From Natronobacterium texcoconense (GTDB lineage Archaea > Halobacteriota > Halobacteria > Halobacteriales > Natrialbaceae), in NCBI RefSeq assembly GCF_900104065.1, contig NZ_FNLC01000002.1, forward strand, positions 1,098,995-1,162,994: a stretch of 64,000 nt of DNA. The letters run 5' to 3'. Within the stretch, counting starts at the first letter, position 1. Each line of letters opens with the position of its first letter. This document shows positions 1 to 64,000 of the stretch, one piece after another. Below the pieces are notes generated by a model. It was not told the DNA's origin, did not search any database, and saw nothing but the letters and a program-made list of their open reading frames with translations. The translations under genes and the position numbers were made by a program.

Positions 1-124
1 AGCCGGTGGTCGAAGCCATCCCCGCACCGCCGACGATCGTTGCTCCGGCGGCTTTCAGCATCGTTCGCCGCGTCGTCAGTGAGTCGTCCGATTCTGCCGG
101 CCATTGTCTGTTATTGTCTACCAT
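1..124 (-). CDS. Tat-exported protein, N-terminus only
   Basis: The gene starts at an ATG on the minus strand and runs off the left edge, so only 41 residues are visible. They contain a twin-arginine motif (TTRRTMLKAAG) followed by a hydrophobic glycine-rich stretch, a typical haloarchaeal Tat signal. No cysteine lipobox appears before the edge. The mature protein is outside the window, so its function cannot be given. It is divergent from the HTH_10 regulator at 364. Confidence 0.6.
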   Translation of the reverse strand, partial: MVDNNRQWPAESDDSLTTRRTMLKAAGATIVGGAGMASTTG

Positions 125-196
125 TTGCGGCCGTAGCTACGGACGCTGCAGAGAATATATTCGATTCTTCAGTTGTGAATTTATTTATTTGAGGGC

Positions 197-212
197 CGGT
201 AACATGTTACCG
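197..212. promoter_or_regulatory. 16-bp perfect palindrome, possible operator
   Basis: CGGTAACATGTTACCG is its own reverse complement. It lies in the AT-rich gap between the divergent Tat protein (start 124) and the HTH_10 regulator (start 364). A dimeric regulator could bind here; that is inference from symmetry and position. Confidence 0.4.
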
Positions 213-363
213 TGACAATTATTAGAGGCGACTGATCGTGTGGATTGTAATTTGATTCCGGTCTCAGCCGGGGTGAGTTTGCGATATTGTCACGATAACG
301 GCGTTCAGTCCAGCATTCGTTTTAGCGGAAATTTTTTCACCATGGATAACACCTAATGGTAAT

Positions 364-1038
364 ATGAAGAGAGTGACCTACGTTATCACCCCTCATGGAG
401 GTTGCTTCGATCCGACGGAGCACCGATTCCGGGAGCACGACGTCGAACTCAGGGCTATCCACGAGGCCGATATCCTCGCCGACGGAACGGTAAACGTCCT
501 CCTCGAGGTGGTGAGCACGCGGTCACAGATTTTGACGAGTTTCCCCGATGACCCACAACGACTCGTCGATTGCGAGATCAGCGCGGGCGGAGAGACGACG
601 ATGGTTCAACTCCGATACGAGCCGACCGAGCGCAACCGAAAGTTCCTCGAACCACACCGTACGTACGGCGTGATCGTCCGGTATCCGATGACGGTCGTCG
701 ATCCCGATCGGTCGACGCTTCGGGTGACCGTCGTCGGCTCCGAGACGGCGGTCCAGAATCTGGTTCGCGAGACGCGGGCACTCGGCGATCTCACCGTCGA
801 AACCGTCACGACCGGTTCACCGTCGGTGAACCAGCAATTCGATGATCTCACCCAACGCCAGCAGGACGTGCTCGTGACGGCCTACGAACACGGCTACTAT
901 GAGGATCCTCGCGAAGCGACCTACGAGGACATCGCAGCCGATCTGGACTGTTCCGCGAGTTCGGTCGGCCAGATCCTCCGTCGCATCGAGTCGACTCTCG
1001 TTACCGAGACCGTCTCGGACCGTTCCTCTCGGTCGTAG
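364..1038 (+). CDS. HTH_10 (Bat-type) transcriptional regulator
   Basis: A 224-residue protein whose last 60 or so residues form the HTH_10 domain named after the bacterio-opsin activator: LTQRQQDVLVTAYEHGYYEDPRE, then a recognition helix around DLDCSASSVGQILRR. The N-terminal 150 residues match the usual haloarchaeal ligand or protein-interaction half, with no recognised sensor. It probably acts as a DNA-binding regulator; the target is unknown. The palindrome at 197-212 lies upstream. A similar protein is encoded at 49416-50075. Confidence 0.85.
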   Translation: MKRVTYVITPHGGCFDPTEHRFREHDVELRAIHEADILADGTVNVLLEVVSTRSQILTSFPDDPQRLVDCEISAGGETTMVQLRYEPTERNRKFLEPHRTYGVIVRYPMTVVDPDRSTLRVTVVGSETAVQNLVRETRALGDLTVETVTTGSPSVNQQFDDLTQRQQDVLVTAYEHGYYEDPREATYEDIAADLDCSASSVGQILRRIESTLVTETVSDRSSRS

Positions 1039-1314
1039 TCGGGCGTCTATTGTACCAATTGATCGCCGCCAATCGAGTGTCTCGTCGCTCGGACTCGAGT
1101 CTTCGACTGTCCCGCGTTTCGCCTCGTTCTCGAATCGGTCGCCGACCCCGCTGGGTTATCGTCGGTCGACGGTGGTTCCTTCCCCGCCGACCGCGACCGA
1201 TCGCTCGGCACTGATCGCGACGCTCTCGAGTGCAATGTGGCCCGACTTCCTCGAGGCCGGACCAGGAGAGGGGCGGATCGAGTCAGGTATCGACGCTGAC
1301 GCGACGTCGGTCGG

Positions 1315-1632
1315 TCACCGACAGTGCGACCAGTCCCGGGGAGCGGAACGCGAGTCGTTGCCGGTGCTGCCCGGCTTCTCTTCAGGGAAACACTCCTCGC
1401 TACAGTAGTGGCGCTCGAGGGTCCGGTCCCGGTCCTCGACAACCCAGCTAATCCGGTAGTCGCTCGGGCCGATCGTGGCCCCACAGGTGACACACGAAAT
1501 CGCGTCGGGAACGGACTCGACGACGCGAGCGGGATCGTCGACCCCTTCGAGTCGTGGCTCTCGCTCGTCAGTGTCGGTACTCACCGTCGCCTGAATCGGC
1601 TCCGCCGGAGACGGGTCGGTGTTCGGGGACAT
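1315..1632 (-). CDS. small zinc-binding protein (CxxC...CxxxC)
   Basis: A 105-residue protein with a low-complexity acidic N-terminus and a treble-clef-like metal site: CVTCGATIGPSDYR, then HYCSEEC about 22 residues later. It resembles the small haloarchaeal DUF7576-type proteins. No enzymatic motif is visible. It is monocistronic, starts with ATG and is divergent from the MaoC gene. A role in nucleic-acid or protein binding is only a guess. Confidence 0.7.
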   Translation of the reverse strand: MSPNTDPSPAEPIQATVSTDTDEREPRLEGVDDPARVVESVPDAISCVTCGATIGPSDYRISWVVEDRDRTLERHYCSEECFPEEKPGSTGNDSRSAPRDWSHCR

Positions 1633-1777
1633 AGTCGGACGTCCACGAGACGCTACAAATACCCTCCCGTGACATTCAGTGGCTGATGACGATCAGGTCG
1701 TCGGGAAGATCAGGGTCGCCGACGAGAGCACTACCGCGGACCACAATTTCTTGACTATTGACCTCCCAACCTGGGGT

Positions 1778-2227
1778 ATGCAGTACTACGAGGACCTCGA
1801 GGTCGGCGATACCCAGGAGTTCGGCGAGTACCACGTCACCGGAGAGGAGATCGTCGAGTTCGCGGAGCAGTACGATCCACAGCCGTTTCACATCGACGAG
1901 GAGGCAGCCGAGGAGTCCGCGTTCGGCGAACTGGTCGCGTCGGGCTGGCACACGGCGTCGATGTGTATGCGCATGCTCGTCGACGGGCCGCTCGGCGAGC
2001 AGGCCAGCATGGGTGCTCGCGGCGTCGACGAACTCCGGTGGAAGAAGCCGGTCAAACCCGGTGACACGCTCTCGGCCCGGACAGAAGTACTCGACAAGCG
2101 CGTTTCCGAGAGCGACCCTCGGCGCGGCTACGTCGACGTCCGTTTCGAGGGACTCAACCAGGACGACGAGGTCGTCGTCTCCTGGATTTCGCTGGCGATG
2201 ATCGAGCGGCGAACGCCCGGCGAGTGA
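1778..2227 (+). CDS. MaoC family dehydratase
   Basis: A 149-residue single hot-dog-fold protein beginning MQYYEDLEVGDTQEF. The hydratase motif YDPQPFHIDEEAA carries the catalytic Asp and His of (R)-specific enoyl-CoA hydratases, followed by GELVASGWHTAS and a C-terminal RRGYVDVRFEGLNQ strand. I chose the ATG at 1778 because the 33 codons upstream are not MaoC-like. The family hydrates enoyl-CoA; the substrate in this organism (PHA, fatty-acid or propionate metabolism) cannot be told from sequence. Confidence 0.85.
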   Translation: MQYYEDLEVGDTQEFGEYHVTGEEIVEFAEQYDPQPFHIDEEAAEESAFGELVASGWHTASMCMRMLVDGPLGEQASMGARGVDELRWKKPVKPGDTLSARTEVLDKRVSESDPRRGYVDVRFEGLNQDDEVVVSWISLAMIERRTPGE

Positions 2228-2347
2228 TCGGCGTTCCGGTGGGCACAGCCCACCTCCCACCCCGCGAACGTAAGCGAGTGTGACACCATCAGGTCGTCGA
2301 AGCCGAAAATCTTCAACGTTTTACCCGTCGGCCCGAAACTCCGGGTA

Positions 2348-3175
2348 ATGCGCGACGAGGCGACAGCGTTCGTCCCCGGTCACATTACGGGCTTTTTCAG
2401 TGCACACCCACACGAGGACCCGACGAAGGCGGGCTCACGCGGAGCGGGTTTGACGCTTACCGACGGCGTCGAGGTGACGGTCGAACCCGCGTCGGAATCG
2501 ACGGTCGTCCTCGACGGCGAGGAGATAGCAGTCGAGCCAGTGACGACCGTGCTCGAGACGCTCGAGGTCTCCGCACGCGTCGAGGCGGAGTCGGAGCTGC
2601 CGCTCGGTTCAGGCTTCGGCATCTCGGGTGCGATGGCGCTCGGAACGGCACTGGCGGCAAACGACGTCTTCGGGCGGCGACTCTCGACGAACGAACTCGT
2701 GACGATCGCACACGGGGCCGAGGTTCAGGCCGGGACGGGACTGGGCGACGTCGTCGCTCAGGCTCACGGTGGGATTCCGATCCGACTCGAGCCTGGCGGA
2801 CCGCACGAGAACGTACTCGACTCGATCCCTGCACGCGCTCGCGTCGAGTACGTTTCCTTCGGCGAACTGTCGACGGCCGACGTTCTCTCGGGGGAGACGG
2901 ACAGGCTGACCGATGCCGGTCAGGAGGCGCTCTCCCGGGTCGTCGAGGAGCCGACGTTGCCGTCCTTTATCTACGCCTCGCGGCTGTTCGCTCGCGAAGC
3001 CGGACTGTTGACCGGCCGAGTCCAGGAGGCGATCGAGGACGTGGCCGCAGTCGACGGGCAGGCGTCGATGGCGATGCTCGGGGAGACGGTGTTCGCGCTC
3101 GGAACGGGGCTGTCCGACGCCGGCTACGAACCTTCTGTTTGTTCGACACATCCGGCCGGAGCGGTACTGAAATAG
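2348..3175 (+). CDS. pantoate kinase (PoK), archaeal CoA pathway
   Basis: A 275-residue GHMP-kinase-fold protein. It begins with FVPGHITGFFSAH, the archaeal pantoate-kinase signature, and has the phosphate-binding GHMP loop ELPLGSGFGISGAMALG near residue 85. PoK phosphorylates pantoate; phosphopantothenate synthetase then condenses it with beta-alanine. The second enzyme is at 10723-11499 in this window. ATG start about 120 nt after the MaoC gene. Confidence 0.9.
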   Translation: MRDEATAFVPGHITGFFSAHPHEDPTKAGSRGAGLTLTDGVEVTVEPASESTVVLDGEEIAVEPVTTVLETLEVSARVEAESELPLGSGFGISGAMALGTALAANDVFGRRLSTNELVTIAHGAEVQAGTGLGDVVAQAHGGIPIRLEPGGPHENVLDSIPARARVEYVSFGELSTADVLSGETDRLTDAGQEALSRVVEEPTLPSFIYASRLFAREAGLLTGRVQEAIEDVAAVDGQASMAMLGETVFALGTGLSDAGYEPSVCSTHPAGAVLK

Positions 3176-3489
3176 CGTTCATATAACGAACATTACATAG
3201 CTGACTGCGCTCGGATTCATCACGCCTTGGTTCGTGAAAATATGTTCTGAATTTTCCATCTACGGGACGAATTACGCGAACCAGCCATATAGATGTCATT
3301 TCTCATTGGGTTGGAAATGGTGTCTTGGAGCCCTAATGCGTTCGAATTCGGAACTTCTCGAGATAGTTAGCCGACGGCAGACAGTCGTGAACTATCTTGT
3401 CACCCACATATTATACAGCACACATAAAAAATAAAATAGTTGGCCGAAGGTTTATTATATCACATCATAGTTATGCGTCCGAGTTACGA
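3176..3489. promoter_or_regulatory. AT-rich gap and promoter of the DUF1508-repeat gene
   Basis: About 314 nt of clearly lower GC than its surroundings, with no convincing gene. It ends in several A/T runs; TTTATTATAT at about 3450-3459 is a good archaeal TATA candidate 30 nt before the ATG at 3490, which would give a nearly leaderless transcript. Confidence 0.45.
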
Positions 3490-6408
3490 ATGTCAGCGCC
3501 AAGCGAAATTCATCGAAGCCTATATCGGCTGTACGAACGATACGTGGGGGAACCGGATTCGGGGAAAGACGTCTACGGCTACTGGTTGTTCATCCTCGGT
3601 TACGCTATCGGGGCTGCGGGCATCGTCGCGTTCATCGTCGGCTACGGTGGGAATATCGCCGAGACGGAGATGATCCACATCTCGGGTGTTACGGCCTCGG
3701 TCGGTCTCGCGCTCTGTTTGTTCGGAATCGGGTTGATGCTGCCGGTACGAAAACGAGGGATTCAGGCGAGCGTGGTCGGGCTGATGATTTCATTAGTCGG
3801 AGTCGCGATGTTTGGAGTGGCCTACCCCCAGGACTGGCGAGAGCGGGGAATGCAACTCGACGTCGAAGTGATTTCGGTCTACGCCGCCGGAATCGCGATT
3901 ATCGCCGGCGTTGCGGTCCTCGTCCCCGTGTTGACCGGCCGGAAAGGAATGTTCGTCGAGGAGGAAAAAGAAAGCGAGGAAGCGCCGATCCTCACCGGTA
4001 ACGCCCTCGAGGACGCCCAGTTCGCGGTCTTCCGGGACGAACACGGCGACTGGAAGTGGCACGTCCTCCACCGTGAGGCGCTGGCCGAGAGCAACAGTAG
4101 TGCAGTTACTCGTCCCGAAGCACGGGAAGGAATCGACCGGGTCAAGTCCCAGATCAGTTCTGCAGGCCTGATGGAACTGACGACCTCGGCGTTCCGACTC
4201 TACGAGGACCGAGACGGGTCCTGGCAGTGGACGCTCGCGCGCGACGACGGGAGCGTCGTCGCTGACTGCGGCCGCGAGTTCGATCGACGCGACGGCGCAG
4301 AGAAGTCGGTGAGTTTCCTCAAGGATCGAGGGCCGGACGCAGACGTCATCGAGATCGAAGGGGCCGCGTTCACCTACACCGAAGAGCGCGGGAAGTGGTA
4401 CTGGAAACTCGTCGACGACGACCACGCGACGCTGGCCGTCGACGAGGTCGGCCACACCGAACAGGACGACGCGGAGGAGGCTGCCCGGACGTTCGCCGAA
4501 CGGTTCGCGGACGCCCGACTGCTCGATATCGACCACTTCGGCGTCGAACTCTACGAAACAGACGGCGAGTGGACCTGGCGATTCGTCGACGATGCGGACG
4601 ACGTCGTCGCCGATGCCGCCGACACCTACGACACGCGACGCGACGCCGAGGAAGCCGCCGAAGCACTGTTGCCGGCACTCGAGTCCGCGTCCGTCACCGT
4701 CGCCGGCGAACCGACCTACGAACTCTACGAGTCCGGCGAGGAGTGGCGCTGGCGACTCGTCGACGAAGCCGAAGACGTCGTCGCACGGACGCCCGGAACG
4801 GAGACCGACGAGGAACGGATCGAGTGGGAGACCACACAGTTCGGCGACCACGCCGACGATGCCGACATCATCGAAATCGAGGCAGCCGAGTACGAGGTCT
4901 ATCCATCCGACGAGAGCGCCGACGCCTCCTCGAGCGAGGACGACCACCTGCCGAAAGCGGTCGACGAGCCGGCTGCGGCCACCGACGGCGGAACGTCCGT
5001 CACGTTCGACGAGGGCGAGGGGCCGGACGAACCGGAGGGGCCGGATTGGCACTGGCGGCTCGTCACCGAAGACCGCGATATCGTCGCCGCGAGTACCGAG
5101 CCACACCCCGACGCCGATACCGCGACGTCGGCGATCGAACGCGTGCGCGAGCAGGCGAACGAGGCCGACCTGATCGAGTTCGAGCAGTCGGCGTTCCAGG
5201 TCTACGAGGCCGACTCCGGCGAGTGGCGCTGGCGGCTGATCGACGAGGACGGCAACGTACTGGCCGACAGCGGCGAGGAGCACACCTCTCGTGGCGAGGC
5301 TGCCGAGGCGATGATGACGCTGAAAGAGCGAGCACCCGACGCCGAACTGCTCGAGATCGAGACTGCCGCGTTCGAACTGTTCGTCAACGAGGACGACGAG
5401 TGGGGCTGGCGGCTGATCGACGAGGGTGGCCAGCTCGTCGCCGAGGACCCGGCGACGCACCCGACTCGCGACGCGGCACGGGACGCGATGAACCGGCTGC
5501 TCGAGCACCTCGACTCGGACGTCCGGACGATGGAGGACGCTGCCTTCCAGACCTACGCCGACGAGGACTGGCACTGGCGGTTCGTCCTTCCGTCGGGCGA
5601 GACGGTCGCGGTCGACGACGAGCCGTCCCCGACGCGTGACGATCTCGTGGACGAACTCGAGTCGATCCGACAGGCAGCGTCGGCGGCCCGGCAGTCGACG
5701 ATCGGCGACGCAGCAGTACAGCTCTACGACAACGGCTCCTGGTCGTGGCGCTTGCTCGATCGCGACCGCGAAGAGATCGCCGACGCTGCCGTCTCCTATG
5801 CCGACCGAGACGGCGCGCTCGAGCAGGTCGACGAGTGTCGTACTCACGCGACCGACGCACCGATTTTCACCATCGAGGAGGCCGCGATCCGCCTCGAGGA
5901 TGGAGACGACGACGGCTGGTGCTGGGATCTCGTCGACGACGAACGGACGGTCTACGCGAGCGGCGGCACGGTCGCCGACACGAAAGCGGACGAACTGGAC
6001 GAGATCGACGAGATTCGCCAGCTCGCTCCGATGGCGGGCCGGGTCGACTTCGACGTTGCGTCCTTCGAACTGATCGCGAACGACGACGACCGCTGGCAGT
6101 GGCGGCTGATCGACGAGGACGGCCGACCGGTCGCGACGGGTACCGAGACCTACGAGTCGAGCGAGGCTGCTCGAGAGGCGCTCGACGACGTCCGGACGCT
6201 CATCGGGAACGCGAGCATCCTCGAAATCGACAGCGTCTCGTTCGAACTCCACACCGACGAGGACGGCTGGGTGTGGCGGCTTGTCGACGAGTTCGGCTCG
6301 ACGATGGCCGAGAGTACCCAGACCTACGAGAACCGTACCGAGGCTCGCGAAGCGATGAACGCGGTGAAGTCTCACGCCCCCGACGGCTGGCTCACCTTCA
6401 CCGAGTAA
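3490..6408 (+). CDS. giant membrane protein with 13 DUF1508-like repeats
   Basis: A 972-residue protein. Four transmembrane segments sit at about 31-52, 66-86, 91-112 and 128-148. The rest is about 13 acidic modules of roughly 62 residues, each with a W-x-W core and a fixed layout (for example EWRWRLIDEDGNVLADSGE, then a helix rich in EAxxAMxxLKERAPDA, then a strand such as LLEIETAAFELF). This matches the DUF1508/YegP-like haloarchaeal modules. The modules probably form a string of small beta-rich domains on one face of the membrane; their function is unknown. Start 3490 was chosen over an in-frame start at 3397 because the upstream codons are AT-rich and not protein-like. It is monocistronic. 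Confidence 0.85.
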   Translation: MSAPSEIHRSLYRLYERYVGEPDSGKDVYGYWLFILGYAIGAAGIVAFIVGYGGNIAETEMIHISGVTASVGLALCLFGIGLMLPVRKRGIQASVVGLMISLVGVAMFGVAYPQDWRERGMQLDVEVISVYAAGIAIIAGVAVLVPVLTGRKGMFVEEEKESEEAPILTGNALEDAQFAVFRDEHGDWKWHVLHREALAESNSSAVTRPEAREGIDRVKSQISSAGLMELTTSAFRLYEDRDGSWQWTLARDDGSVVADCGREFDRRDGAEKSVSFLKDRGPDADVIEIEGAAFTYTEERGKWYWKLVDDDHATLAVDEVGHTEQDDAEEAARTFAERFADARLLDIDHFGVELYETDGEWTWRFVDDADDVVADAADTYDTRRDAEEAAEALLPALESASVTVAGEPTYELYESGEEWRWRLVDEAEDVVARTPGTETDEERIEWETTQFGDHADDADIIEIEAAEYEVYPSDESADASSSEDDHLPKAVDEPAAATDGGTSVTFDEGEGPDEPEGPDWHWRLVTEDRDIVAASTEPHPDADTATSAIERVREQANEADLIEFEQSAFQVYEADSGEWRWRLIDEDGNVLADSGEEHTSRGEAAEAMMTLKERAPDAELLEIETAAFELFVNEDDEWGWRLIDEGGQLVAEDPATHPTRDAARDAMNRLLEHLDSDVRTMEDAAFQTYADEDWHWRFVLPSGETVAVDDEPSPTRDDLVDELESIRQAASAARQSTIGDAAVQLYDNGSWSWRLLDRDREEIADAAVSYADRDGALEQVDECRTHATDAPIFTIEEAAIRLEDGDDDGWCWDLVDDERTVYASGGTVADTKADELDEIDEIRQLAPMAGRVDFDVASFELIANDDDRWQWRLIDEDGRPVATGTETYESSEAAREALDDVRTLIGNASILEIDSVSFELHTDEDGWVWRLVDEFGSTMAESTQTYENRTEAREAMNAVKSHAPDGWLTFTE

Positions 6409-6570
6409 TCGGCGACGCCTCGATCGCAACGACTGCCGACTACCGACTACCGTTTTTTGGAGATGTAGACGCAGAGCGGCTGGATACCGTCGGTCGTATC
6501 GAACCACGATATATAAAAAGCCGATAGGCTTCGCGAGAAGTACCTCGTCGGTGGCAACTCGAGTCAGCGT

Positions 6571-7272
6571 ATGGAACGTCAGTCACGCGAGACGGTGTCC
6601 GGGGAAACGAACGAGACGCCGAACGACGGGGCGTACGAGCGTCATCTCGAGCGGAGTCGGACGATGTGGAATCGCTGGAGCGATTACTACGGGATGAGCG
6701 AACGGGACTTCGAACCGATGCGCGAGGACCTGATCGATCGGCTCGAGATTCAGCCTGGCGACCGGGTCCTCGAGGTCGGCTGTGGACCCGGCGTGAACCT
6801 CGAGCGCCTTCGGAACGACGTCGGCGAGGCTGGCGAAGTCGTCGCCGTCGATTACAGCCCGGAGATGGTCGGGAAAGCCAGAGAGCGGATCGAGGACGGC
6901 GGCTGGGAGAACGTGACCGTCCGGTGTGAGGACGCGACGACGGCGACGTTCGACGAACCGTTCGATGCGGCGCTCGCGTCGCTCTCGCTGAGCGTCATGC
7001 CCGACGCACGGGCGACGGTCGAGAACGTGTACGGGTCGCTCGACGCGGAGGCACCGTTGGGCGTCCTGGACGTGCGGCCATTTCCCGAGGGACCGGGGCG
7101 AATCGTGAATCCGTTCGTCCGCCGGTTCCTGCAGTGGTACGCGAACTGGAATCCGGAGAACGACGTCCTCGAGTCGCTCGAGGCCGTTTTCGAGGAGAGC
7201 GACGTCGTCGAGACGCACCTCGGTGGGTTCAACTACGTCGTGCTCTGTCGGAAAGAGACAGCAACGGACTGA
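6571..7272 (+). CDS. class I SAM-dependent methyltransferase
   Basis: A 233-residue protein with a Rossmann-fold methyltransferase core. Motif I is VLEVGCGPGVNLERLR, followed by VVAVDYSPEMVGKARERI (acidic residue that binds the SAM ribose) and the motif-III region PFDAALASLSLSVMPDA. The N-terminal RTMWNRWSDYYGMSERDFEPM helix resembles UbiE/COQ5-like enzymes. The substrate (quinone, lipid or small molecule) is not deducible. A TATA-like ATATATAAAA lies at about 6509-6518. It lies just left of the IS605 element. Confidence 0.85.
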   Translation: MERQSRETVSGETNETPNDGAYERHLERSRTMWNRWSDYYGMSERDFEPMREDLIDRLEIQPGDRVLEVGCGPGVNLERLRNDVGEAGEVVAVDYSPEMVGKARERIEDGGWENVTVRCEDATTATFDEPFDAALASLSLSVMPDARATVENVYGSLDAEAPLGVLDVRPFPEGPGRIVNPFVRRFLQWYANWNPENDVLESLEAVFEESDVVETHLGGFNYVVLCRKETATD

Positions 7273-7436
7273 CCGTCGTCGTCCGTGGCACGATCAGGGG
7301 GGAACTGGTCGCGGCGGGCGGCCGCAGGACGCCGGTTCGAAGCGGCTGCGAGTGCAACCGTGTGGCCCATGCAGGAGACTTCAGGTCAACGCCGACGAAT
7401 CGGTTTCAGTGTGGTGATACAGACCGATAGCGCATA

Positions 7437-7456
7437 CCTCCGTCTTCAGGCGGAGG
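7437..7456 (+). repeat. IS605 left-end subterminal hairpin
   Basis: Stem CCTCCG/CGGAGG around loop TCTTCAGG, followed by TCAA. This is the expected single-strand recognition hairpin for the HUH transposase. Confidence 0.75.
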
Positions 7457-7562
7457 TCAAGCGATAGGCATAGTGTATCAATCCATGAATCCCGCTATTA
7501 CTGGATTTCCCACACCTTAACGAAGGCATTAAAACACTGACGAACAATAGTGTACAATACGG

Positions 7563-7952
7563 ATGAAGACCACACGGCATGCGACCTACAACCTCAACTA
7601 CCACATAGTGTGGTTGCCGAAGTGCCGTCAGTCGGTACTCGTCAACGAGGTCGCCGACCGTGTGCGAGACATCCTCCACGAAATCGCCGACGACAAGGGC
7701 TTAGAGATAATCGACCTGACCGTTCAACCCGACCACATCCACCTGTTCGTCAGTAGTCCACCGAAACACGCCCCATCCCTTCTCGCCAACTGGTTCAAAG
7801 GCATCTCCTCGCGCAAATACAACCATCGCTACGCCAACAACGACGGCGAGAAGATTCGATGGGCGCGGGGCTACTACGCAGGAACGGCGGGCCACGTTTC
7901 CAGCGAAACGGTTCAGGACTACATCCAGCGTCACGAGGGGGGAGACACATGA
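7563..7952 (+). CDS. tnpA: IS200/IS605 transposase TnpA (Y1 HUH)
   Basis: A full-length Y1 transposase of 129 residues. The HUH pair is His58 and His60 in QPDHIHLFVS, and the catalytic tyrosine is Tyr120 in SSETVQDYIQRH. YHIVWLPKCR near the N-terminus is also characteristic. It excises and integrates single-stranded element DNA. Nothing looks broken. Its stop overlaps the tnpB ATG (ATGA), so the two are translationally coupled. Confidence 0.95.
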   Translation: MKTTRHATYNLNYHIVWLPKCRQSVLVNEVADRVRDILHEIADDKGLEIIDLTVQPDHIHLFVSSPPKHAPSLLANWFKGISSRKYNHRYANNDGEKIRWARGYYAGTAGHVSSETVQDYIQRHEGGDT

Positions 7953-9187
7953 CGGAACTCACCAAAACGCTGGAACTGAAACTGGTAGACCCGAACGCCC
8001 ACAAGCGGAAGAAACTCCGCGAAACTCGGGACGCCTACCAACAGGCCCTTCAGGATGCGTTCGACGCTGGTTGTACCACCCAAACCGAAGCGAACGATGT
8101 AGTGGTCAATTACGACTTGTCGGGGTACGCGAAGAACGCCCTCAAGAAGTACGTCCCGCAGTTGACGACGACGTACAATGCAGGCGACCTACACGACGAC
8201 CACCCCGTTCGGTTCACCAACGAGGGGCTACGCCTCGACCACAAGCCCGAGAACGCAATCGAGTGGTACGTCAAAATCCCGCATCATGAAGACTATCATC
8301 TCTGGATGCCAGCACAACCGAATCCCGACCAACGGGACTGGCTGGAAGCGTTAAACGCTGGTGACGCCGAGATGGGAGAGAGTCGGCTGTTACAGCGGAA
8401 CGGAACGTGGTATCTCCACGTCACCGCCACCCGCGACGTGGAGGACTGTTCCGAGGCGTCCGTCGATGAACAGATGCCTATCGGAGTGGACATTGGGGAA
8501 GCGTCACTCGTCACGGTGTGTCACCGCGACGACTACGGTTCTCCAACCCGCCCCGAACTGTGGGCCGACGAAGGCAAGACCGTTCGCCAGCTACGCAAAA
8601 CCTACTTCACCGCCACGCGACGGCTTCAGGAACGCGGAAGCGAGCGTCTCGCCGAGTCGTTCGGTGACCACCTGTGGACCCAGATAGACGACGTGTTCCA
8701 CCGTGTCACCCGCGAAGTCGTGGAGTACGCCGAATCCGTCGAGAACCCCGTTCTCGTTCTGGAAGACCTGACGTACATTCGGGAGTCGATGGACTACGGC
8801 GAATACATGAATCGCCGTCTTCACGGGTGGGGATTCGCCAAACTCCACGCGCAGATACGGTACAAGGCCGTCGAGAAGGGGATTCCCGTCAAGACGGTGA
8901 ATCCACGCAACACCTCGAAAGAGTGCCATGCGTGTGGTAAAGTGGGGTATCGTCCAAAGCAGGCGACGTTCAAATGCACGAACGATGACTGTTGGATGGG
9001 CGAATACCAAGCGGACGTGAACGGGGCGATAAACATCGCAGACCGCTACCTCAGCGGAGAGAGTCGTTCCAGAGAACACAAGAACGACGATGACTCGGCT
9101 GAGGATGGGGCGCGTTTGACCGCGCCACAAGACAGCCAAGCCGATGCTGAAATCCAGCAGGAGACGCTTGGAACGTATGCGTCTTGA
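7949..9187 (+). CDS. tnpB: IS605 TnpB, RNA-guided nuclease
   Basis: A 412-residue TnpB with an apparently intact RuvC triad: Asp181 in IGVDIGEAS, Glu272 in VLEDLTYI and Asp356 in QADVNGAINIAD. A zinc finger with CHACG and CTNDDC lies between the last two. The start is the ATG overlapping the tnpA stop, giving the family N-terminus MTELTKTLELKL. TnpB proteins are omega-RNA-guided DNA nucleases that help the element persist; activity here is inferred from the preserved residues. Confidence 0.95.
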   Translation: MTELTKTLELKLVDPNAHKRKKLRETRDAYQQALQDAFDAGCTTQTEANDVVVNYDLSGYAKNALKKYVPQLTTTYNAGDLHDDHPVRFTNEGLRLDHKPENAIEWYVKIPHHEDYHLWMPAQPNPDQRDWLEALNAGDAEMGESRLLQRNGTWYLHVTATRDVEDCSEASVDEQMPIGVDIGEASLVTVCHRDDYGSPTRPELWADEGKTVRQLRKTYFTATRRLQERGSERLAESFGDHLWTQIDDVFHRVTREVVEYAESVENPVLVLEDLTYIRESMDYGEYMNRRLHGWGFAKLHAQIRYKAVEKGIPVKTVNPRNTSKECHACGKVGYRPKQATFKCTNDDCWMGEYQADVNGAINIADRYLSGESRSREHKNDDDSAEDGARLTAPQDSQADAEIQQETLGTYAS

Positions 9188-9262
9188 AACCACAGGGTCG
9201 CTGCACTCGACCTGAAATCCCGTGGCGGGATTCCCGCGTCTTCAGGCGCGGGAGGAGGTCAA
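9188..9262 (+). ncRNA. IS605 right end and probable omega-RNA 3' end
   Basis: Downstream of the tnpB stop is a GC-rich structured stretch ending in a hairpin at 9233-9252 (CCCGCG, loop TCTTCAGG, CGCGGG) and TCAA at 9259-9262. An imperfect hairpin of AATCCCG and CGGGATT lies just before it (9217-9232). In characterised IS605 elements the guide RNA covers the 3' end of tnpB plus this end, with the guide taken from the flank after 9262. The RNA itself is inferred. Confidence 0.55.
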
Positions 9263-9288
9263 TGTTCGGTGTTGGATTCCGTGTTGGG

Positions 9289-10590
9289 CTAGGATCGAGA
9301 GTCACCTTCGGGGTCTGACTCCTCTTCAGTATCCGATCGCTCTTCGAGTTCCGGCGCGGTCGCCGCTGTATCCGGATCAGTCCCGGAGTCGCCGTCTCCG
9401 TCGGGTGCCGTCTCGCGTGCTGGCGGGTCGCCCCCGTCCGACTCGCCGTCGAATTCGACGGACTGGTCGCCAGTTCCAACGACAGGTTCGGAAGACTCCT
9501 CGTCGAGAGTGGGAAGATCCTCGAGTGCGGGGGCCGGCTCGTCCGCACCGAGCAGTCGCGGGAGGGCAGTGTCGGCGAACGTCAGCCCGACGACGAGGAT
9601 GATCGGGGCGAGAAACAGGCCGTGGAAGCCGAAGACGACGGGGCCGAAGATGTACGCGAGCATCAACAGTCCGACGTGAGTGCGCTTGCCGCTCAGGTAC
9701 GGTCGGACGACGAGGTCCGGGATGGTGTCGACGACGACGACCGCAAGCAGGAGGAAACCGGCGACGTAGGCGAGCATTCCGAGGTCGCCGTTCATCGCGA
9801 CCGGGACTGCCGCGGCGATCGCGACCGGGACGTAGACGATCTTCATTCCAACGACCGGAATCAGACTCGCGATCCCGGTAAGTGCGCCCGCGAGCGCGGG
9901 GTACGGGATCTCGACCGCTGACGGAGCGGCCACGTTGTACCCCATGAACGTCACCACTGCGACGACGGAGATGAGGATCACGTTCAGCAAGTTTCCGAAG
10001 AGGACGGCCTCGAGTTCCTCGTCGACGGCCTCCAGATACTCGCGGACGATCGCGTCGTCGTCGAACCGCAGGAGCCACTCGTGGACGTTCGAACCGTCGA
10101 TCAGCAGGTAGTAAGTAACGACGACGGTGATCAGGAGGTTAAGCAGAAACCCTGCTACGAGGTCGGCTAGGAAGCCGGTGTGGTCGACGGCGTAGTCGAT
10201 GAGTGGGTCGAACGTTCCGGACTCGTAGGCGGCGAACAGCCCCTGGAGAGTCAACTCGGGTGGGTTATCGAGCGCCTCGATCCACTCGGCGTCCTCGGGG
10301 ACGGAATCGGTGACCTGGTACGTCTCGACGAAATTCTGCAGTTCGACCGCGAGCAACAGAACCGTGTAACTGAGCAAGCCGAGCAACGGCAGTGCCAACA
10401 GCGAGAGGACCAGTACTGCCCGAACTCGATCCGGGAGTTTGAACCGCTCGAGGAAGTGGTAAAACCGTCGCGTGGAGTAGTAGAGAAAGATCGCGACCGT
10501 GAGCGCGGCAACGAAGCGATAGGCGACGTAGGCGGTAACAGCGGCGACGCCGACCCCGAACAGGGCAACGACCGTGCGTTTCTCGTTCAT
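9289..10590 (-). CDS. AI-2E family transporter (PerM-like permease)
   Basis: A 433-residue polytopic membrane protein with about eight hydrophobic segments, including LTVAIFLYYSTRRFYHFLERF and the conserved C-terminal half with GALTGIASLIPVVGMKIVYVP and AYIFGPVVFGFHGLFLAPI. The family exports small molecules or ions; autoinducer transport is only the family name. An acidic disordered tail of about 90 residues follows the last helix. I chose the ATG at 10590 (MNEKRTVVALFG) because the upstream extension of the frame is antisense to another gene. Its 3' end lies 27 nt from the IS605 element. Confidence 0.85.
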   Translation of the reverse strand: MNEKRTVVALFGVGVAAVTAYVAYRFVAALTVAIFLYYSTRRFYHFLERFKLPDRVRAVLVLSLLALPLLGLLSYTVLLLAVELQNFVETYQVTDSVPEDAEWIEALDNPPELTLQGLFAAYESGTFDPLIDYAVDHTGFLADLVAGFLLNLLITVVVTYYLLIDGSNVHEWLLRFDDDAIVREYLEAVDEELEAVLFGNLLNVILISVVAVVTFMGYNVAAPSAVEIPYPALAGALTGIASLIPVVGMKIVYVPVAIAAAVPVAMNGDLGMLAYVAGFLLLAVVVVDTIPDLVVRPYLSGKRTHVGLLMLAYIFGPVVFGFHGLFLAPIILVVGLTFADTALPRLLGADEPAPALEDLPTLDEESSEPVVGTGDQSVEFDGESDGGDPPARETAPDGDGDSGTDPDTAATAPELEERSDTEEESDPEGDSRS

Positions 10591-10722
10591 TCGTTGGCCG
10601 ATAACTACCCTTATTTTAAATAAATTTATCAACTGGTGTGTCGGTGTGCTCACAGTCGTCGTCTGTTCACTCGACACGTGGAGATCGGTCCCCTTTTTAT
10701 CGGTCACCGCGAGTGATCGATC

Positions 10723-11499
10723 GTGAGCGACTACGACACCGTCTCGGCCGACGTCGAACACGAGGAGGAGATCCCGGAGGACCATCCCCGGTACCAGGAT
10801 CTGCTGACTCGCCACCGGATCGAGAACGGCGTCGAGAAGGGGATCACCCACCTGCAGGGAATGCACGCTGAAGGTCGCGGCAGTGCTTTCGACTACCTGC
10901 TGGGCGAAGAGACGATCCCGTCCGCCGACGCCGCCGAACGCGCCGCCGCTGCACACCTCCTGCTGGCGGACCACCCCGTGCTCTCGATCAACGGCAACGT
11001 TGCGGCGCTCGTCCCCGGCGAGATGGCCGACCTCGCAGACGCGACGGGTGCCGACCTCGAGGTCAACCTCTTCAACCGAACGCCCGAACGAATGCAAGCG
11101 ATCGCCGACCACCTCCGCGAGCACGGCGCCGAGGACGTGAAGGGACTCGAGGCCGACGCGCGCATTCCGAACCTCGACCATCAGCGCGCGAAAGTCGACG
11201 AGAACGGGATCTACGAGGCAGACGTCGTGCTCGTTCCCCTCGAGGACGGCGACCGTGCGGAAGCCTTAGAGGAGATGGGCAAGACCGAGATCGTCATCGA
11301 CCTCAACCCGCTCTCGCGGTCGCCTCAGGTCGCCGACGTCCCGATCGTCGACAACATCATCCGCGCGGTACCGAACATGACCGACCACGCCCGGGAACTG
11401 GCCGACGCCGACGAGGAGATGCTCCGGGAGATCGTCGACGAGTTCGACCGCGAGCGAGCACTCGAGACGGCCGAAGAACGGATTCGAAACGGGTTCTAG
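10723..11499 (+). CDS. 4-phosphopantoate--beta-alanine ligase (phosphopantothenate synthetase)
   Basis: A 258-residue protein matching archaeal PPS throughout: PRYQDLLTRHRIENGVEKG, a Rossmann-like nucleotide region with NLFNRTPERMQAIADHL, and the C-terminal TEIVIDLNPLSRSPQVAD and DNIIRAVPNM segments. It condenses 4-phosphopantoate with beta-alanine using ATP, replacing bacterial PanC and PanK. It works directly after pantoate kinase (2348-3175). The start is GTG; CCCTTTTTAT at about 10691-10700 is a TATA candidate. Confidence 0.9.
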   Translation: MSDYDTVSADVEHEEEIPEDHPRYQDLLTRHRIENGVEKGITHLQGMHAEGRGSAFDYLLGEETIPSADAAERAAAAHLLLADHPVLSINGNVAALVPGEMADLADATGADLEVNLFNRTPERMQAIADHLREHGAEDVKGLEADARIPNLDHQRAKVDENGIYEADVVLVPLEDGDRAEALEEMGKTEIVIDLNPLSRSPQVADVPIVDNIIRAVPNMTDHARELADADEEMLREIVDEFDRERALETAEERIRNGF

Positions 11500-11988
11500 C
11501 CGGTTGTCGGCCGAGACGGTTGCGTTCGACCCCCTAAGACTGCTTCTCGATTGCTGTACCTGTTTTCCGGCCCGGTGACCGTACGACCACCAAGCGAAAT
11601 TCGATATATGTCCAGAATGTAAAATCGAACCCCGAGAACGTATCAATACAGCATAGATAAAATAAAATGAGGGTCGCGTATATTCTACGGCAGTGTCGGC
11701 CGATATCGATAGAGAACGCTGGAAACGTGAGCGATCCTCCGTCGTGACGAAAAGTCGTTACTCGAACGGTAAACCTGGCGCGTCAGGCCAGATGGAGGGT
11801 GTCACGACCGATCGAATCACCTCGAGTGCCCGATTCGAACGTGTCCCAGTTGCGCCGTAACTCCGCGGGTCGAGTAGGGACTAACTCGAGGACACGGCCC
11901 GTCCACAGACGGCCAGTGACGCATATCAACGATTCATACATTTTGCCATAGTTTTTTCTATCGTGAATGAGAAACTATCCTGAACGAC
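11500..11988. other. 489-bp intergenic region without a recognised gene
   Basis: No convincing open reading frame, tRNA or riboswitch is seen. It contains AT-rich patches (ATAGATAAAATAAAATGA at about 11652-11669) and ends in the promoter region of the zinc-ribbon/FHA gene, where TAGTTTTTTCTA occurs about 30 nt before the ATG. Confidence 0.4.
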
Positions 11989-12993
11989 ATGCAAGAACAA
12001 GTAACCCTAAAATGCGTTTCGTGTGACACATCGTTCGAACCGGGACCGAACGGCGGCTTTTGTCCGAGCTGTGACACGCCGCACCCGGACTACGCGGGTA
12101 GCGACGGAGATGGGGACGAGGAAGCGACGGAAGACGACTCCGAGTCGACGGGAGTGGAGGACGACGAGTCGGAAGACGTAGTCGACGAAGCGGAAACGGA
12201 CGAGAGCAAGGTCGACGACGACTCTGACGCGGACGAACAGGAAGAAGCCGTCGAGGGGGCCGAACCGGACGGCGAGTCCGCCGAAGACGACGAACTCGAA
12301 GAAGAAGCCGCCGAACCGGAAGCGGAGACGGTCGAAGACGATGCTGACGAAGACGAATTGGAAGAAGAGGCCGCCGAACCCGACGTAGACGAGAGCCAGG
12401 TCGACGACGAGTCCGAACCGGACCAGGCTGACGAAACAGCGGCGGACGAGGACGAACCCACGGCCGACGAGACCTGCCACTCGTGTGGCGCGGAGGTCGA
12501 CGCGTCGATGGCGTTCTGTCCCGACTGCGGAGCCGAACTCGAGGAGGACGACGAGCCGGAGCTCACTGCCTGTCCGAGCTGCGAGAACCCGGTCGACGAC
12601 GAGGCGTACTGCCCGAGCTGTGGACTGCATCTCGACCCGATCCGGGAGGGCGAGGAGTCCGCGGACGACGCGTCCACGGCGGACGTCCCCGAGGAAGTCA
12701 CGCTCGTCATCAACGGCGAGGAGTACACCTTCGGCGACGGCGACACGTTCGGCCGGCAGGACGGCGAGTGGCTCGAGGATCTCGTCGAGGCAAGCGGCGG
12801 CCGCGACGAGGTAACCTACGTCTCGAGCGAACACCTCGAATTTTCCGTCGAGGACGACGGCATCTACGCGGTCGACGTCAGCACCAACGGGACCAGACAC
12901 AACGGAACGGAGATCGACGGCACGTCGGCGAAACTCGAGGACGGAGACTCGCTCGAACTCGCCGATCGTGCGGAACTCGAGGTGAGCCTCTAG
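11989..12993 (+). CDS. zinc-ribbon and FHA domain adaptor protein
   Basis: A 334-residue protein in three parts. Residues 1-30 hold a zinc ribbon (CVSCDTSFEPGPNGGFCPSC). About 45-160 is an extremely acidic Glu/Asp/Ala tract. About 162-215 carries two more CxxC ribbon pairs (CHSCGAEV...CPDCG and CPSCENPV...CPSCG). The last 100 residues form an FHA domain (TFGDGDTFGRQ, SSEHLEFSVEDDGIY, VSTNGTRHNGTEI), which binds phosphothreonine. It heads the cluster with the vWA, kinase and PP2C genes and is a likely phospho-dependent scaffold. Soluble; no signal peptide. Confidence 0.85.
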   Translation: MQEQVTLKCVSCDTSFEPGPNGGFCPSCDTPHPDYAGSDGDGDEEATEDDSESTGVEDDESEDVVDEAETDESKVDDDSDADEQEEAVEGAEPDGESAEDDELEEEAAEPEAETVEDDADEDELEEEAAEPDVDESQVDDESEPDQADETAADEDEPTADETCHSCGAEVDASMAFCPDCGAELEEDDEPELTACPSCENPVDDEAYCPSCGLHLDPIREGEESADDASTADVPEEVTLVINGEEYTFGDGDTFGRQDGEWLEDLVEASGGRDEVTYVSSEHLEFSVEDDGIYAVDVSTNGTRHNGTEIDGTSAKLEDGDSLELADRAELEVSL

Positions 12994-13182
12994 ATCGACG
13001 GACGGAGAGCGGTCTGGTCGGACGCACGATCCGACGCTCGACCGTCCGGCAACTCGATACGAGGGGGCGGACGGATGGCGAGCGTTGCGGATCGGCGACG
13101 ATCCGTCAGGCGGTCGGCGTCCTGTCACCGCTGTCTCGTGCACTCACTCGAACGAATCTGAACACACAATCCAACTGATCAC

Positions 13183-14385
13183 ATGACGACGACAATCTCA
13201 CAGACGATAAACAGGCCGTACGTACCCGAACGAGGAGGTGGCATCTCCTGCGAGTTCGTCATCGAGCCGGAGGAGAGCGACGAGACTGCCGAACGCCACA
13301 TCTCGATGTGCGTCGACAGCAGTGGCTCGATGGGCTACGGGAAGATGCGCCAGGTCCGCGATGCGGCGGGGCTGGTCTTCGGTCTGCTGAACGACGACGA
13401 CTACCTGAGCATCGTGACCTTCGACAACGAAGTCGAAGTCGTAATGGACGCGACCCGCTGGGGCGATATCGACCGCGAGGAAGTCCACGAACGACTGGAC
13501 GCAGTCGAGACCCGTGGCGGCACCGACATCTACGCCGGCGTCGAGACCGCGAAGAAGACGCTGCGGGAACTCCCCGAGGGCGACCAGATATCGAAGCGGA
13601 TCCTGCTGCTTTCGGACGGTCGCGACCTCAATCGAAAGTCTCCGGAGTTCGAGCCGCTGGCGAAGGCGGTCGCCGACGGCGGCATCTCCATCTACTCCGC
13701 GGGTATCGGGACCAACTACGACCAGGACATCATCCGCACGCTGGGCGAACACTCCCAGGGGCGGTGGACGCACGTGGACAAACCGGTCGACATCAGGTCC
13801 TTCTTCGGCGACGTCGTCGAGGAGGCCTCGACCGTGATCGCGAACAACCCGCGGCTGGTGATCGATCCGATCCCCGGCTGTGAAATCGCCGAAGCCTACC
13901 GGCGACGACCACAGGTCCAGCAGGTCGACCTCGAGTACGACGGTGACTCCGTCGTCGTTCGGCTGCCGGACCTCCAGAACCACGAGGAACAGAAGATCGT
14001 ACTGAAGATGGACGCGCCCGGCCACGACGTCGGGACGACGGAAGCGGTCGCCGACGTCGAGTTACAGGGGCTCTCCGAGACCGTCTCGACCGCCGTCGAA
14101 GTCAGTTACACCGACGACGAGGAGAAACTCGCCCAGCAGCAACCCGACACGTTCCTCGCCTATCGCGACACGAAGATCCGGAGCCAGCTCGCACAGGCCG
14201 ACTCGGAGTCCGAACTCGAGGAGGTCAAAGAGCTGATCGACGAGACCGAAGTTATCACCGAGGAGACGTCGGTCGTCGACGACCTGCGACAGGACGTGAC
14301 CCGGATCGAGGGCGGCGACGAGGAGAAGGTTCGCAAGGTACAGGAGAACACGACGGTCGTCTACGACGGCGGTCGATTCGACTGA
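13183..14385 (+). CDS. von Willebrand factor A domain protein
   Basis: A 400-residue vWA protein. The MIDAS metal site is DSSGS at residues 45-49, with the downstream Thr in GGTDIYAG and Asp in LLSDGRDLN, so metal binding looks intact. After the vWA domain (about 35-215) comes a beta-rich half and an acidic coiled C-terminus (SESELEEVKELIDETEVI). No signal or membrane segment, so it is cytoplasmic. It sits between the FHA adaptor and the kinase, as TerY-type vWA proteins sit with kinase and PP2C partners. It could be the kinase substrate or scaffold. Confidence 0.85.
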   Translation: MTTTISQTINRPYVPERGGGISCEFVIEPEESDETAERHISMCVDSSGSMGYGKMRQVRDAAGLVFGLLNDDDYLSIVTFDNEVEVVMDATRWGDIDREEVHERLDAVETRGGTDIYAGVETAKKTLRELPEGDQISKRILLLSDGRDLNRKSPEFEPLAKAVADGGISIYSAGIGTNYDQDIIRTLGEHSQGRWTHVDKPVDIRSFFGDVVEEASTVIANNPRLVIDPIPGCEIAEAYRRRPQVQQVDLEYDGDSVVVRLPDLQNHEEQKIVLKMDAPGHDVGTTEAVADVELQGLSETVSTAVEVSYTDDEEKLAQQQPDTFLAYRDTKIRSQLAQADSESELEEVKELIDETEVITEETSVVDDLRQDVTRIEGGDEEKVRKVQENTTVVYDGGRFD

Positions 14386-14455
14386 CCATGTGGATCCGAC
14401 AGCGTCGAGTCGGGCGGTCGAACGGCTGTCGGCGTAACACGTCCCAGTCCATCAC

Positions 14456-15730
14456 ATGACCGAGTGGGAAACCGGAACCACACTCGCGGATCGGTACACC
14501 CTCCGCGAGGAAGTCGGGAAAGGCGGGTTCGGCGTCGTCTGGGCGGCGAAAGACGACGATCGAGACCGACTCGTCGCACTGAAACACCCCAACTACGGCG
14601 GCCAGGCACCCGACGACCTCGTCGACAAGTACTTCGAACGCGAACAGGACGTCCTCGAGGACATTCGCGAGGCGGGCGGTCATCCGAACATCATGGCCTA
14701 TCACGGCCAGGCGCGTGCGAACGGGACGTCGTTTCTCGACGTGGAGTTGATCGACGGCGACGAACTCGGCGAGGTCGTCGAGAACGAGGATCCCATCGGC
14801 GATCCGGACGAGGTTCGCGAGATCGGTATCGGGATCTGTGATGCGATCTCGTTCCTGCACGATCACGACATCATCTACCGGGACCTCAAGCCCGACAACA
14901 TCATGATCGACGGCGCTCGCGAGCCGAAGATTATCGACTTCACCACGGCCAAGGGGTTCGTTCCCGAACGAGGCGCACCCCAGTTTACGACCGGAGAGGG
15001 CGAGAGTTCCTCCTCGGGCGGCGATTCGACCGTTCCCGGCGAGTTCAAACCGCCGGAACTGAACCGCGGCTCCGAACAGCGACAGGGACCCTGGAGCGAC
15101 GTCTACTCGATCGGGAAGATCCTCTGTTATCTCCTGGTCGGCTGGGTTCCGAAGGATCACGGCGTCTCGCCGGCTGATTTCGGCGTCGAGAGCGACGACT
15201 ATCTGAACGAGATCGTCGAGACGGCGACCCAGCACGATCGGTCGGATCGGTATCCGAACGCGTCGGTGTTACGGCGCGCCCTGGAGGATCGGGACGCGAC
15301 GATGCCGACCCAGGCGGCGATCACCTGGCTCGGCCGCGACGAACAGTGGACGATCAGTCCCGGAGACACCATCGGACGGCGGACCGAGGACGGCCCTCGG
15401 CCGTCGCTGATGCTGTCCGACGACCGCCACAAGGCGCTGTCGGCAGTCCACTGCCGGTTCGACGTGGACGACGACGGCAACTGGTACGTGGTCGACACCA
15501 GCCTCAACGGGACCTACATCAGCAAACACGACGAACGGAAGTGGCGCTTCCTGCTCTCGGAAGCCGGCCAGGGGCGCCAGCAGCAGGCCGGCGAGTCGGT
15601 TCCCGACGACGTCGAGACCCGGGCCCGTCTGGAGGTCGGGGACACCATCGCACTGGTCAGCCCGAGCTATCCGGAGCGATTCTACTTCCAGTTTAGCACG
15701 CAGCACACAGAGACCAATGGAACACGCTAG
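14456..15730 (+). CDS. Ser/Thr protein kinase with C-terminal FHA domain
   Basis: A 424-residue Hanks-type kinase. Glycine loop GKGGFGVV (21-28), VALK lysine Lys43, YRDLKPDN loop with catalytic Asp143 (Tyr replaces the His of HRD), metal loop Asp161 in DFTTAKG (DFT, not DFG), KPPE for APE, and SDVYSIGKIL. An FHA domain follows at about 300-415 (TIGRRTEDG, SAVHCRFDV, TSLNGTYI). It should phosphorylate Ser/Thr in the cytoplasm; no transmembrane segment is present, unlike PknB. Its end overlaps the PP2C gene by 14 nt, which suggests one operon and opposing activities. Confidence 0.9.
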   Translation: MTEWETGTTLADRYTLREEVGKGGFGVVWAAKDDDRDRLVALKHPNYGGQAPDDLVDKYFEREQDVLEDIREAGGHPNIMAYHGQARANGTSFLDVELIDGDELGEVVENEDPIGDPDEVREIGIGICDAISFLHDHDIIYRDLKPDNIMIDGAREPKIIDFTTAKGFVPERGAPQFTTGEGESSSSGGDSTVPGEFKPPELNRGSEQRQGPWSDVYSIGKILCYLLVGWVPKDHGVSPADFGVESDDYLNEIVETATQHDRSDRYPNASVLRRALEDRDATMPTQAAITWLGRDEQWTISPGDTIGRRTEDGPRPSLMLSDDRHKALSAVHCRFDVDDDGNWYVVDTSLNGTYISKHDERKWRFLLSEAGQGRQQQAGESVPDDVETRARLEVGDTIALVSPSYPERFYFQFSTQHTETNGTR

Positions 15731-17345
15731 TACAGTCGACATCGGCGAACGAAAGCGACGGAGTGGCGGCATCAACGAGGACAGTATCGCGACGGCGGTG
15801 TTCGAGAACCACCACCGATCGGAGAGCCGACCGGTGGGTATCTTCGTTCTCGGCGACGGCGTCGGCGGCGAGACGAGCGGCGACGTCGCCTCTTTCCTTG
15901 CGACGACCGTGGTTCGCAAGCGACTCACGGAGGCGCTGTTGGGCGCCGGAACCGATCTTCTGGAACGATTCGAGGTCGACGCCTACGATGGACCGCCGCC
16001 GACCGCTTCGGAACGCGCGGCGTCCGCGCTGTCGCCCCGTCGCATCCGCACGGCCATCCAGGAGGGGATCGACGACGCCCATCAGTACGTCCAGGAGTAC
16101 GCCCGCGAAATCGACGGCCAGCCCGCGACCACGCTCGTCGTCGGCGTCTACGTCGACGGCCGACTCCACTACGGCTGGGTCGGTGACAGCCGCATCTACC
16201 TCGTCAACGAACGCCACGAGGAGATCCAGCAACTCACGACGGATCATGCAGTCACCAACGAACTGCTCGAGCGAGGTGAGATCGAGGACGAGGTCGGCGC
16301 ACGCATCCACACGCGCAACACGGCGATCACGAACGCCGTCGGTGGCTCGCCACACGGCAAACCGACCGTCGACGTCGAGTTCGGCTCCGTCGACGTCTAC
16401 CGGGACGACGTTCTCTTGCTGACCAGCGACGGCCTGATCGACGCCTATCCCGACGTCGCACCCCTCCGTGACGAGTACGAACGGGCCGACGACGCCGACA
16501 CGGTGCGCGAAGAGATCCTCGAGACCCTGGTCACCGACGACGAGATCAGGGACATCGTCCTCGAGGCCGCGGACCTCCAGACGGGCGTCGAGGACCTCAT
16601 TGCGTTCGCCAACGATCGCGGTGGGAAGGACAACCTCTCGATTACGCTCGCACAGGACCCGAACGCCGACCCATCGCCGGAGACGGTTGCGGATCGGCTC
16701 TCGGCGACCGAACCCGACGGTCTGGCCGACCAGGAGACGGTCATCGAGACGCCGGGATCGAACCTCGAGTCCGGGGCCGAATCCGATCGGGATCCGGAGC
16801 AAGCGGCGACCGACCGCCGCGAGTCGACGGCGTCTCCAGACGTCGTCTCGGCGACCGAGCCCGAACTGGCTACTGCGGCGATCAAGATCGCAGGGACGGA
16901 GACGATCTACGAGATCGTCGACGGCGTCACGATCGGCCGAGACGACGACGAGGCCGAGGGCGCCGGACCGAACATCTGTCTCGTCGTCGACGACGAGGCC
17001 GTCGAACGACACCACACCCGTATCGAACGCGACGAGAGTGGCGACTGGTGGCTCCGCGATACCAGCGACGCCGGTACGTTCGTAGAAGACGACGGCGAGT
17101 GGATCCATCTCCGGTCGACGGACGACACGAGCGACGACGAGACGTACGACCCCGACGACGCCCGGTTCGTCAGTGACGGCCCCGAAGCACACCGGCTTCG
17201 GGACGGCACGACGTTCACGCTCGAGGACCCACGCGAGACCGATCCGATCGCGTTTCGCTTTTTCGGCGGCGTCGAACTGGCCCAGGAGCCGACGGGAGAA
17301 GACGAATCGGCGAACGAGAGTCTCCTCGAGCGATTCCGATCGTAG
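15717..17345 (+). CDS. PP2C-type protein phosphatase with C-terminal FHA domain
   Basis: A 542-residue protein. The PP2C domain covers about 1-300 with NEDS (Asp22), GDGVGG (46-51), YGWVGDSRIYLV, LLTSDGLIDA and GGKDNLSITL, so the two-metal centre looks complete. A charged linker follows and then an FHA domain at about 385-500 (TIGRDDDE, VERHHTRIE, DTSDAGTFV). It dephosphorylates Ser/Thr and its FHA domain probably keeps it on the same phosphorylated partners as the kinase. It overlaps the kinase gene by 14 nt. Confidence 0.9.
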   Translation: MEHASTVDIGERKRRSGGINEDSIATAVFENHHRSESRPVGIFVLGDGVGGETSGDVASFLATTVVRKRLTEALLGAGTDLLERFEVDAYDGPPPTASERAASALSPRRIRTAIQEGIDDAHQYVQEYAREIDGQPATTLVVGVYVDGRLHYGWVGDSRIYLVNERHEEIQQLTTDHAVTNELLERGEIEDEVGARIHTRNTAITNAVGGSPHGKPTVDVEFGSVDVYRDDVLLLTSDGLIDAYPDVAPLRDEYERADDADTVREEILETLVTDDEIRDIVLEAADLQTGVEDLIAFANDRGGKDNLSITLAQDPNADPSPETVADRLSATEPDGLADQETVIETPGSNLESGAESDRDPEQAATDRRESTASPDVVSATEPELATAAIKIAGTETIYEIVDGVTIGRDDDEAEGAGPNICLVVDDEAVERHHTRIERDESGDWWLRDTSDAGTFVEDDGEWIHLRSTDDTSDDETYDPDDARFVSDGPEAHRLRDGTTFTLEDPRETDPIAFRFFGGVELAQEPTGEDESANESLLERFRS

Positions 17346-17419
17346 TCGGATCTCACGAGCGTCTCGAGCGGAACCCACGGAATCTGGTTTTCGGCGGAAA
17401 ATTCGGTGTCCGGTGGCGT

Positions 17420-18706
17420 TTAGAGTTCACAGCCACAGAGCGGGCAGAAGGTGTAGGCGCCGTCTGACGGGATGTCCTCCCCACAGTCGGGACACACCTC
17501 TGCAGGATCGGCGTCCGCGTCGTACCCGCCGAAGTCGCCGGCGAAGATGCGCGTATCGGATGCGAACTCTTCGGTAGATTCGACGTCGTCCGTCTCTCCC
17601 TGGCCGTGTGAAGTCGAGACGACCGCTGGCTGGCCCTCGCTCTCGTCGGAATCAGCCGTCTCCTCCTGGTTGTCTTGGTCGGACTCGCTCCCGTCGGCCG
17701 CCGAGTCGCTGGTATGCTCGCTCGAGTCGTCCTCGCGTTCGGTATCGATCGAGTCACTGACGTCGGAGTCGGTCGCTCGGGGCGAGCGCGATCCGCTACC
17801 GGAGGGGCTCGAGGGGACGACCGGCCCTTTCCGTCGCGGCCGTCTGTTGACTGTCGCCGCTCCGCTCGGAGCGCGTTTCGACTTCGCTACCGCTTTCTCG
17901 GAGTCGTCCGTCGACGGCTCGGTCTGGCTCGTCTCCGACTCGGACGCTCGAGTATCCTCCTCGTCGCTCCGGATCGACGGGACGATACTGGCGAGTCGTT
18001 CGCCAAGCGCCGGCGAGTCCGACGTCTCGCGGCCTGCCTGCAGGAACGCGAGCCCGTAAGCGGTCGTAACCAGCAGCGGAGCGGCGACGAGGAACGCGCG
18101 GTCGAACGGCATGCCGGTCTCGGGAACGACGGCGAGCAGGAGCTGACTGAGCGGTCCCGCTCCCACGACAGGGTAGTCGCTCGCGAGGGCGACGACGACC
18201 GCGAAGGCAGGTAGCCCCGTAATCGCGCCGGCCAGCATGTTCGTCCGGATCCGGTTCCCTCGCAGCGATCCGACGGCGATCGTTCGGAACGCGAGTGCGT
18301 GTGCTGCGACCACGACGAGGACGAACGCCCACAGCGGAAGCGCCAGCGCCTCGGTCGTCGCCACCACGTAGCCGACCGGAGCGACGATAGCGACCACCGG
18401 GACGACGGCCAGCGACAGCGGACGAACGTCCTCGAATCGCGACTCGAGAACGCGACGGTAGCCGACCACCGCGAGCGCGCCCCCGGAGACGACCACGAGC
18501 CCAGTAGCGACCGCCACGGCGATCCGCCCGGCTTCGAGGCCGATCTCGCTTGCCCCCGCGAGTACGCCCACCGACTGCACCATACTGTGAGCGGCCGCGC
18601 CAAAGAGCAGTATGGCGACTGTCGCCAGTATCGAGAGAGGGACGGCGATAGCCTCGAGGACGGTAAGGACGCCGTGGTCGTACGTCGATCTATTCAGCAA
18701 TTCCAT
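17420..18706 (-). CDS. polytopic membrane protein with C-terminal zinc ribbon
   Basis: A 428-residue protein. The first 230 residues contain about six or seven hydrophobic segments (for example VPLSILATVAILLFGAA and LWAFVLVVVAAHALAF). A long acidic Ser-rich cytoplasmic linker with TM-proximal RLASIVPSIRSDEED follows. The end is a zinc ribbon, CPDCGEDIPSDGAYTFCPLCG. It is convergent with the PP2C gene, 74 nt apart. The Ser-rich tail is a plausible target of the neighbouring kinase, and the ribbon echoes those of the FHA adaptor; both links are inference. Confidence 0.8.
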   Translation of the reverse strand: MELLNRSTYDHGVLTVLEAIAVPLSILATVAILLFGAAAHSMVQSVGVLAGASEIGLEAGRIAVAVATGLVVVSGGALAVVGYRRVLESRFEDVRPLSLAVVPVVAIVAPVGYVVATTEALALPLWAFVLVVVAAHALAFRTIAVGSLRGNRIRTNMLAGAITGLPAFAVVVALASDYPVVGAGPLSQLLLAVVPETGMPFDRAFLVAAPLLVTTAYGLAFLQAGRETSDSPALGERLASIVPSIRSDEEDTRASESETSQTEPSTDDSEKAVAKSKRAPSGAATVNRRPRRKGPVVPSSPSGSGSRSPRATDSDVSDSIDTEREDDSSEHTSDSAADGSESDQDNQEETADSDESEGQPAVVSTSHGQGETDDVESTEEFASDTRIFAGDFGGYDADADPAEVCPDCGEDIPSDGAYTFCPLCGCEL

Positions 18707-18819
18707 GCTATACTAATCGTTAAATATGACGTAAATAAGTAGCGGTCGGTTCAGGCGTCGTAACGGTCTGGACTATCGTGAACTGTCACTCGATGCAGCA
18801 AACAGTGGGAGGGCGTCGG

Positions 18820-19470
18820 TTAGTCCGTGATCCGCGGCGAGACCGTGTCTCGTTCACCGTTTCGGTCGACTGTCAGAGACTCGTCGATGCCGACAGACGG
18901 AAGCCGGGATTTGACGTTCTCGAGCAGTTCTTCTACCCGATAGTAGGACAGCGAGAGATACTCGCTCAACTTGCGACTCGCGGTCGCGTCGATTTCGTAG
19001 CTGATCCCGCGTGAGCCGTTCAGTTTCTCGTCGTCGTAGTTGACCAGTACTCGGCGTGCCAGTTCGACGCCCTTCTCGGCGTCGTACCCCCGTGCGACGT
19101 AGTGTTTGTAGGGATGTCGGATCCACGAACACTCCCAGTGAGCGTAGACGTCGACCTTCTCGGCGTCGTCGAGTTCGTGAATCACGATGTGTAGCTGGTC
19201 GTCGGAAAGCGGCGACTCGCGCCACACCCACGACCCCTCGGAGGTGTTACCATCCATCCGGACCTTCAGCGAGGCGATCGGGTTCCGCGAGAAGCCGAGA
19301 TCGGCGAGGATCTCCTCGAGTCGGTCCTCGGAGCAGTGAGCCGTCAGTGCATACTCGTCTTCCGTCGTGTGGCTGACGGCGTAGCCCCCGAAACTCCCCT
19401 CGATCAGGTAGTGTAGCTGCGGGATGAAGCTCCGCCGGACGGCGTTGACGAAGTCCTCTGTGTACCCCAT
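18820..19470 (-). CDS. conserved hypothetical protein, 216 aa
   Basis: I do not recognise this soluble 216-residue protein. It begins MGYTEDFVNAVRRSFIPQ and has mixed alpha/beta content with HIVIHELDDAEKVDVYAHWE and a basic region HPYKHYVARGYDAEKGVELAR. No catalytic motif, signal or membrane segment is seen. The frame is open further upstream, but I prefer the ATG at 19470 because the extension would lie antisense to the small gene at 19576. Confidence 0.6.
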   Translation of the reverse strand: MGYTEDFVNAVRRSFIPQLHYLIEGSFGGYAVSHTTEDEYALTAHCSEDRLEEILADLGFSRNPIASLKVRMDGNTSEGSWVWRESPLSDDQLHIVIHELDDAEKVDVYAHWECSWIRHPYKHYVARGYDAEKGVELARRVLVNYDDEKLNGSRGISYEIDATASRKLSEYLSLSYYRVEELLENVKSRLPSVGIDESLTVDRNGERDTVSPRITD

Positions 19471-19575
19471 AACTGGGTACGTCCACGGGACGTAACCGAT
19501 TGAGCGTTGGGCAAGCAGGTGCCACTCCAGTCTGTCGTCCCAACGATTATTTCGCGCCACCTCGAATTCGGAGGT

Positions 19576-19773
19576 ATGCCATCGCTCGAGCCACCGTGTC
19601 TGCGATCGGAACATGCCTCCAAGGGAGCGGCCGAAGGAGCGAAACTGGGCGGGAAAGTCGGCGGCGTCGCCGGTCCCGCTGGCGGTGCGGTCGGTGCCGG
19701 CGTCGGTGCGGCGACGGGCTACCTCGCGGGGACGGCCAGAGACCGCGTCGAGTCCGTACTGAAACCGTTTTGA
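19576..19773 (+). CDS. glycine-rich small protein, 65 aa
   Basis: A 65-residue protein whose middle is a glycine-zipper-like segment (GGKVGGVAGPAGGAVGAGVG) able to insert in or lie on a membrane, ending in an amphipathic helix (RDRVESVLKPF). GGAGGT-like bases sit directly before the ATG and a TTATTT box lies about 25 nt upstream. Third codon positions are GC-rich as in real genes here. It does not resemble a named family to me. Confidence 0.5.
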   Translation: MPSLEPPCLRSEHASKGAAEGAKLGGKVGGVAGPAGGAVGAGVGAATGYLAGTARDRVESVLKPF

Positions 19774-19870
19774 GCACGTCGCCCACCGTAGAGCTGCCGG
19801 GGCCATCGGTGTCACCCGCTGTCGAGGGTGATACCGCGAGCCTAAACGTGGGACGGCCCTAGAAGCCATC

Positions 19871-20623
19871 ATGACCGTTGGCACCGAGACGACGCTCTAC
19901 GAGGCTCCGCCGACGAACGTCTTCCAGGATCAGGGCTCCTTTCGAACCTACTTCAACTTCCCCGGACGGCTCCACCCCGATCACGACGATCACGGCTACG
20001 GACCGCTCGCGACGGTCGTCGAGTCGTTCATGGACCCGGATACGCTGATCTCGATGCACCCCCACCAGAACGACGAGATCGTCTCCTGGGTACCGGACGG
20101 CGTGATGCGCCACGACGACCGAGAGGACAACAAACTGGTGACCGACCCCGAACACCTGCTCGTGATGAACTCCGGGAGCGGCTTCTGGCACGAAGAGCGA
20201 ACAGATGCGGACGACCCACCGCTTCGGATGCTCCAGATATTCGTCCGCCCGCACAGCCTCGACCTCGAGCCGACCATCCAGCACGGCCCGATTCCCGAAT
20301 CCACGACCAACGAGTGGCGACACCTCTTCGGTCCCGAAGGCGGCGACGCCCCGTTTGCCGTCCGGAACGAGGTCGACTTCTTCGACGTCCGTCTCGACGC
20401 CGACTCGAGCGTCGACTTCCCTCGCGCCGACGGACGAGACGTCTACTTCTACGTCTTCGAGGGAGCGATCGAGGCCGACGGCACCCGATTCGACGAACGA
20501 GAACAGGGACTGATCGTCGACGGCGGCGAGGTGACGGCTACCGCGCTCGAGGAGACGACGCTCGTCGCCTTCCTCGTCGATCCGGACGCACCGGTGACGC
20601 GACAGGGGACGATCGGTCGATAA
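19871..20623 (+). CDS. pirin family protein (cupin)
   Basis: A 250-residue bicupin of the pirin/YhhW type. The metal-binding residues are in SMHPHQNDEIVSWV and SGSGFWHEE (two His before, one His and Glu after), and LRMLQIFVRP is the usual strand. Family members include quercetin 2,3-dioxygenases and redox-responsive proteins. The C-terminal cupin (YVFEGAIEAD) lacks obvious metal residues, as is usual. The substrate is unknown. tyrS follows 74 nt downstream. Confidence 0.8.
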   Translation: MTVGTETTLYEAPPTNVFQDQGSFRTYFNFPGRLHPDHDDHGYGPLATVVESFMDPDTLISMHPHQNDEIVSWVPDGVMRHDDREDNKLVTDPEHLLVMNSGSGFWHEERTDADDPPLRMLQIFVRPHSLDLEPTIQHGPIPESTTNEWRHLFGPEGGDAPFAVRNEVDFFDVRLDADSSVDFPRADGRDVYFYVFEGAIEADGTRFDEREQGLIVDGGEVTATALEETTLVAFLVDPDAPVTRQGTIGR

Positions 20624-20697
20624 CAGAGAGAGTCTGTCGCATCCCGAACGGCATTCACAAACGCATAAATCCGTTCGTTGATTCCACACGAACAGCG

Positions 20698-21678
20698 ATG
20701 GATACCTACGACCTGATTACGCGAAACGCCGAGGAGGTCGTCACCGAGGAGGAGGTGCGCGAACTGGCCGACGATCCCGACGGAAAGCGGGTCTACGTCG
20801 GCTACGAGCCCTCCGGCGTGCTCCACCTCGGACACCTGCTGACGGCGAACAAACTCATCGACCTCCAAGAGGCCGGCATGGAGGTCGTCGTCCTGCTCGC
20901 CGACGTCCACGCCTACCTCAACGGAAAAGGCACCTTCGAGGAGATCCGCGAGACGGCCGAACAGATGAAAGCCCAGTTCATCGCGTACGGCTTAGAGGAG
21001 GACAACACCGAGTTCGTCTACGGCTCCGAGTTCCAACTCGACGAGGAGTACACCCTCGATCTGCAGGAACTGCAGGTGTCGACGACGCTCAATCGCGCCC
21101 AGCGCGCGATGGCCGAAATCGCCGGCAACGAGACCGCGAAGGTGAGTCACGTCGTCTACCCGCTGATGCAGACGCTGGACATCGAGTACCTCGACCTGGA
21201 TCTGGCGGTCGGCGGCCTCGACCAGCGCAAGGTCCACATGCTCGCCCGCGAGGAACTGCCTGAACTGGGCTACGACGTTCGCCCCGCGCTCCACACGCCT
21301 ATCGTCGCCGACCTCACCAGCGGCGAGGGGAAGATGTCCTCGAGCGAGGGCGTCACCATCTCGATGGAGGATTCGACGGAAGAACTCGAGGAGAAGGTCA
21401 ACTCGGCGTTCTGCCCGCCGACGCGGGATCCCGAGGACGACCTCGAGAATCCCGTTCTCGAACTGTTCGAGTACCACGTCTTCCCGCGGTTCGAGGAGAT
21501 CGTCGTCGAACGCCCCGAGAAGTACGGCGGCGACCTCACCTACGAGGAGTACGAGACGCTAGCCGAAGACCTCGAGTCTGGCGAACTCCACCCTGCGGAC
21601 GCAAAGAGTACGCTCGCGACCTACCTCGACGAACTGATCGAACCGGGCCGCGAGAAACTGCGAGAGATCCGGGACTGA
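20698..21678 (+). CDS. tyrS: tyrosyl-tRNA synthetase
   Basis: A 326-residue class I synthetase of the archaeal TyrRS type. It has the HIGH-equivalent HLGH in GVLHLGHLLTANK, the KMSKS-equivalent GKMSSSEGV, and the tyrosine-binding VYVGYEPSG. It charges tRNA-Tyr. The start at 20698 gives the expected N-terminus MDTYDLITRNAEEVV; the upstream open frame is antisense noise. ACGCATAAAT at about 20661-20670 is a TATA candidate about 30 nt upstream. Confidence 0.95.
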   Translation: MDTYDLITRNAEEVVTEEEVRELADDPDGKRVYVGYEPSGVLHLGHLLTANKLIDLQEAGMEVVVLLADVHAYLNGKGTFEEIRETAEQMKAQFIAYGLEEDNTEFVYGSEFQLDEEYTLDLQELQVSTTLNRAQRAMAEIAGNETAKVSHVVYPLMQTLDIEYLDLDLAVGGLDQRKVHMLAREELPELGYDVRPALHTPIVADLTSGEGKMSSSEGVTISMEDSTEELEEKVNSAFCPPTRDPEDDLENPVLELFEYHVFPRFEEIVVERPEKYGGDLTYEEYETLAEDLESGELHPADAKSTLATYLDELIEPGREKLREIRD

Positions 21679-21760
21679 TCGCGAACGGACCGAAAACCGT
21701 TTTACACACTCGTTCGTTTCGATTAGTCAATAGGTCCGCCGGACGGCGGACAGTCCCTCC

Positions 21761-22261
21761 ATGACGCTCGTACTAGCACTCGTCGACGTCGGAACGACGC
21801 TCGAGAACGCGACCGGGTTCGGACGATACCTGCTGGTCTTTCTGCTCGCGATGATTCCGGCGATCGAACCCTTTATCGTGATCCCGGTGGCGATCGGGCT
21901 CGGTCTCGATCCGATTCTCACGGGTATCGCCGCGTTCGCCGGCAGCGTCACGGCGGTCGCGGCGATCGTCGTCGCTCACCAGCATATCACCGCGTGGTGG
22001 CGACGACGGACGGGCGCCGATCCGACGAACTCGAGCGACCGGTACAGCCGAGCACGCCGGATCTGGAAACGATACGGGCTCCCCGGACTCGCCTTCGCCG
22101 GCCCGATACTCGCGGGCATCCACCTTACGGCGCTCCTGGCGACGGCCGTCGGGTCGAACAACCGCGTCACGATCGCGTGGCTCACCGTCGGACTCGCGGC
22201 CTGGACGGTCGCGCTCGTCGCCGGTACGGTCGGTGGACTGTCGCTGCTCGGCGTTCCGTAA
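21761..22261 (+). CDS. small multidrug export family membrane protein
   Basis: A 166-residue protein with four or so transmembrane segments, including LLVFLLAMIPAIEPFIVIPVAIGLGL, the signature of the small multidrug export (COG2426) family, and a basic loop HITAWWRRRTG before the C-terminal pair. Export function is a family label; substrate unknown. It lies between tyrS and birA on the same strand. Confidence 0.75.
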   Translation: MTLVLALVDVGTTLENATGFGRYLLVFLLAMIPAIEPFIVIPVAIGLGLDPILTGIAAFAGSVTAVAAIVVAHQHITAWWRRRTGADPTNSSDRYSRARRIWKRYGLPGLAFAGPILAGIHLTALLATAVGSNNRVTIAWLTVGLAAWTVALVAGTVGGLSLLGVP

Positions 22262-22315
22262 GCCCTCGAGATCACTGTAATCAGCTTGAAGTGCGAGTGC
22301 TCCCCTCGAGTACGT

Positions 22316-23257
22316 ATGAACGAGACGCGACGCGCGATCCTCGAGGAACTCTCCGACGGCCCGGCCTCGGGGCCGGAACTCGCCGATTCGCTTTCAGTCT
22401 CGCGGGCAGCCATCTGGAAACACGTCGAGGAACTCCGCGACGCCGGCTTCGACATCGAGAGCGAGCCGACTGGCTACCGGCTCGAGGAAATTTCGGCCTA
22501 CAGCGGCCCTGCCGTCGAGTTCGGGCTCGAGGCACCGTTCGAGGTCGACTACCACGATTCTGTCGGAAGTACGAACGACCGTGCACGGGAACTCGCGACA
22601 GAGGGTGCCGAGGACGTCGTCGTCCTCGCCGACGAACAGACCGGTGGTCGCGGCCGCCTCGAGCGGGCGTGGGCGGCACCGCCGGGTGGCGTCTGGGCCA
22701 GCGTCGTCATCCGGCCGTCGATCACGCCCGCGCGGGCACCGCTGTACACGCTGGCCGCGGCGGTCGCGATCGCTCGAGCGGTCCGCGAAGCGGGCGTCGA
22801 CGCCGGAATCAAGTGGCCGAACGACGTGATCGTTCCCGGCGACGAGCCGAGCGAGTACCGAAAGCTCGCCGGTATCCTCACCGAGATGGAGGGAGAGACG
22901 GACCGGATTTCGTGGCTCGTCCCCGGGATCGGCGTCAACGCGAATATCGACGCCGATGACCTCCCGGACGGCGCGACCAGCATCCGTGCCGAGGCGGGCG
23001 ACGTCGACCGACGGCGGTTCGTCCAGCGGCTCTTGGAGGAGTTCGACCGGTACCGGAACGACCTCGAGGCGATCGTCCCGGCCTGGCGTGAACTGTCGGT
23101 GACGCTCGGCCAGCGCGTCCGAGTCGATCGACCGGACGGTGAGGTCGTCGGCGAGGCGGTCGACGTGACGGAGAGTGGGGCGCTCGTCGTCGAGACGGAC
23201 GACGGGGAGCGGACGTCGGTAACTGCGGGTGATTGCGAGCACCTTCGGCCCGTCTGA
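22316..23257 (+). CDS. birA: bifunctional biotin--protein ligase / biotin repressor
   Basis: A 313-residue BirA with all three domains. The N-terminal winged helix is at about 1-60 (LADSLSVSRAAIWKHVEELR). The ligase core has the biotin-AMP loop GGRGRLERAW and IKWPNDV. A C-terminal SH3-like domain includes LGQRVRVDRPDGEVVG. It makes biotinoyl-AMP and biotinylates carboxylase subunits. The winged helix means it can also bind DNA; a matching operator overlaps the bioB start at 36720-36751. ATG 22316 was chosen because the 10 codons before it are not family-like. Confidence 0.92.
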   Translation: MNETRRAILEELSDGPASGPELADSLSVSRAAIWKHVEELRDAGFDIESEPTGYRLEEISAYSGPAVEFGLEAPFEVDYHDSVGSTNDRARELATEGAEDVVVLADEQTGGRGRLERAWAAPPGGVWASVVIRPSITPARAPLYTLAAAVAIARAVREAGVDAGIKWPNDVIVPGDEPSEYRKLAGILTEMEGETDRISWLVPGIGVNANIDADDLPDGATSIRAEAGDVDRRRFVQRLLEEFDRYRNDLEAIVPAWRELSVTLGQRVRVDRPDGEVVGEAVDVTESGALVVETDDGERTSVTAGDCEHLRPV

Positions 23258-23310
23258 GCGCGATTTCTGTTGCTACTGTTCGGTTCGATCCGTCGAAATC
23301 CAGAATCTCG

Positions 23311-23451
23311 TTACTCGATCGGCGTTCCGCGGTTCCGCATGTCCGTCCCGCAGTCCGGACACCGACCCGGAGCGGCCGCAGTCACGATCGTCCCGCAGTT
23401 GAAACACTCGTACGTCGATTTCTCGCCGGGATCGAGCTGGACGTCTTTCAT
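23311..23451 (-). CDS. rubrerythrin-like zinc-ribbon microprotein, 46 aa
   Basis: A 46-residue protein, MKDVQLDPGEKSTYECFNCG at the start and CPDCGTDMRN later, forming one CxxC...CxxC ribbon like a rubredoxin knuckle. Many haloarchaea carry such rubrerythrin-like domain proteins. It may bind iron or zinc. It stands alone on the minus strand, convergent with birA. Confidence 0.8.
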   Translation of the reverse strand: MKDVQLDPGEKSTYECFNCGTIVTAAAPGRCPDCGTDMRNRGTPIE

Positions 23452-23562
23452 GACCGGGATGCCTCAGTTAGCATTTAGGAATAATATGGATAGTAAGATT
23501 AGTGTGCTTATCACTATCCAGTCATTTCTGCCGTCGAAAGTTGCGATGCAGTCGACACCGGA

Positions 23563-24243
23563 TTACGGCTCGAGTCGCGCCTCGAAGAACGCCCAGGGTT
23601 CTTCGTCGTTCGATTCTTCGTCGTCGTCAGCGTCGTCCTCGTGGGACACATCCTCGTTCTCGCGCAGTGACTCCGCCGGGACGCCCCAGCTTTCGACGAC
23701 GTCGAAGCCGGCCGCCTGCAACTGCGATCGGGTTCGTTCCGCGCCGGCGATGTTCCACTCCATCCTGACGCCCGTCTCGAGCCAGTCGGGGTTCTCGCCA
23801 CACCACTCGTCCGTCCCCTCACACAGCAGTACGCGCCCGCCTGGGCGTACCACGCGCGCGAACTCGTCGATCACCGTCCGGTGATCCTCGAGCGGCACGT
23901 GGATCAGCGACCAGTAGGCGACGACGCCGTCGAACGAGTCATCGGCGAACGGGAGCGACGTCATGTCTCCCTGGGCCAGCGCAGCTTCTGGAACCGCGTC
24001 GGTTGCCAGCCGAAGCTGTTCGCGCGAGAAGTCGAGGCCGATCGGCGTGGCTCGTCCCGCGTCCAATCGTTCCAGGACCGGTTGTCCGCCGCCACAGCCG
24101 GCGTCGAGCACTCGCGGGGACTCCGGCAAGGAAGCGAGAACGCTCTCGAGAAGTTCCGTTCCGCGGTCGTCCTCTTCCCGGCGGTCGGCGTAGGCGGGCG
24201 CCAGTTCGTCGTACCCTCGGCGCACGCCGTCTTTCTCTACCAT
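23563..24243 (-). CDS. class I SAM-dependent methyltransferase
   Basis: A 226-residue UbiE/Methyltransf_11-like protein. Motif I is RVLDAGCGGGQPVLERL, followed by IGLDFSREQLRLA, the post-I acidic GDMTSLPFADDSFD and motif-III RVVRPGGRVLLCE. The C-terminal tail before WAFFEARLEP is strongly acidic. The substrate is unknown. It is divergent from the ArsR-like regulator at 24347, with a shared 103-nt promoter region. Confidence 0.85.
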   Translation of the reverse strand: MVEKDGVRRGYDELAPAYADRREEDDRGTELLESVLASLPESPRVLDAGCGGGQPVLERLDAGRATPIGLDFSREQLRLATDAVPEAALAQGDMTSLPFADDSFDGVVAYWSLIHVPLEDHRTVIDEFARVVRPGGRVLLCEGTDEWCGENPDWLETGVRMEWNIAGAERTRSQLQAAGFDVVESWGVPAESLRENEDVSHEDDADDDEESNDEEPWAFFEARLEP

Positions 24244-24346
24244 AATACGTGTCTCTGGCGTGACCTGTTCAATCTTCGGTCGCGGGTGGTTCGACCGACA
24301 GTCTCGAACGCGACTTTACCGTAGCGTACCAACGGTCGGTTACGGG

Positions 24347-25222
24347 ATGACTTTCAGAGGGATCGACGAGGAGGCGGTCGACGCCATCGCGTCGCTCGGC
24401 AACCGGCAACGCCTCGAGATACTGCTCGCGCTGGCCGAGCGGGAACACGAGCTGCAAGTACGGGGAAATTCGATGTCGTTTACCGAACTGTACGACGCGG
24501 TCGAGGTCGGGAGTTCCTCGCAGTTCTCCTATCACCTCGAGCGACTCGTCGGCCAGTTCGTCGCGGAGACCGACGACGGGTATCGACTCACGTACAGCGG
24601 CGACAAGATCGTTCGAGCAGTGCTCTCGGGGCTCTACGAGGAGATCTCCGAGTTCGAAGACGAGCGAATCTCCGGCGCGTGCGTGTTCTGTGAGGAATCG
24701 GGGCTTCTCGCGACGCTGGACGACGAACAGTTCGTCGTCCGCTGTGAGACGTGTGACTCGCGGCTCCTGACCGACTTCTTCCCGCGAAGTCAGGCGAGAG
24801 ACCGGACGCCGTCAGCGATCGTCTCGAGTTTCGGCACCCGGATCTGGGGGTCGTACGTCATGCTCCGCGGCGACGTCTGTCCCGAGTGTTACGGGCCGGT
24901 AGATACGACTGTCGAGGCCATAGAGCAAGACGACCGTCCGCCCTATCTCTCCGTTAGCACCTGTCGAGAGTGTAACCGCGTGATCTCGTTCCCAGTCGAG
25001 GTACTCGCGGCCTTCCACCCCGCGGCCGTCGGCTTCCTGTGGCGACACGGTGTCGACCTATTCGACCTTCCGCTCTGGGAGTTCTTCGAGTATGTCGTCT
25101 CCGGCCGCGTGACGACTGATCCCGTCTCCGTCGAGCCGTTCGAGGTACTCGTCACGTTCACAATCGACGACGAGAGGCTTCGGCTCGAGGTCGACGGAAC
25201 CGGCTCGGTCGTACCGGTCTGA
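24347..25222 (+). CDS. ArsR-like winged-helix regulator with zinc ribbons
   Basis: A 291-residue protein. Residues about 5-95 form a winged helix (IASLGNRQRLEILLALAE, SSSQFSYHLERLVGQFV). Two cysteine pairs groups follow: CVFCEESG with CETCDSR, and CPECYGPV with CRECNR, so the C-terminal part probably binds zinc (DUF7351-like). It should regulate transcription, perhaps of the divergent methyltransferase or itself. The ATG at 24347 removes a non-homologous 29-codon extension. Confidence 0.8.
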   Translation: MTFRGIDEEAVDAIASLGNRQRLEILLALAEREHELQVRGNSMSFTELYDAVEVGSSSQFSYHLERLVGQFVAETDDGYRLTYSGDKIVRAVLSGLYEEISEFEDERISGACVFCEESGLLATLDDEQFVVRCETCDSRLLTDFFPRSQARDRTPSAIVSSFGTRIWGSYVMLRGDVCPECYGPVDTTVEAIEQDDRPPYLSVSTCRECNRVISFPVEVLAAFHPAAVGFLWRHGVDLFDLPLWEFFEYVVSGRVTTDPVSVEPFEVLVTFTIDDERLRLEVDGTGSVVPV

Positions 25223-25373
25223 GACCTCGCTCGATTTCGCTCAAACGAATTTGAGTAACGCCGCTGTCAATATGTTAGGAAAGAAACAATACTTATCGTC
25301 GGTCGCCGTCTATGGGAGTTCATGCTCTTCGTAACGAATCCACAGGACGTCACGATCGACTGGAGGGGCGACG

Positions 25374-26294
25374 ATGGCCGCGATTGAGATCGACGGCCTC
25401 ACGAAACGGTTCGGCGACGTCGTCGCCGTCGACGACCTCGACCTGACCGTCGAGGACGGCGAAATCTTCGGCTTTCTCGGCCCGAACGGAGCGGGCAAGT
25501 CGACGACGATCGACGTCCTGCTTGACTTCATCCGACCGACCGACGGTACCGTCACCGTACTCGGCCACGACGCACAGCGAGAGGGCGAGGCCGTCCGCCG
25601 ACGCACTGGCGTCCTCCCCGACGGCTACCACGTCTACGACCGACTCACGGGCCGCCAGCACCTCGAGTTCGCCATCGAGATGAAAGACGTCGACGACGAC
25701 CCCGACGCCCTGCTCGAGCGGGTTCGCATCGCCGACGCCGCGGACCGCAAGGCGGGTGGCTACTCGAAGGGGATGACCCAGCGACTCGTCCTCGCGATGG
25801 CGCTCGTGGGGGATCCCGACCTGCTGATCCTCGACGAACCCTCCACGGGACTGGACCCGAACGGTGCCCGTGAGATGCGCGAGATCATCCGCGAGGAGAA
25901 CGCCCGCGGAACGACCGTCTTCTTCTCGAGTCACGTCATGGAGCAGGTCGAGGCGGTCTGTGACCGCGTCGCGATCATCGACGACGGCCGACTCGTCGCC
26001 GTCGACACGATCGACGGGCTTCGCGACGCATCCGAGACGGGCGAGACGCTGTACGTCTACACGCAAACGCTCGAGGACGGCATCGTCGACGAGGTGGCCG
26101 CACTCGAGGGCGTCGGCACGGCGTCGCTCGACGAGGATCGACTCCGGGTGACGGTCGACGGCGTCTCCAAGTTCGCGGTTCTGCACGCGATCGATTCCGA
26201 CGTCGTTCCGGTCCAGGACTTCTCCGTCGTCGAGTCCTCGCTCGAGGACCTGTTCGTCCGCTACACGAACGAGCCCCGGGAGGTGGAAGCATGA
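25374..26294 (+). CDS. ABC transporter ATP-binding protein
   Basis: A 306-residue ATPase of the DrrA/CcmA (exporter) type. Walker A GPNGAGKST (36-44), signature YSKGMTQR, Walker B LLILDEPSTGLDP and the switch-His region FFSSHVMEQ are all present. The C-terminal 80 residues form the usual DUF4162-like extension. It powers the permease encoded next, with a 4-nt overlap (ATGA). The cargo is unknown. Confidence 0.9.
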   Translation: MAAIEIDGLTKRFGDVVAVDDLDLTVEDGEIFGFLGPNGAGKSTTIDVLLDFIRPTDGTVTVLGHDAQREGEAVRRRTGVLPDGYHVYDRLTGRQHLEFAIEMKDVDDDPDALLERVRIADAADRKAGGYSKGMTQRLVLAMALVGDPDLLILDEPSTGLDPNGAREMREIIREENARGTTVFFSSHVMEQVEAVCDRVAIIDDGRLVAVDTIDGLRDASETGETLYVYTQTLEDGIVDEVAALEGVGTASLDEDRLRVTVDGVSKFAVLHAIDSDVVPVQDFSVVESSLEDLFVRYTNEPREVEA

Positions 26295-27163
26295 CCTGGG
26301 GAACGATCGCGAAGAAGGACTTCCGGGACGCCGTACAGTCGCGTGCGCTGTGGGCGATCGTTACCGTCTTCGTGCTCGTCTCGCTGCTCTCGACGTACGC
26401 CTACGTCGAAGTGCCCGAGCTGTTCGGCGAACCGGGCGGCGCGACGTTCGCCGGACTCCTCTTTTTCACCTCCGGACTACTCGCGCTATTCGTCCCGCTG
26501 ACGGCAGTCGTCGTCTGCTACAAGAGCCTCGCGGGCGAACGCGAACTCGGGAGCATCAAACTGCTGCTCGCACAGCCGACGACCCGACGCGACGTCTTCG
26601 TCGGGAAGGTCGTCGGTCGAGCGGGCGTCCTCGCTGCCGGACTCGGCGTCGGAGTCGTCGTCGGTCTCGGCTTCGGAGCGGCGCTCCTCGGCGCGCTCGA
26701 GACTGCCGCCGTCGTGACGTTCGTTCTCCTGACGCTCGCGTTCACCGCTGTCTACGCCGCGATCGTGGTCTCACTGTCGGCGACGACGGGATCGACCACG
26801 CGTGCGACGACGCTCGCGCTCGGTTTCTTCGTCCTCTTCGAACTCCTCTGGGACGTCGTCCCCGTTGGCCTCCTCTACGTGGTCAGTGGCTTTTCGTTCC
26901 CGGCGGAGATCCCGGACTGGGTGTTCACCGTGACGCAGATTTCGCCGTCCTCGGCGTACTTCTCGTCGCTCGTCGCACTGTTGCCCGACCTGGCCGGTCA
27001 GGTAGGGGCCGATCCCGGAATGGATGCCGGCGTCGGCGTCGAGGCGACGACGGAGTCCGGTACCCTCTACGCGAGCCCCGAGATCGGACTGGTCGTTCTG
27101 GTGCTGTGGCTACTCGTTCCGACCGTCGTCGGCTACTACCAGTTCCGCATCGCGGATCTGTAA
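26291..27163 (+). CDS. ABC transporter permease (ABC-2 type)
   Basis: A 290-residue protein with six predicted membrane segments, starting with the family motif TIAKKDFRDAVQSRALWAI. The segment AVVVCYKSLAGERELGSIKL and LLAQPTTRRDVFVGKVVGR are typical of NosY-like ABC-2 permeases. It pairs with the upstream ATPase. NosY-like proteins serve copper-enzyme maturation, but no nos genes are nearby, so the substrate stays open. Confidence 0.88.
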   Translation: MTWGTIAKKDFRDAVQSRALWAIVTVFVLVSLLSTYAYVEVPELFGEPGGATFAGLLFFTSGLLALFVPLTAVVVCYKSLAGERELGSIKLLLAQPTTRRDVFVGKVVGRAGVLAAGLGVGVVVGLGFGAALLGALETAAVVTFVLLTLAFTAVYAAIVVSLSATTGSTTRATTLALGFFVLFELLWDVVPVGLLYVVSGFSFPAEIPDWVFTVTQISPSSAYFSSLVALLPDLAGQVGADPGMDAGVGVEATTESGTLYASPEIGLVVLVLWLLVPTVVGYYQFRIADL

Positions 27164-27168
27164 GTCCG

Positions 27169-28029
27169 TCAGGCGTACTCCGACCACACCTCGTGCATCG
27201 GCACCCACTCCTCTTCGGGGTCGACCCGATCCGCTAGCACGGCGTTGAGGACGGCACCCAGCAGGAGACAGAGCCCGCCCAGGTAGACCCAGGTCAAAAT
27301 CAACAGGACGGCACCGGCGATTCCGAACAGCGCGACGCTTTCGGAGGTGACGACGTAGATCCGGAAGCCGACGGCAAGGACGGTCCAGGCGAGCGCGGCG
27401 AAAGCAGTCCCAGGTAGCACCTCCCGGATCGAAACGTCGGCCTGCGGGAACAGGTAATACATCGGGAGAAAGACCGCGACCAGGAGGCCCACGAGCACGA
27501 CGCTGCTGACGACCGCCGCCGCGAGACCGTCGGCGAGAACGGAGATGCTCACCCCGAGGACGCTCACGAGCGCGACTCCGACGGCAACCGTCGCCGTCAG
27601 GAGGACTGTCTCGAGTCCCGTCACGAGCGCCACCGTCACCGCGTTCGTCGCGTACGACTGTTCCTCCCGAGAGTCGTAGACGTCGGTAAAGGCACTGTTT
27701 ACGGCCTGGAACAGTCTCGTGGCGCTCCACAGCAAGATGACGAACGCCAGCAGCGCCGCCCGCAGCCGATCGACGGTACCGCCTGCCATCTCGTCCATTC
27801 CACCGTCGGTCACCGCACCCTCGAGTCCGGTCGCCCCCTCGAGCGTCTCGACCAGTGGCTCGAGGGCGTCGACGAGCGTGATCCCGACGAGTGCAAGGAT
27901 GACCAGCGGGACGAGCGTGTTGAACGCGTGGTAGGCGAGGCCGGCGGATTTGACGCTGATCTGGCGTTCGCGGGCGACGGCCGTGACGTCCCGGAGGAGC
28001 GTCCCCAGCGTCGAGTTCGTCGAGGACAT
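27169..28029 (-). CDS. YihY/BrkB family membrane protein
   Basis: A 286-residue protein with six membrane segments. The family motifs are SVKSAGLAYHAFNTLVPLVI and SATRLFQAVNSAFTDVYDS, followed by ISIREVLPG-type VSIREVLPGTAFAALAW. The biochemical role of this family is not established (it was once mislabelled RNase BN). It converges with the ABC permease, 5 nt apart. Confidence 0.85.
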   Translation of the reverse strand: MSSTNSTLGTLLRDVTAVARERQISVKSAGLAYHAFNTLVPLVILALVGITLVDALEPLVETLEGATGLEGAVTDGGMDEMAGGTVDRLRAALLAFVILLWSATRLFQAVNSAFTDVYDSREEQSYATNAVTVALVTGLETVLLTATVAVGVALVSVLGVSISVLADGLAAAVVSSVVLVGLLVAVFLPMYYLFPQADVSIREVLPGTAFAALAWTVLAVGFRIYVVTSESVALFGIAGAVLLILTWVYLGGLCLLLGAVLNAVLADRVDPEEEWVPMHEVWSEYA

Positions 28030-28104
28030 CGCGTGTAGCGTCGTCGACGATGCGAGGGAAGTAGCTTCGGCCGGCAGCGTCGATTTCGGCGAAAACGAAC
28101 CCCG

Positions 28105-28311
28105 TTATTCGTCGTGGACGACCGATTTCACGTGGCCGACGGTGCCGTTTTTCAGTTCGACCTCCGGACCGTGAGGGTCGTCCTCGTAGATCGTCGCGAC
28201 CTCGCCGACGATCGGTTCGCGGTCCTCGGACTGGACGTCCTGATCGCCCTGAACGATCTCGACGGTGATCCCCTGGCGAAGTTCTTCCGCGGTCGGTCGT
28301 TCGTTCGACAT
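28105..28311 (-). CDS. YwbE family protein (DUF2196)
   Basis: A 68-residue beta-rich protein: RPTAEELRQGITVEIVQGDQ, then a hydroxyl-to-charged linker and VELKNGTVGHVKSVV. This is the complete YwbE fold. Function unknown. The ATG at 28311 (MSNERPT) is preferred to an upstream start because the family begins there. It lies 62 nt from the msrB stop on the same strand. Confidence 0.8.
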   Translation of the reverse strand: MSNERPTAEELRQGITVEIVQGDQDVQSEDREPIVGEVATIYEDDPHGPEVELKNGTVGHVKSVVHDE

Positions 28312-28373
28312 AGACGGTGGTGGGCCAGTGGCGTCGAAAAGATTGCTGCCTGCAGGCGCGTCGCGAGTGTGCG

Positions 28374-28787
28374 TCACTCCTCGTCGAACTCGAGGGCGGC
28401 GCTGTTGATACAGTAGCGTTTCCCGGTCGGTTCGGGGCCGTCCTCGAAGACGTGGCCGAGGTGACCGTCACACTCGGCACACAGGATCTCGGTCCGGCGC
28501 ATCCCGTGGCTGGTGTCGAGTCGCGTCTCGATGCGGTCGTCGTCGACGTCGTAGAAACTGGGCCAGCCACAGCCGGAGTCGAACTTGGTCTCGGAGTCGA
28601 ACAGTTCGGCACCACAGCCGGCACAGGCGTAGCTGCCGTCGTCCTTGTGGTCGACGTACTCGCCGCTAAAGGGCGGTTCGGTGCCTGCCTCACGGAGAAT
28701 TCGGTACTCCTCGTCGTCGAGTTGCTCCCGCCACTCCTCGTCGGTTTCGGGGAGATCCTGATCGGTCTCGGCTGGCTCGTGGTCCAT
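28374..28787 (-). CDS. msrB: peptide-methionine (R)-S-oxide reductase MsrB
   Basis: A 137-residue MsrB with zinc-binding CAGCG and CAECDGH pairs, substrate residues [10 protein letters not shown], and the catalytic cysteine in [12 protein letters not shown]. It reduces methionine-R-sulfoxide in damaged proteins, an oxidative-stress repair job. Start [13 protein letters not shown] at 28787 avoids a non-homologous upstream extension. Confidence 0.92.
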
Positions 28788-28836
28788 ACCCCCACTATGG
28801 TGGGGATCGTCAAGAGTCTGTCCGGCGGCGGTCGGG

Positions 28837-28998
28837 TTATCGTCCTGTGATGATGTCCGTACTCTCACATTGCGGACATTGCGTCATCCGGCCCAGTTTC
28901 GGCACCTCGAGTCGCAGCCACTCGTCGTCGCCGCCGGGAGCTTCGAAACCACAGTTTCGACACTGCGAGCGATCCGTCGTGACTGGTTCGTTGCTCAT
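28837..28998 (-). CDS. zinc-ribbon microprotein, 53 aa
   Basis: A 53-residue protein with [15 protein letters not shown] and [13 protein letters not shown], one CxxC...CxxC ribbon. It lies 49 nt upstream of msrB on the same strand and may share its transcript. Function unknown; a nucleic-acid- or protein-binding ribbon is likely. ATG at 28998 gives the compact form. Confidence 0.7.
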
Positions 28999-29076
28999 GC
29001 AATCACCTATGCTACCGTGTGTCATATATGTTGCCCGCACCCGGCGAAACGAGAGTCAGAACGTGTGAGGACGCCG

Positions 29077-29667
29077 TCACTCGGGACCAGGCGACGACTC
29101 CAGTTGGCCGTCGAGTGACCTGGTCCGACGAGACGGCTGGTCGGAGATCGCTGCGTTCGATCCCGCATCCGGATCAGTTTCCGTTCGACGGTCGCCGTCG
29201 AATCGCAGTACCGTGTTCGTATCGGCTGCAAGCGCCTCGAGTCGGTCGAACACGTCGATCGTTCGCTCTCCGTCGCGACAGGGAGCGACGTGGCACAACT
29301 TCTCGCCGTCGAACTCCGCAAGCGCGACCGTCGGTGGTCGCCAGACTTCGTGTGTCTCGTCCGTGATCGTCGATTCGACGCGACGGCGGCGGAAAAACGG
29401 TTCGAGCTGCCGTTCGACGTCTCGCGCCCAGTCCTCGAACGACTCGAGTCGTCGTTCGATGCGCTCGAGCTGTGGAATCCGGAGGGGACGGGTCGCGTTT
29501 CGCTCGATCTCCGTTCCCCAGACGTGGACTGCGGCGTCTATCGCCGTGTGCTCTTCGAGTACGGCGACGTGCTCGAGTGCGCGCTCCTGGGTCGGGCCGG
29601 TCGAAACCGGGGAAAACGAACGGATCCACAGCTCGACGCTCGTTGGACTGAATTGGGTGCGATTCAC
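29077..29667 (-). CDS. HTH domain regulator-like protein
   Basis: A 196-residue protein that I match to the haloarchaeal HTH_63-type family: an N-terminal SVELWIRSFSP strand, the helix TQERALEHVAVLEEH, VHVWGTEIER, then PRTVALAEFDGEKLCHVAPC-like sequence (as PPTVALAEFDGEKLCHV). No classical recognition helix is obvious to me. The start is GTG; an inverted repeat ACACT-N7-AGTGT at 29695-29711 lies just upstream. Confidence 0.65.
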   Translation of the reverse strand: MNRTQFSPTSVELWIRSFSPVSTGPTQERALEHVAVLEEHTAIDAAVHVWGTEIERNATRPLRIPQLERIERRLESFEDWARDVERQLEPFFRRRRVESTITDETHEVWRPPTVALAEFDGEKLCHVAPCRDGERTIDVFDRLEALAADTNTVLRFDGDRRTETDPDAGSNAAISDQPSRRTRSLDGQLESSPGPE

Positions 29668-29694
29668 GGCTGATCTCCGTCATGGCTGTCAACG

Positions 29695-29711
29695 ACACTC
29701 TACAAAAGTGT
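29695..29711. promoter_or_regulatory. inverted repeat upstream of the 29667 gene
   Basis: ACACT, 7-nt spacer, AGTGT, 28-44 nt before the GTG start at 29667. The position is that of a promoter, so it could be an autoregulatory operator. Short and unproven. Confidence 0.3.
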
Positions 29712-29936
29712 TGTCCGGTATATCAGATTCCCTGAACAGATTCCCCCGACGCTTGCTTGCGTTTTTCGACCCTCTACTGCGCCCGAATCCGGTCGCTGTT
29801 GCCGGTTTTGTCGATCGAATCTGGTCGCTTCGATCGGACAACACTCATCGACAGGGAGTCGCGATGACAGCCGACGGACACCATCGTCGTCGGTCGATCC
29901 CGTCCGTTATTACGTTTCAATTCCTATGCGCCGGTA

Positions 29937-31562
29937 ATGGTCACTCGGGACGCACTCGCTGAGGCGGCCCTCGATACACTGCCGATTACGGTCGCCATCC
30001 TCGACGGCGACGGCGAAATCTTGCTGACGAACCAATCGTGGAAGGAGTTCGCTCCGGACCTCGACGTCGACCACGTCGGCGTCAACTACGTCGCGACTGC
30101 ACGGATGGCCGACGACGACTACGCTCGACGAGCGGTCGAAGGGCTCGAGGCCGTCCTCGAGGGTGACCGCGACACGTTCGCGATGGAGTACCCCTGTCAC
30201 ACCCCCTCCGAGAAACAGTGGTTCCTGATGCGAGCGAGTCGGTTCGCCGTCGACGGGGACGTCCGGGTGTCCGTCGTCCACCTCGAGATCACCGAGCGAA
30301 AGTTGGCCGAGATAGAGGCCGACGAAGCAGTAGAGCGCCTTCGTGAGGAACAGCGGAACCTCGAGCACGTGCTCGAACGAGTCGACGGACTCGTCCGTGA
30401 CGTGACCGACGCCGCCGTCGGCGCGGCGAGTCGCGACGAGATCGAACGGCAGGTCTGTCGACGACTCGCAGCGACCGACCCCTATGTCCTCGCCTGGATC
30501 GGCCGGGTCGACGTCACGACCCGCCGAATCTCGCCCCGCGAGTGGGCCGGACGGGACGACGTGCCGCTGGAAAACGACGAACTCGTCCTCGCCTCGGACG
30601 AGAGTCACCCCGCCGTCAGCGCGCTCGAGGCGGGCGAATCCCGTGTTATTCAGAACGTTGCTGACTTCGAGGACGCCGACCGGTGGTGGCCGACCGGCGC
30701 GGACGAGTGGCTCCAGTCGGTCGCCGCGATTCCAATCGAGTACGGCGACGTTACCTACGGCGTCCTCGTACTGTTCGCCGATGAAGCCGACGCCTTCGAC
30801 GACCGGGAACTGCTCGTCCTCGAGTCGCTCGCGGGAACGGTATCGACGGCGATGAACGCGATCGAAACCCGGCAGATGCTGACGACCGAAACAGTCGTCG
30901 AACTTCAGGTCGAGATCGAAGATCCCTCGCTGTTCGTGAAGGCACTCGCGAACGACCTCGAGGCTGCCGTGACCTACCGCGGCCTAACGTACGATCGGGA
31001 TGGAACGGCACTCGTGTTTTTCTACGTCGATCGAACCGATAGTGTCGCCGATGCTGCAGTCAGTCTCGACGGTATCGAGTCGGCGACGGTGCTTTCGGAG
31101 TACGACGATGGGACGCTGCTCGAACTCTCGGTTTCGGACGACGTCGTCGTCGCTATCGCGGACCACGGTGGCGTCGTCCAGCGATTCGATGCGGAGCCGA
31201 ACGGTCGCACCGTGGATGTGGCACTTCAGTTGCCAAACTCCCAGTCGACCCGTTCGATCTACGACCTCCTCGAGCAACGGTACGACCGGGTCGAACTGCT
31301 CAGCTACCACGAGTCCGACCAGCCGACGCGGACCCCGCGAGACGTCCTGGCGGAACTCGACTCGGAGCTAACCGATCGACAGCAGATGACGCTCCAGAAG
31401 GCCTTCTACGCAGGCTATTTCGAGTGGCCACGCACCGTTTCGGGCGAGGAACTGGCCGAATCGATGGGCGTCTCGCGGTCGACGTTCCACCAGCACCTCC
31501 GGACCGCCCAGGGGAAACTGCTCGCGGAACTGTTTGCCGCCGACCCTACTAGTGAGGGGTAG
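29937..31562 (+). CDS. Bat-like PAS/GAF/HTH_10 transcriptional activator
   Basis: A 541-residue regulator: PAS domain at about 8-120 (PITVAILDGDGEILLTNQSW), a short coiled coil (AVERLREEQRNLEHVLERV), a GAF domain at about 160-310 (VLAWIGRVD, VAAIPIEYGDVTYGVLVLF), a Bat-type domain and a C-terminal HTH_10 domain (LTDRQQMTLQKAFYAGYFEWP, ESMGVSRSTFHQHLRTAQ). This is the architecture of the bacterio-opsin activator. It is 64 nt upstream of the phytoene synthase gene, so light/oxygen control of carotenoid genes is a reasonable inference. Confidence 0.88.
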   Translation: MVTRDALAEAALDTLPITVAILDGDGEILLTNQSWKEFAPDLDVDHVGVNYVATARMADDDYARRAVEGLEAVLEGDRDTFAMEYPCHTPSEKQWFLMRASRFAVDGDVRVSVVHLEITERKLAEIEADEAVERLREEQRNLEHVLERVDGLVRDVTDAAVGAASRDEIERQVCRRLAATDPYVLAWIGRVDVTTRRISPREWAGRDDVPLENDELVLASDESHPAVSALEAGESRVIQNVADFEDADRWWPTGADEWLQSVAAIPIEYGDVTYGVLVLFADEADAFDDRELLVLESLAGTVSTAMNAIETRQMLTTETVVELQVEIEDPSLFVKALANDLEAAVTYRGLTYDRDGTALVFFYVDRTDSVADAAVSLDGIESATVLSEYDDGTLLELSVSDDVVVAIADHGGVVQRFDAEPNGRTVDVALQLPNSQSTRSIYDLLEQRYDRVELLSYHESDQPTRTPRDVLAELDSELTDRQQMTLQKAFYAGYFEWPRTVSGEELAESMGVSRSTFHQHLRTAQGKLLAELFAADPTSEG

Positions 31563-31626
31563 CTGTTATATACGCATCTGTTGTACGACAGACACCACGG
31601 CGCTACGCGGCGTCTCCGGGCTAGCA

Positions 31627-32577
31627 ATGAAACGGGAACACGTAGACGAAGGGAAGGCGATCCAGAAGCGTACCGGAAAGACGTTCTACCTCGCGACCAG
31701 GTTCCTTCCGGAGCGAGTCCGTCACGCCACGCACGTCCTCTATGCGTTCTTCCGGATCGCCGACGAGGTCGTCGACGACGCAGACGGCGTCTCGCCGGCG
31801 GACCAGCGGGCCGAACTCGAGTCGCTCCGCGCCCAGGCACTCGGCGAAACCGAACCCGAGGACCCCGTCCTCGAGGCGTTCCAGGAGCTGAAATCGCGGT
31901 ACGACATCACCGACGAGGAGGTAAACGAGTTCGTCGACGCGATGGCGACCGACATCACCCGGAGTCGGTACGATACCTACGCCGACCTCGAGTCGTACAT
32001 GCGCGGGTCGGCCGCGTCGGTCGGCGTCATGATGACCGCGATCATGGAACCCGAGATGGAGGAGACGGCGCTTCCCCACGCGGTCAAACTCGGCGAGGCC
32101 TTCCAGCTGACGAACTTCCTGCGCGACGTCCGGGAGGACGTCCTCGAGCGCGACCGGATCTACCTCCCACAGGAGACGCTTCGTGAGTACGGCGTCGACA
32201 GCGAGGAAATCGAGAACCTCGAGTATTCGGAGGCGTTCGCACGGGCGATGAAGGCCGAACTCGAGCGCGCCGAGGAACTCTACCGGGAAGGCGTCGCGGG
32301 CATCCGGTATCTCCCCGAGGACTGCCAGCTGCCCGTGCTCCTGGCGGCGGTGCTGTACGCCGAACACCACGCGCTCATCCGCGACCAGGAGTACGACGTT
32401 CTCTCTGCGGAGCCGTCGCTGTCGACCTCCCGAAAACTGTGGTGTCTCGCGAAGACTCGCTGGCACTGGCACTGGAACCGCGACCCCGAAGCGGTGTTCC
32501 AGCGAGTCTCGGCGGTGCCGGCAGCCGAACGCGAGTGGCCCGGCCTCGAGTCCGGTGAAGGAGTGCCGACGCGATAG
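31627..32577 (+). CDS. crtB: phytoene synthase
   Basis: A 316-residue squalene/phytoene synthase. It has the two Asp-rich motifs, RIADEVVDD and NFLRDVREDVLERDRIYLP, and the substrate-pocket helices LPHAVKLGEAFQLTNFL. It condenses two geranylgeranyl-PP to phytoene, the entry to C40 and C50 carotenoids. The ATG at 31627 (MKREHVDEGKAIQ) fits the family start. It lies directly after the Bat-like regulator; later carotenoid genes are at 36.9-40.2 kb. Confidence 0.93.
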   Translation: MKREHVDEGKAIQKRTGKTFYLATRFLPERVRHATHVLYAFFRIADEVVDDADGVSPADQRAELESLRAQALGETEPEDPVLEAFQELKSRYDITDEEVNEFVDAMATDITRSRYDTYADLESYMRGSAASVGVMMTAIMEPEMEETALPHAVKLGEAFQLTNFLRDVREDVLERDRIYLPQETLREYGVDSEEIENLEYSEAFARAMKAELERAEELYREGVAGIRYLPEDCQLPVLLAAVLYAEHHALIRDQEYDVLSAEPSLSTSRKLWCLAKTRWHWHWNRDPEAVFQRVSAVPAAEREWPGLESGEGVPTR

Positions 32578-32615
32578 GCAGCCGTCACGCCGCTTTTGCC
32601 GGCCGACCGCGACAG

Positions 32616-33308
32616 CTACTCGAAACCAACCGACAGCATCGACGACGGAACGTTCTCCCTGATCCCGTCGACGACCGCGTTGCCGTCGTCAACGTCAAGC
32701 GGCGGTACCGTCGCGACCTGCGTCCCCGTCATCCGCTCCAGTTCCGAAGGGTTCGTCCGCTCGGCCAGCGTCGCTCCGTCGTACTCGTTGAGAACGATCC
32801 CGTCGACCAACAGACCGCGATCCTCGAGTGCAGCCACCGTCAGGGCGGTGTGGTTCAGCGTTCCGAGCCCCGAACGGGCGACGACGATGACGGGAAAACC
32901 GAGGTCGGTGGCGAGATCCAGTACGTCACGGTCATCGGCGAGAGGTACCCGAACGCCGCCGATTCCCTCGACGATCGCAACTTCCTCGTTCGCGGCGACC
33001 GAGCGACACGCAGCCGTGATTTCGTCGTAGGAGAGCGATTCACCCGCTACTGACGCCGCAACTCGAGGTGCAAGCGGTGGCTCCAGCCGCCGGAGACACG
33101 TCGATGCAGTCGGATCACCACAGACGTTTGCGACCGTGCGCGCGTCGTCGTCGTCCGGTGCACCCGTCTGTGCCGGCTTGATAGCGTGTGCATCGATACC
33201 CTCGCTTCGAAGCCAGCCCGTCAATCCGGCGGTGACGACGGTCTTGCCGACGCCGGTTCCGGTACCAGCGACGAAGACACCGGCCCCAGGATCGAACCGA
33301 CTGCTCAC
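32616..33308 (-). CDS. bioD: dethiobiotin synthase
   Basis: A 230-residue P-loop enzyme: GTGTGVGKTVVTAGL near residue 15, the substrate-contacting KPAQTG, and VEGIGGVRVPL. It closes the ureido ring of biotin using CO2 and ATP. GTG start that overlaps the bioF stop by 4 nt; it is the last gene of the bio operon. Confidence 0.92.
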   Translation of the reverse strand: MSSRFDPGAGVFVAGTGTGVGKTVVTAGLTGWLRSEGIDAHAIKPAQTGAPDDDDARTVANVCGDPTASTCLRRLEPPLAPRVAASVAGESLSYDEITAACRSVAANEEVAIVEGIGGVRVPLADDRDVLDLATDLGFPVIVVARSGLGTLNHTALTVAALEDRGLLVDGIVLNEYDGATLAERTNPSELERMTGTQVATVPPLDVDDGNAVVDGIRENVPSSMLSVGFE

Positions 33309-34513
33309 CGTGACAACACCCCGACTGATCGGCCGGCATCCTCGAACGCCTCGAGGCAGGCGTCGACATCGTCTCGGTCGTGGGTTGCCATCGGCGCGAT
33401 GCGAATTCTGCTGGTTCCTTCGGGAACGGTCGGCGGCCGGATCGGTGGCGCAACGATGCCATGCTCGCGGACGCGTTCGGCGAGTTCGATCGCCAAGTCG
33501 CGTTCTCCAATCAAGACCGGAAGGATCTGTGAACTCCCGAGTACCTCGTATCCCATCGCCTCGAGACCGTCACGGAGGATTTCGACCGTCTCCCAGAGGT
33601 CGTTTCGTCGGTCGTCTTCGCGAGCGATCCGTAACGCTTCGCGGGCCGCACCGACGGCTGGCGGGGCGAGTCCGGTGGAGTAGACGAACGAACGTGCGTC
33701 GTTGAGGAGATACTCCACGAGAGCGTCGCTTCCGGCGACGTACCCACCCTGGCTGGCAAGCGCCTTCGAGAGCGTGCCCATTTGGACGTCGACGCGGTCG
33801 CTCAATCCCTCCCGCTGGACGACACCACCACCGTCGTCGAACAGGCCGGTAGCGTGAGCCTCGTCGACCATGAGCCACGCTCCATACGTTTCTGCGATCG
33901 CACAGAGCGACTCGAGCGGCGCGACGTCTCCGTCCATGCTGAACACCGTATCGGTGACGACGAGCCATTGTTCGTCAGGATCAGCCTCGGCGGCAGCCGA
34001 TTCACACTTCGCGGCGAGGTCGTCGGGATCACAGTGATCGTAGACGACCGTCTCCGCGTCCGTAAGCCGACAGCCGTCGATGATACTGGCGTGATTGAGT
34101 GCGTCCGAAAAGATGCGATCGGGCTCGAGGGAAGCGATCGTCCCGACGTTGGCGGCGTAGCCGGACGGAAAGACGAGCGCCCGTTCCGTGCGCTTGCACT
34201 CCGCAATGTCGCGTTCTAGCGCGCGATGCAGGTGGGTGTCTCCGGTTACGAGTCTGCTGGCTCCAGCACCGGTACCGACGCTTCGCGTGGCTCGTTCTGC
34301 GGCACGTTGGACGCGTGAATCCCTCGCCAGCCCGAGGTAGTTGTTCGAGGCGAAGACGAGTTTCTCGTCGTCGAAATCGACGCTCCCACCGCGAGGATCG
34401 GGTGCAAACCGCGTCCGTGGGTCGACCGCCTCGGCTGGCTCGAGGGTGCGGCGCAGATCGTTCGTCTCGCGCGTTTCGAGTCGCTGCCGGAGATCGAATC
34501 CGTGTTCACTCAT
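33305..34513 (-). CDS. bioF: 8-amino-7-oxononanoate synthase
   Basis: A 402-residue alpha-oxoamine synthase. SNNYLGLARD, FPSGYAANVGTIASL, DEAHATGLF and the PLP lysine in GTLSKALASQGGYVAGS are all in place. It condenses alanine with a pimeloyl thioester. It sits third in the bio operon, 16 nt after the oxidoreductase and overlapping bioD. Confidence 0.92.
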   Translation of the reverse strand: MSEHGFDLRQRLETRETNDLRRTLEPAEAVDPRTRFAPDPRGGSVDFDDEKLVFASNNYLGLARDSRVQRAAERATRSVGTGAGASRLVTGDTHLHRALERDIAECKRTERALVFPSGYAANVGTIASLEPDRIFSDALNHASIIDGCRLTDAETVVYDHCDPDDLAAKCESAAAEADPDEQWLVVTDTVFSMDGDVAPLESLCAIAETYGAWLMVDEAHATGLFDDGGGVVQREGLSDRVDVQMGTLSKALASQGGYVAGSDALVEYLLNDARSFVYSTGLAPPAVGAAREALRIAREDDRRNDLWETVEILRDGLEAMGYEVLGSSQILPVLIGERDLAIELAERVREHGIVAPPIRPPTVPEGTSRIRIAPMATHDRDDVDACLEAFEDAGRSVGVLSR

Positions 34514-34529
34514 TGCACTCGTCGAACGA

Positions 34530-35606
34530 TCAGAACCGTGGCAGCAGCTCGGTGGGACCGTAAACGCCGTCGTCGCCGACGCGGTGACGCATTACGCCCG
34601 CTTTCATGTAGCCCAGTGCAGGACCGTTCACGTTGGCCGCCATGCTCGTGTCGTCGTCGAGTTGGAACGTATTGGTCGCCGTCTCGCCATCGAACGTCGT
34701 CCCTGTCACGCTGACGGTCGTCGTAGTCGGTTTCTCGTCCGAACGGACGTCGAGCACTCCGCCGACGGTGACGTCGTCGGCGTCACAGACGCCTGCGCGT
34801 TCGAGCAGGACGTCGTCAGCGTGCTCCATATCCTGAAACTCCAGTACGCCGTCGTGTTCGTCGATTATCTCCTCGATTTCCGTTTCACTCAGGGATCGAG
34901 CAGTTTCGATATCGTAGCCGTCGAGATGAGCGATGTCCTCGCGGACCGTCCCACGGTTGTCCTCGTAGCCGGACTTGAGGCCGACACCCCACCAGATGTC
35001 TACCTCCTGTACCTCCACAAACGATTGGGCAGCGAGCGCCGCTGTACCCGTCAGGAAACCGGGCGTCGCACCGGCACCACATACGAACGTAATGCCAGCA
35101 TCCTCGAACGCCTCCTCCCGCTCGTCCAGCATGCCGATGACTCGCGAACGTTTGAGCACGTCCACGAGCACACCGGAATAATCGGCCTCGACAAAGCGGT
35201 CGGCGACGCGAGGAATGAAGTCGTGCTCGAGATTCGGCAGCGCGATGAGGACGGCATCGATGGCGTCGGATTCGGCGATCACGTCGTCGATCGGCGTCTC
35301 GGTCGGCTCGCCCTGTGCCGATGCGACGATGCCCGCGTCGTCTCCAGTCTGTTTGACGCCGCTGCTCGCTGCGACGCCGCCATCGGTCGCCGCATCCGAG
35401 CTACCAGTCTCCCCGCGCCCGTCGCCCGCGATATTTCCTTCCGTCGCCTCGAGTAGTTCGTCGACGTCGAGACCGTCGTGATCGACGGCGATCCCGTTCC
35501 GGTCGCAGGCTGCGACCGGCACGAGACCGTCAGTGTGCTGGCTGACCTCGAGCGTTCGTCGTCCGATACCACCGGTGCCGAGTACTGCGAAGGTGATGTC
35601 CGTCAT
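34530..35606 (-). CDS. uncharacterised NAD(P)-binding oxidoreductase in the bio operon
   Basis: A 358-residue protein with an N-terminal Rossmann motif (FAVLGTGGIGRRTLEV), a low-complexity insertion of about 50 residues (near 60-110), then VLIALPNLEHDFIPRVADRF, a catalytic-looking FVCGAGATPGFLTGTAAL and a C-terminal alpha/beta domain. It resembles saccharopine dehydrogenase/homoserine-dehydrogenase-like oxidoreductases. It starts within the bioB stop (4-nt overlap), so it belongs to the biotin operon. A role in supplying or reducing a pimelate precursor is inference; no bioC, bioH, bioW or bioA is seen here. Confidence 0.75.
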   Translation of the reverse strand: MTDITFAVLGTGGIGRRTLEVSQHTDGLVPVAACDRNGIAVDHDGLDVDELLEATEGNIAGDGRGETGSSDAATDGGVAASSGVKQTGDDAGIVASAQGEPTETPIDDVIAESDAIDAVLIALPNLEHDFIPRVADRFVEADYSGVLVDVLKRSRVIGMLDEREEAFEDAGITFVCGAGATPGFLTGTAALAAQSFVEVQEVDIWWGVGLKSGYEDNRGTVREDIAHLDGYDIETARSLSETEIEEIIDEHDGVLEFQDMEHADDVLLERAGVCDADDVTVGGVLDVRSDEKPTTTTVSVTGTTFDGETATNTFQLDDDTSMAANVNGPALGYMKAGVMRHRVGDDGVYGPTELLPRF

Positions 35607-36730
35607 AGTGGATCAGTCGTTTCGTTCGGTTCCGTCGCTGCGTCGATACCGGATCGGTCACGCTCACGAGCAGAGTCGTCGGCTCGTTCATGCACCGCAT
35701 CGGGATCGAACTCGTTTACGTCCATGTTCGGCTTCAGGCCGGCGCGCTCGATGATCTCGAGGTCGGTGCCGGGTGATTGTCCGTCGGTCGTGAGGTAGTC
35801 GCCGGTGAGAATGCCGTCGGCACCGGCTTCGAGTGGCAAGTGCTGTTCGTCGGGTTCGAGGTTTGCCTCTCGGCCGCCCGTCAGGCGGACCCTCGCTTCC
35901 GGATGGAGCAGTCGATACACTGCGACAGTCTTGACGAGTTCCGGGGTCGAGATATCGGCCGAGCCGTCCAGTTGGTCGGCAAGTGGCGTTCCCGAAACGG
36001 GGTTGAGGACGTTGACGGGAAGCGACGAAATTCCGATGTCCTGCAGTGCAATCGCCGCCTCGACGCGGTCGGTCGGCGTCTCTCCCATGCCGAGAATGAC
36101 GCCCGCACAGAGGTCCATGCCGGCTTTTTTGGCGACCTCGAGCGTCTTCACGCGATCCTCGAAAGAGTGCGTCTCGACGATCTCCGGAAAAAAGCGTGGC
36201 GAGGTTTCGATGTTGTGGTTGTAGTGGTTGATCCCTTCGTCGGCGAGGATGGTGGCCTCTTCCTGGGTTAGGATGCCGAGCGATGCGTCGACCGCAACGT
36301 CGGTTTCGTCCCGAACCAGCCGAATAGCCCGGATGACGTCCTGCCATTCGTCGGGGCGTTTCTCCCTGGAGACGCCTTTCTCCGCGACGACGATACCGAA
36401 TCGCTGCGCACCATCGCGTTCGGCACGTTTTGCGGCCTCGAGGATCGCTTCGGGTTCGAGAAATCCGTGGGTGTCGATACCTGTGTCGAAGTGTACGGAC
36501 TGCGCACAAAAGCCGCAGTCTTCGGCACAGTTGCCCGCCTTTGCGTTGACGATCGAGCAGGCATCGACCGTGTCGTCGCCGAACTGCGCGCGGACGTAAT
36601 CCGCTGCTGCGGCGAGTTCGTCGACCGGCTGTGCGATCAACGCCAGCCCGTCGGTACGGTCGAGCGAGTCACCGTCGAGGACGCGCGACACGGCGTCGTC
36701 GATCACTCGATTCTTCGTTTCGTAAACCAC
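35603..36730 (-). CDS. bioB: biotin synthase
   Basis: A 375-residue radical-SAM enzyme. The [4Fe-4S] cysteines are Cys68, Cys72 and Cys75 in NAKAGNCAEDCGFCAQS. Downstream segments include YNHNIETSPRFFPEIV, LCAGVILGMGE and the iron-sulfur-binding VRLTGGREANL. It inserts sulfur into dethiobiotin. It is the first gene of the operon, with a GTG start at 36730 that sits inside the predicted BirA operator. Confidence 0.94.
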   Translation of the reverse strand: MVYETKNRVIDDAVSRVLDGDSLDRTDGLALIAQPVDELAAAADYVRAQFGDDTVDACSIVNAKAGNCAEDCGFCAQSVHFDTGIDTHGFLEPEAILEAAKRAERDGAQRFGIVVAEKGVSREKRPDEWQDVIRAIRLVRDETDVAVDASLGILTQEEATILADEGINHYNHNIETSPRFFPEIVETHSFEDRVKTLEVAKKAGMDLCAGVILGMGETPTDRVEAAIALQDIGISSLPVNVLNPVSGTPLADQLDGSADISTPELVKTVAVYRLLHPEARVRLTGGREANLEPDEQHLPLEAGADGILTGDYLTTDGQSPGTDLEIIERAGLKPNMDVNEFDPDAVHERADDSARERDRSGIDAATEPNETTDPL

Positions 36731-36751
36731 GATCTCTAGACCAGTTTACGA
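36720..36751 (-). promoter_or_regulatory. predicted BirA operator over the bioB start
   Basis: TCGTAAACC (36720-36728), a 14-nt spacer, and AGTTTACGA (36743-36751) on the plus strand. The arms match 8 of 9 as an inverted repeat and resemble the known BirA signal (TTGTAAACC, 14-15 nt, GGTTTACAA). It overlaps the GTG start of bioB. Binding of BirA-biotinoyl-AMP here would block a leaderless transcript. Confidence 0.65.
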
Positions 36752-36752
36752 G

Positions 36753-36761
36753 ATATTAATT
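36753..36761 (-). promoter_or_regulatory. TATA-box candidate for the bio operon
   Basis: AATTAATAT on the minus strand, about 25-30 nt upstream of the GTG start of bioB. The spacing predicts transcription starting at or near the start codon, immediately at the BirA-like operator. Confidence 0.5.
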
Positions 36762-36884
36762 GTTTCGACGACGACAGTAGTGGAGAGATCACTACAGGGT
36801 GTTGTCGCTCCCTCGATCGAGAACAGATTGCTGGAGCGAACGGCACTCGGACGAAGACAGCCGACGAGAACTGGAGAAAGAGCC

Positions 36885-37793
36885 TCAACTATTTTCGACT
36901 GTCGACGCCTCCTGGTTGCTCCAGGGCAGCGCCGTCAGCACCATCTCCCTGTCGTACCGATCCGTGCTGAACAGCCCGAGACAGAACAGCCCGGCGACGG
37001 CCGCGGCGAGCCAGTTGCCGTAGAGGACGTTGATCGACCCCCACAGCAACACGAAGCTCACCAGGTCGTCGAGGACGAACTCGCACTCGCGGACGCGTTC
37101 GAGCAGGGCCTTCCGGTCGAAGGCGAGGTCGACCAGCGCGACGGCGACGGTGCCCGAGATCACCCAGCCGCCGTAGTTCGAGAGAGGAACGCCGTAGAAG
37201 CCGCCGGAGTCGAACGCCCAGAAGCCGATCGCGACAGCCGCGGGGTCGAGCACGACGTCGATCGCAACGACGGCGACGATCGCGACCGGGACCCTGACGA
37301 GGAGCCGCTCGCTCCAGTCGCCGAATACCAGTAACGTGAGCAGGTAGGCGTTCAACACGAGTGGAATGAAAAACAGCGGGAGCGCGATCGGGACCTCGCC
37401 GAAGAGCATCGGCCCAAGCTGGATCGTGTACTCGAAAGCGCCGTAGGGCCAGTCGGTCCGGACGCCGATCATCTCGATCGCGTACGTGTAGGCGGTCAGG
37501 ACGCCGAGACAGCCCAGCGCCCACCAGCCGATCCGGGGCAGGAGCCCCACGATTAGCGGCGAGCGCATAACCATCGTCCCGAACAGGATCAACAGCGGGT
37601 TGTACGCCAGCGGCTCCGGGAGCCACCCCTCCGCGCTTGCAACCAGCGTCACCGCGCCGATGACCGGGAAGACGACGGCGATCGTGAACCGATTCTCCCG
37701 GATGATCTCCTCGAGGCGGCGCTGTACGGCCCCACGCCGCTCGCTCACGTTCCGCTGTTCGTGGTCAGTCGCGTCGGTGTTCGGATTATCCAT
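36885..37793 (-). CDS. cruF: bisanhydrobacterioruberin hydratase CruF
   Basis: A 302-residue membrane protein with about seven hydrophobic segments and the CruF signatures VLTAYTYAIEMIGVRTDWPYG and FEYTIQLGPMLFGEVPIALP. CruF hydrates the C50 chain ends to finish bacterioruberin. The ATG at 37793 overlaps the lyeJ stop by 8 nt (ATGGATAA), so it is the last gene of the crtD-lyeJ-cruF operon. Confidence 0.88.
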   Translation of the reverse strand: MDNPNTDATDHEQRNVSERRGAVQRRLEEIIRENRFTIAVVFPVIGAVTLVASAEGWLPEPLAYNPLLILFGTMVMRSPLIVGLLPRIGWWALGCLGVLTAYTYAIEMIGVRTDWPYGAFEYTIQLGPMLFGEVPIALPLFFIPLVLNAYLLTLLVFGDWSERLLVRVPVAIVAVVAIDVVLDPAAVAIGFWAFDSGGFYGVPLSNYGGWVISGTVAVALVDLAFDRKALLERVRECEFVLDDLVSFVLLWGSINVLYGNWLAAAVAGLFCLGLFSTDRYDREMVLTALPWSNQEASTVENS

Positions 37794-38655
37794 GGACGAT
37801 CCTCCAGAGCCCACCCATCGTCAGTACGGCACCGACGACGGTGTTGATCGCCGGGAACCACCAGTAGGCACGATCGACGGCGACGCTCGAGGCGACAATC
37901 GCGACGAGCACGGGATAGACGAGCATGACGACCCCGAGCCGGTAGTCGAGCGCGCCGAACGCGACGGCGCTCGCGAGCCAGCACGCGCCACAGTAGGCGT
38001 ACGTCCGGCGTTCGCCGAGTACCGTCGCGGTCGTTCGGATCCCAGTTGCACGGTCGGGTTCGATGTCGGGAATAGCCGAAAAGGTGTGCATTCCCATCGC
38101 CCACAGCCAGCCACCCAGGATTGCGAGCGTTGGCGGCTGCGTCCCGGCGACGGCTGCGTAGGCCGCCACGCCGGGCGCGACGTAGAGCCCGTTCGAGACA
38201 GAATCCAGCAGTGGCGTCGTCTTGAACCGAAGCGGCGGCGCGCTGTAGGCGGCCCCCAGAACGAGGAAGACGACGATCCACGGCCAGGCCGCCGTCGGAA
38301 CGATTGGCACGAAAAGCAAGGGTAACGCACCACAGACCGTGGCGACGGCGGGGACGTACCGCTGCCCTCGATAGCGTGTCTCCCGATCGTCTTTCTTCGG
38401 GTTTTCGGCGTCGATCTCGCGGTCGTAGACGTCGTTGACGCCGTAGAGGAAGACGTTCGCCGGGACGAGAAAGTAGGCGAACAGGACGACGGCTGCGGGC
38501 ACGAACAGCTCCGCAGTGGTCTCGGCGGCGTAGGCGACACCGACCAGTACCGGTCCCGCAAGGTAGAGCCAGAACCGCGGCCGCGACAACACCAACAGGT
38601 ACCGGAGGTGGGCGACCAGTCGGACGTCACCTTCCGTAGACGCGGTTTCCGTCAT
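37786..38655 (-). CDS. lyeJ: lycopene elongase/hydratase (UbiA prenyltransferase)
   Basis: A 289-residue UbiA-type membrane prenyltransferase. The Asp-rich prenyl-diphosphate site is NDVYDREIDAENPKKDD; a second is IPDIEPDRATGIRTTA. In haloarchaea this enzyme adds C5 units to lycopene ends to reach C50 carotenoids. It lies 37 nt after crtD and overlaps cruF. Confidence 0.88.
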   Translation of the reverse strand: MTETASTEGDVRLVAHLRYLLVLSRPRFWLYLAGPVLVGVAYAAETTAELFVPAAVVLFAYFLVPANVFLYGVNDVYDREIDAENPKKDDRETRYRGQRYVPAVATVCGALPLLFVPIVPTAAWPWIVVFLVLGAAYSAPPLRFKTTPLLDSVSNGLYVAPGVAAYAAVAGTQPPTLAILGGWLWAMGMHTFSAIPDIEPDRATGIRTTATVLGERRTYAYCGACWLASAVAFGALDYRLGVVMLVYPVLVAIVASSVAVDRAYWWFPAINTVVGAVLTMGGLWRIVHG

Positions 38656-38692
38656 GATCAGCTCGCTCGCGCTCGAGCGGTCGGGCCCCGAT

Positions 38693-40174
38693 TCATCCGT
38701 GGTCCTCGAGTACCTTCTCGGCTGTCACCTCGCCGCTGATGAGACACATCGGGACGCCGATGCCCGGCGTCGTGTCGCCGCCGACGAAGTAGAGTCCGTC
38801 GACCTCCTTCGAGCGATGCGGTGGCCGAAAGAGCGCGGTCTGGCGAAGCGTGTGGGCGAGACCGAGCGCCGTCCCCTCGTAGCTGTTGTATCGACTGGCG
38901 AAATCCTCGATACAGAACCGTTCCTCGAGGACTATGCGATCCCGGAGGTCGGTGCCGGTGTTCTCGGCGAGATCGGCCAGCACCTCGTCGCGATACCGGT
39001 CGCGGATTTCGGGTGTGTCCTCGAGGCCGGGTGCGATCGGTACCAGCACGAACAGGTTGCTGTGGCCCTCGGGTGCGACGTCGTCGTCCGTTTCGGAGGG
39101 GACACAGACGTAGTAGGCGGGGTCGTCGGGCCACTGCGGGTCCTCGAAGATCTGATCGAAGTGGTCGTCCCAGTTGGTGGGGAGGACGAGGGTGTGGTGG
39201 GCGAGTTCCTCGACGTCGCCCTCGACGCCGAGATACAGCAGGAACGCGGAGGGAGCGTACGTCCGCGACTCCCAGTAGTCGGCGTCGTAGCCGCGTTGTT
39301 CGGGCGCGAGCAGGTCCTGCTCTGTGTGTGCATAATCCGTGTTGCTGACGACCAGATCGGGCTGGAGCGACCCGTCGGGTGTCTCGACGAGGAAGGCCCC
39401 CTCGCGACCCTTGATCGCCGTCGCCGGCCGGCCGGTATCGTACTCGACGCCCAGTTCTCGCCCGAGGTCGGCGATGCCGTCGATGACGCTCCCCATCCCA
39501 CCTTCGGGATACCAGACGCCGAGGTTGAAGTCGACGTGGCTCATCAGATTGTACAGCGCCGGCGTATTCTTCGGCGAGCCACCCAGAAACACCAGCGTGT
39601 ACTGCATGACTTGCTGGAGCTTCGGGTGGTCGAAGTAGCCCTCGACGTGGCCCTGCATCGATCCCAGCAGCGAGAGGCCCCGAGCCTGTCGAGCGACGTC
39701 CAGGTCCAGGTAATCTCGGAGCCGTTCCCGGTCCTCGTAGACGAAGTGTTTCATCCCGACCTCGTAGTTCTCCCGTGACGTCTCGAGGTACCGCTCGAGG
39801 GTCTCGCCCGCGCCTGGTTCGTACTCCTCGAAGACCTCCTTCGTTCGCTCGAGATCGGGCGTGACGTCGACCTGATCCCCGTCTTTGAAGAAGATTCGGT
39901 AGTGCGGATCGAGATGGGTGAGTTCGTAGTACTCCGACGGATATCGGTCGAAGTCCGCGAAGAACCGCTCGAAGACATCAGGCATCAGGTACCACGACGG
40001 CCCCATGTCGAACGCGAACCCATCCTGCTCGAGGCGACTCGCACGACCCCCCAGCTGTTCGTTCTTCTCGATGACTCGAACGTCGGCACCGGCGTCGGCG
40101 AGGTAGCAGGCCGTCGAGAGCCCCCCGATACCGCCACCGACTACGACGACCGAGTCACCGGCCAGCGATTGCAT
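38693..40174 (-). CDS. crtD: carotenoid 3,4-desaturase (CrtI/CrtD family)
   Basis: A 493-residue FAD-dependent carotenoid desaturase. The dinucleotide site is SVVVVGGGIGGLSTACYLAD, then VIEKNEQLGGRAS, and the C-terminal FAD motif is DGLYFVGGDTTPGIGVPMCL. Position next to lyeJ and cruF argues for the desaturase of bacterioruberin synthesis rather than phytoene desaturase; the two are hard to separate by eye. The ATG at 40174 begins MQSLAGDS; the long upstream open frame is antisense to other genes. Confidence 0.88.
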   Translation of the reverse strand: MQSLAGDSVVVVGGGIGGLSTACYLADAGADVRVIEKNEQLGGRASRLEQDGFAFDMGPSWYLMPDVFERFFADFDRYPSEYYELTHLDPHYRIFFKDGDQVDVTPDLERTKEVFEEYEPGAGETLERYLETSRENYEVGMKHFVYEDRERLRDYLDLDVARQARGLSLLGSMQGHVEGYFDHPKLQQVMQYTLVFLGGSPKNTPALYNLMSHVDFNLGVWYPEGGMGSVIDGIADLGRELGVEYDTGRPATAIKGREGAFLVETPDGSLQPDLVVSNTDYAHTEQDLLAPEQRGYDADYWESRTYAPSAFLLYLGVEGDVEELAHHTLVLPTNWDDHFDQIFEDPQWPDDPAYYVCVPSETDDDVAPEGHSNLFVLVPIAPGLEDTPEIRDRYRDEVLADLAENTGTDLRDRIVLEERFCIEDFASRYNSYEGTALGLAHTLRQTALFRPPHRSKEVDGLYFVGGDTTPGIGVPMCLISGEVTAEKVLEDHG

Positions 40175-40279
40175 AGCTCGATTGAATATTGCAGCAGTGA
40201 AAAACGTACTTCCTAACAGAGGTATCCGGGATGCGAGACAGCCCAGGGTTTCCTGTATATCCCGCCCATACTGGGTTGT

Positions 40280-40972
40280 ATGGACGGAACAGTCGTCGTC
40301 ACCGGTGGAACACGAGGAATCGGACGTGCCGTGGCCGACGCGTTCGTCGCGGACGGAGCAGCGGTCGCCGTCGGCGCTCGAGACGGCAACGACGTCGAGC
40401 AAACCGTCGACGAACTCGAGTCGGCGGGTGCGACCGCGACGGGCGTTCGAACCGACGTTCGCGACGAGTTCGACGTCGAGCGACTGGTCGAGACCGCCTC
40501 GCGGACCGGCGACGAGGGAATCGACGTCGTCGTCGCTGCAGCGGGCGTCTACCACGGCGAGTCCGGCGGGACGCCGACCGACGACGACTCCTACACGGCG
40601 TTCGACGATCACTGGCGGACCAACGGCCGGGGCGTCTTCGCGACGATTCGGGAGTCGTTGCCCCATCTCAACGAGGGTGCGCGCGTGCTCGTCCCAACGG
40701 GTTCCGTTGCCCGTGACGCTCAGCCGGGGTACGGATCGTACGCAATCTCGAAGGCGACCGCAGAGGCCGTGGTCCGCGGGTTCGCGGCCGACACCGAATA
40801 CGTCGTGGGCTGTCTCGAGCCGGGACGGGTCGCGACCGACCTCTCGGGCGGCCACGGTCGGGATCCCGATGACGTCGCCGAGATGTTCCTCTGGGCGGCG
40901 ACCGACGCCGACGCGGACGAACTGGACGGGAACGTACTCGGACTGAAAGAGTGGAAGAAAGCGACCCGGTGA
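40280..40972 (+). CDS. short-chain dehydrogenase/reductase
   Basis: A 230-residue classical SDR. Cofactor loop TGGTRGIGRA, DVVVAAAGVYHG, catalytic Ser in VPTGSVARDA and YGSYAISKA (Tyr and Lys). It probably uses NADP(H), since a basic residue follows the second strand (GARDGND). The C-terminal DADELDGNVLGLKEWKK is short. Substrate unknown. It is divergent from crtD. Confidence 0.88.
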   Translation: MDGTVVVTGGTRGIGRAVADAFVADGAAVAVGARDGNDVEQTVDELESAGATATGVRTDVRDEFDVERLVETASRTGDEGIDVVVAAAGVYHGESGGTPTDDDSYTAFDDHWRTNGRGVFATIRESLPHLNEGARVLVPTGSVARDAQPGYGSYAISKATAEAVVRGFAADTEYVVGCLEPGRVATDLSGGHGRDPDDVAEMFLWAATDADADELDGNVLGLKEWKKATR

Positions 40973-40977
40973 GAGAG

Positions 40978-42783
40978 CTACTCGTTCTCGTCTCCCTCGA
41001 GTCCGAGCACCTCGTTCAGTCCCAGATCGACGTCCGACCGGGACCGCGCGTAGGCGTACGACGCGACGAGCAAGACGACCCCGAGAACGAGGAAGGACAG
41101 CGTTCGTGCGACGGTATCCAGGTCCATGGTGTCGACGAGAAACACTTTCGCGGTCGCGAGGCCGAACACGCCGATCGCGAGCATCCGGAGCCCGCGAACC
41201 TCGAGTGCGAAGCCAGCCGCGAGCAAGGCAAGTCCGAGTAACACCCAGGCGATCGAGACGCCGACGCCCGAGAACTCGAGTGCAAGCACGAGGACGGCCA
41301 GCACGGTCGCCGCGGTCGCGTAGGCACCCTCGAGCGGCGGCAGGAACCGCTGTTCGGCGTCGGCGAGCGTCGATCGCCCGCCTGCGAACCACCACGCCAG
41401 TCCGTAGAAGGCCGCGATCGTGAGGGTGAACGCGACCGGACGGCCAGTTAGCGTCGCCAGCGGCTCGGCAGCGTCGAACGCCGGCAGTTCGCTCGCGTCG
41501 ACGGCGAGCAGTTTGAGGATCGTCGCCCCGGCGACGACGTGGCTTCCATACCGGAAGCCGGGTTCCTCGAGCACGTTCGCTGCCGTGACGCCGGCACAGA
41601 CGATCGCGAGCGCGCCGACCGTGCCCGCGAACGTGTCGGCGACGACGACGACGCCGAGAGCGAGGAAGACGACGGCGCCTGCCGCAGCGGTGCCGTCGGT
41701 GCGCACCGGTCGACGGTCGGTGACGGCGTAGGTTCCCCCGAGGAGGACTGCGACGGCGACTGCTCCGAGCCCCAGTGCGTCGGGAGCCACGTCCTCGACG
41801 GCGTTCTCGAGGAAGAGCGTCCCGAACGCGGCGTTGACGATCGGCAGAGCGATCACCCGGGCACGATACCAGCGGTTCTCGATATCGTCGGCGCCGCGTA
41901 ACACGTAGTCGCCAGTCTGGTAGACGACGAGCGCGAGGACGGCGACGGCGGCGATGGTAGTCGCCGACGGCTCGAGGTCGAGGAGCCACAGGAGCAGGAC
42001 GCCGTAGGTGGCGAACGTACTCGAGAGAACCAGCCGACTCCAGGGTTTGACGGTCGCGATTGCAACCAGCCCGCCCGCGAGCAACAGGACGTAGGCGGGC
42101 GTCAGGACGAGCGTCGCGGCGTCGGTACTCAACGCGGCGGTGACGTAGCCAAGCAGGAACGCCTCGCCGACGACCAGCGGCGCGCCGTCCCGGATCGAGA
42201 GCAGCGCCGTTCCAGCGACGAGTAGCGTCAACGCCAGGAGGACGGCCCACAGCGGCGTTCCGATCGCCTCGCGGTAGCCCTCGAAGCCGTAGGCGGCGTA
42301 GATGCTGAGGTACGCGATCGCCATTCCCGCGCCGGCGGCGATCCGGCCCCAGCGGACGTACCCCTGGCGCGTCGCGGCGTACCGCCCGCCGCCGAACAGC
42401 GCCAGGCCGCCGAGCGTTCCGATCGCGACGCGACCGAGCGGGCCGAGCAGTCCGGCTTCGATCGCCAACTGGACGAAAAAGGCGACGCCGATTACGAGGG
42501 CGGCCGCACCCGCGAGTCCGAGCCAGCGGATTCCGACGGCGAGTTCCCAGTCGCGACTCTCGTCGACCGTCGGTTCCTGTCCGTCAGTCTCGCTCTCAGC
42601 GGTCAGTGCATCCTCGGCAGGCGAGTCGGCCGTCGCTTCCACTCTCGTTTCCGTCGAACGCTCCTCTGGTCGTCTCTCGCTCGAGTCGAGTCGTTCCTCG
42701 ACGGACTCGAGTCGACGGTGGAGGGCGTCGACGTCGTCACGGAGACGGCGGACTTCCTGTCGAAGGTCCTCGTCGTCCTTCAT
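40978..42783 (-). CDS. DUF2339 polytopic membrane protein
   Basis: A 601-residue protein. Residues 1-45 form a coiled coil (LRQEVRRLRDDVDALHRRLE), followed by an acidic linker and then about eighteen or so hydrophobic segments starting at WELAVGIRWLGLAGAAALVIG, which is the DUF2339 signature. Function unknown in the literature I know. The ATG at 42783 is preferred to a GTG 12 nt upstream. It converges with the SDR, 5 nt apart. Confidence 0.82.
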   Translation of the reverse strand: MKDDEDLRQEVRRLRDDVDALHRRLESVEERLDSSERRPEERSTETRVEATADSPAEDALTAESETDGQEPTVDESRDWELAVGIRWLGLAGAAALVIGVAFFVQLAIEAGLLGPLGRVAIGTLGGLALFGGGRYAATRQGYVRWGRIAAGAGMAIAYLSIYAAYGFEGYREAIGTPLWAVLLALTLLVAGTALLSIRDGAPLVVGEAFLLGYVTAALSTDAATLVLTPAYVLLLAGGLVAIATVKPWSRLVLSSTFATYGVLLLWLLDLEPSATTIAAVAVLALVVYQTGDYVLRGADDIENRWYRARVIALPIVNAAFGTLFLENAVEDVAPDALGLGAVAVAVLLGGTYAVTDRRPVRTDGTAAAGAVVFLALGVVVVADTFAGTVGALAIVCAGVTAANVLEEPGFRYGSHVVAGATILKLLAVDASELPAFDAAEPLATLTGRPVAFTLTIAAFYGLAWWFAGGRSTLADAEQRFLPPLEGAYATAATVLAVLVLALEFSGVGVSIAWVLLGLALLAAGFALEVRGLRMLAIGVFGLATAKVFLVDTMDLDTVARTLSFLVLGVVLLVASYAYARSRSDVDLGLNEVLGLEGDENE

Positions 42784-42810
42784 AGACAGGTACACGTCAC
42801 ACCGATAACA

Positions 42811-42817
42811 TATAAAT
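42811..42817 (-). promoter_or_regulatory. TATA box for the DUF2339 gene
   Basis: ATTTATA on the minus strand, about 28 nt upstream of the ATG at 42783. The spacing suits a leaderless or very short-leader transcript. Confidence 0.5.
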
Positions 42818-42954
42818 CGAGGGGAGCGTCGTCCGGATCGGTACTGGCCATATCGGAGCCGTCGCTCGAGAGGGAGGCAGGTGCTACGAGCGTCGCTTCA
42901 GAAGAATGGTCTCTCGTACGACAGTACTACCGCGAACTCGACCGCAAATGTAAA

Positions 42955-43239
42955 TCAGTCGATATGGCCTTCGCGCCGGAGCTGATCGGCGTCCTGGCTG
43001 GTGTAGCGCCACTCGATGGTGGCCTTCTCGTCCTGCCAGTCCCAGGGTTCGGCGACGACGATGTCGTCTTGCTCGATCCAGGTTCGGTATTTCATCCGGC
43101 CGGGAATGCGGCCGAGACGTTCCTCGCCGTCCTCGCAGCGGAGCTGGACGTGGTTGCCACCGAGGTGTTCGGTTACGACGGCGAATACTTCATCGCTGTT
43201 GGGCATACGGAGGTTCCGTCGCCCGGAGTCTTCTGTCAC
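42955..43239 (-). CDS. eif1A: translation initiation factor aIF-1A
   Basis: A 94-residue OB-fold protein with the eIF1A signatures [25 protein letters not shown] and [15 protein letters not shown]. It helps 30S scanning and initiator tRNA placement. The start is GTG (MTEDSGRR). It diverges from nothing nearby; the YkgJ-type gene lies 65 nt upstream on the same strand. Haloarchaea often have several copies, so this need not be the only one. Confidence 0.92.
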
Positions 43240-43304
43240 AATCTACCTACGAGCGGAAGACGTTTAAATGGTCGGAGAGTCGTGGTAGCACGACACAGTC
43301 ACCG

Positions 43305-43817
43305 TCACAGCTCCCGGTCCGACTCCGGATTCTCGAGTTCCCACAGGAGTTCCGGCAGGAACGCCTCGAGATTGTCGATCACCTTGCGGTCGCTGACGTC
43401 CAGTCCGTCGCAGTGATCGTGGGCCGAATCTCGAATGTCGACGTGGAGGTCTCCGTCCTCGAGCCAGACTGCAAGCGGGAAGACCGAACACCGCGTCGGT
43501 TTCCAGTCTTCCTCGAGATGGAGCGAACAGAGGCCGTCCTCCCGCAGGAAGGCACAGGCACAGCCGTCCTCGGCGACGTGATCGTCCCGATCTTTCTCCT
43601 CGCGAGTGACGAACTTCTCGCCGCGGAAGTCGGTCGTGTTCTCGGCGAGGTTGGCTCGCTGGGCGAGTTCGAGCAGGTCTCGATCGTACAGCAAGACGCC
43701 GTGGTGACAACACCAGGTACAGTCGTCGACGCACTCGAACGTGAGGTCCGGATCGAACTCGACGACGACCTCTCGATCGGGGTAGACTTCGACGCGTGTG
43801 GGGACCTCAGTGCTCAC
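43305..43817 (-). CDS. YkgJ family cysteine-cluster protein
   Basis: A 170-residue protein rich in paired cysteines: CVDDCTWCCHHG, then DGCACAFL, DGLCSLH and PTRCSVFP. This is the CxxCxxxC...C pattern of the zinc/iron cluster YkgJ family (UPF0153). A GTG start at 43817 gives VSTEVPTRVEV. Function unknown; a metal-binding or Fe-S role is likely. It is 49 nt downstream of the halocyanin. Confidence 0.82.
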   Translation of the reverse strand: MSTEVPTRVEVYPDREVVVEFDPDLTFECVDDCTWCCHHGVLLYDRDLLELAQRANLAENTTDFRGEKFVTREEKDRDDHVAEDGCACAFLREDGLCSLHLEEDWKPTRCSVFPLAVWLEDGDLHVDIRDSAHDHCDGLDVSDRKVIDNLEAFLPELLWELENPESDREL

Positions 43818-43866
43818 GTCAGCGGGGAGGGGCCGGGGTCGGAAGTGCCTTTCTCCCTGTAGTGAG

Positions 43867-44730
43867 TCACTCGATCTCGAGAGCACCGTACATGAACCCT
43901 GCGTGGGGCGAACAGTAGTACGGCTGGAGGCCGGACTCGTCGGCTTCCCACTCGACGGTATCGCCCTCGCTCGCGAGCGTCTCGTCGAACACGTCGCCGC
44001 CGCCGGAGCGATTCTCGAGGTCGTCCGTCGACGTAACCGTATGGAAGACGCCGTCGGTGTTGACCCACTCCACGGTGGTTCCCGCCTCGATCGTGACGAA
44101 TGCGGGATCGAAGACGAAGTCAGGTTCGTCGTCCTCGCCTTCACGGGTCTCGATCTCGACGCGATCCTCGCCGGTCAGGTCGACGAACTCCTCGTCGACC
44201 TCGTCGCGTGCGTCGTCGTCCTCGCCGTCTACCTCGGCGGGATCCTCGTGTATCTCCTCGACCGCTTCGAGGTCCGCCTCGTCGACGTCGCCGACGACGA
44301 GAGTACCGATCATGAACCCGACGTGGGGCTCGCAGTAGTAGTGCTGGATGCCCGCCTCGTCGGGCGTCCACTCGAACGTCTCCCCCTCCGAGTCGAGCGT
44401 CTCGTCGAACGCCTCGCTCGGCGTCCGCTCCTCGAGCGAGTCGGTCGCAGTCACGGTGTGGAAGACGCCGTCGGTGTTGACCCAGCGGACGGTAGTCCCG
44501 GGCTCGAGTTCGGCGACCGTGGGGTCGAAGACGAAGTCGGGTTCGTCGTCCTCGCCTTCGCGGGTCTCGATCTCGACGACGTCGTCGCTGTCGGCGTCCT
44601 CGTTCTCCGCGCCGTTTCCGTCTTCGTCCATCGACTCGTCGCCGAGACAGCCGGCGACCGTGATCGCGAGGCTACCACCGGCGATCGCCAGCAGCCGCCT
44701 TCGGCTCGAGCGGTCCGGAGACACGGTCAC
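43867..44730 (-). CDS. tandem halocyanin, Tat lipoprotein
   Basis: A 287-residue blue-copper protein. Residues 1-30 are a Tat signal with RRRLLAIAGG and the lipobox AGCLGD. Two plastocyanin domains follow (about 50-150 and 185-287). Each has the copper ligands His, Cys, His and Met: HTVTATD with YYCEPHVGFM, and HTVTSTD with YYCSPHAGFM. It carries single electrons on the outside of the membrane. The GTG start overlaps the stop of the next gene upstream (GTGA), so the two proteins are co-made. Confidence 0.9.
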   Translation of the reverse strand: MTVSPDRSSRRRLLAIAGGSLAITVAGCLGDESMDEDGNGAENEDADSDDVVEIETREGEDDEPDFVFDPTVAELEPGTTVRWVNTDGVFHTVTATDSLEERTPSEAFDETLDSEGETFEWTPDEAGIQHYYCEPHVGFMIGTLVVGDVDEADLEAVEEIHEDPAEVDGEDDDARDEVDEEFVDLTGEDRVEIETREGEDDEPDFVFDPAFVTIEAGTTVEWVNTDGVFHTVTSTDDLENRSGGGDVFDETLASEGDTVEWEADESGLQPYYCSPHAGFMYGALEIE

Positions 44731-45821
44731 TCCAGCGGCGTCGGCATGAACTCCCGATCGATCCCGACCTCGACCTCGCCCCAGGGCATCTCGTGGTCTC
44801 GCGTCGCGTGGTGGACGAGCCACGTGCCCCACTGATCGGGGTCCTGGCCGCCGTGACCGGCCTCCCAGCTGTCGGCCTCGTGTTTGTGGAAGTGGGTGAA
44901 CTCGTCCTCCTGGCCCGCCGGAACGTCGTCGCTGGTGAACTGGCCGCGGACGCCCATTCCGAAGTAGATGAGGTTCTCGGCTTCCTCGACGGCCGGCTCG
45001 TCCCAGTGGAGGAAGATGAACGTCTCCTCGCTGACCCACTTCCAGACGTGTGCGGGCGTGCCGTGTGGAGCGTCGTCCTGACCGGTCGTCCAGCTATCGT
45101 CGAATATCTCGAGGAGTTCGTCGCGGTCCTCGTCCTCGAGGTCCCCTTCGCCGGCGTCGGGGGCCTCCCAGTCGACGTCGTGACCTTCGCTTCCCTCCTC
45201 GGGCGGCGTCGGCATGAAGCCGTAGTCGACCTGGGGTTCGATCGGCTCGTCGTGGAAGGGGTACTCGATCTCTCGAACCGCGATGTGGGTGAGCCAGTAC
45301 CCCTCGTCGCCCGTCTCGCCGCCGTGGCCACCCTCCCAGCTATCGGCCGTGTGCTGATGGAAGTGGGTGAACTCCTCGCTGGGTTGGCTCTCCTCCGTAA
45401 ACAGTCCCTTCTGCCCGATCGTGATGTAGTCGAGTTCGGTCGCTTCCTCCGGGTTCGGATCGTCGAAGTGGAGGCCGATCAGGTTCTCGTCGCTAACCCA
45501 CTTCCAGACGTGTCGTGGCGTGTAGACTCGTTCGTCGCCTTCGACCTCGTGTTGTCCCTCGCTCATCGGCTGATCGTCGAAGGCGTCGACCAGCGCGGCG
45601 ACGTCGTCCTCCGAGAGCGACTCCCCCTCCGGAGTCGGCTCGAGGCTCGCGAGGTCCGCGTCGTCGCCGTTCTCCGTTTCGTCTATGGGCTCTTCGTCGC
45701 CGTTCTCGTCGGCCGCTGCCTCGTCGTCACCGAGACAGCCGGCGACTGCGACGGCACCGCCGGCCCCCAGTAGTTGTATCGCGCGTCGTCGGTTTATCGT
45801 CCGCAGTCGGTCGGGTGACAT
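44727..45821 (-). CDS. His-rich tandem-repeat Tat lipoprotein, unknown family
   Basis: A 364-residue protein with a Tat signal (NRRRAIQLLGAGG) and lipobox VAGCLGD. After an acidic linker come two copies of a module of about 120 residues. Each has RHVWKWV or AHVWKWV, GLHF/FLHW, FTHFHQHTADSWEGGHGG or FTHFHKHEADSWEAGHGG, and ends with GFMPTP/EFMPTP. The many His residues near conserved Glu, Trp and Met suggest metal or heme binding, which is inference. I do not recognise the family. It is translationally coupled to the tandem halocyanin. Confidence 0.75.
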   Translation of the reverse strand: MSPDRLRTINRRRAIQLLGAGGAVAVAGCLGDDEAAADENGDEEPIDETENGDDADLASLEPTPEGESLSEDDVAALVDAFDDQPMSEGQHEVEGDERVYTPRHVWKWVSDENLIGLHFDDPNPEEATELDYITIGQKGLFTEESQPSEEFTHFHQHTADSWEGGHGGETGDEGYWLTHIAVREIEYPFHDEPIEPQVDYGFMPTPPEEGSEGHDVDWEAPDAGEGDLEDEDRDELLEIFDDSWTTGQDDAPHGTPAHVWKWVSEETFIFLHWDEPAVEEAENLIYFGMGVRGQFTSDDVPAGQEDEFTHFHKHEADSWEAGHGGQDPDQWGTWLVHHATRDHEMPWGEVEVGIDREFMPTPLE

Positions 45822-45978
45822 ACGTACTACGCTAGGGGCGACTTGCTGATGGTGCTATGGTGGTTGTGCACACCAAACACACTTGGGGCGTAGATATATG
45901 CCGAAGGAACCGTACCGAGCGGCGGTAGCAATCGATTTTCGAAGTCGATACCGGCCCGTCCCACGACGACATCGCCCA

Positions 45979-46060
45979 ATAGTAACAACTGCAACTAGTT
46001 ACACACTGATCGCACAGCTGTCGTGCGGTCAGGTGTGCAGTAACTTGCAGTGGCTACTAT
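45979..46060. repeat. 82-bp imperfect palindrome
   Basis: The left arm from 45979 and the right arm to 46060 pair over almost their whole length with small bulges: ATAGTAACAACTGCAA with TTGCAGTGGCTACTAT (14 of 16), GTTAC with GTAAC, ACAC with GTGT, CGCACAGC around the centre with GTCGTGCG. It starts 17 nt after the stop of the HTH gene at 46077 and is upstream of the His-rich lipoprotein (start 45821). It may be a terminator, an operator array or a foldback element. Confidence 0.5.
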
Positions 46061-46076
46061 AGTAACCGACGCGAGC

Positions 46077-46448
46077 CTACGGACCGAACTCGTCGATGCG
46101 TTCGTGAACCGTCTCGGCCCACTCGTCGACCGCCTCGTGCATCTGCTTCTGGGCCTCGGGGATCGGAACCGCGTAGTACTGGTAGACGTACCCGCCACCG
46201 TCGAGCAGTCGACGTTCGCGCTCGACCAGGCCCTTCTCCGACAGCGTCGACAGCGACCGATTCACGTTGCTCCTGTCGCGCTCGAGGTCGTCCGCGAGTT
46301 CGGAAACCGTACTTCCCTGGAGTTCGAACAGCCGAAAGTACGTACGCGTTTCGTGGGGCTGTATCCCGAATACACACTCCATGATCCGCTCGAACTCCGG
46401 ACTGTCGACGAGCATGAGGTCCTCCATTCGCCGTTCGGAGTCGGACAT
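46077..46448 (-). CDS. TrmB/ArsR-like winged-helix regulator
   Basis: A 123-residue protein. The winged helix is STVSELADDLERDRSNVNRS with the recognition helix, followed by SEKGLVERERRLLDGGGYVYQYYA, the wing typical of haloarchaeal regulators. The C-terminal helix (MHEAVDEWAETVHERIDEF) is a likely dimerisation coil. The ATG at 46448 is the likely start. It lies 135 nt downstream of the small gene at 46584 on the same strand; a co-occurrence I recall from other haloarchaea. Confidence 0.75.
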   Translation of the reverse strand: MSDSERRMEDLMLVDSPEFERIMECVFGIQPHETRTYFRLFELQGSTVSELADDLERDRSNVNRSLSTLSEKGLVERERRLLDGGGYVYQYYAVPIPEAQKQMHEAVDEWAETVHERIDEFGP

Positions 46449-46583
46449 ACGTCCTGTTTCCGACGGGAATCGACCTATAGTTTGGGAGCAAGGCCGAAAC
46501 AAAAGCAGTTGGACTCGAAACGCTTCGTCGCGTCACTGACAGCGATCGTTCGGTGACGGAGCCCCCGTCGTCGACGGCGACCG

Positions 46584-46868
46584 TTACTCGCTGGCGGAGG
46601 GTCGAACGTCGTCCTCCGTCTCCTCGACCGACTCCGGCCTTGCGAGCCGGTACCGCTCGAGACAGGCCTGCATCTCCTCCTCGGACTCGAACGTGAGCAG
46701 TTTCATCGGCGTATCGCAGTAGTACGTCCCCTGCTGTCTCCGCAGCGCCATCCGCAGCGTCTTTCCGAGAACGTCGACCTCGATGATCACGCGGTTGCCG
46801 CTGTTGAGATTCTCGAGAATCTGCCTCGAAGTGAGGTCTTTCCTTTCGACGTAGATCGTTTCGGTCAT
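46584..46868 (-). CDS. conserved hypothetical protein, 94 aa
   Basis: A 94-residue soluble protein beginning MTETIYVERKDLTSRQILE. A beta-rich middle (VIIEVDVLGKTLRMALRR) is followed by YYCDTPMKLLTFESEEEM and a helix. It has one Cys and no catalytic signature; I do not know the function. The same pattern with the neighbouring winged-helix regulator suggests a conserved pair. Confidence 0.65.
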   Translation of the reverse strand: MTETIYVERKDLTSRQILENLNSGNRVIIEVDVLGKTLRMALRRQQGTYYCDTPMKLLTFESEEEMQACLERYRLARPESVEETEDDVRPSASE

Positions 46869-46928
46869 TGGTTAGATAAACGGACGCCAGCGTCAAGAAG
46901 CTACGTTACCGGAAGCAGAATTCTCCAC

Positions 46929-47651
46929 TCAGTCCTTCGAGTCGACGACCGTGTTCCGGAGCGTTCCGACTCCCTCGTAGGTGATCTCGACGCTGTCGCC
47001 GGGTTCCACGAGTCCAGGATTGGCGGGGCTGCCAAAGGCGACGACGTCGCCCGGTCGAAGCGTGAAGCGCCTCGAGAGGTAGGAGACGATTTCGTAGGGG
47101 TCGAACAGCATCAGTTCGGTGTTGGCCTCCTGGCGGCGCTCGCCCGCCACGTCGGTGTACATGTCGATTTCGCGGGGGTCCAGATCGGTCTCGAGCCACG
47201 GCCCCAGCGGCCCGGAGCCGTCGAAGGCCTTGCGCGCGGTGCGGCCCTGCTGGTCGAGCGCGTCGACGTCGTTCATGATGGTGTAGCCGCGGACGACCTC
47301 TGGAACCTCGTCTTCGGCGATGTCGCGACAGCGCTTGCCGATCACCGCGGCGAGTTCGCCGGCGTAGGTCAGTTCGTCCGTAAACTCCGGGTACAGAATC
47401 GGCTCCTCGTGAGCCAGCAGCGACGTCGGCGGCTTGATGAAGAAGTCCGGTTCCTCGGGCCGTTCGTACTCCATTTGCTCGAGCGTCTCGGCGAAGTTTC
47501 GCCCGACGCAGTACAGCGCCGACGGCTCGCAGGGTGGCAGCAGTCGGCCGTCGGCACCGACCTCGTACTCTCCGTCGTCGGCGTGGACGACGCCGTCCTC
47601 GTACCGTCCCGATACCGGTCCGTCGGGTGTCAGCAGTCGTGCGAGTCGCAT
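46929..47651 (-). CDS. fumarylacetoacetate hydrolase family protein
   Basis: A 240-residue FAH-fold protein. The N-terminal 45 residues are a beta subdomain; the core has YCVGRNFAETLEQM, FFIKPPTSLLAHEEPI, the metal-site ELTYAGELAAVIG and GYTIMNDVDALDQQG, and FTLRPGDVVAFGSPANPGLV. Such proteins hydrolyse or decarboxylate 1,3-diketo acids, often in aromatic degradation; no aromatic pathway genes are adjacent. The ATG at 47651 (MRLARLL) is preferred to an in-frame start 69 nt upstream. Confidence 0.82.
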   Translation of the reverse strand: MRLARLLTPDGPVSGRYEDGVVHADDGEYEVGADGRLLPPCEPSALYCVGRNFAETLEQMEYERPEEPDFFIKPPTSLLAHEEPILYPEFTDELTYAGELAAVIGKRCRDIAEDEVPEVVRGYTIMNDVDALDQQGRTARKAFDGSGPLGPWLETDLDPREIDMYTDVAGERRQEANTELMLFDPYEIVSYLSRRFTLRPGDVVAFGSPANPGLVEPGDSVEITYEGVGTLRNTVVDSKD

Positions 47652-47771
47652 AGGCTCTGGCTCCCGCTCCTCGCTCGAGGGTGTTAGCGGTGCCGGTCCG
47701 GCGTCGGAGAGACCGACCACATTGGCCCCTGCTGTTAGCTATTTGTATCCGCTCGTGGGCCGCACGAACGT

Positions 47772-48662
47772 ATGACGGAGTACGACACCGACGTTCTGGT
47801 TTCGGCGGACTGGGTAGAAGACCACCTCGAAGAGTTCCAGTCGGAAGATCCCGACTACCGGCTGGTCGAGGTCAACAGCCCCGAGTCTCCGGACGAGGGT
47901 GAGTTCCCCTCGCGGTACGACGAGGGTCACATTCCCGGTGCGATCGGACTCCAGTGGGACGAGGATCTCTCCGACCAGAATCAGCGCGACATCCTCAAGA
48001 AGGAGGGCTTCGAGGACGTCGTCGGCGAACACGGCATCAGCGAGGACTCGACGGTGGTCTTCTACGGCGACGGCTGGATTCCAAACTGGTTCGCGCTCTT
48101 CGCCTACTGGGAGTTCAAGTACTACGGTCACGACGACGCCCGCGTTCTCGACGGTGGGAAGGACTACTGGGTCGAGGAGGAGTATCCGCTGACCGACGAA
48201 GAACCCGACTTCCCGTCCCAGGAGTACACCGCGAAAGGGCCCTTCGAGAGCATCCGCGCGTACAAGGACGACGTGGACAAGGCCCGCGAAGCCGGCATCC
48301 CGATGGTCGACGTCCGCTCGCCCGAGGAGTTCTCCGGCGAGATTATCGCGCCCGAAGGGCTCCGGGAGACCGCCCAGCGCGGCGGCCACATCCCCGGCGC
48401 ATCGAACGTCCCCGTCAAGACCAACCTGCGCGACGACGGCCGGTTCAAGGGTCCCGACGAACTCGAGGACCTCTATGGCGACGAGGGAATCGACGGCGAC
48501 GAATCGATCGTCACCTACTGCCGCGTGGGGGAACGGTCGGCGATTGCGTGGTTCGCGTTGCACGAATTACTCGAGTACGAGGACGTGCACAACTACGACG
48601 GCTCCTGGACGGAGTGGGGGAATTTGATTCGTGCGCCGATAGAGAAGGGGGAGGTCGAGTGA
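47772..48662 (+). CDS. sulfurtransferase, double rhodanese
   Basis: A 296-residue protein with two rhodanese domains. The C-terminal one holds the catalytic Cys250 in YCRVGERS, the 3-mercaptopyruvate/thiosulfate type. The N-terminal half (VEVNSPESPDEGEFPSRYDE, GHIPGA) lacks a cysteine at the equivalent place, the usual inactive domain. It transfers sulfane sulfur to an acceptor. A direct repeat begins in its last codons, at 48648. Confidence 0.9.
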   Translation: MTEYDTDVLVSADWVEDHLEEFQSEDPDYRLVEVNSPESPDEGEFPSRYDEGHIPGAIGLQWDEDLSDQNQRDILKKEGFEDVVGEHGISEDSTVVFYGDGWIPNWFALFAYWEFKYYGHDDARVLDGGKDYWVEEEYPLTDEEPDFPSQEYTAKGPFESIRAYKDDVDKAREAGIPMVDVRSPEEFSGEIIAPEGLRETAQRGGHIPGASNVPVKTNLRDDGRFKGPDELEDLYGDEGIDGDESIVTYCRVGERSAIAWFALHELLEYEDVHNYDGSWTEWGNLIRAPIEKGEVE

Positions 48663-48682
48663 GCGTAGCGATCGAGACCTCC
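48648..48682 (+). repeat. 35-bp direct repeat, copy 1
   Basis: Spans the last 15 nt of the rhodanese gene and 20 nt downstream. It begins GGGGAGGTCGAGTGAGCG and matches copy 2 at 48796-48830 in 34 of 35 positions. The repeat is itself part palindromic (GGAGGTC ... GACCTCC). Confidence 0.7.
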
Positions 48683-48988
48683 GAAAAGCGAGCGGTGAAC
48701 GAAGTGAACCGTGAGAGAGGCGAGAGTGGCGAATAAGTGAAACGAGTGAGTCACTCTCGAAAATGCGAACGGGGAACGGATGTGACCCGTGAGCAGGGGA
48801 GGTCGAGTGAGCGTAGCGATCGAGGCCTCCCAAAAGCGAACGGGGAACGGATGTGACCCGTGAGCAGGGCGAGTGAACGAGCCCTCGAAAGCGCGAACGG
48901 TGAATGAAGGGGTCACGAGCAAGGAGATTCCAGACACCGCAGAGGTAATCAAGCGGCAGATCGTGAAAAGAAAGTAACCTGCACGAAC
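48663..48988. other. repeat-rich intergenic patch
   Basis: 326 nt with no gene that I trust. Besides the 35-bp repeat it holds a second direct repeat, copies 48765-48798 and 48836-48869 (34 nt each, GCGAACGGGGAACGGATG at the start), plus degenerate GTGAACGAAGTGAACC-like words. The minus-strand open frames across it are made of the repeats. Confidence 0.55.
48796..48830 (+). repeat. 35-bp direct repeat, copy 2
   Basis: Matches copy 1 at 48648-48682 with one A-to-G change and lies 148 nt downstream of it, next to the second 34-nt repeat (48836-48869). Confidence 0.7.
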
Positions 48989-49348
48989 TTACAACTCAAT
49001 TGGTTCGTCAAGACCCGGGTCGGTACCGATGATCGCGGATAGATGGGGCTGTAGCTGGTCGAACTGTTCCGTTGGTTCCACGAGTTGCCGTGCCGAATCG
49101 TATTCGATAACGCCTGCCGATTCTAACTTTGGAATGTGCGTGTGGGATAGTGAGGACTGAATTTCCGTTAGCATCTCTTCAGAAGCGTCGATAACTGGCG
49201 TATGATGATTATAGGTGAGAATCGTACCTCTGAGGTCCCTCACCGTCAATGAACGCTGTTCCTCGGCGAGTACTGCGAGGATGATGCGGCGATGCTCATC
49301 TTCACACAGATTGAGCACCGTATCGAACGTGATAGGATTCTCGCTCAT
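48989..49348 (-). CDS. winged-helix-like DUF7344 protein
   Basis: A 119-residue haloarchaeal protein: TVLNLCEDEHRRIILAVLAEE, then SLSHTHIPKLESAGVIEYDSARQLV, the recognition-helix and wing pattern of the DUF7344 winged helix. Probably a DNA-binding regulator; target unknown. It is followed upstream, on the same strand, by an HTH_10 gene. Confidence 0.7.
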   Translation of the reverse strand: MSENPITFDTVLNLCEDEHRRIILAVLAEEQRSLTVRDLRGTILTYNHHTPVIDASEEMLTEIQSSLSHTHIPKLESAGVIEYDSARQLVEPTEQFDQLQPHLSAIIGTDPGLDEPIEL

Positions 49349-49381
49349 TACACCCTCTTCGGAGACCTGCCCGGATTACTC

Positions 49382-49395
49382 GTACTTTTTAGTAC
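49382..49395. terminator. GTACT-T4-AGTAC hairpin
   Basis: A perfect 5-bp inverted repeat with a four-T loop in the 67-nt gap between the HTH_10 gene (ends 49416) and the DUF7344 gene (starts 49348). It may end the HTH_10 transcript or lie in the DUF7344 promoter. Confidence 0.3.
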
Positions 49396-49415
49396 CCAAT
49401 ACGCTTTTATCCCCG

Positions 49416-50075
49416 CTATCGAGAGGGAGCCGAGACGTCGGATAGCGTACTGCCGAGGATGTGCTTGATTCCGCGCCGAAGTCTGGAGGCGACGGCCTGT
49501 TGTGTGATCCCGAGTTCGTCGCCGATTTCTTTCATCGTCGTTTCGCGCGGGGATTCGAAGTAGCCGCGCTCGTAGGCCAGCACCAGCGCCTCTTGCTGGG
49601 TATCGGTCAGCGCCGCCTCGGTCGCCGTCTCGACCGGCGTGAGCGCGTGCAGCTCCGTGAGCGTGATCGGGATGTCCACCTCCCGACACCGGGATTGAAA
49701 ATCAGCAATATCGCCACGGGCGTCTCCACGAATATCGAACGTCCACTGCTTGTTCGTCCCGATGGCTTCGATGAGCGCGACCTCCGTCTCCGTCAGCGTG
49801 GTTAACACGTCGTCGTGATCCATTGCCCACTCAACGCGCAACAGATGCTCGTCTTCGACGGAGTCGATGAACTGGATTCCCTTCACGCCCGGATGCTCCG
49901 AGAACGCCCCCTCGACGTCGTCAACTCTGGTCCCCCGAACCCAAAAGTAGGGGATCACCACGTCTTGGGCGGGGATAATCCGCTCCAGTTCGACCGACAC
50001 ATCCGGTAGTTGCTTGAACACCGTCCCCAGCGAGAACTCGTTCGACGGTACCGTGAAGGTAGCCTCTGTAGCCAT
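49416..50075 (-). CDS. HTH_10 (Bat-type) transcriptional regulator
   Basis: A 219-residue regulator. The N-terminal half (ATFTVPSNEFSLGTVFKQL...) is the BAT-like domain, and the C-terminal HTH_10 domain is LTDTQQEALVLAYERGYFESP with recognition helix LGITQQAVASRLRRGIKH. It has no PAS or GAF sensor. Target genes are unknown; the DUF7344 regulator lies downstream on the same strand. Confidence 0.87.
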   Translation of the reverse strand: MATEATFTVPSNEFSLGTVFKQLPDVSVELERIIPAQDVVIPYFWVRGTRVDDVEGAFSEHPGVKGIQFIDSVEDEHLLRVEWAMDHDDVLTTLTETEVALIEAIGTNKQWTFDIRGDARGDIADFQSRCREVDIPITLTELHALTPVETATEAALTDTQQEALVLAYERGYFESPRETTMKEIGDELGITQQAVASRLRRGIKHILGSTLSDVSAPSR

Positions 50076-50386
50076 CGTCCAATCCGTGGTGCCCTAAGCG
50101 GAAATACCCTCCACAGGACCGTGCAACTAAGTCACGGACAGATTTCGCGTTTCTGTTCGGCACGGACTCAGTATGTCTTTACCCTGTGCTGAACGTTCGA
50201 CCTTCCGCGTTGATCGCTCCTCAATTCGTACAACATTCGCGCTCTCTATTCAGCACAACTGCTGAAACGCATCACTGGATGAGAGTTCCAACAGAGGCTG
50301 ACAATCGAACACTCGAGGCACACACAACCGACCGCCCGGCGACTGCAAGCGGCGCTCGTTTCGCGCCGGTTCCCGTTTTCTCCGAT

Positions 50387-50593
50387 ATGTCCACGAAAGG
50401 TGTACGCGACCGTTCGAACCTGCTGAAAAACGCCGGCGTCGTGACGACGCTGGTCGACGCCGCTATGGAGTTCGCAAAGGGACGACGGAAGAGCGGAGCC
50501 CTGCTGCTCGGCGCTGCCGCGGTCTCGTCTCGGATTCCGGGATTCGGAACCGCCGTTTCGCTCCTGATTCGGGCGTACCGGCGACTCCGATGA
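50387..50593 (+). CDS. small hypothetical protein, 68 aa
   Basis: A 68-residue basic protein beginning MSTKGVRDRSNLLKNAG. A hydrophobic glycine/alanine segment (SGALLLGAAAVSSRIPGFG) and a basic tail RAYRRLR suggest membrane association. I do not recognise a family. The open frame extends upstream to 50186, but those codons look non-coding, so the ATG at 50387 is used. Confidence 0.45.
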   Translation: MSTKGVRDRSNLLKNAGVVTTLVDAAMEFAKGRRKSGALLLGAAAVSSRIPGFGTAVSLLIRAYRRLR

Positions 50594-50621
50594 ACGATCC
50601 CGTTCGAACTCCGATTCTCGC

Positions 50622-51626
50622 TCAGCGTAACACACCCTCGAGATTCCGATACCGAATATCCGCCCAGGCCTCGAGGTCAAGGTCGAACCGCTCGAAGAGG
50701 TCGAAGTGAGGAATCTCCTGATCGGGCGAGAGGTAGTCGGTCCCGAAGACCAGTTGTTCGTGGTGGTCCTCGAGAAACGACTGAGCGTACTCCTCGTCGC
50801 GGGTGAGCGCATTCCAGCCCGAGAGCCCAGAGAGGTCGCCGTAGAGGTTATCGTACTCCGAAAGTAGTTCCGGGACGCGACCTCCAGGTTCGACCGGTCC
50901 CGACGGGTACGCACCCCGATCGTCGGAGTCGACGTCCGCGGAGATGTGCACCCACCACGCGTGGGCGTGTGCGAGGAAGTCCACCTCCGGGTACGAGGCC
51001 ACGACGTCCTCGAGTCGCGGGAGTCCGACCTCGTCCATCATCGCCTTCTCGTCGGTGTGAAAGAAGATCGGCAGTCCGTGGTCGGCACACAGTTCGTAGA
51101 GTGCCTCGAGTCGGTCGTCGTCTATCGGCAGGCCGGCTTTCAGTTCGCCGAAGCCACGAGCGCCGCGGTCGACGTACTCCTCGAGCAGGTCCGTGACGGC
51201 GCCGAAGTCCTCCTCGTAGACGAGCGTGCGGGGATCGACCGTACAGAACGGGAGCAAGCGATCGGGGTGGGCTTCGACCTCCTCGAGTACCCACCAGCTC
51301 GGCGCCTGGACGGGGTAGCTCTCGGGTGAATCCAGCGCGAGGACGACCGCGCGATCGACTCCGTTGTCGTCCATCCACGCGACGAGTTCGTCGGCGGAGA
51401 GTGGGTCCCTGTCGAGGGTTTCCGCCGGGATCAGATGCGTGTGGGCGTCGATCAGCGGGAGATCGTCGACGTCGTCCGGCGACGCGACTCCGTCCCGACG
51501 AACTGACGCTTCTGCGTCGGTAGCACCGACCGAACCGGTGAGTCCGAGAACGCCCGCGGTCCCGGTTCCGGCGAGAAATCGTCGTCGGGTCGCGCTCGAG
51601 CGGTCGGACGAGGACGAACGAGCCAT
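50622..51626 (-). CDS. Tat-exported amidohydrolase family protein
   Basis: A 334-residue protein. A Tat signal (ATRRRFLAGTGTAGVLG) without a lipobox precedes an amidohydrolase TIM barrel: the metal motif LIDAHTHLIP, PLSADELVAWMDDNGVDRAVV, GLPIFFHTDE, DFLAHAHA and FGTDYLSPD with the last metal Asp. It resembles the ACMSD/TatD-like amidohydrolase 2 group. Substrate unknown; acts outside the cell. ATG at 51626 was chosen because the signal peptide begins there. Confidence 0.82.
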   Translation of the reverse strand: MARSSSSDRSSATRRRFLAGTGTAGVLGLTGSVGATDAEASVRRDGVASPDDVDDLPLIDAHTHLIPAETLDRDPLSADELVAWMDDNGVDRAVVLALDSPESYPVQAPSWWVLEEVEAHPDRLLPFCTVDPRTLVYEEDFGAVTDLLEEYVDRGARGFGELKAGLPIDDDRLEALYELCADHGLPIFFHTDEKAMMDEVGLPRLEDVVASYPEVDFLAHAHAWWVHISADVDSDDRGAYPSGPVEPGGRVPELLSEYDNLYGDLSGLSGWNALTRDEEYAQSFLEDHHEQLVFGTDYLSPDQEIPHFDLFERFDLDLEAWADIRYRNLEGVLR

Positions 51627-51734
51627 AGCACCGCTCCCACCCGCCGGCTGAAAGTCGACGGGGGGAACGGTCGCCGATCCGACCGGTCGACGGCATCCGA
51701 AGTACTGAGGGTGTCGACCACCGTAGCGTCGGGC

Positions 51735-52262
51735 GTGTCCCACAACGCGCTCGTCACTGGTCCACCCCGGAGCGGCAAGACGACCGCGATCGAACGGGCC
51801 GTAGACCGGCTTCGCGCGGATGGGTACGCGGTCGGCGGCATCGCCTCGCCCGAGATCCGCGAAAACGGCGACCGCGTCGGCTTCGAAATCATCGCGGTCG
51901 ACGGTGACGCCCGGGAGGTGATGGCTCACGTCCAGTACGACGAACCGACAGTCGGCAAGTACGGGGTCGACGCTGGAGCCATCGACCGACTCGCAAAAAC
52001 GCTCGAGTCGGCCACGGACGAGGCCGACTGCGTCGTGGTCGACGAGATCGCGCCGATGCAACTCGAGAGCGAGCGGTTCGTTTCCACGGTCGAGGAGATA
52101 CTCGAGTCGCCAGTTCCGACTCTCGCGGCGATTGCGGACGGTGACCGCGGGGTTCTCGGCGAAGTAAAATCGCGATCCGACGTCGAAACGTTCGGGGTAA
52201 CCGACGAAACGCGGGACGAGCTTCCCGAGCAACTGGTCGCGTTCGTCGAAGAGCGACTCTAA
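51735..52262 (+). CDS. THEP1-type nucleoside-triphosphatase
   Basis: A 175-residue P-loop NTPase with Walker A ALVTGPPRSGKTTAIERAV, the Walker B-like DCVVVDEIAPMQLES and the C-terminal PVPTLAAIAD. It is the THEP1/NTPCR family, which hydrolyses NTPs; its cell role is not established. The GTG at 51735 (MSHNALVTG) gives the usual short N-terminus; a GTG at 51711 is an alternative. Confidence 0.82.
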   Translation: MSHNALVTGPPRSGKTTAIERAVDRLRADGYAVGGIASPEIRENGDRVGFEIIAVDGDAREVMAHVQYDEPTVGKYGVDAGAIDRLAKTLESATDEADCVVVDEIAPMQLESERFVSTVEEILESPVPTLAAIADGDRGVLGEVKSRSDVETFGVTDETRDELPEQLVAFVEERL

Positions 52263-52472
52263 TTACTCCTCGAGAACGAGGAACGTCCGCGAGCCGCGGT
52301 GTTCGAGCGAGACGCGGTCGGTAGCGACGCTCCCCTCGACGAACTCCTCGATACCGTCGGCCCGTAGTTCCGTGACGTCGATACGGCGTCGGCCGGGGTC
52401 CTCGAAGCCGTCCGATTCCGCGGATCGATCGTCGGTCGTGTCGCCCTCCTCGGCCTCTACGATCAGTTCCAT
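52263..52472 (-). CDS. hypothetical protein, 69 aa
   Basis: A 69-residue acidic protein starting MELIVEAEEGD, with a beta-like C-terminus (VSLEHRGSRTFLVLEE). No motif recognised. It abuts the end of the THEP1 gene (stops adjacent, convergent). Codon use fits its neighbours. Confidence 0.55.
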   Translation of the reverse strand: MELIVEAEEGDTTDDRSAESDGFEDPGRRRIDVTELRADGIEEFVEGSVATDRVSLEHRGSRTFLVLEE

Positions 52473-52566
52473 ACGTGTCGATCGAACGGATACCACGTCA
52501 AACCGATCCGTCCACGGTGAAAGTGAAAGTGCCCGAAAGAAACGGTGTCCACTATGTGACCGGCAC

Positions 52567-52977
52567 TCACTCGAGTCGCTTGACTTCGATCTCGTGAGAA
52601 TCGTCGGTCTCGAGTGTCACCGACTCGACGATCGCATCGCTGGCTCGCGCTCGCCACTGCTCGACGGCTTCGGCGTGGCGTTTCCGGAGCCGTTCGGCGT
52701 CGTCCTCGTCGACCGACTCGAGGTTCTCCTCGAGTTTTGGGTACTCGTCGAGGACGTCGTCGGCGATGACTGCATCGGGCGAGATGTGGACGGCACCGGT
52801 GAGGTGGGTGTCGTCGATCCGGTAGACGTGGATGCGAGCGCGCATTCGGCCGTGGAAGGGTGGCGTCGCTCGCAGGACGGCCTCGCCGGGGTTTTCCTGC
52901 GTGTAAACGTAGGCGTCGACGGCGTCTTCCGCCGATATCGCGATCGATCGAATCGCGGACGGATCGTCCTCGGCCAT
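52567..52977 (-). CDS. conserved hypothetical protein, 136 aa (DUF8009-like)
   Basis: A 136-residue soluble protein: IRSIAISAEDAVDAYVYTQ, then AVLRATPPFHGRMRARIHVYR and a C-terminal acidic helix with WRARASDAIVE. It resembles haloarchaeal DUF8009 members. Function unknown. It starts 46 nt after cbiZ on the same strand and may belong to the cobalamin run. The ATG at 52977 is preferred to a start 27 nt upstream. Confidence 0.65.
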   Translation of the reverse strand: MAEDDPSAIRSIAISAEDAVDAYVYTQENPGEAVLRATPPFHGRMRARIHVYRIDDTHLTGAVHISPDAVIADDVLDEYPKLEENLESVDEDDAERLRKRHAEAVEQWRARASDAIVESVTLETDDSHEIEVKRLE

Positions 52978-53023
52978 CGGGCGACGTTCGTGCCGGACGG
53001 ACATAATTGACGTGACCGACCGA

Positions 53024-53809
53024 TCAGCGCTCGTTTGGAACGCTCTCGACCGACGGCTGGAAGACGGCAGCCCGAACGTCCGTCGAGACGCCGTAGGATG
53101 CGTCGTCGACGGATTCTGGCAGGGAGAACTCGCCGTCGTCGTAGTGGGCCTGGAGCGACGCCCGAACTGCCTCGCGAACGCAGGCCCGCGTCGCCGCGCC
53201 GACCTCGGTTGCGCTGCCAGTGAACTCGACGGATTCGCCCGCCGGATCGTGCCCGACGACGACGGCGTCGGTGGTCGTCCCCGGAAAACCGGTCTCCGCG
53301 AGCAGCGTCGCCGCTTTCGCTTCCGCGGCTACCGCGACCAGGTTCGCGAGCGCCCCGGGAGCGAGCGCCCGCGTCGTTCCGACGACGACATTGACGGTCC
53401 CCGCCTCGAGAGTCGAGACTCGCCCGGGGAGCGAATCCCCTTCGGCGTCTGGCTTACCCTCGGGATCCATCGGTAACGCCGCGGGATTCGAGATACCGGC
53501 GGTCGCGTACGCGGTAACGGGCCCACAGCGGGCACCGCGAGCGTCCTCGATATCGACCCCGGTGAGCAACGCCGGACCACTGTCGTCCCCGCCGAACCCT
53601 GCGCGCTCGAGTCGGTCGTCGACGTACTGCTCGAGGTCCGTCCGCTCCCAGTCGTCGGGGACCGAGACGTTGTACACACAGTCGGCGCGCTCGCGGCCAC
53701 CGTTCCAGCCGGTCGAGAGCCACTCGGTGTCCGGACGAGTGATTCGAAGCACGCCGTCGCGCCGGACCGCGTCGTACGCGGGGTCGGAGCCAGGCCCGTC
53801 GTCCGTCAT
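53024..53809 (-). CDS. cbiZ: adenosylcobinamide amidohydrolase CbiZ
   Basis: A 261-residue CbiZ. The family motifs are SVPDDWERTDLEQYVDDRL, VTAYATAGISNPAALP, TVNVVVGTTRALAPGALANLV and ATEVGAATRACVREAVRASL. It cuts adenosylpseudocobalamin-type aminopropanol linkages to give AdoCby for remodelling, a salvage step. ATG overlaps the cobD stop by 4 nt, so it belongs to the operon. Confidence 0.9.
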   Translation of the reverse strand: MTDDGPGSDPAYDAVRRDGVLRITRPDTEWLSTGWNGGRERADCVYNVSVPDDWERTDLEQYVDDRLERAGFGGDDSGPALLTGVDIEDARGARCGPVTAYATAGISNPAALPMDPEGKPDAEGDSLPGRVSTLEAGTVNVVVGTTRALAPGALANLVAVAAEAKAATLLAETGFPGTTTDAVVVGHDPAGESVEFTGSATEVGAATRACVREAVRASLQAHYDDGEFSLPESVDDASYGVSTDVRAAVFQPSVESVPNER

Positions 53810-54855
53810 TCGCCGGTCTCCCCTCCGTTCTCGAGTACGTCGAGCGCGGCGAGCAGCCGATCGTTCGACTCGCGGTCTTTCACAGCGACCCGGACGTGCG
53901 AGTCGAGTCCTCGGAACGTGGTAGCGTCGCGGATAGCAATACCGTCCTCGCGGGCCGACTCGAGGACGTCCGCAACCGAACGGTCGCCGACGTCACACAG
54001 CAGGTACGGCGCGTCGGAGGGGGAGACGTCGAACCGCCGCTCGAGAGCGTGTCGCATCCGCTCGCGTTCACTGACGACTCGTTCCCGCGTATTCCGAACG
54101 AACGCCTCCTGTTGCAGGCAGTACGCACCGACTCGCGCGGCCGGCGTCCCGAGCGACCACGCACGGCGGGCCGTCTCGAACGCGTCCCGCCGCTCACCAC
54201 TTGCGACGGCGAATCCCGCCCGAAGCCCGGGCAGGCCGAACAGTTTGGTAAGCGAGCGCGCGACGATCACGTTCTCCCGATCGAACGTCGCCGCCGACCG
54301 CAGGTCCGTGAAGCCGAGAAAAGCCTCGTCGACCAGCAGCGTCGTCTCGGCCTCGTCACAGCGAGTTGCAAACGCCTCGAGCGCGTCCGGGTCGGCCGCC
54401 TCCCCAGTCGGGTTGTTCGGCGTGCAGACGACAGCGAGTTCGACGCCCTCGAGGAGGTCGGTTCCGACCTCGAGCAGTTCGTCGTACCGGACGAACTGCG
54501 GCGTCGCACCCTGCAGTCGAATCTCGCGAGCGTACTCGCCGAAACTCGGGTACGGGACGAGTGCCGCGTCGCCGGCCTCGAGAGTGATCTCGACCGCGAG
54601 TCGGATCGCGGCCAGGCCGCCGGGCGTCGGGATCACCTGGTCCGGTTCGCAGTCGACGAACTCGGCCGCGGCCGCCCGGAACTCGAGGTAGTCGTCGTCG
54701 GGGTAGCGTCGGGATTCCTCGAGCGCCTCGGCGTACACCTCCTCGACGCCGTCGGGCGTCCCGGGATTCGTGTTCGCCGAGAAATCGAGCACCTCCTGGT
54801 CGGATTCGCCGCCGTGGGGGACCCGCTTGCCCCGTCTCGCTGCGTCAGGGAGCAC
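53806..54855 (-). CDS. cobD: threonine-phosphate decarboxylase (CobD-like aminotransferase)
   Basis: A 349-residue PLP-dependent class I/II aminotransferase. [16 protein letters not shown] and [15 protein letters not shown] are shared with CobD; the PLP lysine is in [16 protein letters not shown]. With cobT and cbiB adjacent it most likely makes (R)-1-amino-2-propanol phosphate from threonine phosphate. Histidinol-phosphate aminotransferase is the alternative fold match. The GTG at 54855 overlaps cobT by 11 nt. Confidence 0.85.
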
Positions 54856-55852
54856 CGTCGTTCGCCCCGTTTTCGTCGATCCCGAGTCGTGTACACACTG
54901 TCTCGACCCGGTCTCTGACCTCGTCCATCCGGCCCTCGGGGACGAGCGACAGTGACCCACCCATCCCGACGCCCTCCTTGGCCTCGCCAGCACAGTACCG
55001 TTCCATCGCACAGTGTGCGCGCCGGTCGAAGCCGGGATCGGTCACCGTCAAATCACAGTTCAGGCGGTCACAGGCCTCCTCGAGGTCGTCCTGACCGTCG
55101 GCGACGAACGAGGTCGTCGCGATCGACAGCGGCGCGTCGATCCCGGCATGACGCAGGAGTGCGGCGACGGCGACCATCTGGGTTCCGCCGGCGAGCGTGA
55201 CGTCACTCCCCGACTCGAGCGCGCCCGCGGCGATACCGGCGACCGTCGGCTGGACCGGGTCGCCGACGGCGCGGATCGCCGCCAGTGGTTCGTCCGCGCA
55301 GTCGCCACCCTCGAGGTCGCTCGCGTCGAGTGCGTCGTCGACGACGCGGTGTTTGCGCTCGATCGGGTTGTCGGGCAGCGAGGAGGAGACGCCCGCGGGT
55401 TCGCCGAGTGCTGTCAACACGCCGAGCGCAGTCGTCGTCCCTCCGGGCACCGTCTCGCCGATCATGACCTCGTCGTCGGGCAGGCTCGAGCCGTAGCCGT
55501 GTGCCCGGTCGTAGATCGCCGCCGCGTCCGGGACGGCTTCGGCGCCGCGGATGTCGTTTCCGGGTTCGACCCCCAGATCGACGGTCGGTGCGTTCGTCGG
55601 CTGGGCGAGGCCAGCGTCGACGACGGTGACGTCGAACCCGACGACCTCACGGACGGCACGGGTGATCGCCGCCGGCGTCGGACACCCCGTCGGACTCACG
55701 GGCGTGACCGGAGCGGCGGTCGGGCGGCCGTACTCGAGAATTTCGACGTCCGCCGAGGGGGTATGTTCCATCAGTTCCGGCGCAGCACCGGCGGCGCTGA
55801 TGCCGTCGATCAGTGCCGTCTCGGTCGTTCCAGCGGGGAGGATCACTCGCAT
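54845..55852 (-). CDS. cobT: NaMN:base phosphoribosyltransferase CobT
   Basis: A 335-residue archaeal CobT. It has [40 protein letters not shown] and the C-terminal [17 protein letters not shown]. It moves phosphoribose from nicotinate mononucleotide to the lower-ligand base, forming alpha-ribazole phosphate. ATG start; overlaps cobY by 10 nt and cobD by 11 nt. Confidence 0.9.
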
Positions 55853-56427
55853 CCGTTCCCCTCCAGTTCCGTGGCAGTGTGTGCGTCTTCGAGGCGATTC
55901 ACGTTGACTGCGAGTCGTGGGTCGTAACTGACGTACATGGTCTCGTGGTCGTTGCCGACGACGTTGACCCCGGTCGGCGCGAGGTGGTCGGCCGGCTCGA
56001 GTCGCGAGTCGACGCTGACGTCGAGCCGGCGCTTGAGCGTTACTGGGACACAGACCGTCCGGGAGCGGTCATCATCGCCGTGGACCGCGAGTATTCGATC
56101 GACGACGGACTCCTCGAGCAACGGAAGATCGGCTGCGACCGTAAGTACCGGCGGCGAGACGGCCGGCGACTCGAGGATGGCCACGAGGTCGGCGACGTAG
56201 CCGTCGCCGGCGGTTTCGATCGTCCGAACGCGGTCGTCTCGCTCGAGGTGGTCACGGGTTTCGGGTGCGTTCGGCGAAACCGCGGCGTAGGTCGTCTCGA
56301 CCGCGCTGCTTGCGAGTGCCGCCACGACGCGATCGACCATCGCGTCCCCTGCAATCGGGTGCAACGGTTTCTCGTGGGAGCCCTCGAGACGCGTCCCCTC
56401 GCCGCCACACATCACAACAGCGTCCAC
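55843..56427 (-). CDS. cobY: adenosylcobinamide-phosphate guanylyltransferase CobY
   Basis: A 194-residue nucleotidyltransferase of the archaeal CobY type: [20 protein letters not shown] binds GTP, and [14 protein letters not shown] is the metal/strand segment. It makes AdoCbi-GDP, replacing bacterial CobU. GTG start that overlaps the end of cobS by 16 nt. Confidence 0.9.
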
Positions 56428-57173
56428 GCGATCACCCCCGCGTGGACGCCGGCGACGCGTCCGATCTCGTTTGCCGCACCGAAAATGTCGCCGTTGATCC
56501 CACCGAGATGGCGGTTCGCCCAGTACCAGGGGAGGACGATGCCGGCGACGGCTCCGGGCAGGGCGACCGCGGCCGGATGTGGCCAGGCGAGTGCCATCGC
56601 CGCGAGGACGACGACAGCCAGCGGGACGAACGCTCGAGGCGTCGACTGCTCCGTGAACTGCCGTCCCATCCCCTCGTAGCTTGCTGTTCCGAGACAGGCC
56701 ATCGCGGCCATCCCGAGTTTCGTCCCGACTTCGGCTGCGATCGCGACGCCGACGGCCGCGAGTGCCGGGAGCCCGGCGAGGCCGAGCGCACCGAGCGCAA
56801 GGGCGGCGACGGTGACCGACACTGCGAGGACGGCCCCTACACCGGTCGTGGTGTCTTTCAGCACCTCGCGGCGGCGCTCGCGGTCGCCGTGGACGACCAG
56901 CGCATCACCCAGATCCGCGACGCCGTCGACGTGGTGGACGCCCATCACCGCGTAAACGGCAAGCAGATACCCGAGTGCGACGGTCGGCGCAGCGAGAGTT
57001 TCGACCGCGAGAAGCGGAATCGCCGCGAGCGAGCCAGCCACGAGACCGACGACCGGGAACGCCGCCGGCGTCGTTCGGAAGGCCTCCCAGTCGCCGTCGT
57101 GGTGGCCGACCGGGAGCCGCGTCAGGAAGCCAATCGCGCCGCGGGTCGCCCGGAACCAGCGGCCGACCGTCAC
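56412..57173 (-). CDS. cobS: adenosylcobinamide-GDP ribazoletransferase CobS
   Basis: A 253-residue membrane enzyme with about six hydrophobic segments. The signatures are GAIGFLTRLPVG, the Asp-rich HHVDGVADLGDALV and RQFTEQSTPRAFVPL. It joins AdoCbi-GDP to alpha-ribazole (phosphate). GTG start overlapping the cbiB stop (GTGA). Confidence 0.9.
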   Translation of the reverse strand: MTVGRWFRATRGAIGFLTRLPVGHHDGDWEAFRTTPAAFPVVGLVAGSLAAIPLLAVETLAAPTVALGYLLAVYAVMGVHHVDGVADLGDALVVHGDRERRREVLKDTTTGVGAVLAVSVTVAALALGALGLAGLPALAAVGVAIAAEVGTKLGMAAMACLGTASYEGMGRQFTEQSTPRAFVPLAVVVLAAMALAWPHPAAVALPGAVAGIVLPWYWANRHLGGINGDIFGAANEIGRVAGVHAGVIAWTLL

Positions 57174-58138
57174 AGTCTCACCCCCGAAACGGCGGTCGTC
57201 TCGAGTTCCGCCGCGAGAATTGTCGTCGCAGTCGCGAACACGAGAGCGACGATTACGGCGACGGCTGCTGCAAGCGCGACGAGCGTGACCGTGCGCTCGC
57301 CGTCCTCGAGCGTCGGCAGCTCCTCGCTGGGGTTGACATCGTACGCGTCCGGCTTCCGCAGTCGAACGGAGAGGACGCAGGCGAGCGTCGCCATCGGCCA
57401 CCCGGAGTTCGGCGAGGCCGGAACCCGTGCCCATTCGCTGGCTCGCCGGAGTGCGCGCGGATCGCCGGCGGCAACGGCGATGGATGCAGCCGTAATCCTG
57501 GCGGGCAGCCACATTACGAGGTCGTCGAGCCGGGCGCTCGCGGTCCCGATCGGCTTCGAGGGATACCCCAGCATCGAGTCGAGCGTGTTGACGCCTTTGA
57601 CCCACGCTGCAGCGGCTGCGGCGGCGGGAAGCGACAGCGGCGCGAGCAGGGCGAACGGGATCAGGGTCGCGACCAGCCCATCCGAGAGGTTCTCGGCGGC
57701 ACTTTCGATCGCCCCGCTGCGGAGTTCCGCAGGCGAAAGCGTCGATGCGTCCCGGCCGACGAGCCCCCGGATGCGTTCACGGGCCGTCTCGAGGTCGTTT
57801 TCCGTCGCGACGACGACCTCCTCGGTCAACTCGAGCAGCGAGCGCAGACTCATCGTCAGGAAGAGCACGGTGCCCGCAACGACAGCACCGGTGACGGCGT
57901 GGACCTCGCTTGCGGCGAAAACAGCTCCAGCGGCGGCCCCGGCAGGAACGAGCGGTGCGAGTACGGCGACGAAAACGCCAACCAGTCGCTGGCCGGTCGG
58001 CGAATCAGTCCACTCCCGGTCCAGCCAGCCGACGAGCGTTCCGAACCAGGCGACCGGATGTGCGGCGGTCCGAGGCTCGCCCACCAGCAAATCGAGGGCG
58101 AACGCGAACCCGATCAGTGCAACCGTCGTCAACGCCAC
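57170..58138 (-). CDS. cbiB: adenosylcobinamide-phosphate synthase CbiB
   Basis: A 322-residue polytopic membrane protein. ALDLLVGEPRTAAHPVAWFG, LSDGLVATLIPFALLAPL and NSGWPMATLACVLSVRL are CbiB signatures. It attaches aminopropanol (phosphate) to adenosylcobyric acid. GTG start 6 nt from the HAD gene stop. Some databases call this family CobD. Confidence 0.9.
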   Translation of the reverse strand: MALTTVALIGFAFALDLLVGEPRTAAHPVAWFGTLVGWLDREWTDSPTGQRLVGVFVAVLAPLVPAGAAAGAVFAASEVHAVTGAVVAGTVLFLTMSLRSLLELTEEVVVATENDLETARERIRGLVGRDASTLSPAELRSGAIESAAENLSDGLVATLIPFALLAPLSLPAAAAAAAWVKGVNTLDSMLGYPSKPIGTASARLDDLVMWLPARITAASIAVAAGDPRALRRASEWARVPASPNSGWPMATLACVLSVRLRKPDAYDVNPSEELPTLEDGERTVTLVALAAAVAVIVALVFATATTILAAELETTAVSGVRL

Positions 58139-58144
58139 TTTTGG

Positions 58145-58789
58145 TCACCCCTCCTCCTGACTTTCGGCCTCGAGCGTCTCCAGTTCGGCCGGTACGTCCT
58201 CGAGCGGCGTCTCCTCGAGAAGGATCGCCTGCCCACCGACGTCTTCGATCCCGCCGTCGGTCCGCGGGTCGTCGCCGACGTGGATCAGGTCTTCGGGGGA
58301 GACACCGAGTTCGTCGGCGGTCTGCTCGAAGATTTCGGGAGCCGGCTTGCGCCAGCCACAGCCGACGCTCGAGACGATAGCGTCGAAGTCGTCGCGGCCG
58401 AAGTCGGCCCTGACGAGCGTCCGGCCAACGAGTTCGGGGACGCTACAGTTCGAGCAGAGCGCGACGGGGCCGTGCTCGCGGGCGGTTTCAAGCGCCTCGT
58501 GTGTGCCTGCTCGAGTTTCGACGACAGGGTCGAACGCGGAGACGACGGCCCGTCGCGGGACGTTTCCAGAGGGGTGGACGCCGCGGCTCGCGAGTGCGCG
58601 GGCGACGTGGGCGTGCAACGGCACCTCGGCACCCTCGGGCGCGTCGACGTGGGGCTCGCGGTAGGCGTCGTCCCAGTCGTCGGGGACGGAAACGCCGCGG
58701 GCCTCGAGTTCTGCGGCGACGGCTGCCGCCGGATCGTCGGGGGTGTCGGCGCGAACGAGGGTTCCGAAGAGGTCGAACGATACTGCCAC
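58145..58789 (-). CDS. HAD family hydrolase heading the cobalamin run
   Basis: A 214-residue HAD phosphatase. Motif I is SFDLFGTLVRAD, motif II VALCSNCSVPELV, and the C-terminal LIHVGDDPRTDGGIED is motif IV with both Asp residues. GTG start. Placed first in the cobalamin operon, it is a candidate for the missing adenosylcobalamin-5'-phosphate (or alpha-ribazole phosphate) phosphatase; this is inference from context, since no CobC or CobZ is visible. Confidence 0.8.
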   Translation of the reverse strand: MAVSFDLFGTLVRADTPDDPAAAVAAELEARGVSVPDDWDDAYREPHVDAPEGAEVPLHAHVARALASRGVHPSGNVPRRAVVSAFDPVVETRAGTHEALETAREHGPVALCSNCSVPELVGRTLVRADFGRDDFDAIVSSVGCGWRKPAPEIFEQTADELGVSPEDLIHVGDDPRTDGGIEDVGGQAILLEETPLEDVPAELETLEAESQEEG

Positions 58790-58879
58790 GCTCGTGTGAT
58801 TAGCACAAGTGAACTTTAGGTTCGCGGTTCGCTCGAGCGGTGTTCAGCAACGAATCGAAACAGACCGTTCCGTCCTCGA

Positions 58880-59863
58880 TCAGCCGTCGCCGTCGTCCGA
58901 CGGCAGATAGTGCTCCCGGTGGACGACCCAGGACTCGTCTTCCTCCTCGTCGATCGCAGTCACGACGATCTGATCGCCGTCCGTATCGTAGGGGATGTAG
59001 AGCGTGTGACCACCGTCCCAGGTAGCGGTGAACTCGTCGTCCTCGCGGTCGTAGGCACCCGTGGACGCCCCTTCGATGGTGGTTTCGATCTCGATACGGT
59101 TGGCCTCGACGCCGCGTTCCTCCGTGATTTCGACGGCAGCCTGGGGAACGTCACTCCTCGGACTGTCGTACTCCCAGTCGACCTCGACGACCACGTCGTC
59201 GTCTTCGTCCTCGATCGGTTCGTCGAACGCTTCCTCGGGATCGTCCGGCGTGTCGTCGACTGCCGCCGCGAACAGATACCGCCAGTCGCCGTCCTCGGTC
59301 GCAAGCACCCAGATCATGTCGTCTTCCGTCGGCTCCTCGGCGCCAACCTCGACAGTCGCCAGCTCCTCGCCCTCGAGCGTCTCGGCGAGGTCCTCTTCCT
59401 CGAACCAGAACTCCGCACCCTCGAGTTCGAACACGTCCTCGACCGTGGCATCGTCGTCGCGTACCTCCATCTCGACCTCCTCGAGTGCTTCCTCGTCGCC
59501 ACCGCCGCGGAACTCCCAGCCTTCTTCGACCCAGGCAGCGGGATCTACGGGATTGTCCGAGTGAGAGAGTTCGCTCATTCGGTCGAGGTCTTCGTCGACG
59601 GCCGCTTCCAGATACGCGTAAACAGTGGCTAGCGGGCCGTCGTCCGGATACGGATCGCCTTCTTCGGTTGATTCGTCGCCGTCATCGGTCCCGGTATCGC
59701 TGTCGTCGCCTGAATCGACAGCGAACCCGTCACCGAGACAGCCCGAAAGCGAGACGGTAGTGACGATGCCGGCCTGGAGTGCGTGACGTCGAGAAATCGT
59801 AGAATCCGCAGTGCTCTCGTCGCTATCGCTCCGTTGAGAGGGACTATCTCTGTCGGAGACCAT
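58880..59863 (-). CDS. Tat lipoprotein, unknown function
   Basis: A 327-residue protein. A Tat signal (STISRRHALQAG) and lipobox LSGCLGD are followed by a long acidic linker. The folded part holds a domain resembling NTF2/DUF4878-type stress-like domains (ATVYAYLEAAVDEDLDRM, then WVLATEDGDWRYLF) and a C-terminal beta-rich domain. I cannot assign a function. ATG start. Confidence 0.75.
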   Translation of the reverse strand: MVSDRDSPSQRSDSDESTADSTISRRHALQAGIVTTVSLSGCLGDGFAVDSGDDSDTGTDDGDESTEEGDPYPDDGPLATVYAYLEAAVDEDLDRMSELSHSDNPVDPAAWVEEGWEFRGGGDEEALEEVEMEVRDDDATVEDVFELEGAEFWFEEEDLAETLEGEELATVEVGAEEPTEDDMIWVLATEDGDWRYLFAAAVDDTPDDPEEAFDEPIEDEDDDVVVEVDWEYDSPRSDVPQAAVEITEERGVEANRIEIETTIEGASTGAYDREDDEFTATWDGGHTLYIPYDTDGDQIVVTAIDEEEDESWVVHREHYLPSDDGDG

Positions 59864-59973
59864 ACCATTGATACGTGAATTGGATTATTTAGCGTTTTGA
59901 AATGACGGAATTCGTGGAGAACGTCGGCAAGACTGAGGTCAGTATACCGAACGAACGGCGACGAGACGGCCCA

Positions 59974-60188
59974 CTACTTTTTGCGCAGCCATCCTGCGTA
60001 TTCCGGGTTTCCGAGTATATCACTCCAGTAATAGAAGAGTAAGACGATAACCGCCATCAGAACCCCCATCGAACACCGGATACGAGACTATCGCCGGAGA
60101 GAACAGAGACGAGACCGATCGTCGCCGGAAGAAGCACCAGCAGTGCAATCGACTGCTTGAGAGCAAGCGTCGTCCCTATCTCACTCAC
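59974..60188 (-). pseudogene. frameshifted (or two-part) small two-helix membrane protein
   Basis: Two short frames abut: a GTG-started 43-residue frame (60188 to 60057) ending VSGVRWGF, and an ATG-started 27-residue frame (60057 to 59974) ending AGWLRKK; they share one base (TGATG). Adding one G to the G5 run (C5 on plus strand, 60063-60067) joins them into about 71 residues with two hydrophobic segments (SIALLVLLPATIGLVSVL and VLMAVIVLLFYYWSD). The join looks like one protein, so a frameshift is likely; two coupled microproteins is the alternative. Confidence 0.4.
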
Positions 60189-60259
60189 TGTCCGATACGT
60201 TCCGTCTACGTCTATTCCCTTTTTCGATCAACGAACAGGTCGAACCGCATCGACCACGA

Positions 60260-61465
60260 TCACTCGAGCGGTACGATATTCGACTCGAGGTCCCGCGGAT
60301 AGTAGGTCAGCCACTCGATACCGTCCTCGGTGACGGCGATGGTGTCGGAGTGACGGTAGCCGTAGGTGTCGGTGTAGATGCCGGGTTCGATCGTCCAGAC
60401 GTGGCCGGGCTGCATCACGGCGTCGGCTTCGTCGTAGTTCGTGTGCTCGCTCTCGCAGTGATCGGCCCACCCCTCGTCGATGTACGGCGGTTCGTGGCCG
60501 CCCATGCCGATGTTGTGGCCGACGTGGTGCTGTGCGAGGTCGGCGACGCCCTGCTCCTCGAAGTACTCCTCGACGACGCGGTCGACGGCCGCGATGGGGA
60601 CGCCGGGGCCGAGTTCGTCGATCGCGATCTCCTGAGCCTCGAGCATGATCTCGAAGTAGTGAACCTGCTCGTCGTCGGGGTCGCCGACGAACATCGTCCG
60701 CTCGAGTTCGGAGTAGTAGCCGTCGACGTTCGCGCTCGCACCCGTAACGAGCACGTCGCCTGCCTCGAGTCGGCGGTTCGCGGTGTGGCCGTGGGGAAGT
60801 CGTGTCTGTTCGCCCGTGATGTAACCCGCGTGGACGGGCCCGTCGCCGCGGGTGCGGGCGACGTACTGGTCGCCGAGGGTGTCGAGCATCGCGCGCGAGG
60901 CCTCCATCGAGGCTCGCTGGCTCACCGTGGCGGGATGGGCACCGGGTTCGGTGTACTCCGCGAGGTAGCGGTGGCCGAGGTTCGCCCACTTCGCGGACTC
61001 CCGGATCAGGTCGAGTTCGACCTCGGACTTCTCCCAGCGCATACGGGCGACCCAGCCCTGGCTCTCGAGGTCGACGAACTCCGACAGCGCGGGGCCCTGG
61101 TAGCCCATCACGCCCGGGGCACCGTCGGCGTCGGCCGCGACGCTCTCGACGCCCAGTTCCTCGAGCATCGAGACTGCGGTCTCGATCGGTTCGCCGCCGG
61201 GATAGTCCCGGTAGTGATAGACGGCGTCGATCCGCGGGTTCGACTCGATGCGCTCGACCTCGAGTCGGGGAACGGTGATCGCGATGCGTTCGTCCGTCAC
61301 TGCGAGGACGACCGGGCGTTCGGTCTGGATGTGATCGAACCCGGTGAGATACTCGATGCTCGTCGCGCCGAACCAGACGCCGGCGTCCGCGTCGGTTTCG
61401 GCGAGTCGGTCGCGAACGGCCTCGAGGCGGTGTTCGAACTCCTCGACCGGAAGCTGTGTCGACAT
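60260..61465 (-). CDS. M24 (creatinase/aminopeptidase-fold) protein with altered metal site
   Basis: A 401-residue pita-bread-fold protein. The N-terminal creatinase-like domain (about 1-150) includes WFGATSIEYLTGFDHIQTERP. In the catalytic domain, HHVGHNIGMGGHEPPYIDEG keeps one His and VWTIEPGIY keeps Glu. But the usual DxGAxxxGYxSD ligands read VTGASANVDGYYSELERT, and the last Glu ligand is replaced in YGYRHSDTIAVTEDGIE. This looks like a non-peptidase M24 homologue; real substrate unknown. ATG start. Confidence 0.82.
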   Translation of the reverse strand: MSTQLPVEEFEHRLEAVRDRLAETDADAGVWFGATSIEYLTGFDHIQTERPVVLAVTDERIAITVPRLEVERIESNPRIDAVYHYRDYPGGEPIETAVSMLEELGVESVAADADGAPGVMGYQGPALSEFVDLESQGWVARMRWEKSEVELDLIRESAKWANLGHRYLAEYTEPGAHPATVSQRASMEASRAMLDTLGDQYVARTRGDGPVHAGYITGEQTRLPHGHTANRRLEAGDVLVTGASANVDGYYSELERTMFVGDPDDEQVHYFEIMLEAQEIAIDELGPGVPIAAVDRVVEEYFEEQGVADLAQHHVGHNIGMGGHEPPYIDEGWADHCESEHTNYDEADAVMQPGHVWTIEPGIYTDTYGYRHSDTIAVTEDGIEWLTYYPRDLESNIVPLE

Positions 61466-61563
61466 ACGGCTAGGTCAGTCGGGACCGGGACAAAAACGTT
61501 CAGGAGGGAACCGTACGCTGCCGGTTCTACGTGGGTCGAAAGAAAACGGGAAACGAACTCGGC

Positions 61564-62175
61564 TCAATCGAGACGGGCGAACGCCAGGTTGCCCGAAATG
61601 TTCTTGATGTAGATGTCGACGACGTCGCCTTCCTCTGCGCCAGGGACGAAGATCGTGTACTCGCCTTTCTCCGCGACACCATCGCCCTTGCGGCCCGTGC
61701 CGGTGATCTCGACGGTGTAGGTCTTGCCTTCCTCGACGGCTTCCTGCTGTTGTTGCTGCTGGCTGCTCGTCGAGCGCTTGGTGACCGGTCGGAACGCACC
61801 ACAGGCGTCACAGCGAAGCATCGGCGTGCGGTCCTCGCGGACGAGTCGGGTGTCCGGCAGGCCACACTCCGTACAGAGGACGTACTCGTCGACGTAGGCG
61901 TCGACGGCCGCGTCGAAGTCCTGCTGGGAGAACGTCCCGTTGTACCGGGCGCGTCCGTCCTCGAATTTCCCGCTGGTCCCCAGTTCGCGCTGGATGAACC
62001 GGTGGAGGTGTTCGGCCTCGCGCGAGAGGACGTCGGCGATGTCGTCGACGTTCGTGAACCGGGTGAAGGCACCGTCCTTCTGGGCCTCCGCGTCCGGAAT
62101 CTGTAACCGCTGTTCGTCGCCCCCGATGTCGGGGACGTCCTCCATCGCTCGGTCGAGACTCGATTCGTAATCCAT
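61564..62175 (-). CDS. translation initiation factor aIF-2 beta with C-terminal TRAM domain
   Basis: A 203-residue protein. Residues about 30-135 are aIF-2 beta, with HLHRFIQRELGTSGKFEDG and the zinc ribbon CTECGLPDTRLV...RCDACGA. A Gln-rich linker leads to a TRAM domain (TYTVEITGTGRKGDGVAEK, GEYTIFVPGAEEGD). It is part of the factor that delivers Met-tRNAi; the TRAM domain probably binds RNA. Fusion of these two domains is common in haloarchaea. Confidence 0.9.
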   Translation of the reverse strand: MDYESSLDRAMEDVPDIGGDEQRLQIPDAEAQKDGAFTRFTNVDDIADVLSREAEHLHRFIQRELGTSGKFEDGRARYNGTFSQQDFDAAVDAYVDEYVLCTECGLPDTRLVREDRTPMLRCDACGAFRPVTKRSTSSQQQQQQEAVEEGKTYTVEITGTGRKGDGVAEKGEYTIFVPGAEEGDVVDIYIKNISGNLAFARLD

Positions 62176-62319
62176 ACACGAACGAAGACGACGGGAACGT
62201 AAATCCGTTCTGCTATCACGATCCGCCCGATAGCGACCGGTTCGATCGCGGGCCGCTACGGACGGCTATCGGAGGGAACGTCGCTCGAGCGAGAACTCGA
62301 GACCGACGCTGTCGTCACG

Positions 62320-62706
62320 TCAGAGGGTTTCGCTTCCGCTCTCGCCCAGCGACCCCTGCTTCTGGTCGTCCAGTCGTTCGAGGTCCCGTTCGGTGTTTGC
62401 CTCGTGATGGTCGCCCGCCTCACCAGTGATCTCGCCGTACACGGCCTCGCGAACCTCTTCAGGAGAGTCGTACTCTTCGCCGGCGAGTCGGTCGAAAACG
62501 CTGCCCAGCGACTCCGTCTCGTTGGGCATGTCGATCGGTTCGTTACCGTACTCGGCAGCGATCTCCTCGCTCGTAGTCGGGTACTCGAGTTCGCCGAGAT
62601 GCTGTTCGACGTCCTCGAGGATGGACTCGGTCCGATCGGCCCGGTCGGACTTGCGCTGTTCGGCGTGGTCCTGTGCACGGTCGCGACTCCGATCGTTTCC
62701 ACTCAT
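62320..62706 (-). CDS. DUF5789 family protein
   Basis: A 128-residue acidic protein. The core is LGELEYPTTSEEIAAEYGNE and ESLGSVFDRLAGEEYDSPEE, the DUF5789 pattern. No signal, membrane segment or catalytic residue is evident. ATG 62706 (MSGNDRSRD) is used. Function unknown. Confidence 0.75.
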   Translation of the reverse strand: MSGNDRSRDRAQDHAEQRKSDRADRTESILEDVEQHLGELEYPTTSEEIAAEYGNEPIDMPNETESLGSVFDRLAGEEYDSPEEVREAVYGEITGEAGDHHEANTERDLERLDDQKQGSLGESGSETL

Positions 62707-63060
62707 AGGTGACGTTTCCCGGACCCGCGGGAAAAGCGACCGGCAGGCGTTTGCGCGTTCGGCAGCCTCGATTTCGAGAGACGGCGACACCATCGCCGGT
62801 GTCTCCTTGGAAGGCTTGCACACTATTCAACCACCGTTTATGTGTCTCCGGTCCCAACTCGAGTACGACCCTGGCAGGTGGCGCGTTGCCCGACGGCTAC
62901 CTCTTCCCAGGGTCGTTCGATTCTCGAGGCCCGCTATCGGTTTCTACCGACCGTCAGCGACGCGACCGCAAGCGAGAACCGGCCGACAACGGCGACCGAA
63001 ACGGACAGCGCCTGCCACTGCCAGCTATAGCGTTTTATACGAGTGTAATCTGTCCCACAT
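62707..63060. promoter_or_regulatory. 354-bp gap with promoter of the small zinc finger gene
   Basis: No gene is seen. TTTATA at 63034-63039 is 22-27 nt before the ATG at 63061, so a leaderless promoter for the zinc finger protein is likely. The rest is unremarkable GC-rich sequence. Confidence 0.45.
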
Positions 63061-63222
63061 ATGGCAACGAGAGTCCCGATCGAATGTCCGATCTGTCACG
63101 ACGTAATGCACAAAGGCCAGCAACTCGAGCAACATCTCTACCACGACCACGAGAAGCGCAAACTCGCGAAGTTCGTCGTCACCGAGACGATGGCGATGGA
63201 AGCACACGAAGTCTCCGAGTAA
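63061..63222 (+). CDS. small zinc finger protein, 53 aa
   Basis: A 53-residue protein with a single CxxC and two His in the C2H2-like layout: VPIECPICHDVMHKGQQLEQ and HLYHDHEKRKLAKF. It ends MEAHEVSE. It resembles small archaeal C2H2 zinc fingers that may bind nucleic acid. A TATA box is at 63034-63039 and the tnpB-only element starts 38 nt downstream. Confidence 0.75.
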   Translation: MATRVPIECPICHDVMHKGQQLEQHLYHDHEKRKLAKFVVTETMAMEAHEVSE

Positions 63223-63260
63223 CCGCGAATCGCGTCGTTTACAGAAGGTACAGGCGAAAG

Positions 63261-63280
63261 CCCACGGCTTTAGCCGTGGG
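63261..63280 (+). repeat. left-end hairpin of the tnpB-only element
   Basis: 8-bp perfect stem CCCACGGC/GCCGTGGG with loop TTTA, then GATGAAGCC, a common form in haloarchaeal IS200/IS605 relatives. Confidence 0.75.
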
Positions 63281-63383
63281 GATGAAGCCGTCACTGCTGC
63301 ATCGTTCCACGTTTCACAACAAGCTGGATATTCCACGTTGCACGATCCATACCTTCAAGTAGGTTTCTCTACATAGGTTACGT

Positions 63384-64000
63384 ATGGCGAAACAGGCCGT
63401 CACTCGTACCTACACTGCTTCCATCAGGAACCAGCAACAGGTGTCTGACGACCTTGACTCGCTCGGGTTCGCCGCCAGTAAACTCTGGAATGTCGGACGG
63501 TGGACAATCAGTCGTGTCTGGGACGAAATCGACTATATCCCTGAACACGACGAACTCACCGCGTACCTCAAGAGCCACGAACGCTATGATGACCTCCATT
63601 CTCAGTCAAGCCAGCGAGTCCTTCAAGAACTCGCTGAGGCGTTTAACGGCTGGTACGGCAAACGACGCAACGGAGATACGAGAGCGAACCCACCCGGCTA
63701 CCGCAAACACGGCGACGACCACCCACGAAGCACGGTCACGTTCAAAGCCGCTGGCTTCAAACTCGACACCCAGTACGACCGCGTTCGACTCTCAAAAGGG
63801 TCGAATCTTAAGGAGTACTGGTCGGACTTCATCCTCTGCGAATACCAAACTCGCCCCGACGTTGACTTCTCCACAGTCGAGAGCGTCCAACAGGTACGAG
63901 CGGTCTGGACAGGTGACGGGTGGGAACTCCACTTCGCGTGCAAAGTCGAGGTCGAAGTGTCCGAAGCACCGGGTGAGAAGACCGTGGGTGTTGACCTCGG
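63384..64000 (+). CDS. tnpB: TnpB-like protein, N-terminal part
   Basis: About 205 residues of a TnpB, reading to the window edge without a stop. SLGFAASKLWNVGRWTISRV, SSQRVLQELAEAFNGWYGKR and PPGYRKHGDDHPRS are characteristic. The last visible residues, VGVDLG, are the start of the first RuvC motif, with its Asp. ATG at 63384 (MAKQAVTRTYTAS). No stop or frameshift is seen in the visible part; intactness of the rest is unknown. Confidence 0.9.
   Translation, partial: MAKQAVTRTYTASIRNQQQVSDDLDSLGFAASKLWNVGRWTISRVWDEIDYIPEHDELTAYLKSHERYDDLHSQSSQRVLQELAEAFNGWYGKRRNGDTRANPPGYRKHGDDHPRSTVTFKAAGFKLDTQYDRVRLSKGSNLKEYWSDFILCEYQTRPDVDFSTVESVQQVRAVWTGDGWELHFACKVEVEVSEAPGEKTVGVDL

Follow-up and report, generated by a model that had tools for sequence, protein, structure and literature searches.

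A conserved haloarchaeal signalling gene cluster with ArnAB-like architecture and a shared T-x-[IV] motif

Five genes and their domains

The window, by which we mean the whole 64,000-nucleotide stretch of DNA analysed, contains five neighbouring genes that a preliminary description had grouped as an archaeal phospho-signalling module. All five reading frames are open, show coding-type codon usage and return the domain matches expected of them, which confirms the genes at the positions given there. An ArnA-like adaptor (334 aa; 11989..12993, + strand) is followed on the same strand by an ArnB-like vWA protein (400 aa; 13183..14385, + strand), a Ser/Thr kinase-FHA protein (424 aa; 14456..15730, + strand) and a PP2C-FHA phosphatase (542 aa; 15717..17345, + strand). 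The kinase and PP2C genes overlap by 14 nt, as first reported, and the convergent gene beyond them encodes a membrane protein (428 aa; 17420..18706, - strand).

The adaptor combines an N-terminal zinc ribbon, an acidic linker, a double zinc ribbon (Pfam E 1.5e-9) and a C-terminal FHA domain (E 2.5e-6). Its N-terminal ribbon (12013..12072, + strand; CVSCDTSFEPGPNGGFCPSC) is invariant, and the phospho-binding GR, S and N-G of the FHA domain (Pfam stretch 12817..12960, + strand) are intact. Within the adaptor's own lineage this pocket set is retained, and in Haloarcula types the usual Ser is replaced by His. An N-terminal zinc finger joined to a C-terminal FHA domain with a phosphothreonine pocket is also the layout of ArnA; the resemblance is one of layout only, the sequence-level matches being non-significant (8s05_C, E 0.1; 5a8i_A, E 0.18).

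Domain analysis of the vWA protein (VWA, E 7.8e-19) revealed that the MIDAS residues D45xS47xS49..T114..D145 are invariant across 20 relatives, so the claim of an intact MIDAS holds. Its top PDB sequence-profile match was 8s05_A (E 7.9e-17), an entry deposited as 'Conserved protein' that the fold search identified as part of the Sulfolobus ArnAB complex. The AF2 model (pLDDT 89) aligned with 8s05_A over 360/400 residues (model 1-395; Foldseek 7.2e-25, Z 34.5, rmsd 3.2). As modelled, the protein thus has the full ArnB fold, a vWA domain with MIDAS inserted in a beta-sandwich and followed by a C-terminal helix bundle, and it ends in a short tail. No ArnB_C match (Pfam/InterPro) was reported at E 0.1 among 20 members; nevertheless, the helix bundle aligns structurally. 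The highest structural score belonged to 4FX5, a vWA protein of Catenulispora acidiphila with the same three-part architecture (Z 36.7, 377 residues), which is bacterial whereas the protein described here is haloarchaeal.

The kinase domain (residues 14-248; Pkinase, E 1.1e-30) contains HRD and the catalytic Asp and Lys, with DFG reading DFT, and the C-terminal FHA domain that follows (about 305-358; E 3.4e-8) has GR, S and N in 30/30 loci. The phosphatase pairs a PP2C domain (residues 9-268; PP2C_2, E 1.4e-10) with a degenerate C-terminal FHA domain (about 404-458; E 7.4e-9) that is missing altogether from most relatives. Because its phospho-binding Ser and Asn are lost, this FHA domain is unlikely to act as a phosphothreonine reader. 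All three FHA domains proposed initially therefore exist, but phosphothreonine-binding residues are kept in only two of them.

The membrane protein has about 7 TM helices (1-228), a disordered Ser-rich tail of about 165 residues and a C-terminal zinc ribbon, CPDC..CPLC (17432..17494, - strand; CPDCGEDIPSDGAYTFCPLCG), in line with its first characterization. Its AF2 model (pLDDT 49) was too poor for a fold search. Two types of this protein occur, and they share one segment, consisting of a short threonine motif and the zinc ribbon (hhalign 99.1%).

Conservation across haloarchaea

The vWA, kinase and PP2C genes are adjacent and on the same strand in 30/30 haloarchaeal loci, with a kinase-PP2C spacing of -14 to +8 nt. 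The adaptor adjoins the module in 28/30, Haloarcula types having the kinase and PP2C genes between vWA and adaptor, and the membrane/zinc-ribbon protein is found at 24/30 loci and missing at 6/30. A search of 391 genomes of the class recovered the vWA gene in 52/52 PP2C-carrying genomes, with identical order and strand in 52/54 places. The five genes are a conserved unit. Separation of the genes in related genomes was the main outcome that could have overturned the preliminary description; they instead stay together in fixed order across haloarchaea, which supports its reading of the region as an archaeal phospho-signalling module.

A threonine motif common to three proteins

The new element of this report is a short motif, T-x-[IV], common to the vWA tail, the PP2C linker and the membrane-protein tail, where it is embedded in otherwise variable sequence. 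It lies in the C-terminal tail of the vWA protein as Q387-E-N-T-T391-V-V-Y-D395 (14341..14367, + strand), where the Thr of T-x-[IVL] is present in 30/30 loci, and in the PP2C linker as Q339-E-T341-V-I-E344 (16731..16748, + strand), where T341 is invariant in an 8-row alignment and the motif falls at the protein's end in Haloarcula types. The membrane-protein tail carries it as D384-T385-R-I-F388 (17543..17557, - strand). Of all 4-mers in the disordered tails, TRIF/TRVF is the most conserved (96% and 94%, against means of 39% and 29%), TRIF with its 96% against 39% being the form found in the window's protein.

Counted over homologues, which are not independent, and in a set overlapping the 8 loci on which it was first noticed, the motif occurs in 11/12 vWA tails (shuffle mean 3.0), 14/17 PP2C linkers (4.5) and 20/20 membrane tails (12.4), each count being reached in 0/2000 shuffles. 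Outside that set stands one tail alone, that of a HEAT membrane protein adjoining a single distant module (L027), with 11 copies against 2.2 when shuffled (maximum 8). Within the window's own genome, the L027-type HEAT protein has just a weak 75-residue repeat match. DTR[IV]F gave 9 DNA matches there. Just one reading falls in a disordered tail, that of the membrane protein of the module itself, and a second clear one lies inside a ribosomal-protein-like ORF.

Because this conserved Thr motif is common to all three, the vWA, PP2C and membrane proteins are likely common substrates, which lends support to the earlier proposal that both enzymes act on the same partners.

A candidate phosphothreonine switch and its alternatives

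Collectively, we favour, at a probability of roughly 0.6, a self-contained phosphothreonine switch built on an ArnA-ArnB-like pair. The kinase would write by phosphorylating the Thr of T-x-[IV] in the vWA tail, the PP2C linker and the disordered tail of the membrane protein, and PP2C would erase these marks and reset the system. The FHA domains of the kinase and the zinc-ribbon adaptor are the candidate readers: the former may dock the kinase onto primed substrates, and the latter may hold the adaptor together with the vWA and membrane proteins in one complex. The membrane protein could tether or report this complex at the membrane and would be the most plausible point of input or output. Counting against such a switch are the 6/30 loci lacking the membrane protein, the loss of the usual Ser from Haloarcula-type adaptor FHA domains and the non-significant sequence match of the adaptor to ArnA.

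The closest structural likeness is to ArnA-ArnB of the archaellum regulatory network of Sulfolobus acidocaldarius (PDB 8S05/5A8I; ArnE/vWA2, 5A8J), in the vWA fold and the adaptor layout. Gene adjacency is a likely further parallel (28/30 loci, with kinase and PP2C intervening in Haloarcula types), and the expected logic is Thr phosphorylation controlled by kinase and phosphatase. ArnA binds phosphorylated ArnB via FHA and C-terminal Thr, and the mapped phospho-Thr of ArnB are located in its helix bundle (PMC6509490, PMC12852372). The candidate Thr described here sits instead in a terminal tail, a difference that counts against the switch, and the likeness is one of architecture. Further departures concern the enzymes: the phosphatase is a PP2C and not a PP2A of the PPP family, and the kinase joins an N-terminal kinase domain to a C-terminal FHA domain and so departs from the ArnC/ArnD architecture, with its OB/TPR-like parts in ArnC. 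Unlike in ArnA-ArnB, PP2C and kinase share the putative operon, and further adaptor zinc ribbons and a membrane zinc-ribbon protein are added. By this analogy, the region would be a variant form of ArnAB-type signalling, which is a closer analogue than TerY-P.

TerY-P, a triad of vWA, PP2C and kinase, had served as the initial model; on that reading the three proteins would act as a metal-sensing switch attached to a stress or defence conflict system. The same three protein classes are adjacent here, and the kinase domain matches PADLOC defence-system kinases. However, the C-terminus of the kinase in TerY-P is a zinc ribbon or an OB fold (PMC11090510), whereas here it is an FHA domain in 30/30 loci, and the vWA protein is ArnB-like over its full length. 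We rejected the TerY-P model on these two features. In the loci read, genes of Ter, helicase or nuclease type do not recur next to the module, nor was any Ter or restriction partner gene seen; the PADLOC matches reflect the kinase fold in general and extend to no other module protein, so a defence annotation was likewise discarded. We regard this reading as improbable. Slightly less probable still is a T6SS-like Thr-phosphorylation pathway controlling the firing of a contractile injection system. The functional parts list equals that of PpkA/PppA/Fha1, with kinase, PP2C, FHA reader and vWA domain (PMC3224232), although PpkA fuses vWA to kinase and the present module has separate genes and no T6SS. 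In L054 and L056, contractile-tail genes (sheath, gp19 tube, Pvc16) lie directly next to the module, and the Pvc16 homologue in L027, the same locus as L054, begins with two TTRIGNP motifs. This adjacency is limited to those two metagenome-derived loci, the window's own genome gave no Pvc16 match, and module and Pvc16 co-occur in 7 genomes class-wide against 6.3 expected by chance; an injection system as the general output was therefore rejected.

A more serious alternative, though still unlikely, accepts the operon as real and takes T-x-[IV] to be a degradation signal or a peptide that docks independently of phosphorylation, with the true kinase targets elsewhere, for instance in the vWA helix bundle. 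The mapped ArnB phosphosites lie in that bundle, and motif conservation alone does not imply phosphorylation. Yet Thr is the motif's most constant residue, three unrelated proteins have the motif in common beside a kinase and FHA readers, and an acidic tail with as many as 11 copies is consistent with phosphorylation at multiple sites.

A stronger form of the favoured switch falls somewhat short of even odds: a closed one-operon phosphothreonine network with its own writer, eraser and pair of readers, and with a private motif, D/E/H-T-x-[IV]-[FYME], that the vWA, PP2C and membrane proteins share and that is repeated up to 11-fold in the HEAT protein. If true, this would give prokaryotes a counterpart to eukaryotic multisite phosphothreonine-FHA scaffolding, and to our knowledge the first of its kind proposed for haloarchaea. 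Most of what is known of Ser/Thr signalling in archaea comes from Sulfolobus, in which the network of ArnA-ArnB, their kinases and PP2A has to be assembled piece by piece. Similar logic would here be packed into one compact unit, in genera including Haloarcula, with named candidate phosphosites. Should the switch be right, it would offer a tractable archaeal phosphothreonine-FHA system, show ArnAB-type switches outside the Sulfolobales that use another phosphatase and another kinase, and open the question of output to test by deletion. Actinobacterial GarA/OdhI with PknB/PknG offers a parallel in which an FHA domain reads a short Thr-rich tail motif, ETTSV; the motif lies within the FHA protein itself and the system regulates metabolism, and we know of no vWA partner.

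A minor observation concerns the 10/62 vWA genomes that carry vWA only. The protein there is a more distant vWA, and most of the eight such loci read adjoin Hsp70/GrpE-like genes; on both grounds, module loss was rejected as the cause of this pattern.

Gene content, order and distribution

Domain analysis identified an adaptor with zinc ribbons and a C-terminal FHA domain (11989-12993, +), an ArnB-like vWA protein (13183-14385, +), a kinase (14456-15730, +) and a PP2C phosphatase (15717-17345, +), each with a C-terminal FHA domain, and a membrane protein (17420-18706, -). This agrees with the preliminary description in positions and domains, including the 14-nt overlap of the kinase and PP2C genes. 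The vWA MIDAS, likewise described as intact, is invariant among 20 relatives, and the kinase catalytic residues (GxGGF, VALK, YRDLKPDN, DF[TN]) are retained in nearly all of 30, the glycine loop being variant in two. Among the named relatives in the public scan, Halobiforma nitratireducens comes closest, its vWA protein being 96% identical.

We compared 30 haloarchaeal neighbourhoods (the window, L023, L024 and L030-L056), with genes of the relatives called by a simple codon-usage caller made for this analysis. Rather than lying mostly apart, the pattern that by the preliminary description would refute the module, vWA, kinase and PP2C are adjacent in this order and strand at all 30 loci. At 28 loci the adaptor gene flanks this triad, on the upstream side in the lineage of the window and on the downstream side in Haloarcula, and at 24 loci a membrane protein carrying a zinc ribbon at its C-terminus is encoded close by. 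In the class as a whole, sampled evenly with 391 genomes, PP2C occurs in 52, all of which also carry the vWA gene, and the order is kept within 2 kb at 52 of 54 places, the exceptions being divergent (G253) or swapped (G302). The five genes are thus a conserved unit. Its distribution is patchy, with two genus mates of the window's species (G001, G002) lacking it.

Several relatives carry a second kinase-FHA gene after PP2C (L024:9513-10739, L025:9871-11082, L026:5130-6317), which is absent from the copies in the window's genus. Upstream of the module, the genus conserves a gene (3544-6408) for a membrane protein of 954 aa, in which DUF7139 is combined with three DUF1508 repeats. An IS200/IS605-type element with Y1 transposase (TnpA) and TnpB-like genes (7563-9187), together with an AI-2E transporter gene, lies between genes that directly adjoin in relatives L022 and L023. 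Beyond the module, a 354-aa ORF matches no family (18820-19884, -); its start is uncertain because a glycine-zipper ORF on the opposite strand (19507-19773, +) overlaps its N-terminal part.

FHA domains and a shared threonine motif

All three FHA folds noted in the preliminary description are present, but they are unequal. The kinase FHA keeps its GR, S and N residues in 30/30 relatives; in the adaptor FHA they are likewise intact within the window's lineage, whereas Haloarcula types have His in place of Ser. The PP2C FHA has lost Ser and Asn wherever the domain exists, and most relatives' PP2C has no FHA at all; it is therefore probably not a reader.

Alignments revealed one invariant threonine each in the vWA tail (T391, eight loci), the PP2C linker (T341, eight loci) and the membrane protein (T385, five loci), all within a T-x-[IV] motif. 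It reads TTVVYD or ATKIVTD in the vWA tail, QETVIE or RDTVIM beyond the PP2C domain (the protein's end in Haloarcula types), and SDTRIF or SHTRVFTP ahead of the membrane protein's zinc ribbon, often with a second copy, DDTAVF. Among representatives below 70% identity, the motif occurs in 11/12 vWA tails (3.0 expected from residue-shuffled tails), 14/17 PP2C linkers (4.5) and 20/20 membrane-protein tails (12.4), with 0/2000 shuffles in each case; these counts are strong but are not formal probabilities, since the tests followed sight of the motif and the sequences are related.

TRIF is the best-conserved stretch of four residues in the membrane protein's ~165-residue disordered tail (96% versus a mean of 39%), as is TRVF in the Haloarcula type (94% versus 29%), and profiles of the two types align solely across the motif and zinc-ribbon segment (99.1%). 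A search of the window's genome found no DTR[IV]F in a disordered tail besides that of the module's membrane protein. A more independent check comes from a protein that had no part in defining the motif: a 1384-residue HEAT-repeat membrane protein beside a distant module copy (L027:12717-16871, -), whose acidic tail holds 11 copies, including GDTRVFDP and repeated SETIIMQP (shuffles 2.2, maximum 8).

Relationship to ArnAB and proposed mechanism

Over nearly its whole length, the vWA structure model (20-row alignment, pLDDT 89) superimposes on ArnB from the Sulfolobus ArnAB complex (8s05_A; Z 34.5, rmsd 3.2, 360 residues; Foldseek E 7.2e-25). It also matches a vWA protein of Catenulispora (4fx5, Z 36.7) and ArnE/vWA2 (5a8j, Z 30.2), whereas generic vWA domains score well below (Z about 22). 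8s05_A is also the top match of the sequence profile (E 7.9e-17). The adaptor shares the ArnA layout of zinc finger followed by FHA, a relation based on architecture, the sequence similarity being not significant.

PMC6509490 and PMC12852372 describe for Sulfolobus a loose ArnA-ArnB complex formed via the ArnA zinc finger, which tightens when kinase ArnC phosphorylates threonines in the ArnB C-terminus and the ArnA FHA binds them, a change that PP2A reverses. The haloarchaeal module contains comparable kinds of components, and by analogy we infer that it most likely works similarly: the kinase would phosphorylate the motif threonines and stay on its substrates through its own FHA, the adaptor FHA would bind the phosphorylated tails and its zinc ribbon would touch the vWA body, as in ArnAB, and PP2C would take the marks off. 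The likeliest candidate for a point of input or output is the membrane protein, which carries the motif and zinc ribbon on its flexible tail (structure model poor). In contrast to ArnAB, the operon itself holds a PP2C and an FHA-bearing kinase, plus the membrane protein. We do not file it as an Arn system, because the phosphatase and kinase types differ and any link to archaella would be hypothetical. PMC12852372 mentions ArnB-like structures in Halorubrum, in a passage that does not describe this operon; we found no earlier report in the open-access literature, which is no proof of absence.

Three other readings compete with an ArnAB-like switch. One is TerY-P, the vWA, kinase and PP2C triad used as comparison in the preliminary description; another is docking through contacts independent of phosphorylation. 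The third, control of a contractile injection system, finds no support in the class-wide survey, where the module and Pvc16 co-occur in seven genomes against 6.3 expected by chance. A Pvc16-type protein near the distant L027 copy (L027:2464-3294, -) starts with two TTRIGNP motifs.

A different island in G022 (L029:8496-11067) may represent another phospho-signalling type: it encodes a small PP2C and an FHA-like protein, and a large membrane protein of weak kinase similarity lies close by. Haloarchaea also have a more distant family of ArnB-like vWA proteins (L086-L093), which at most of the eight loci adjoins Hsp70/DnaK-like and GrpE-like genes and has no kinase or PP2C of the module type beside it.
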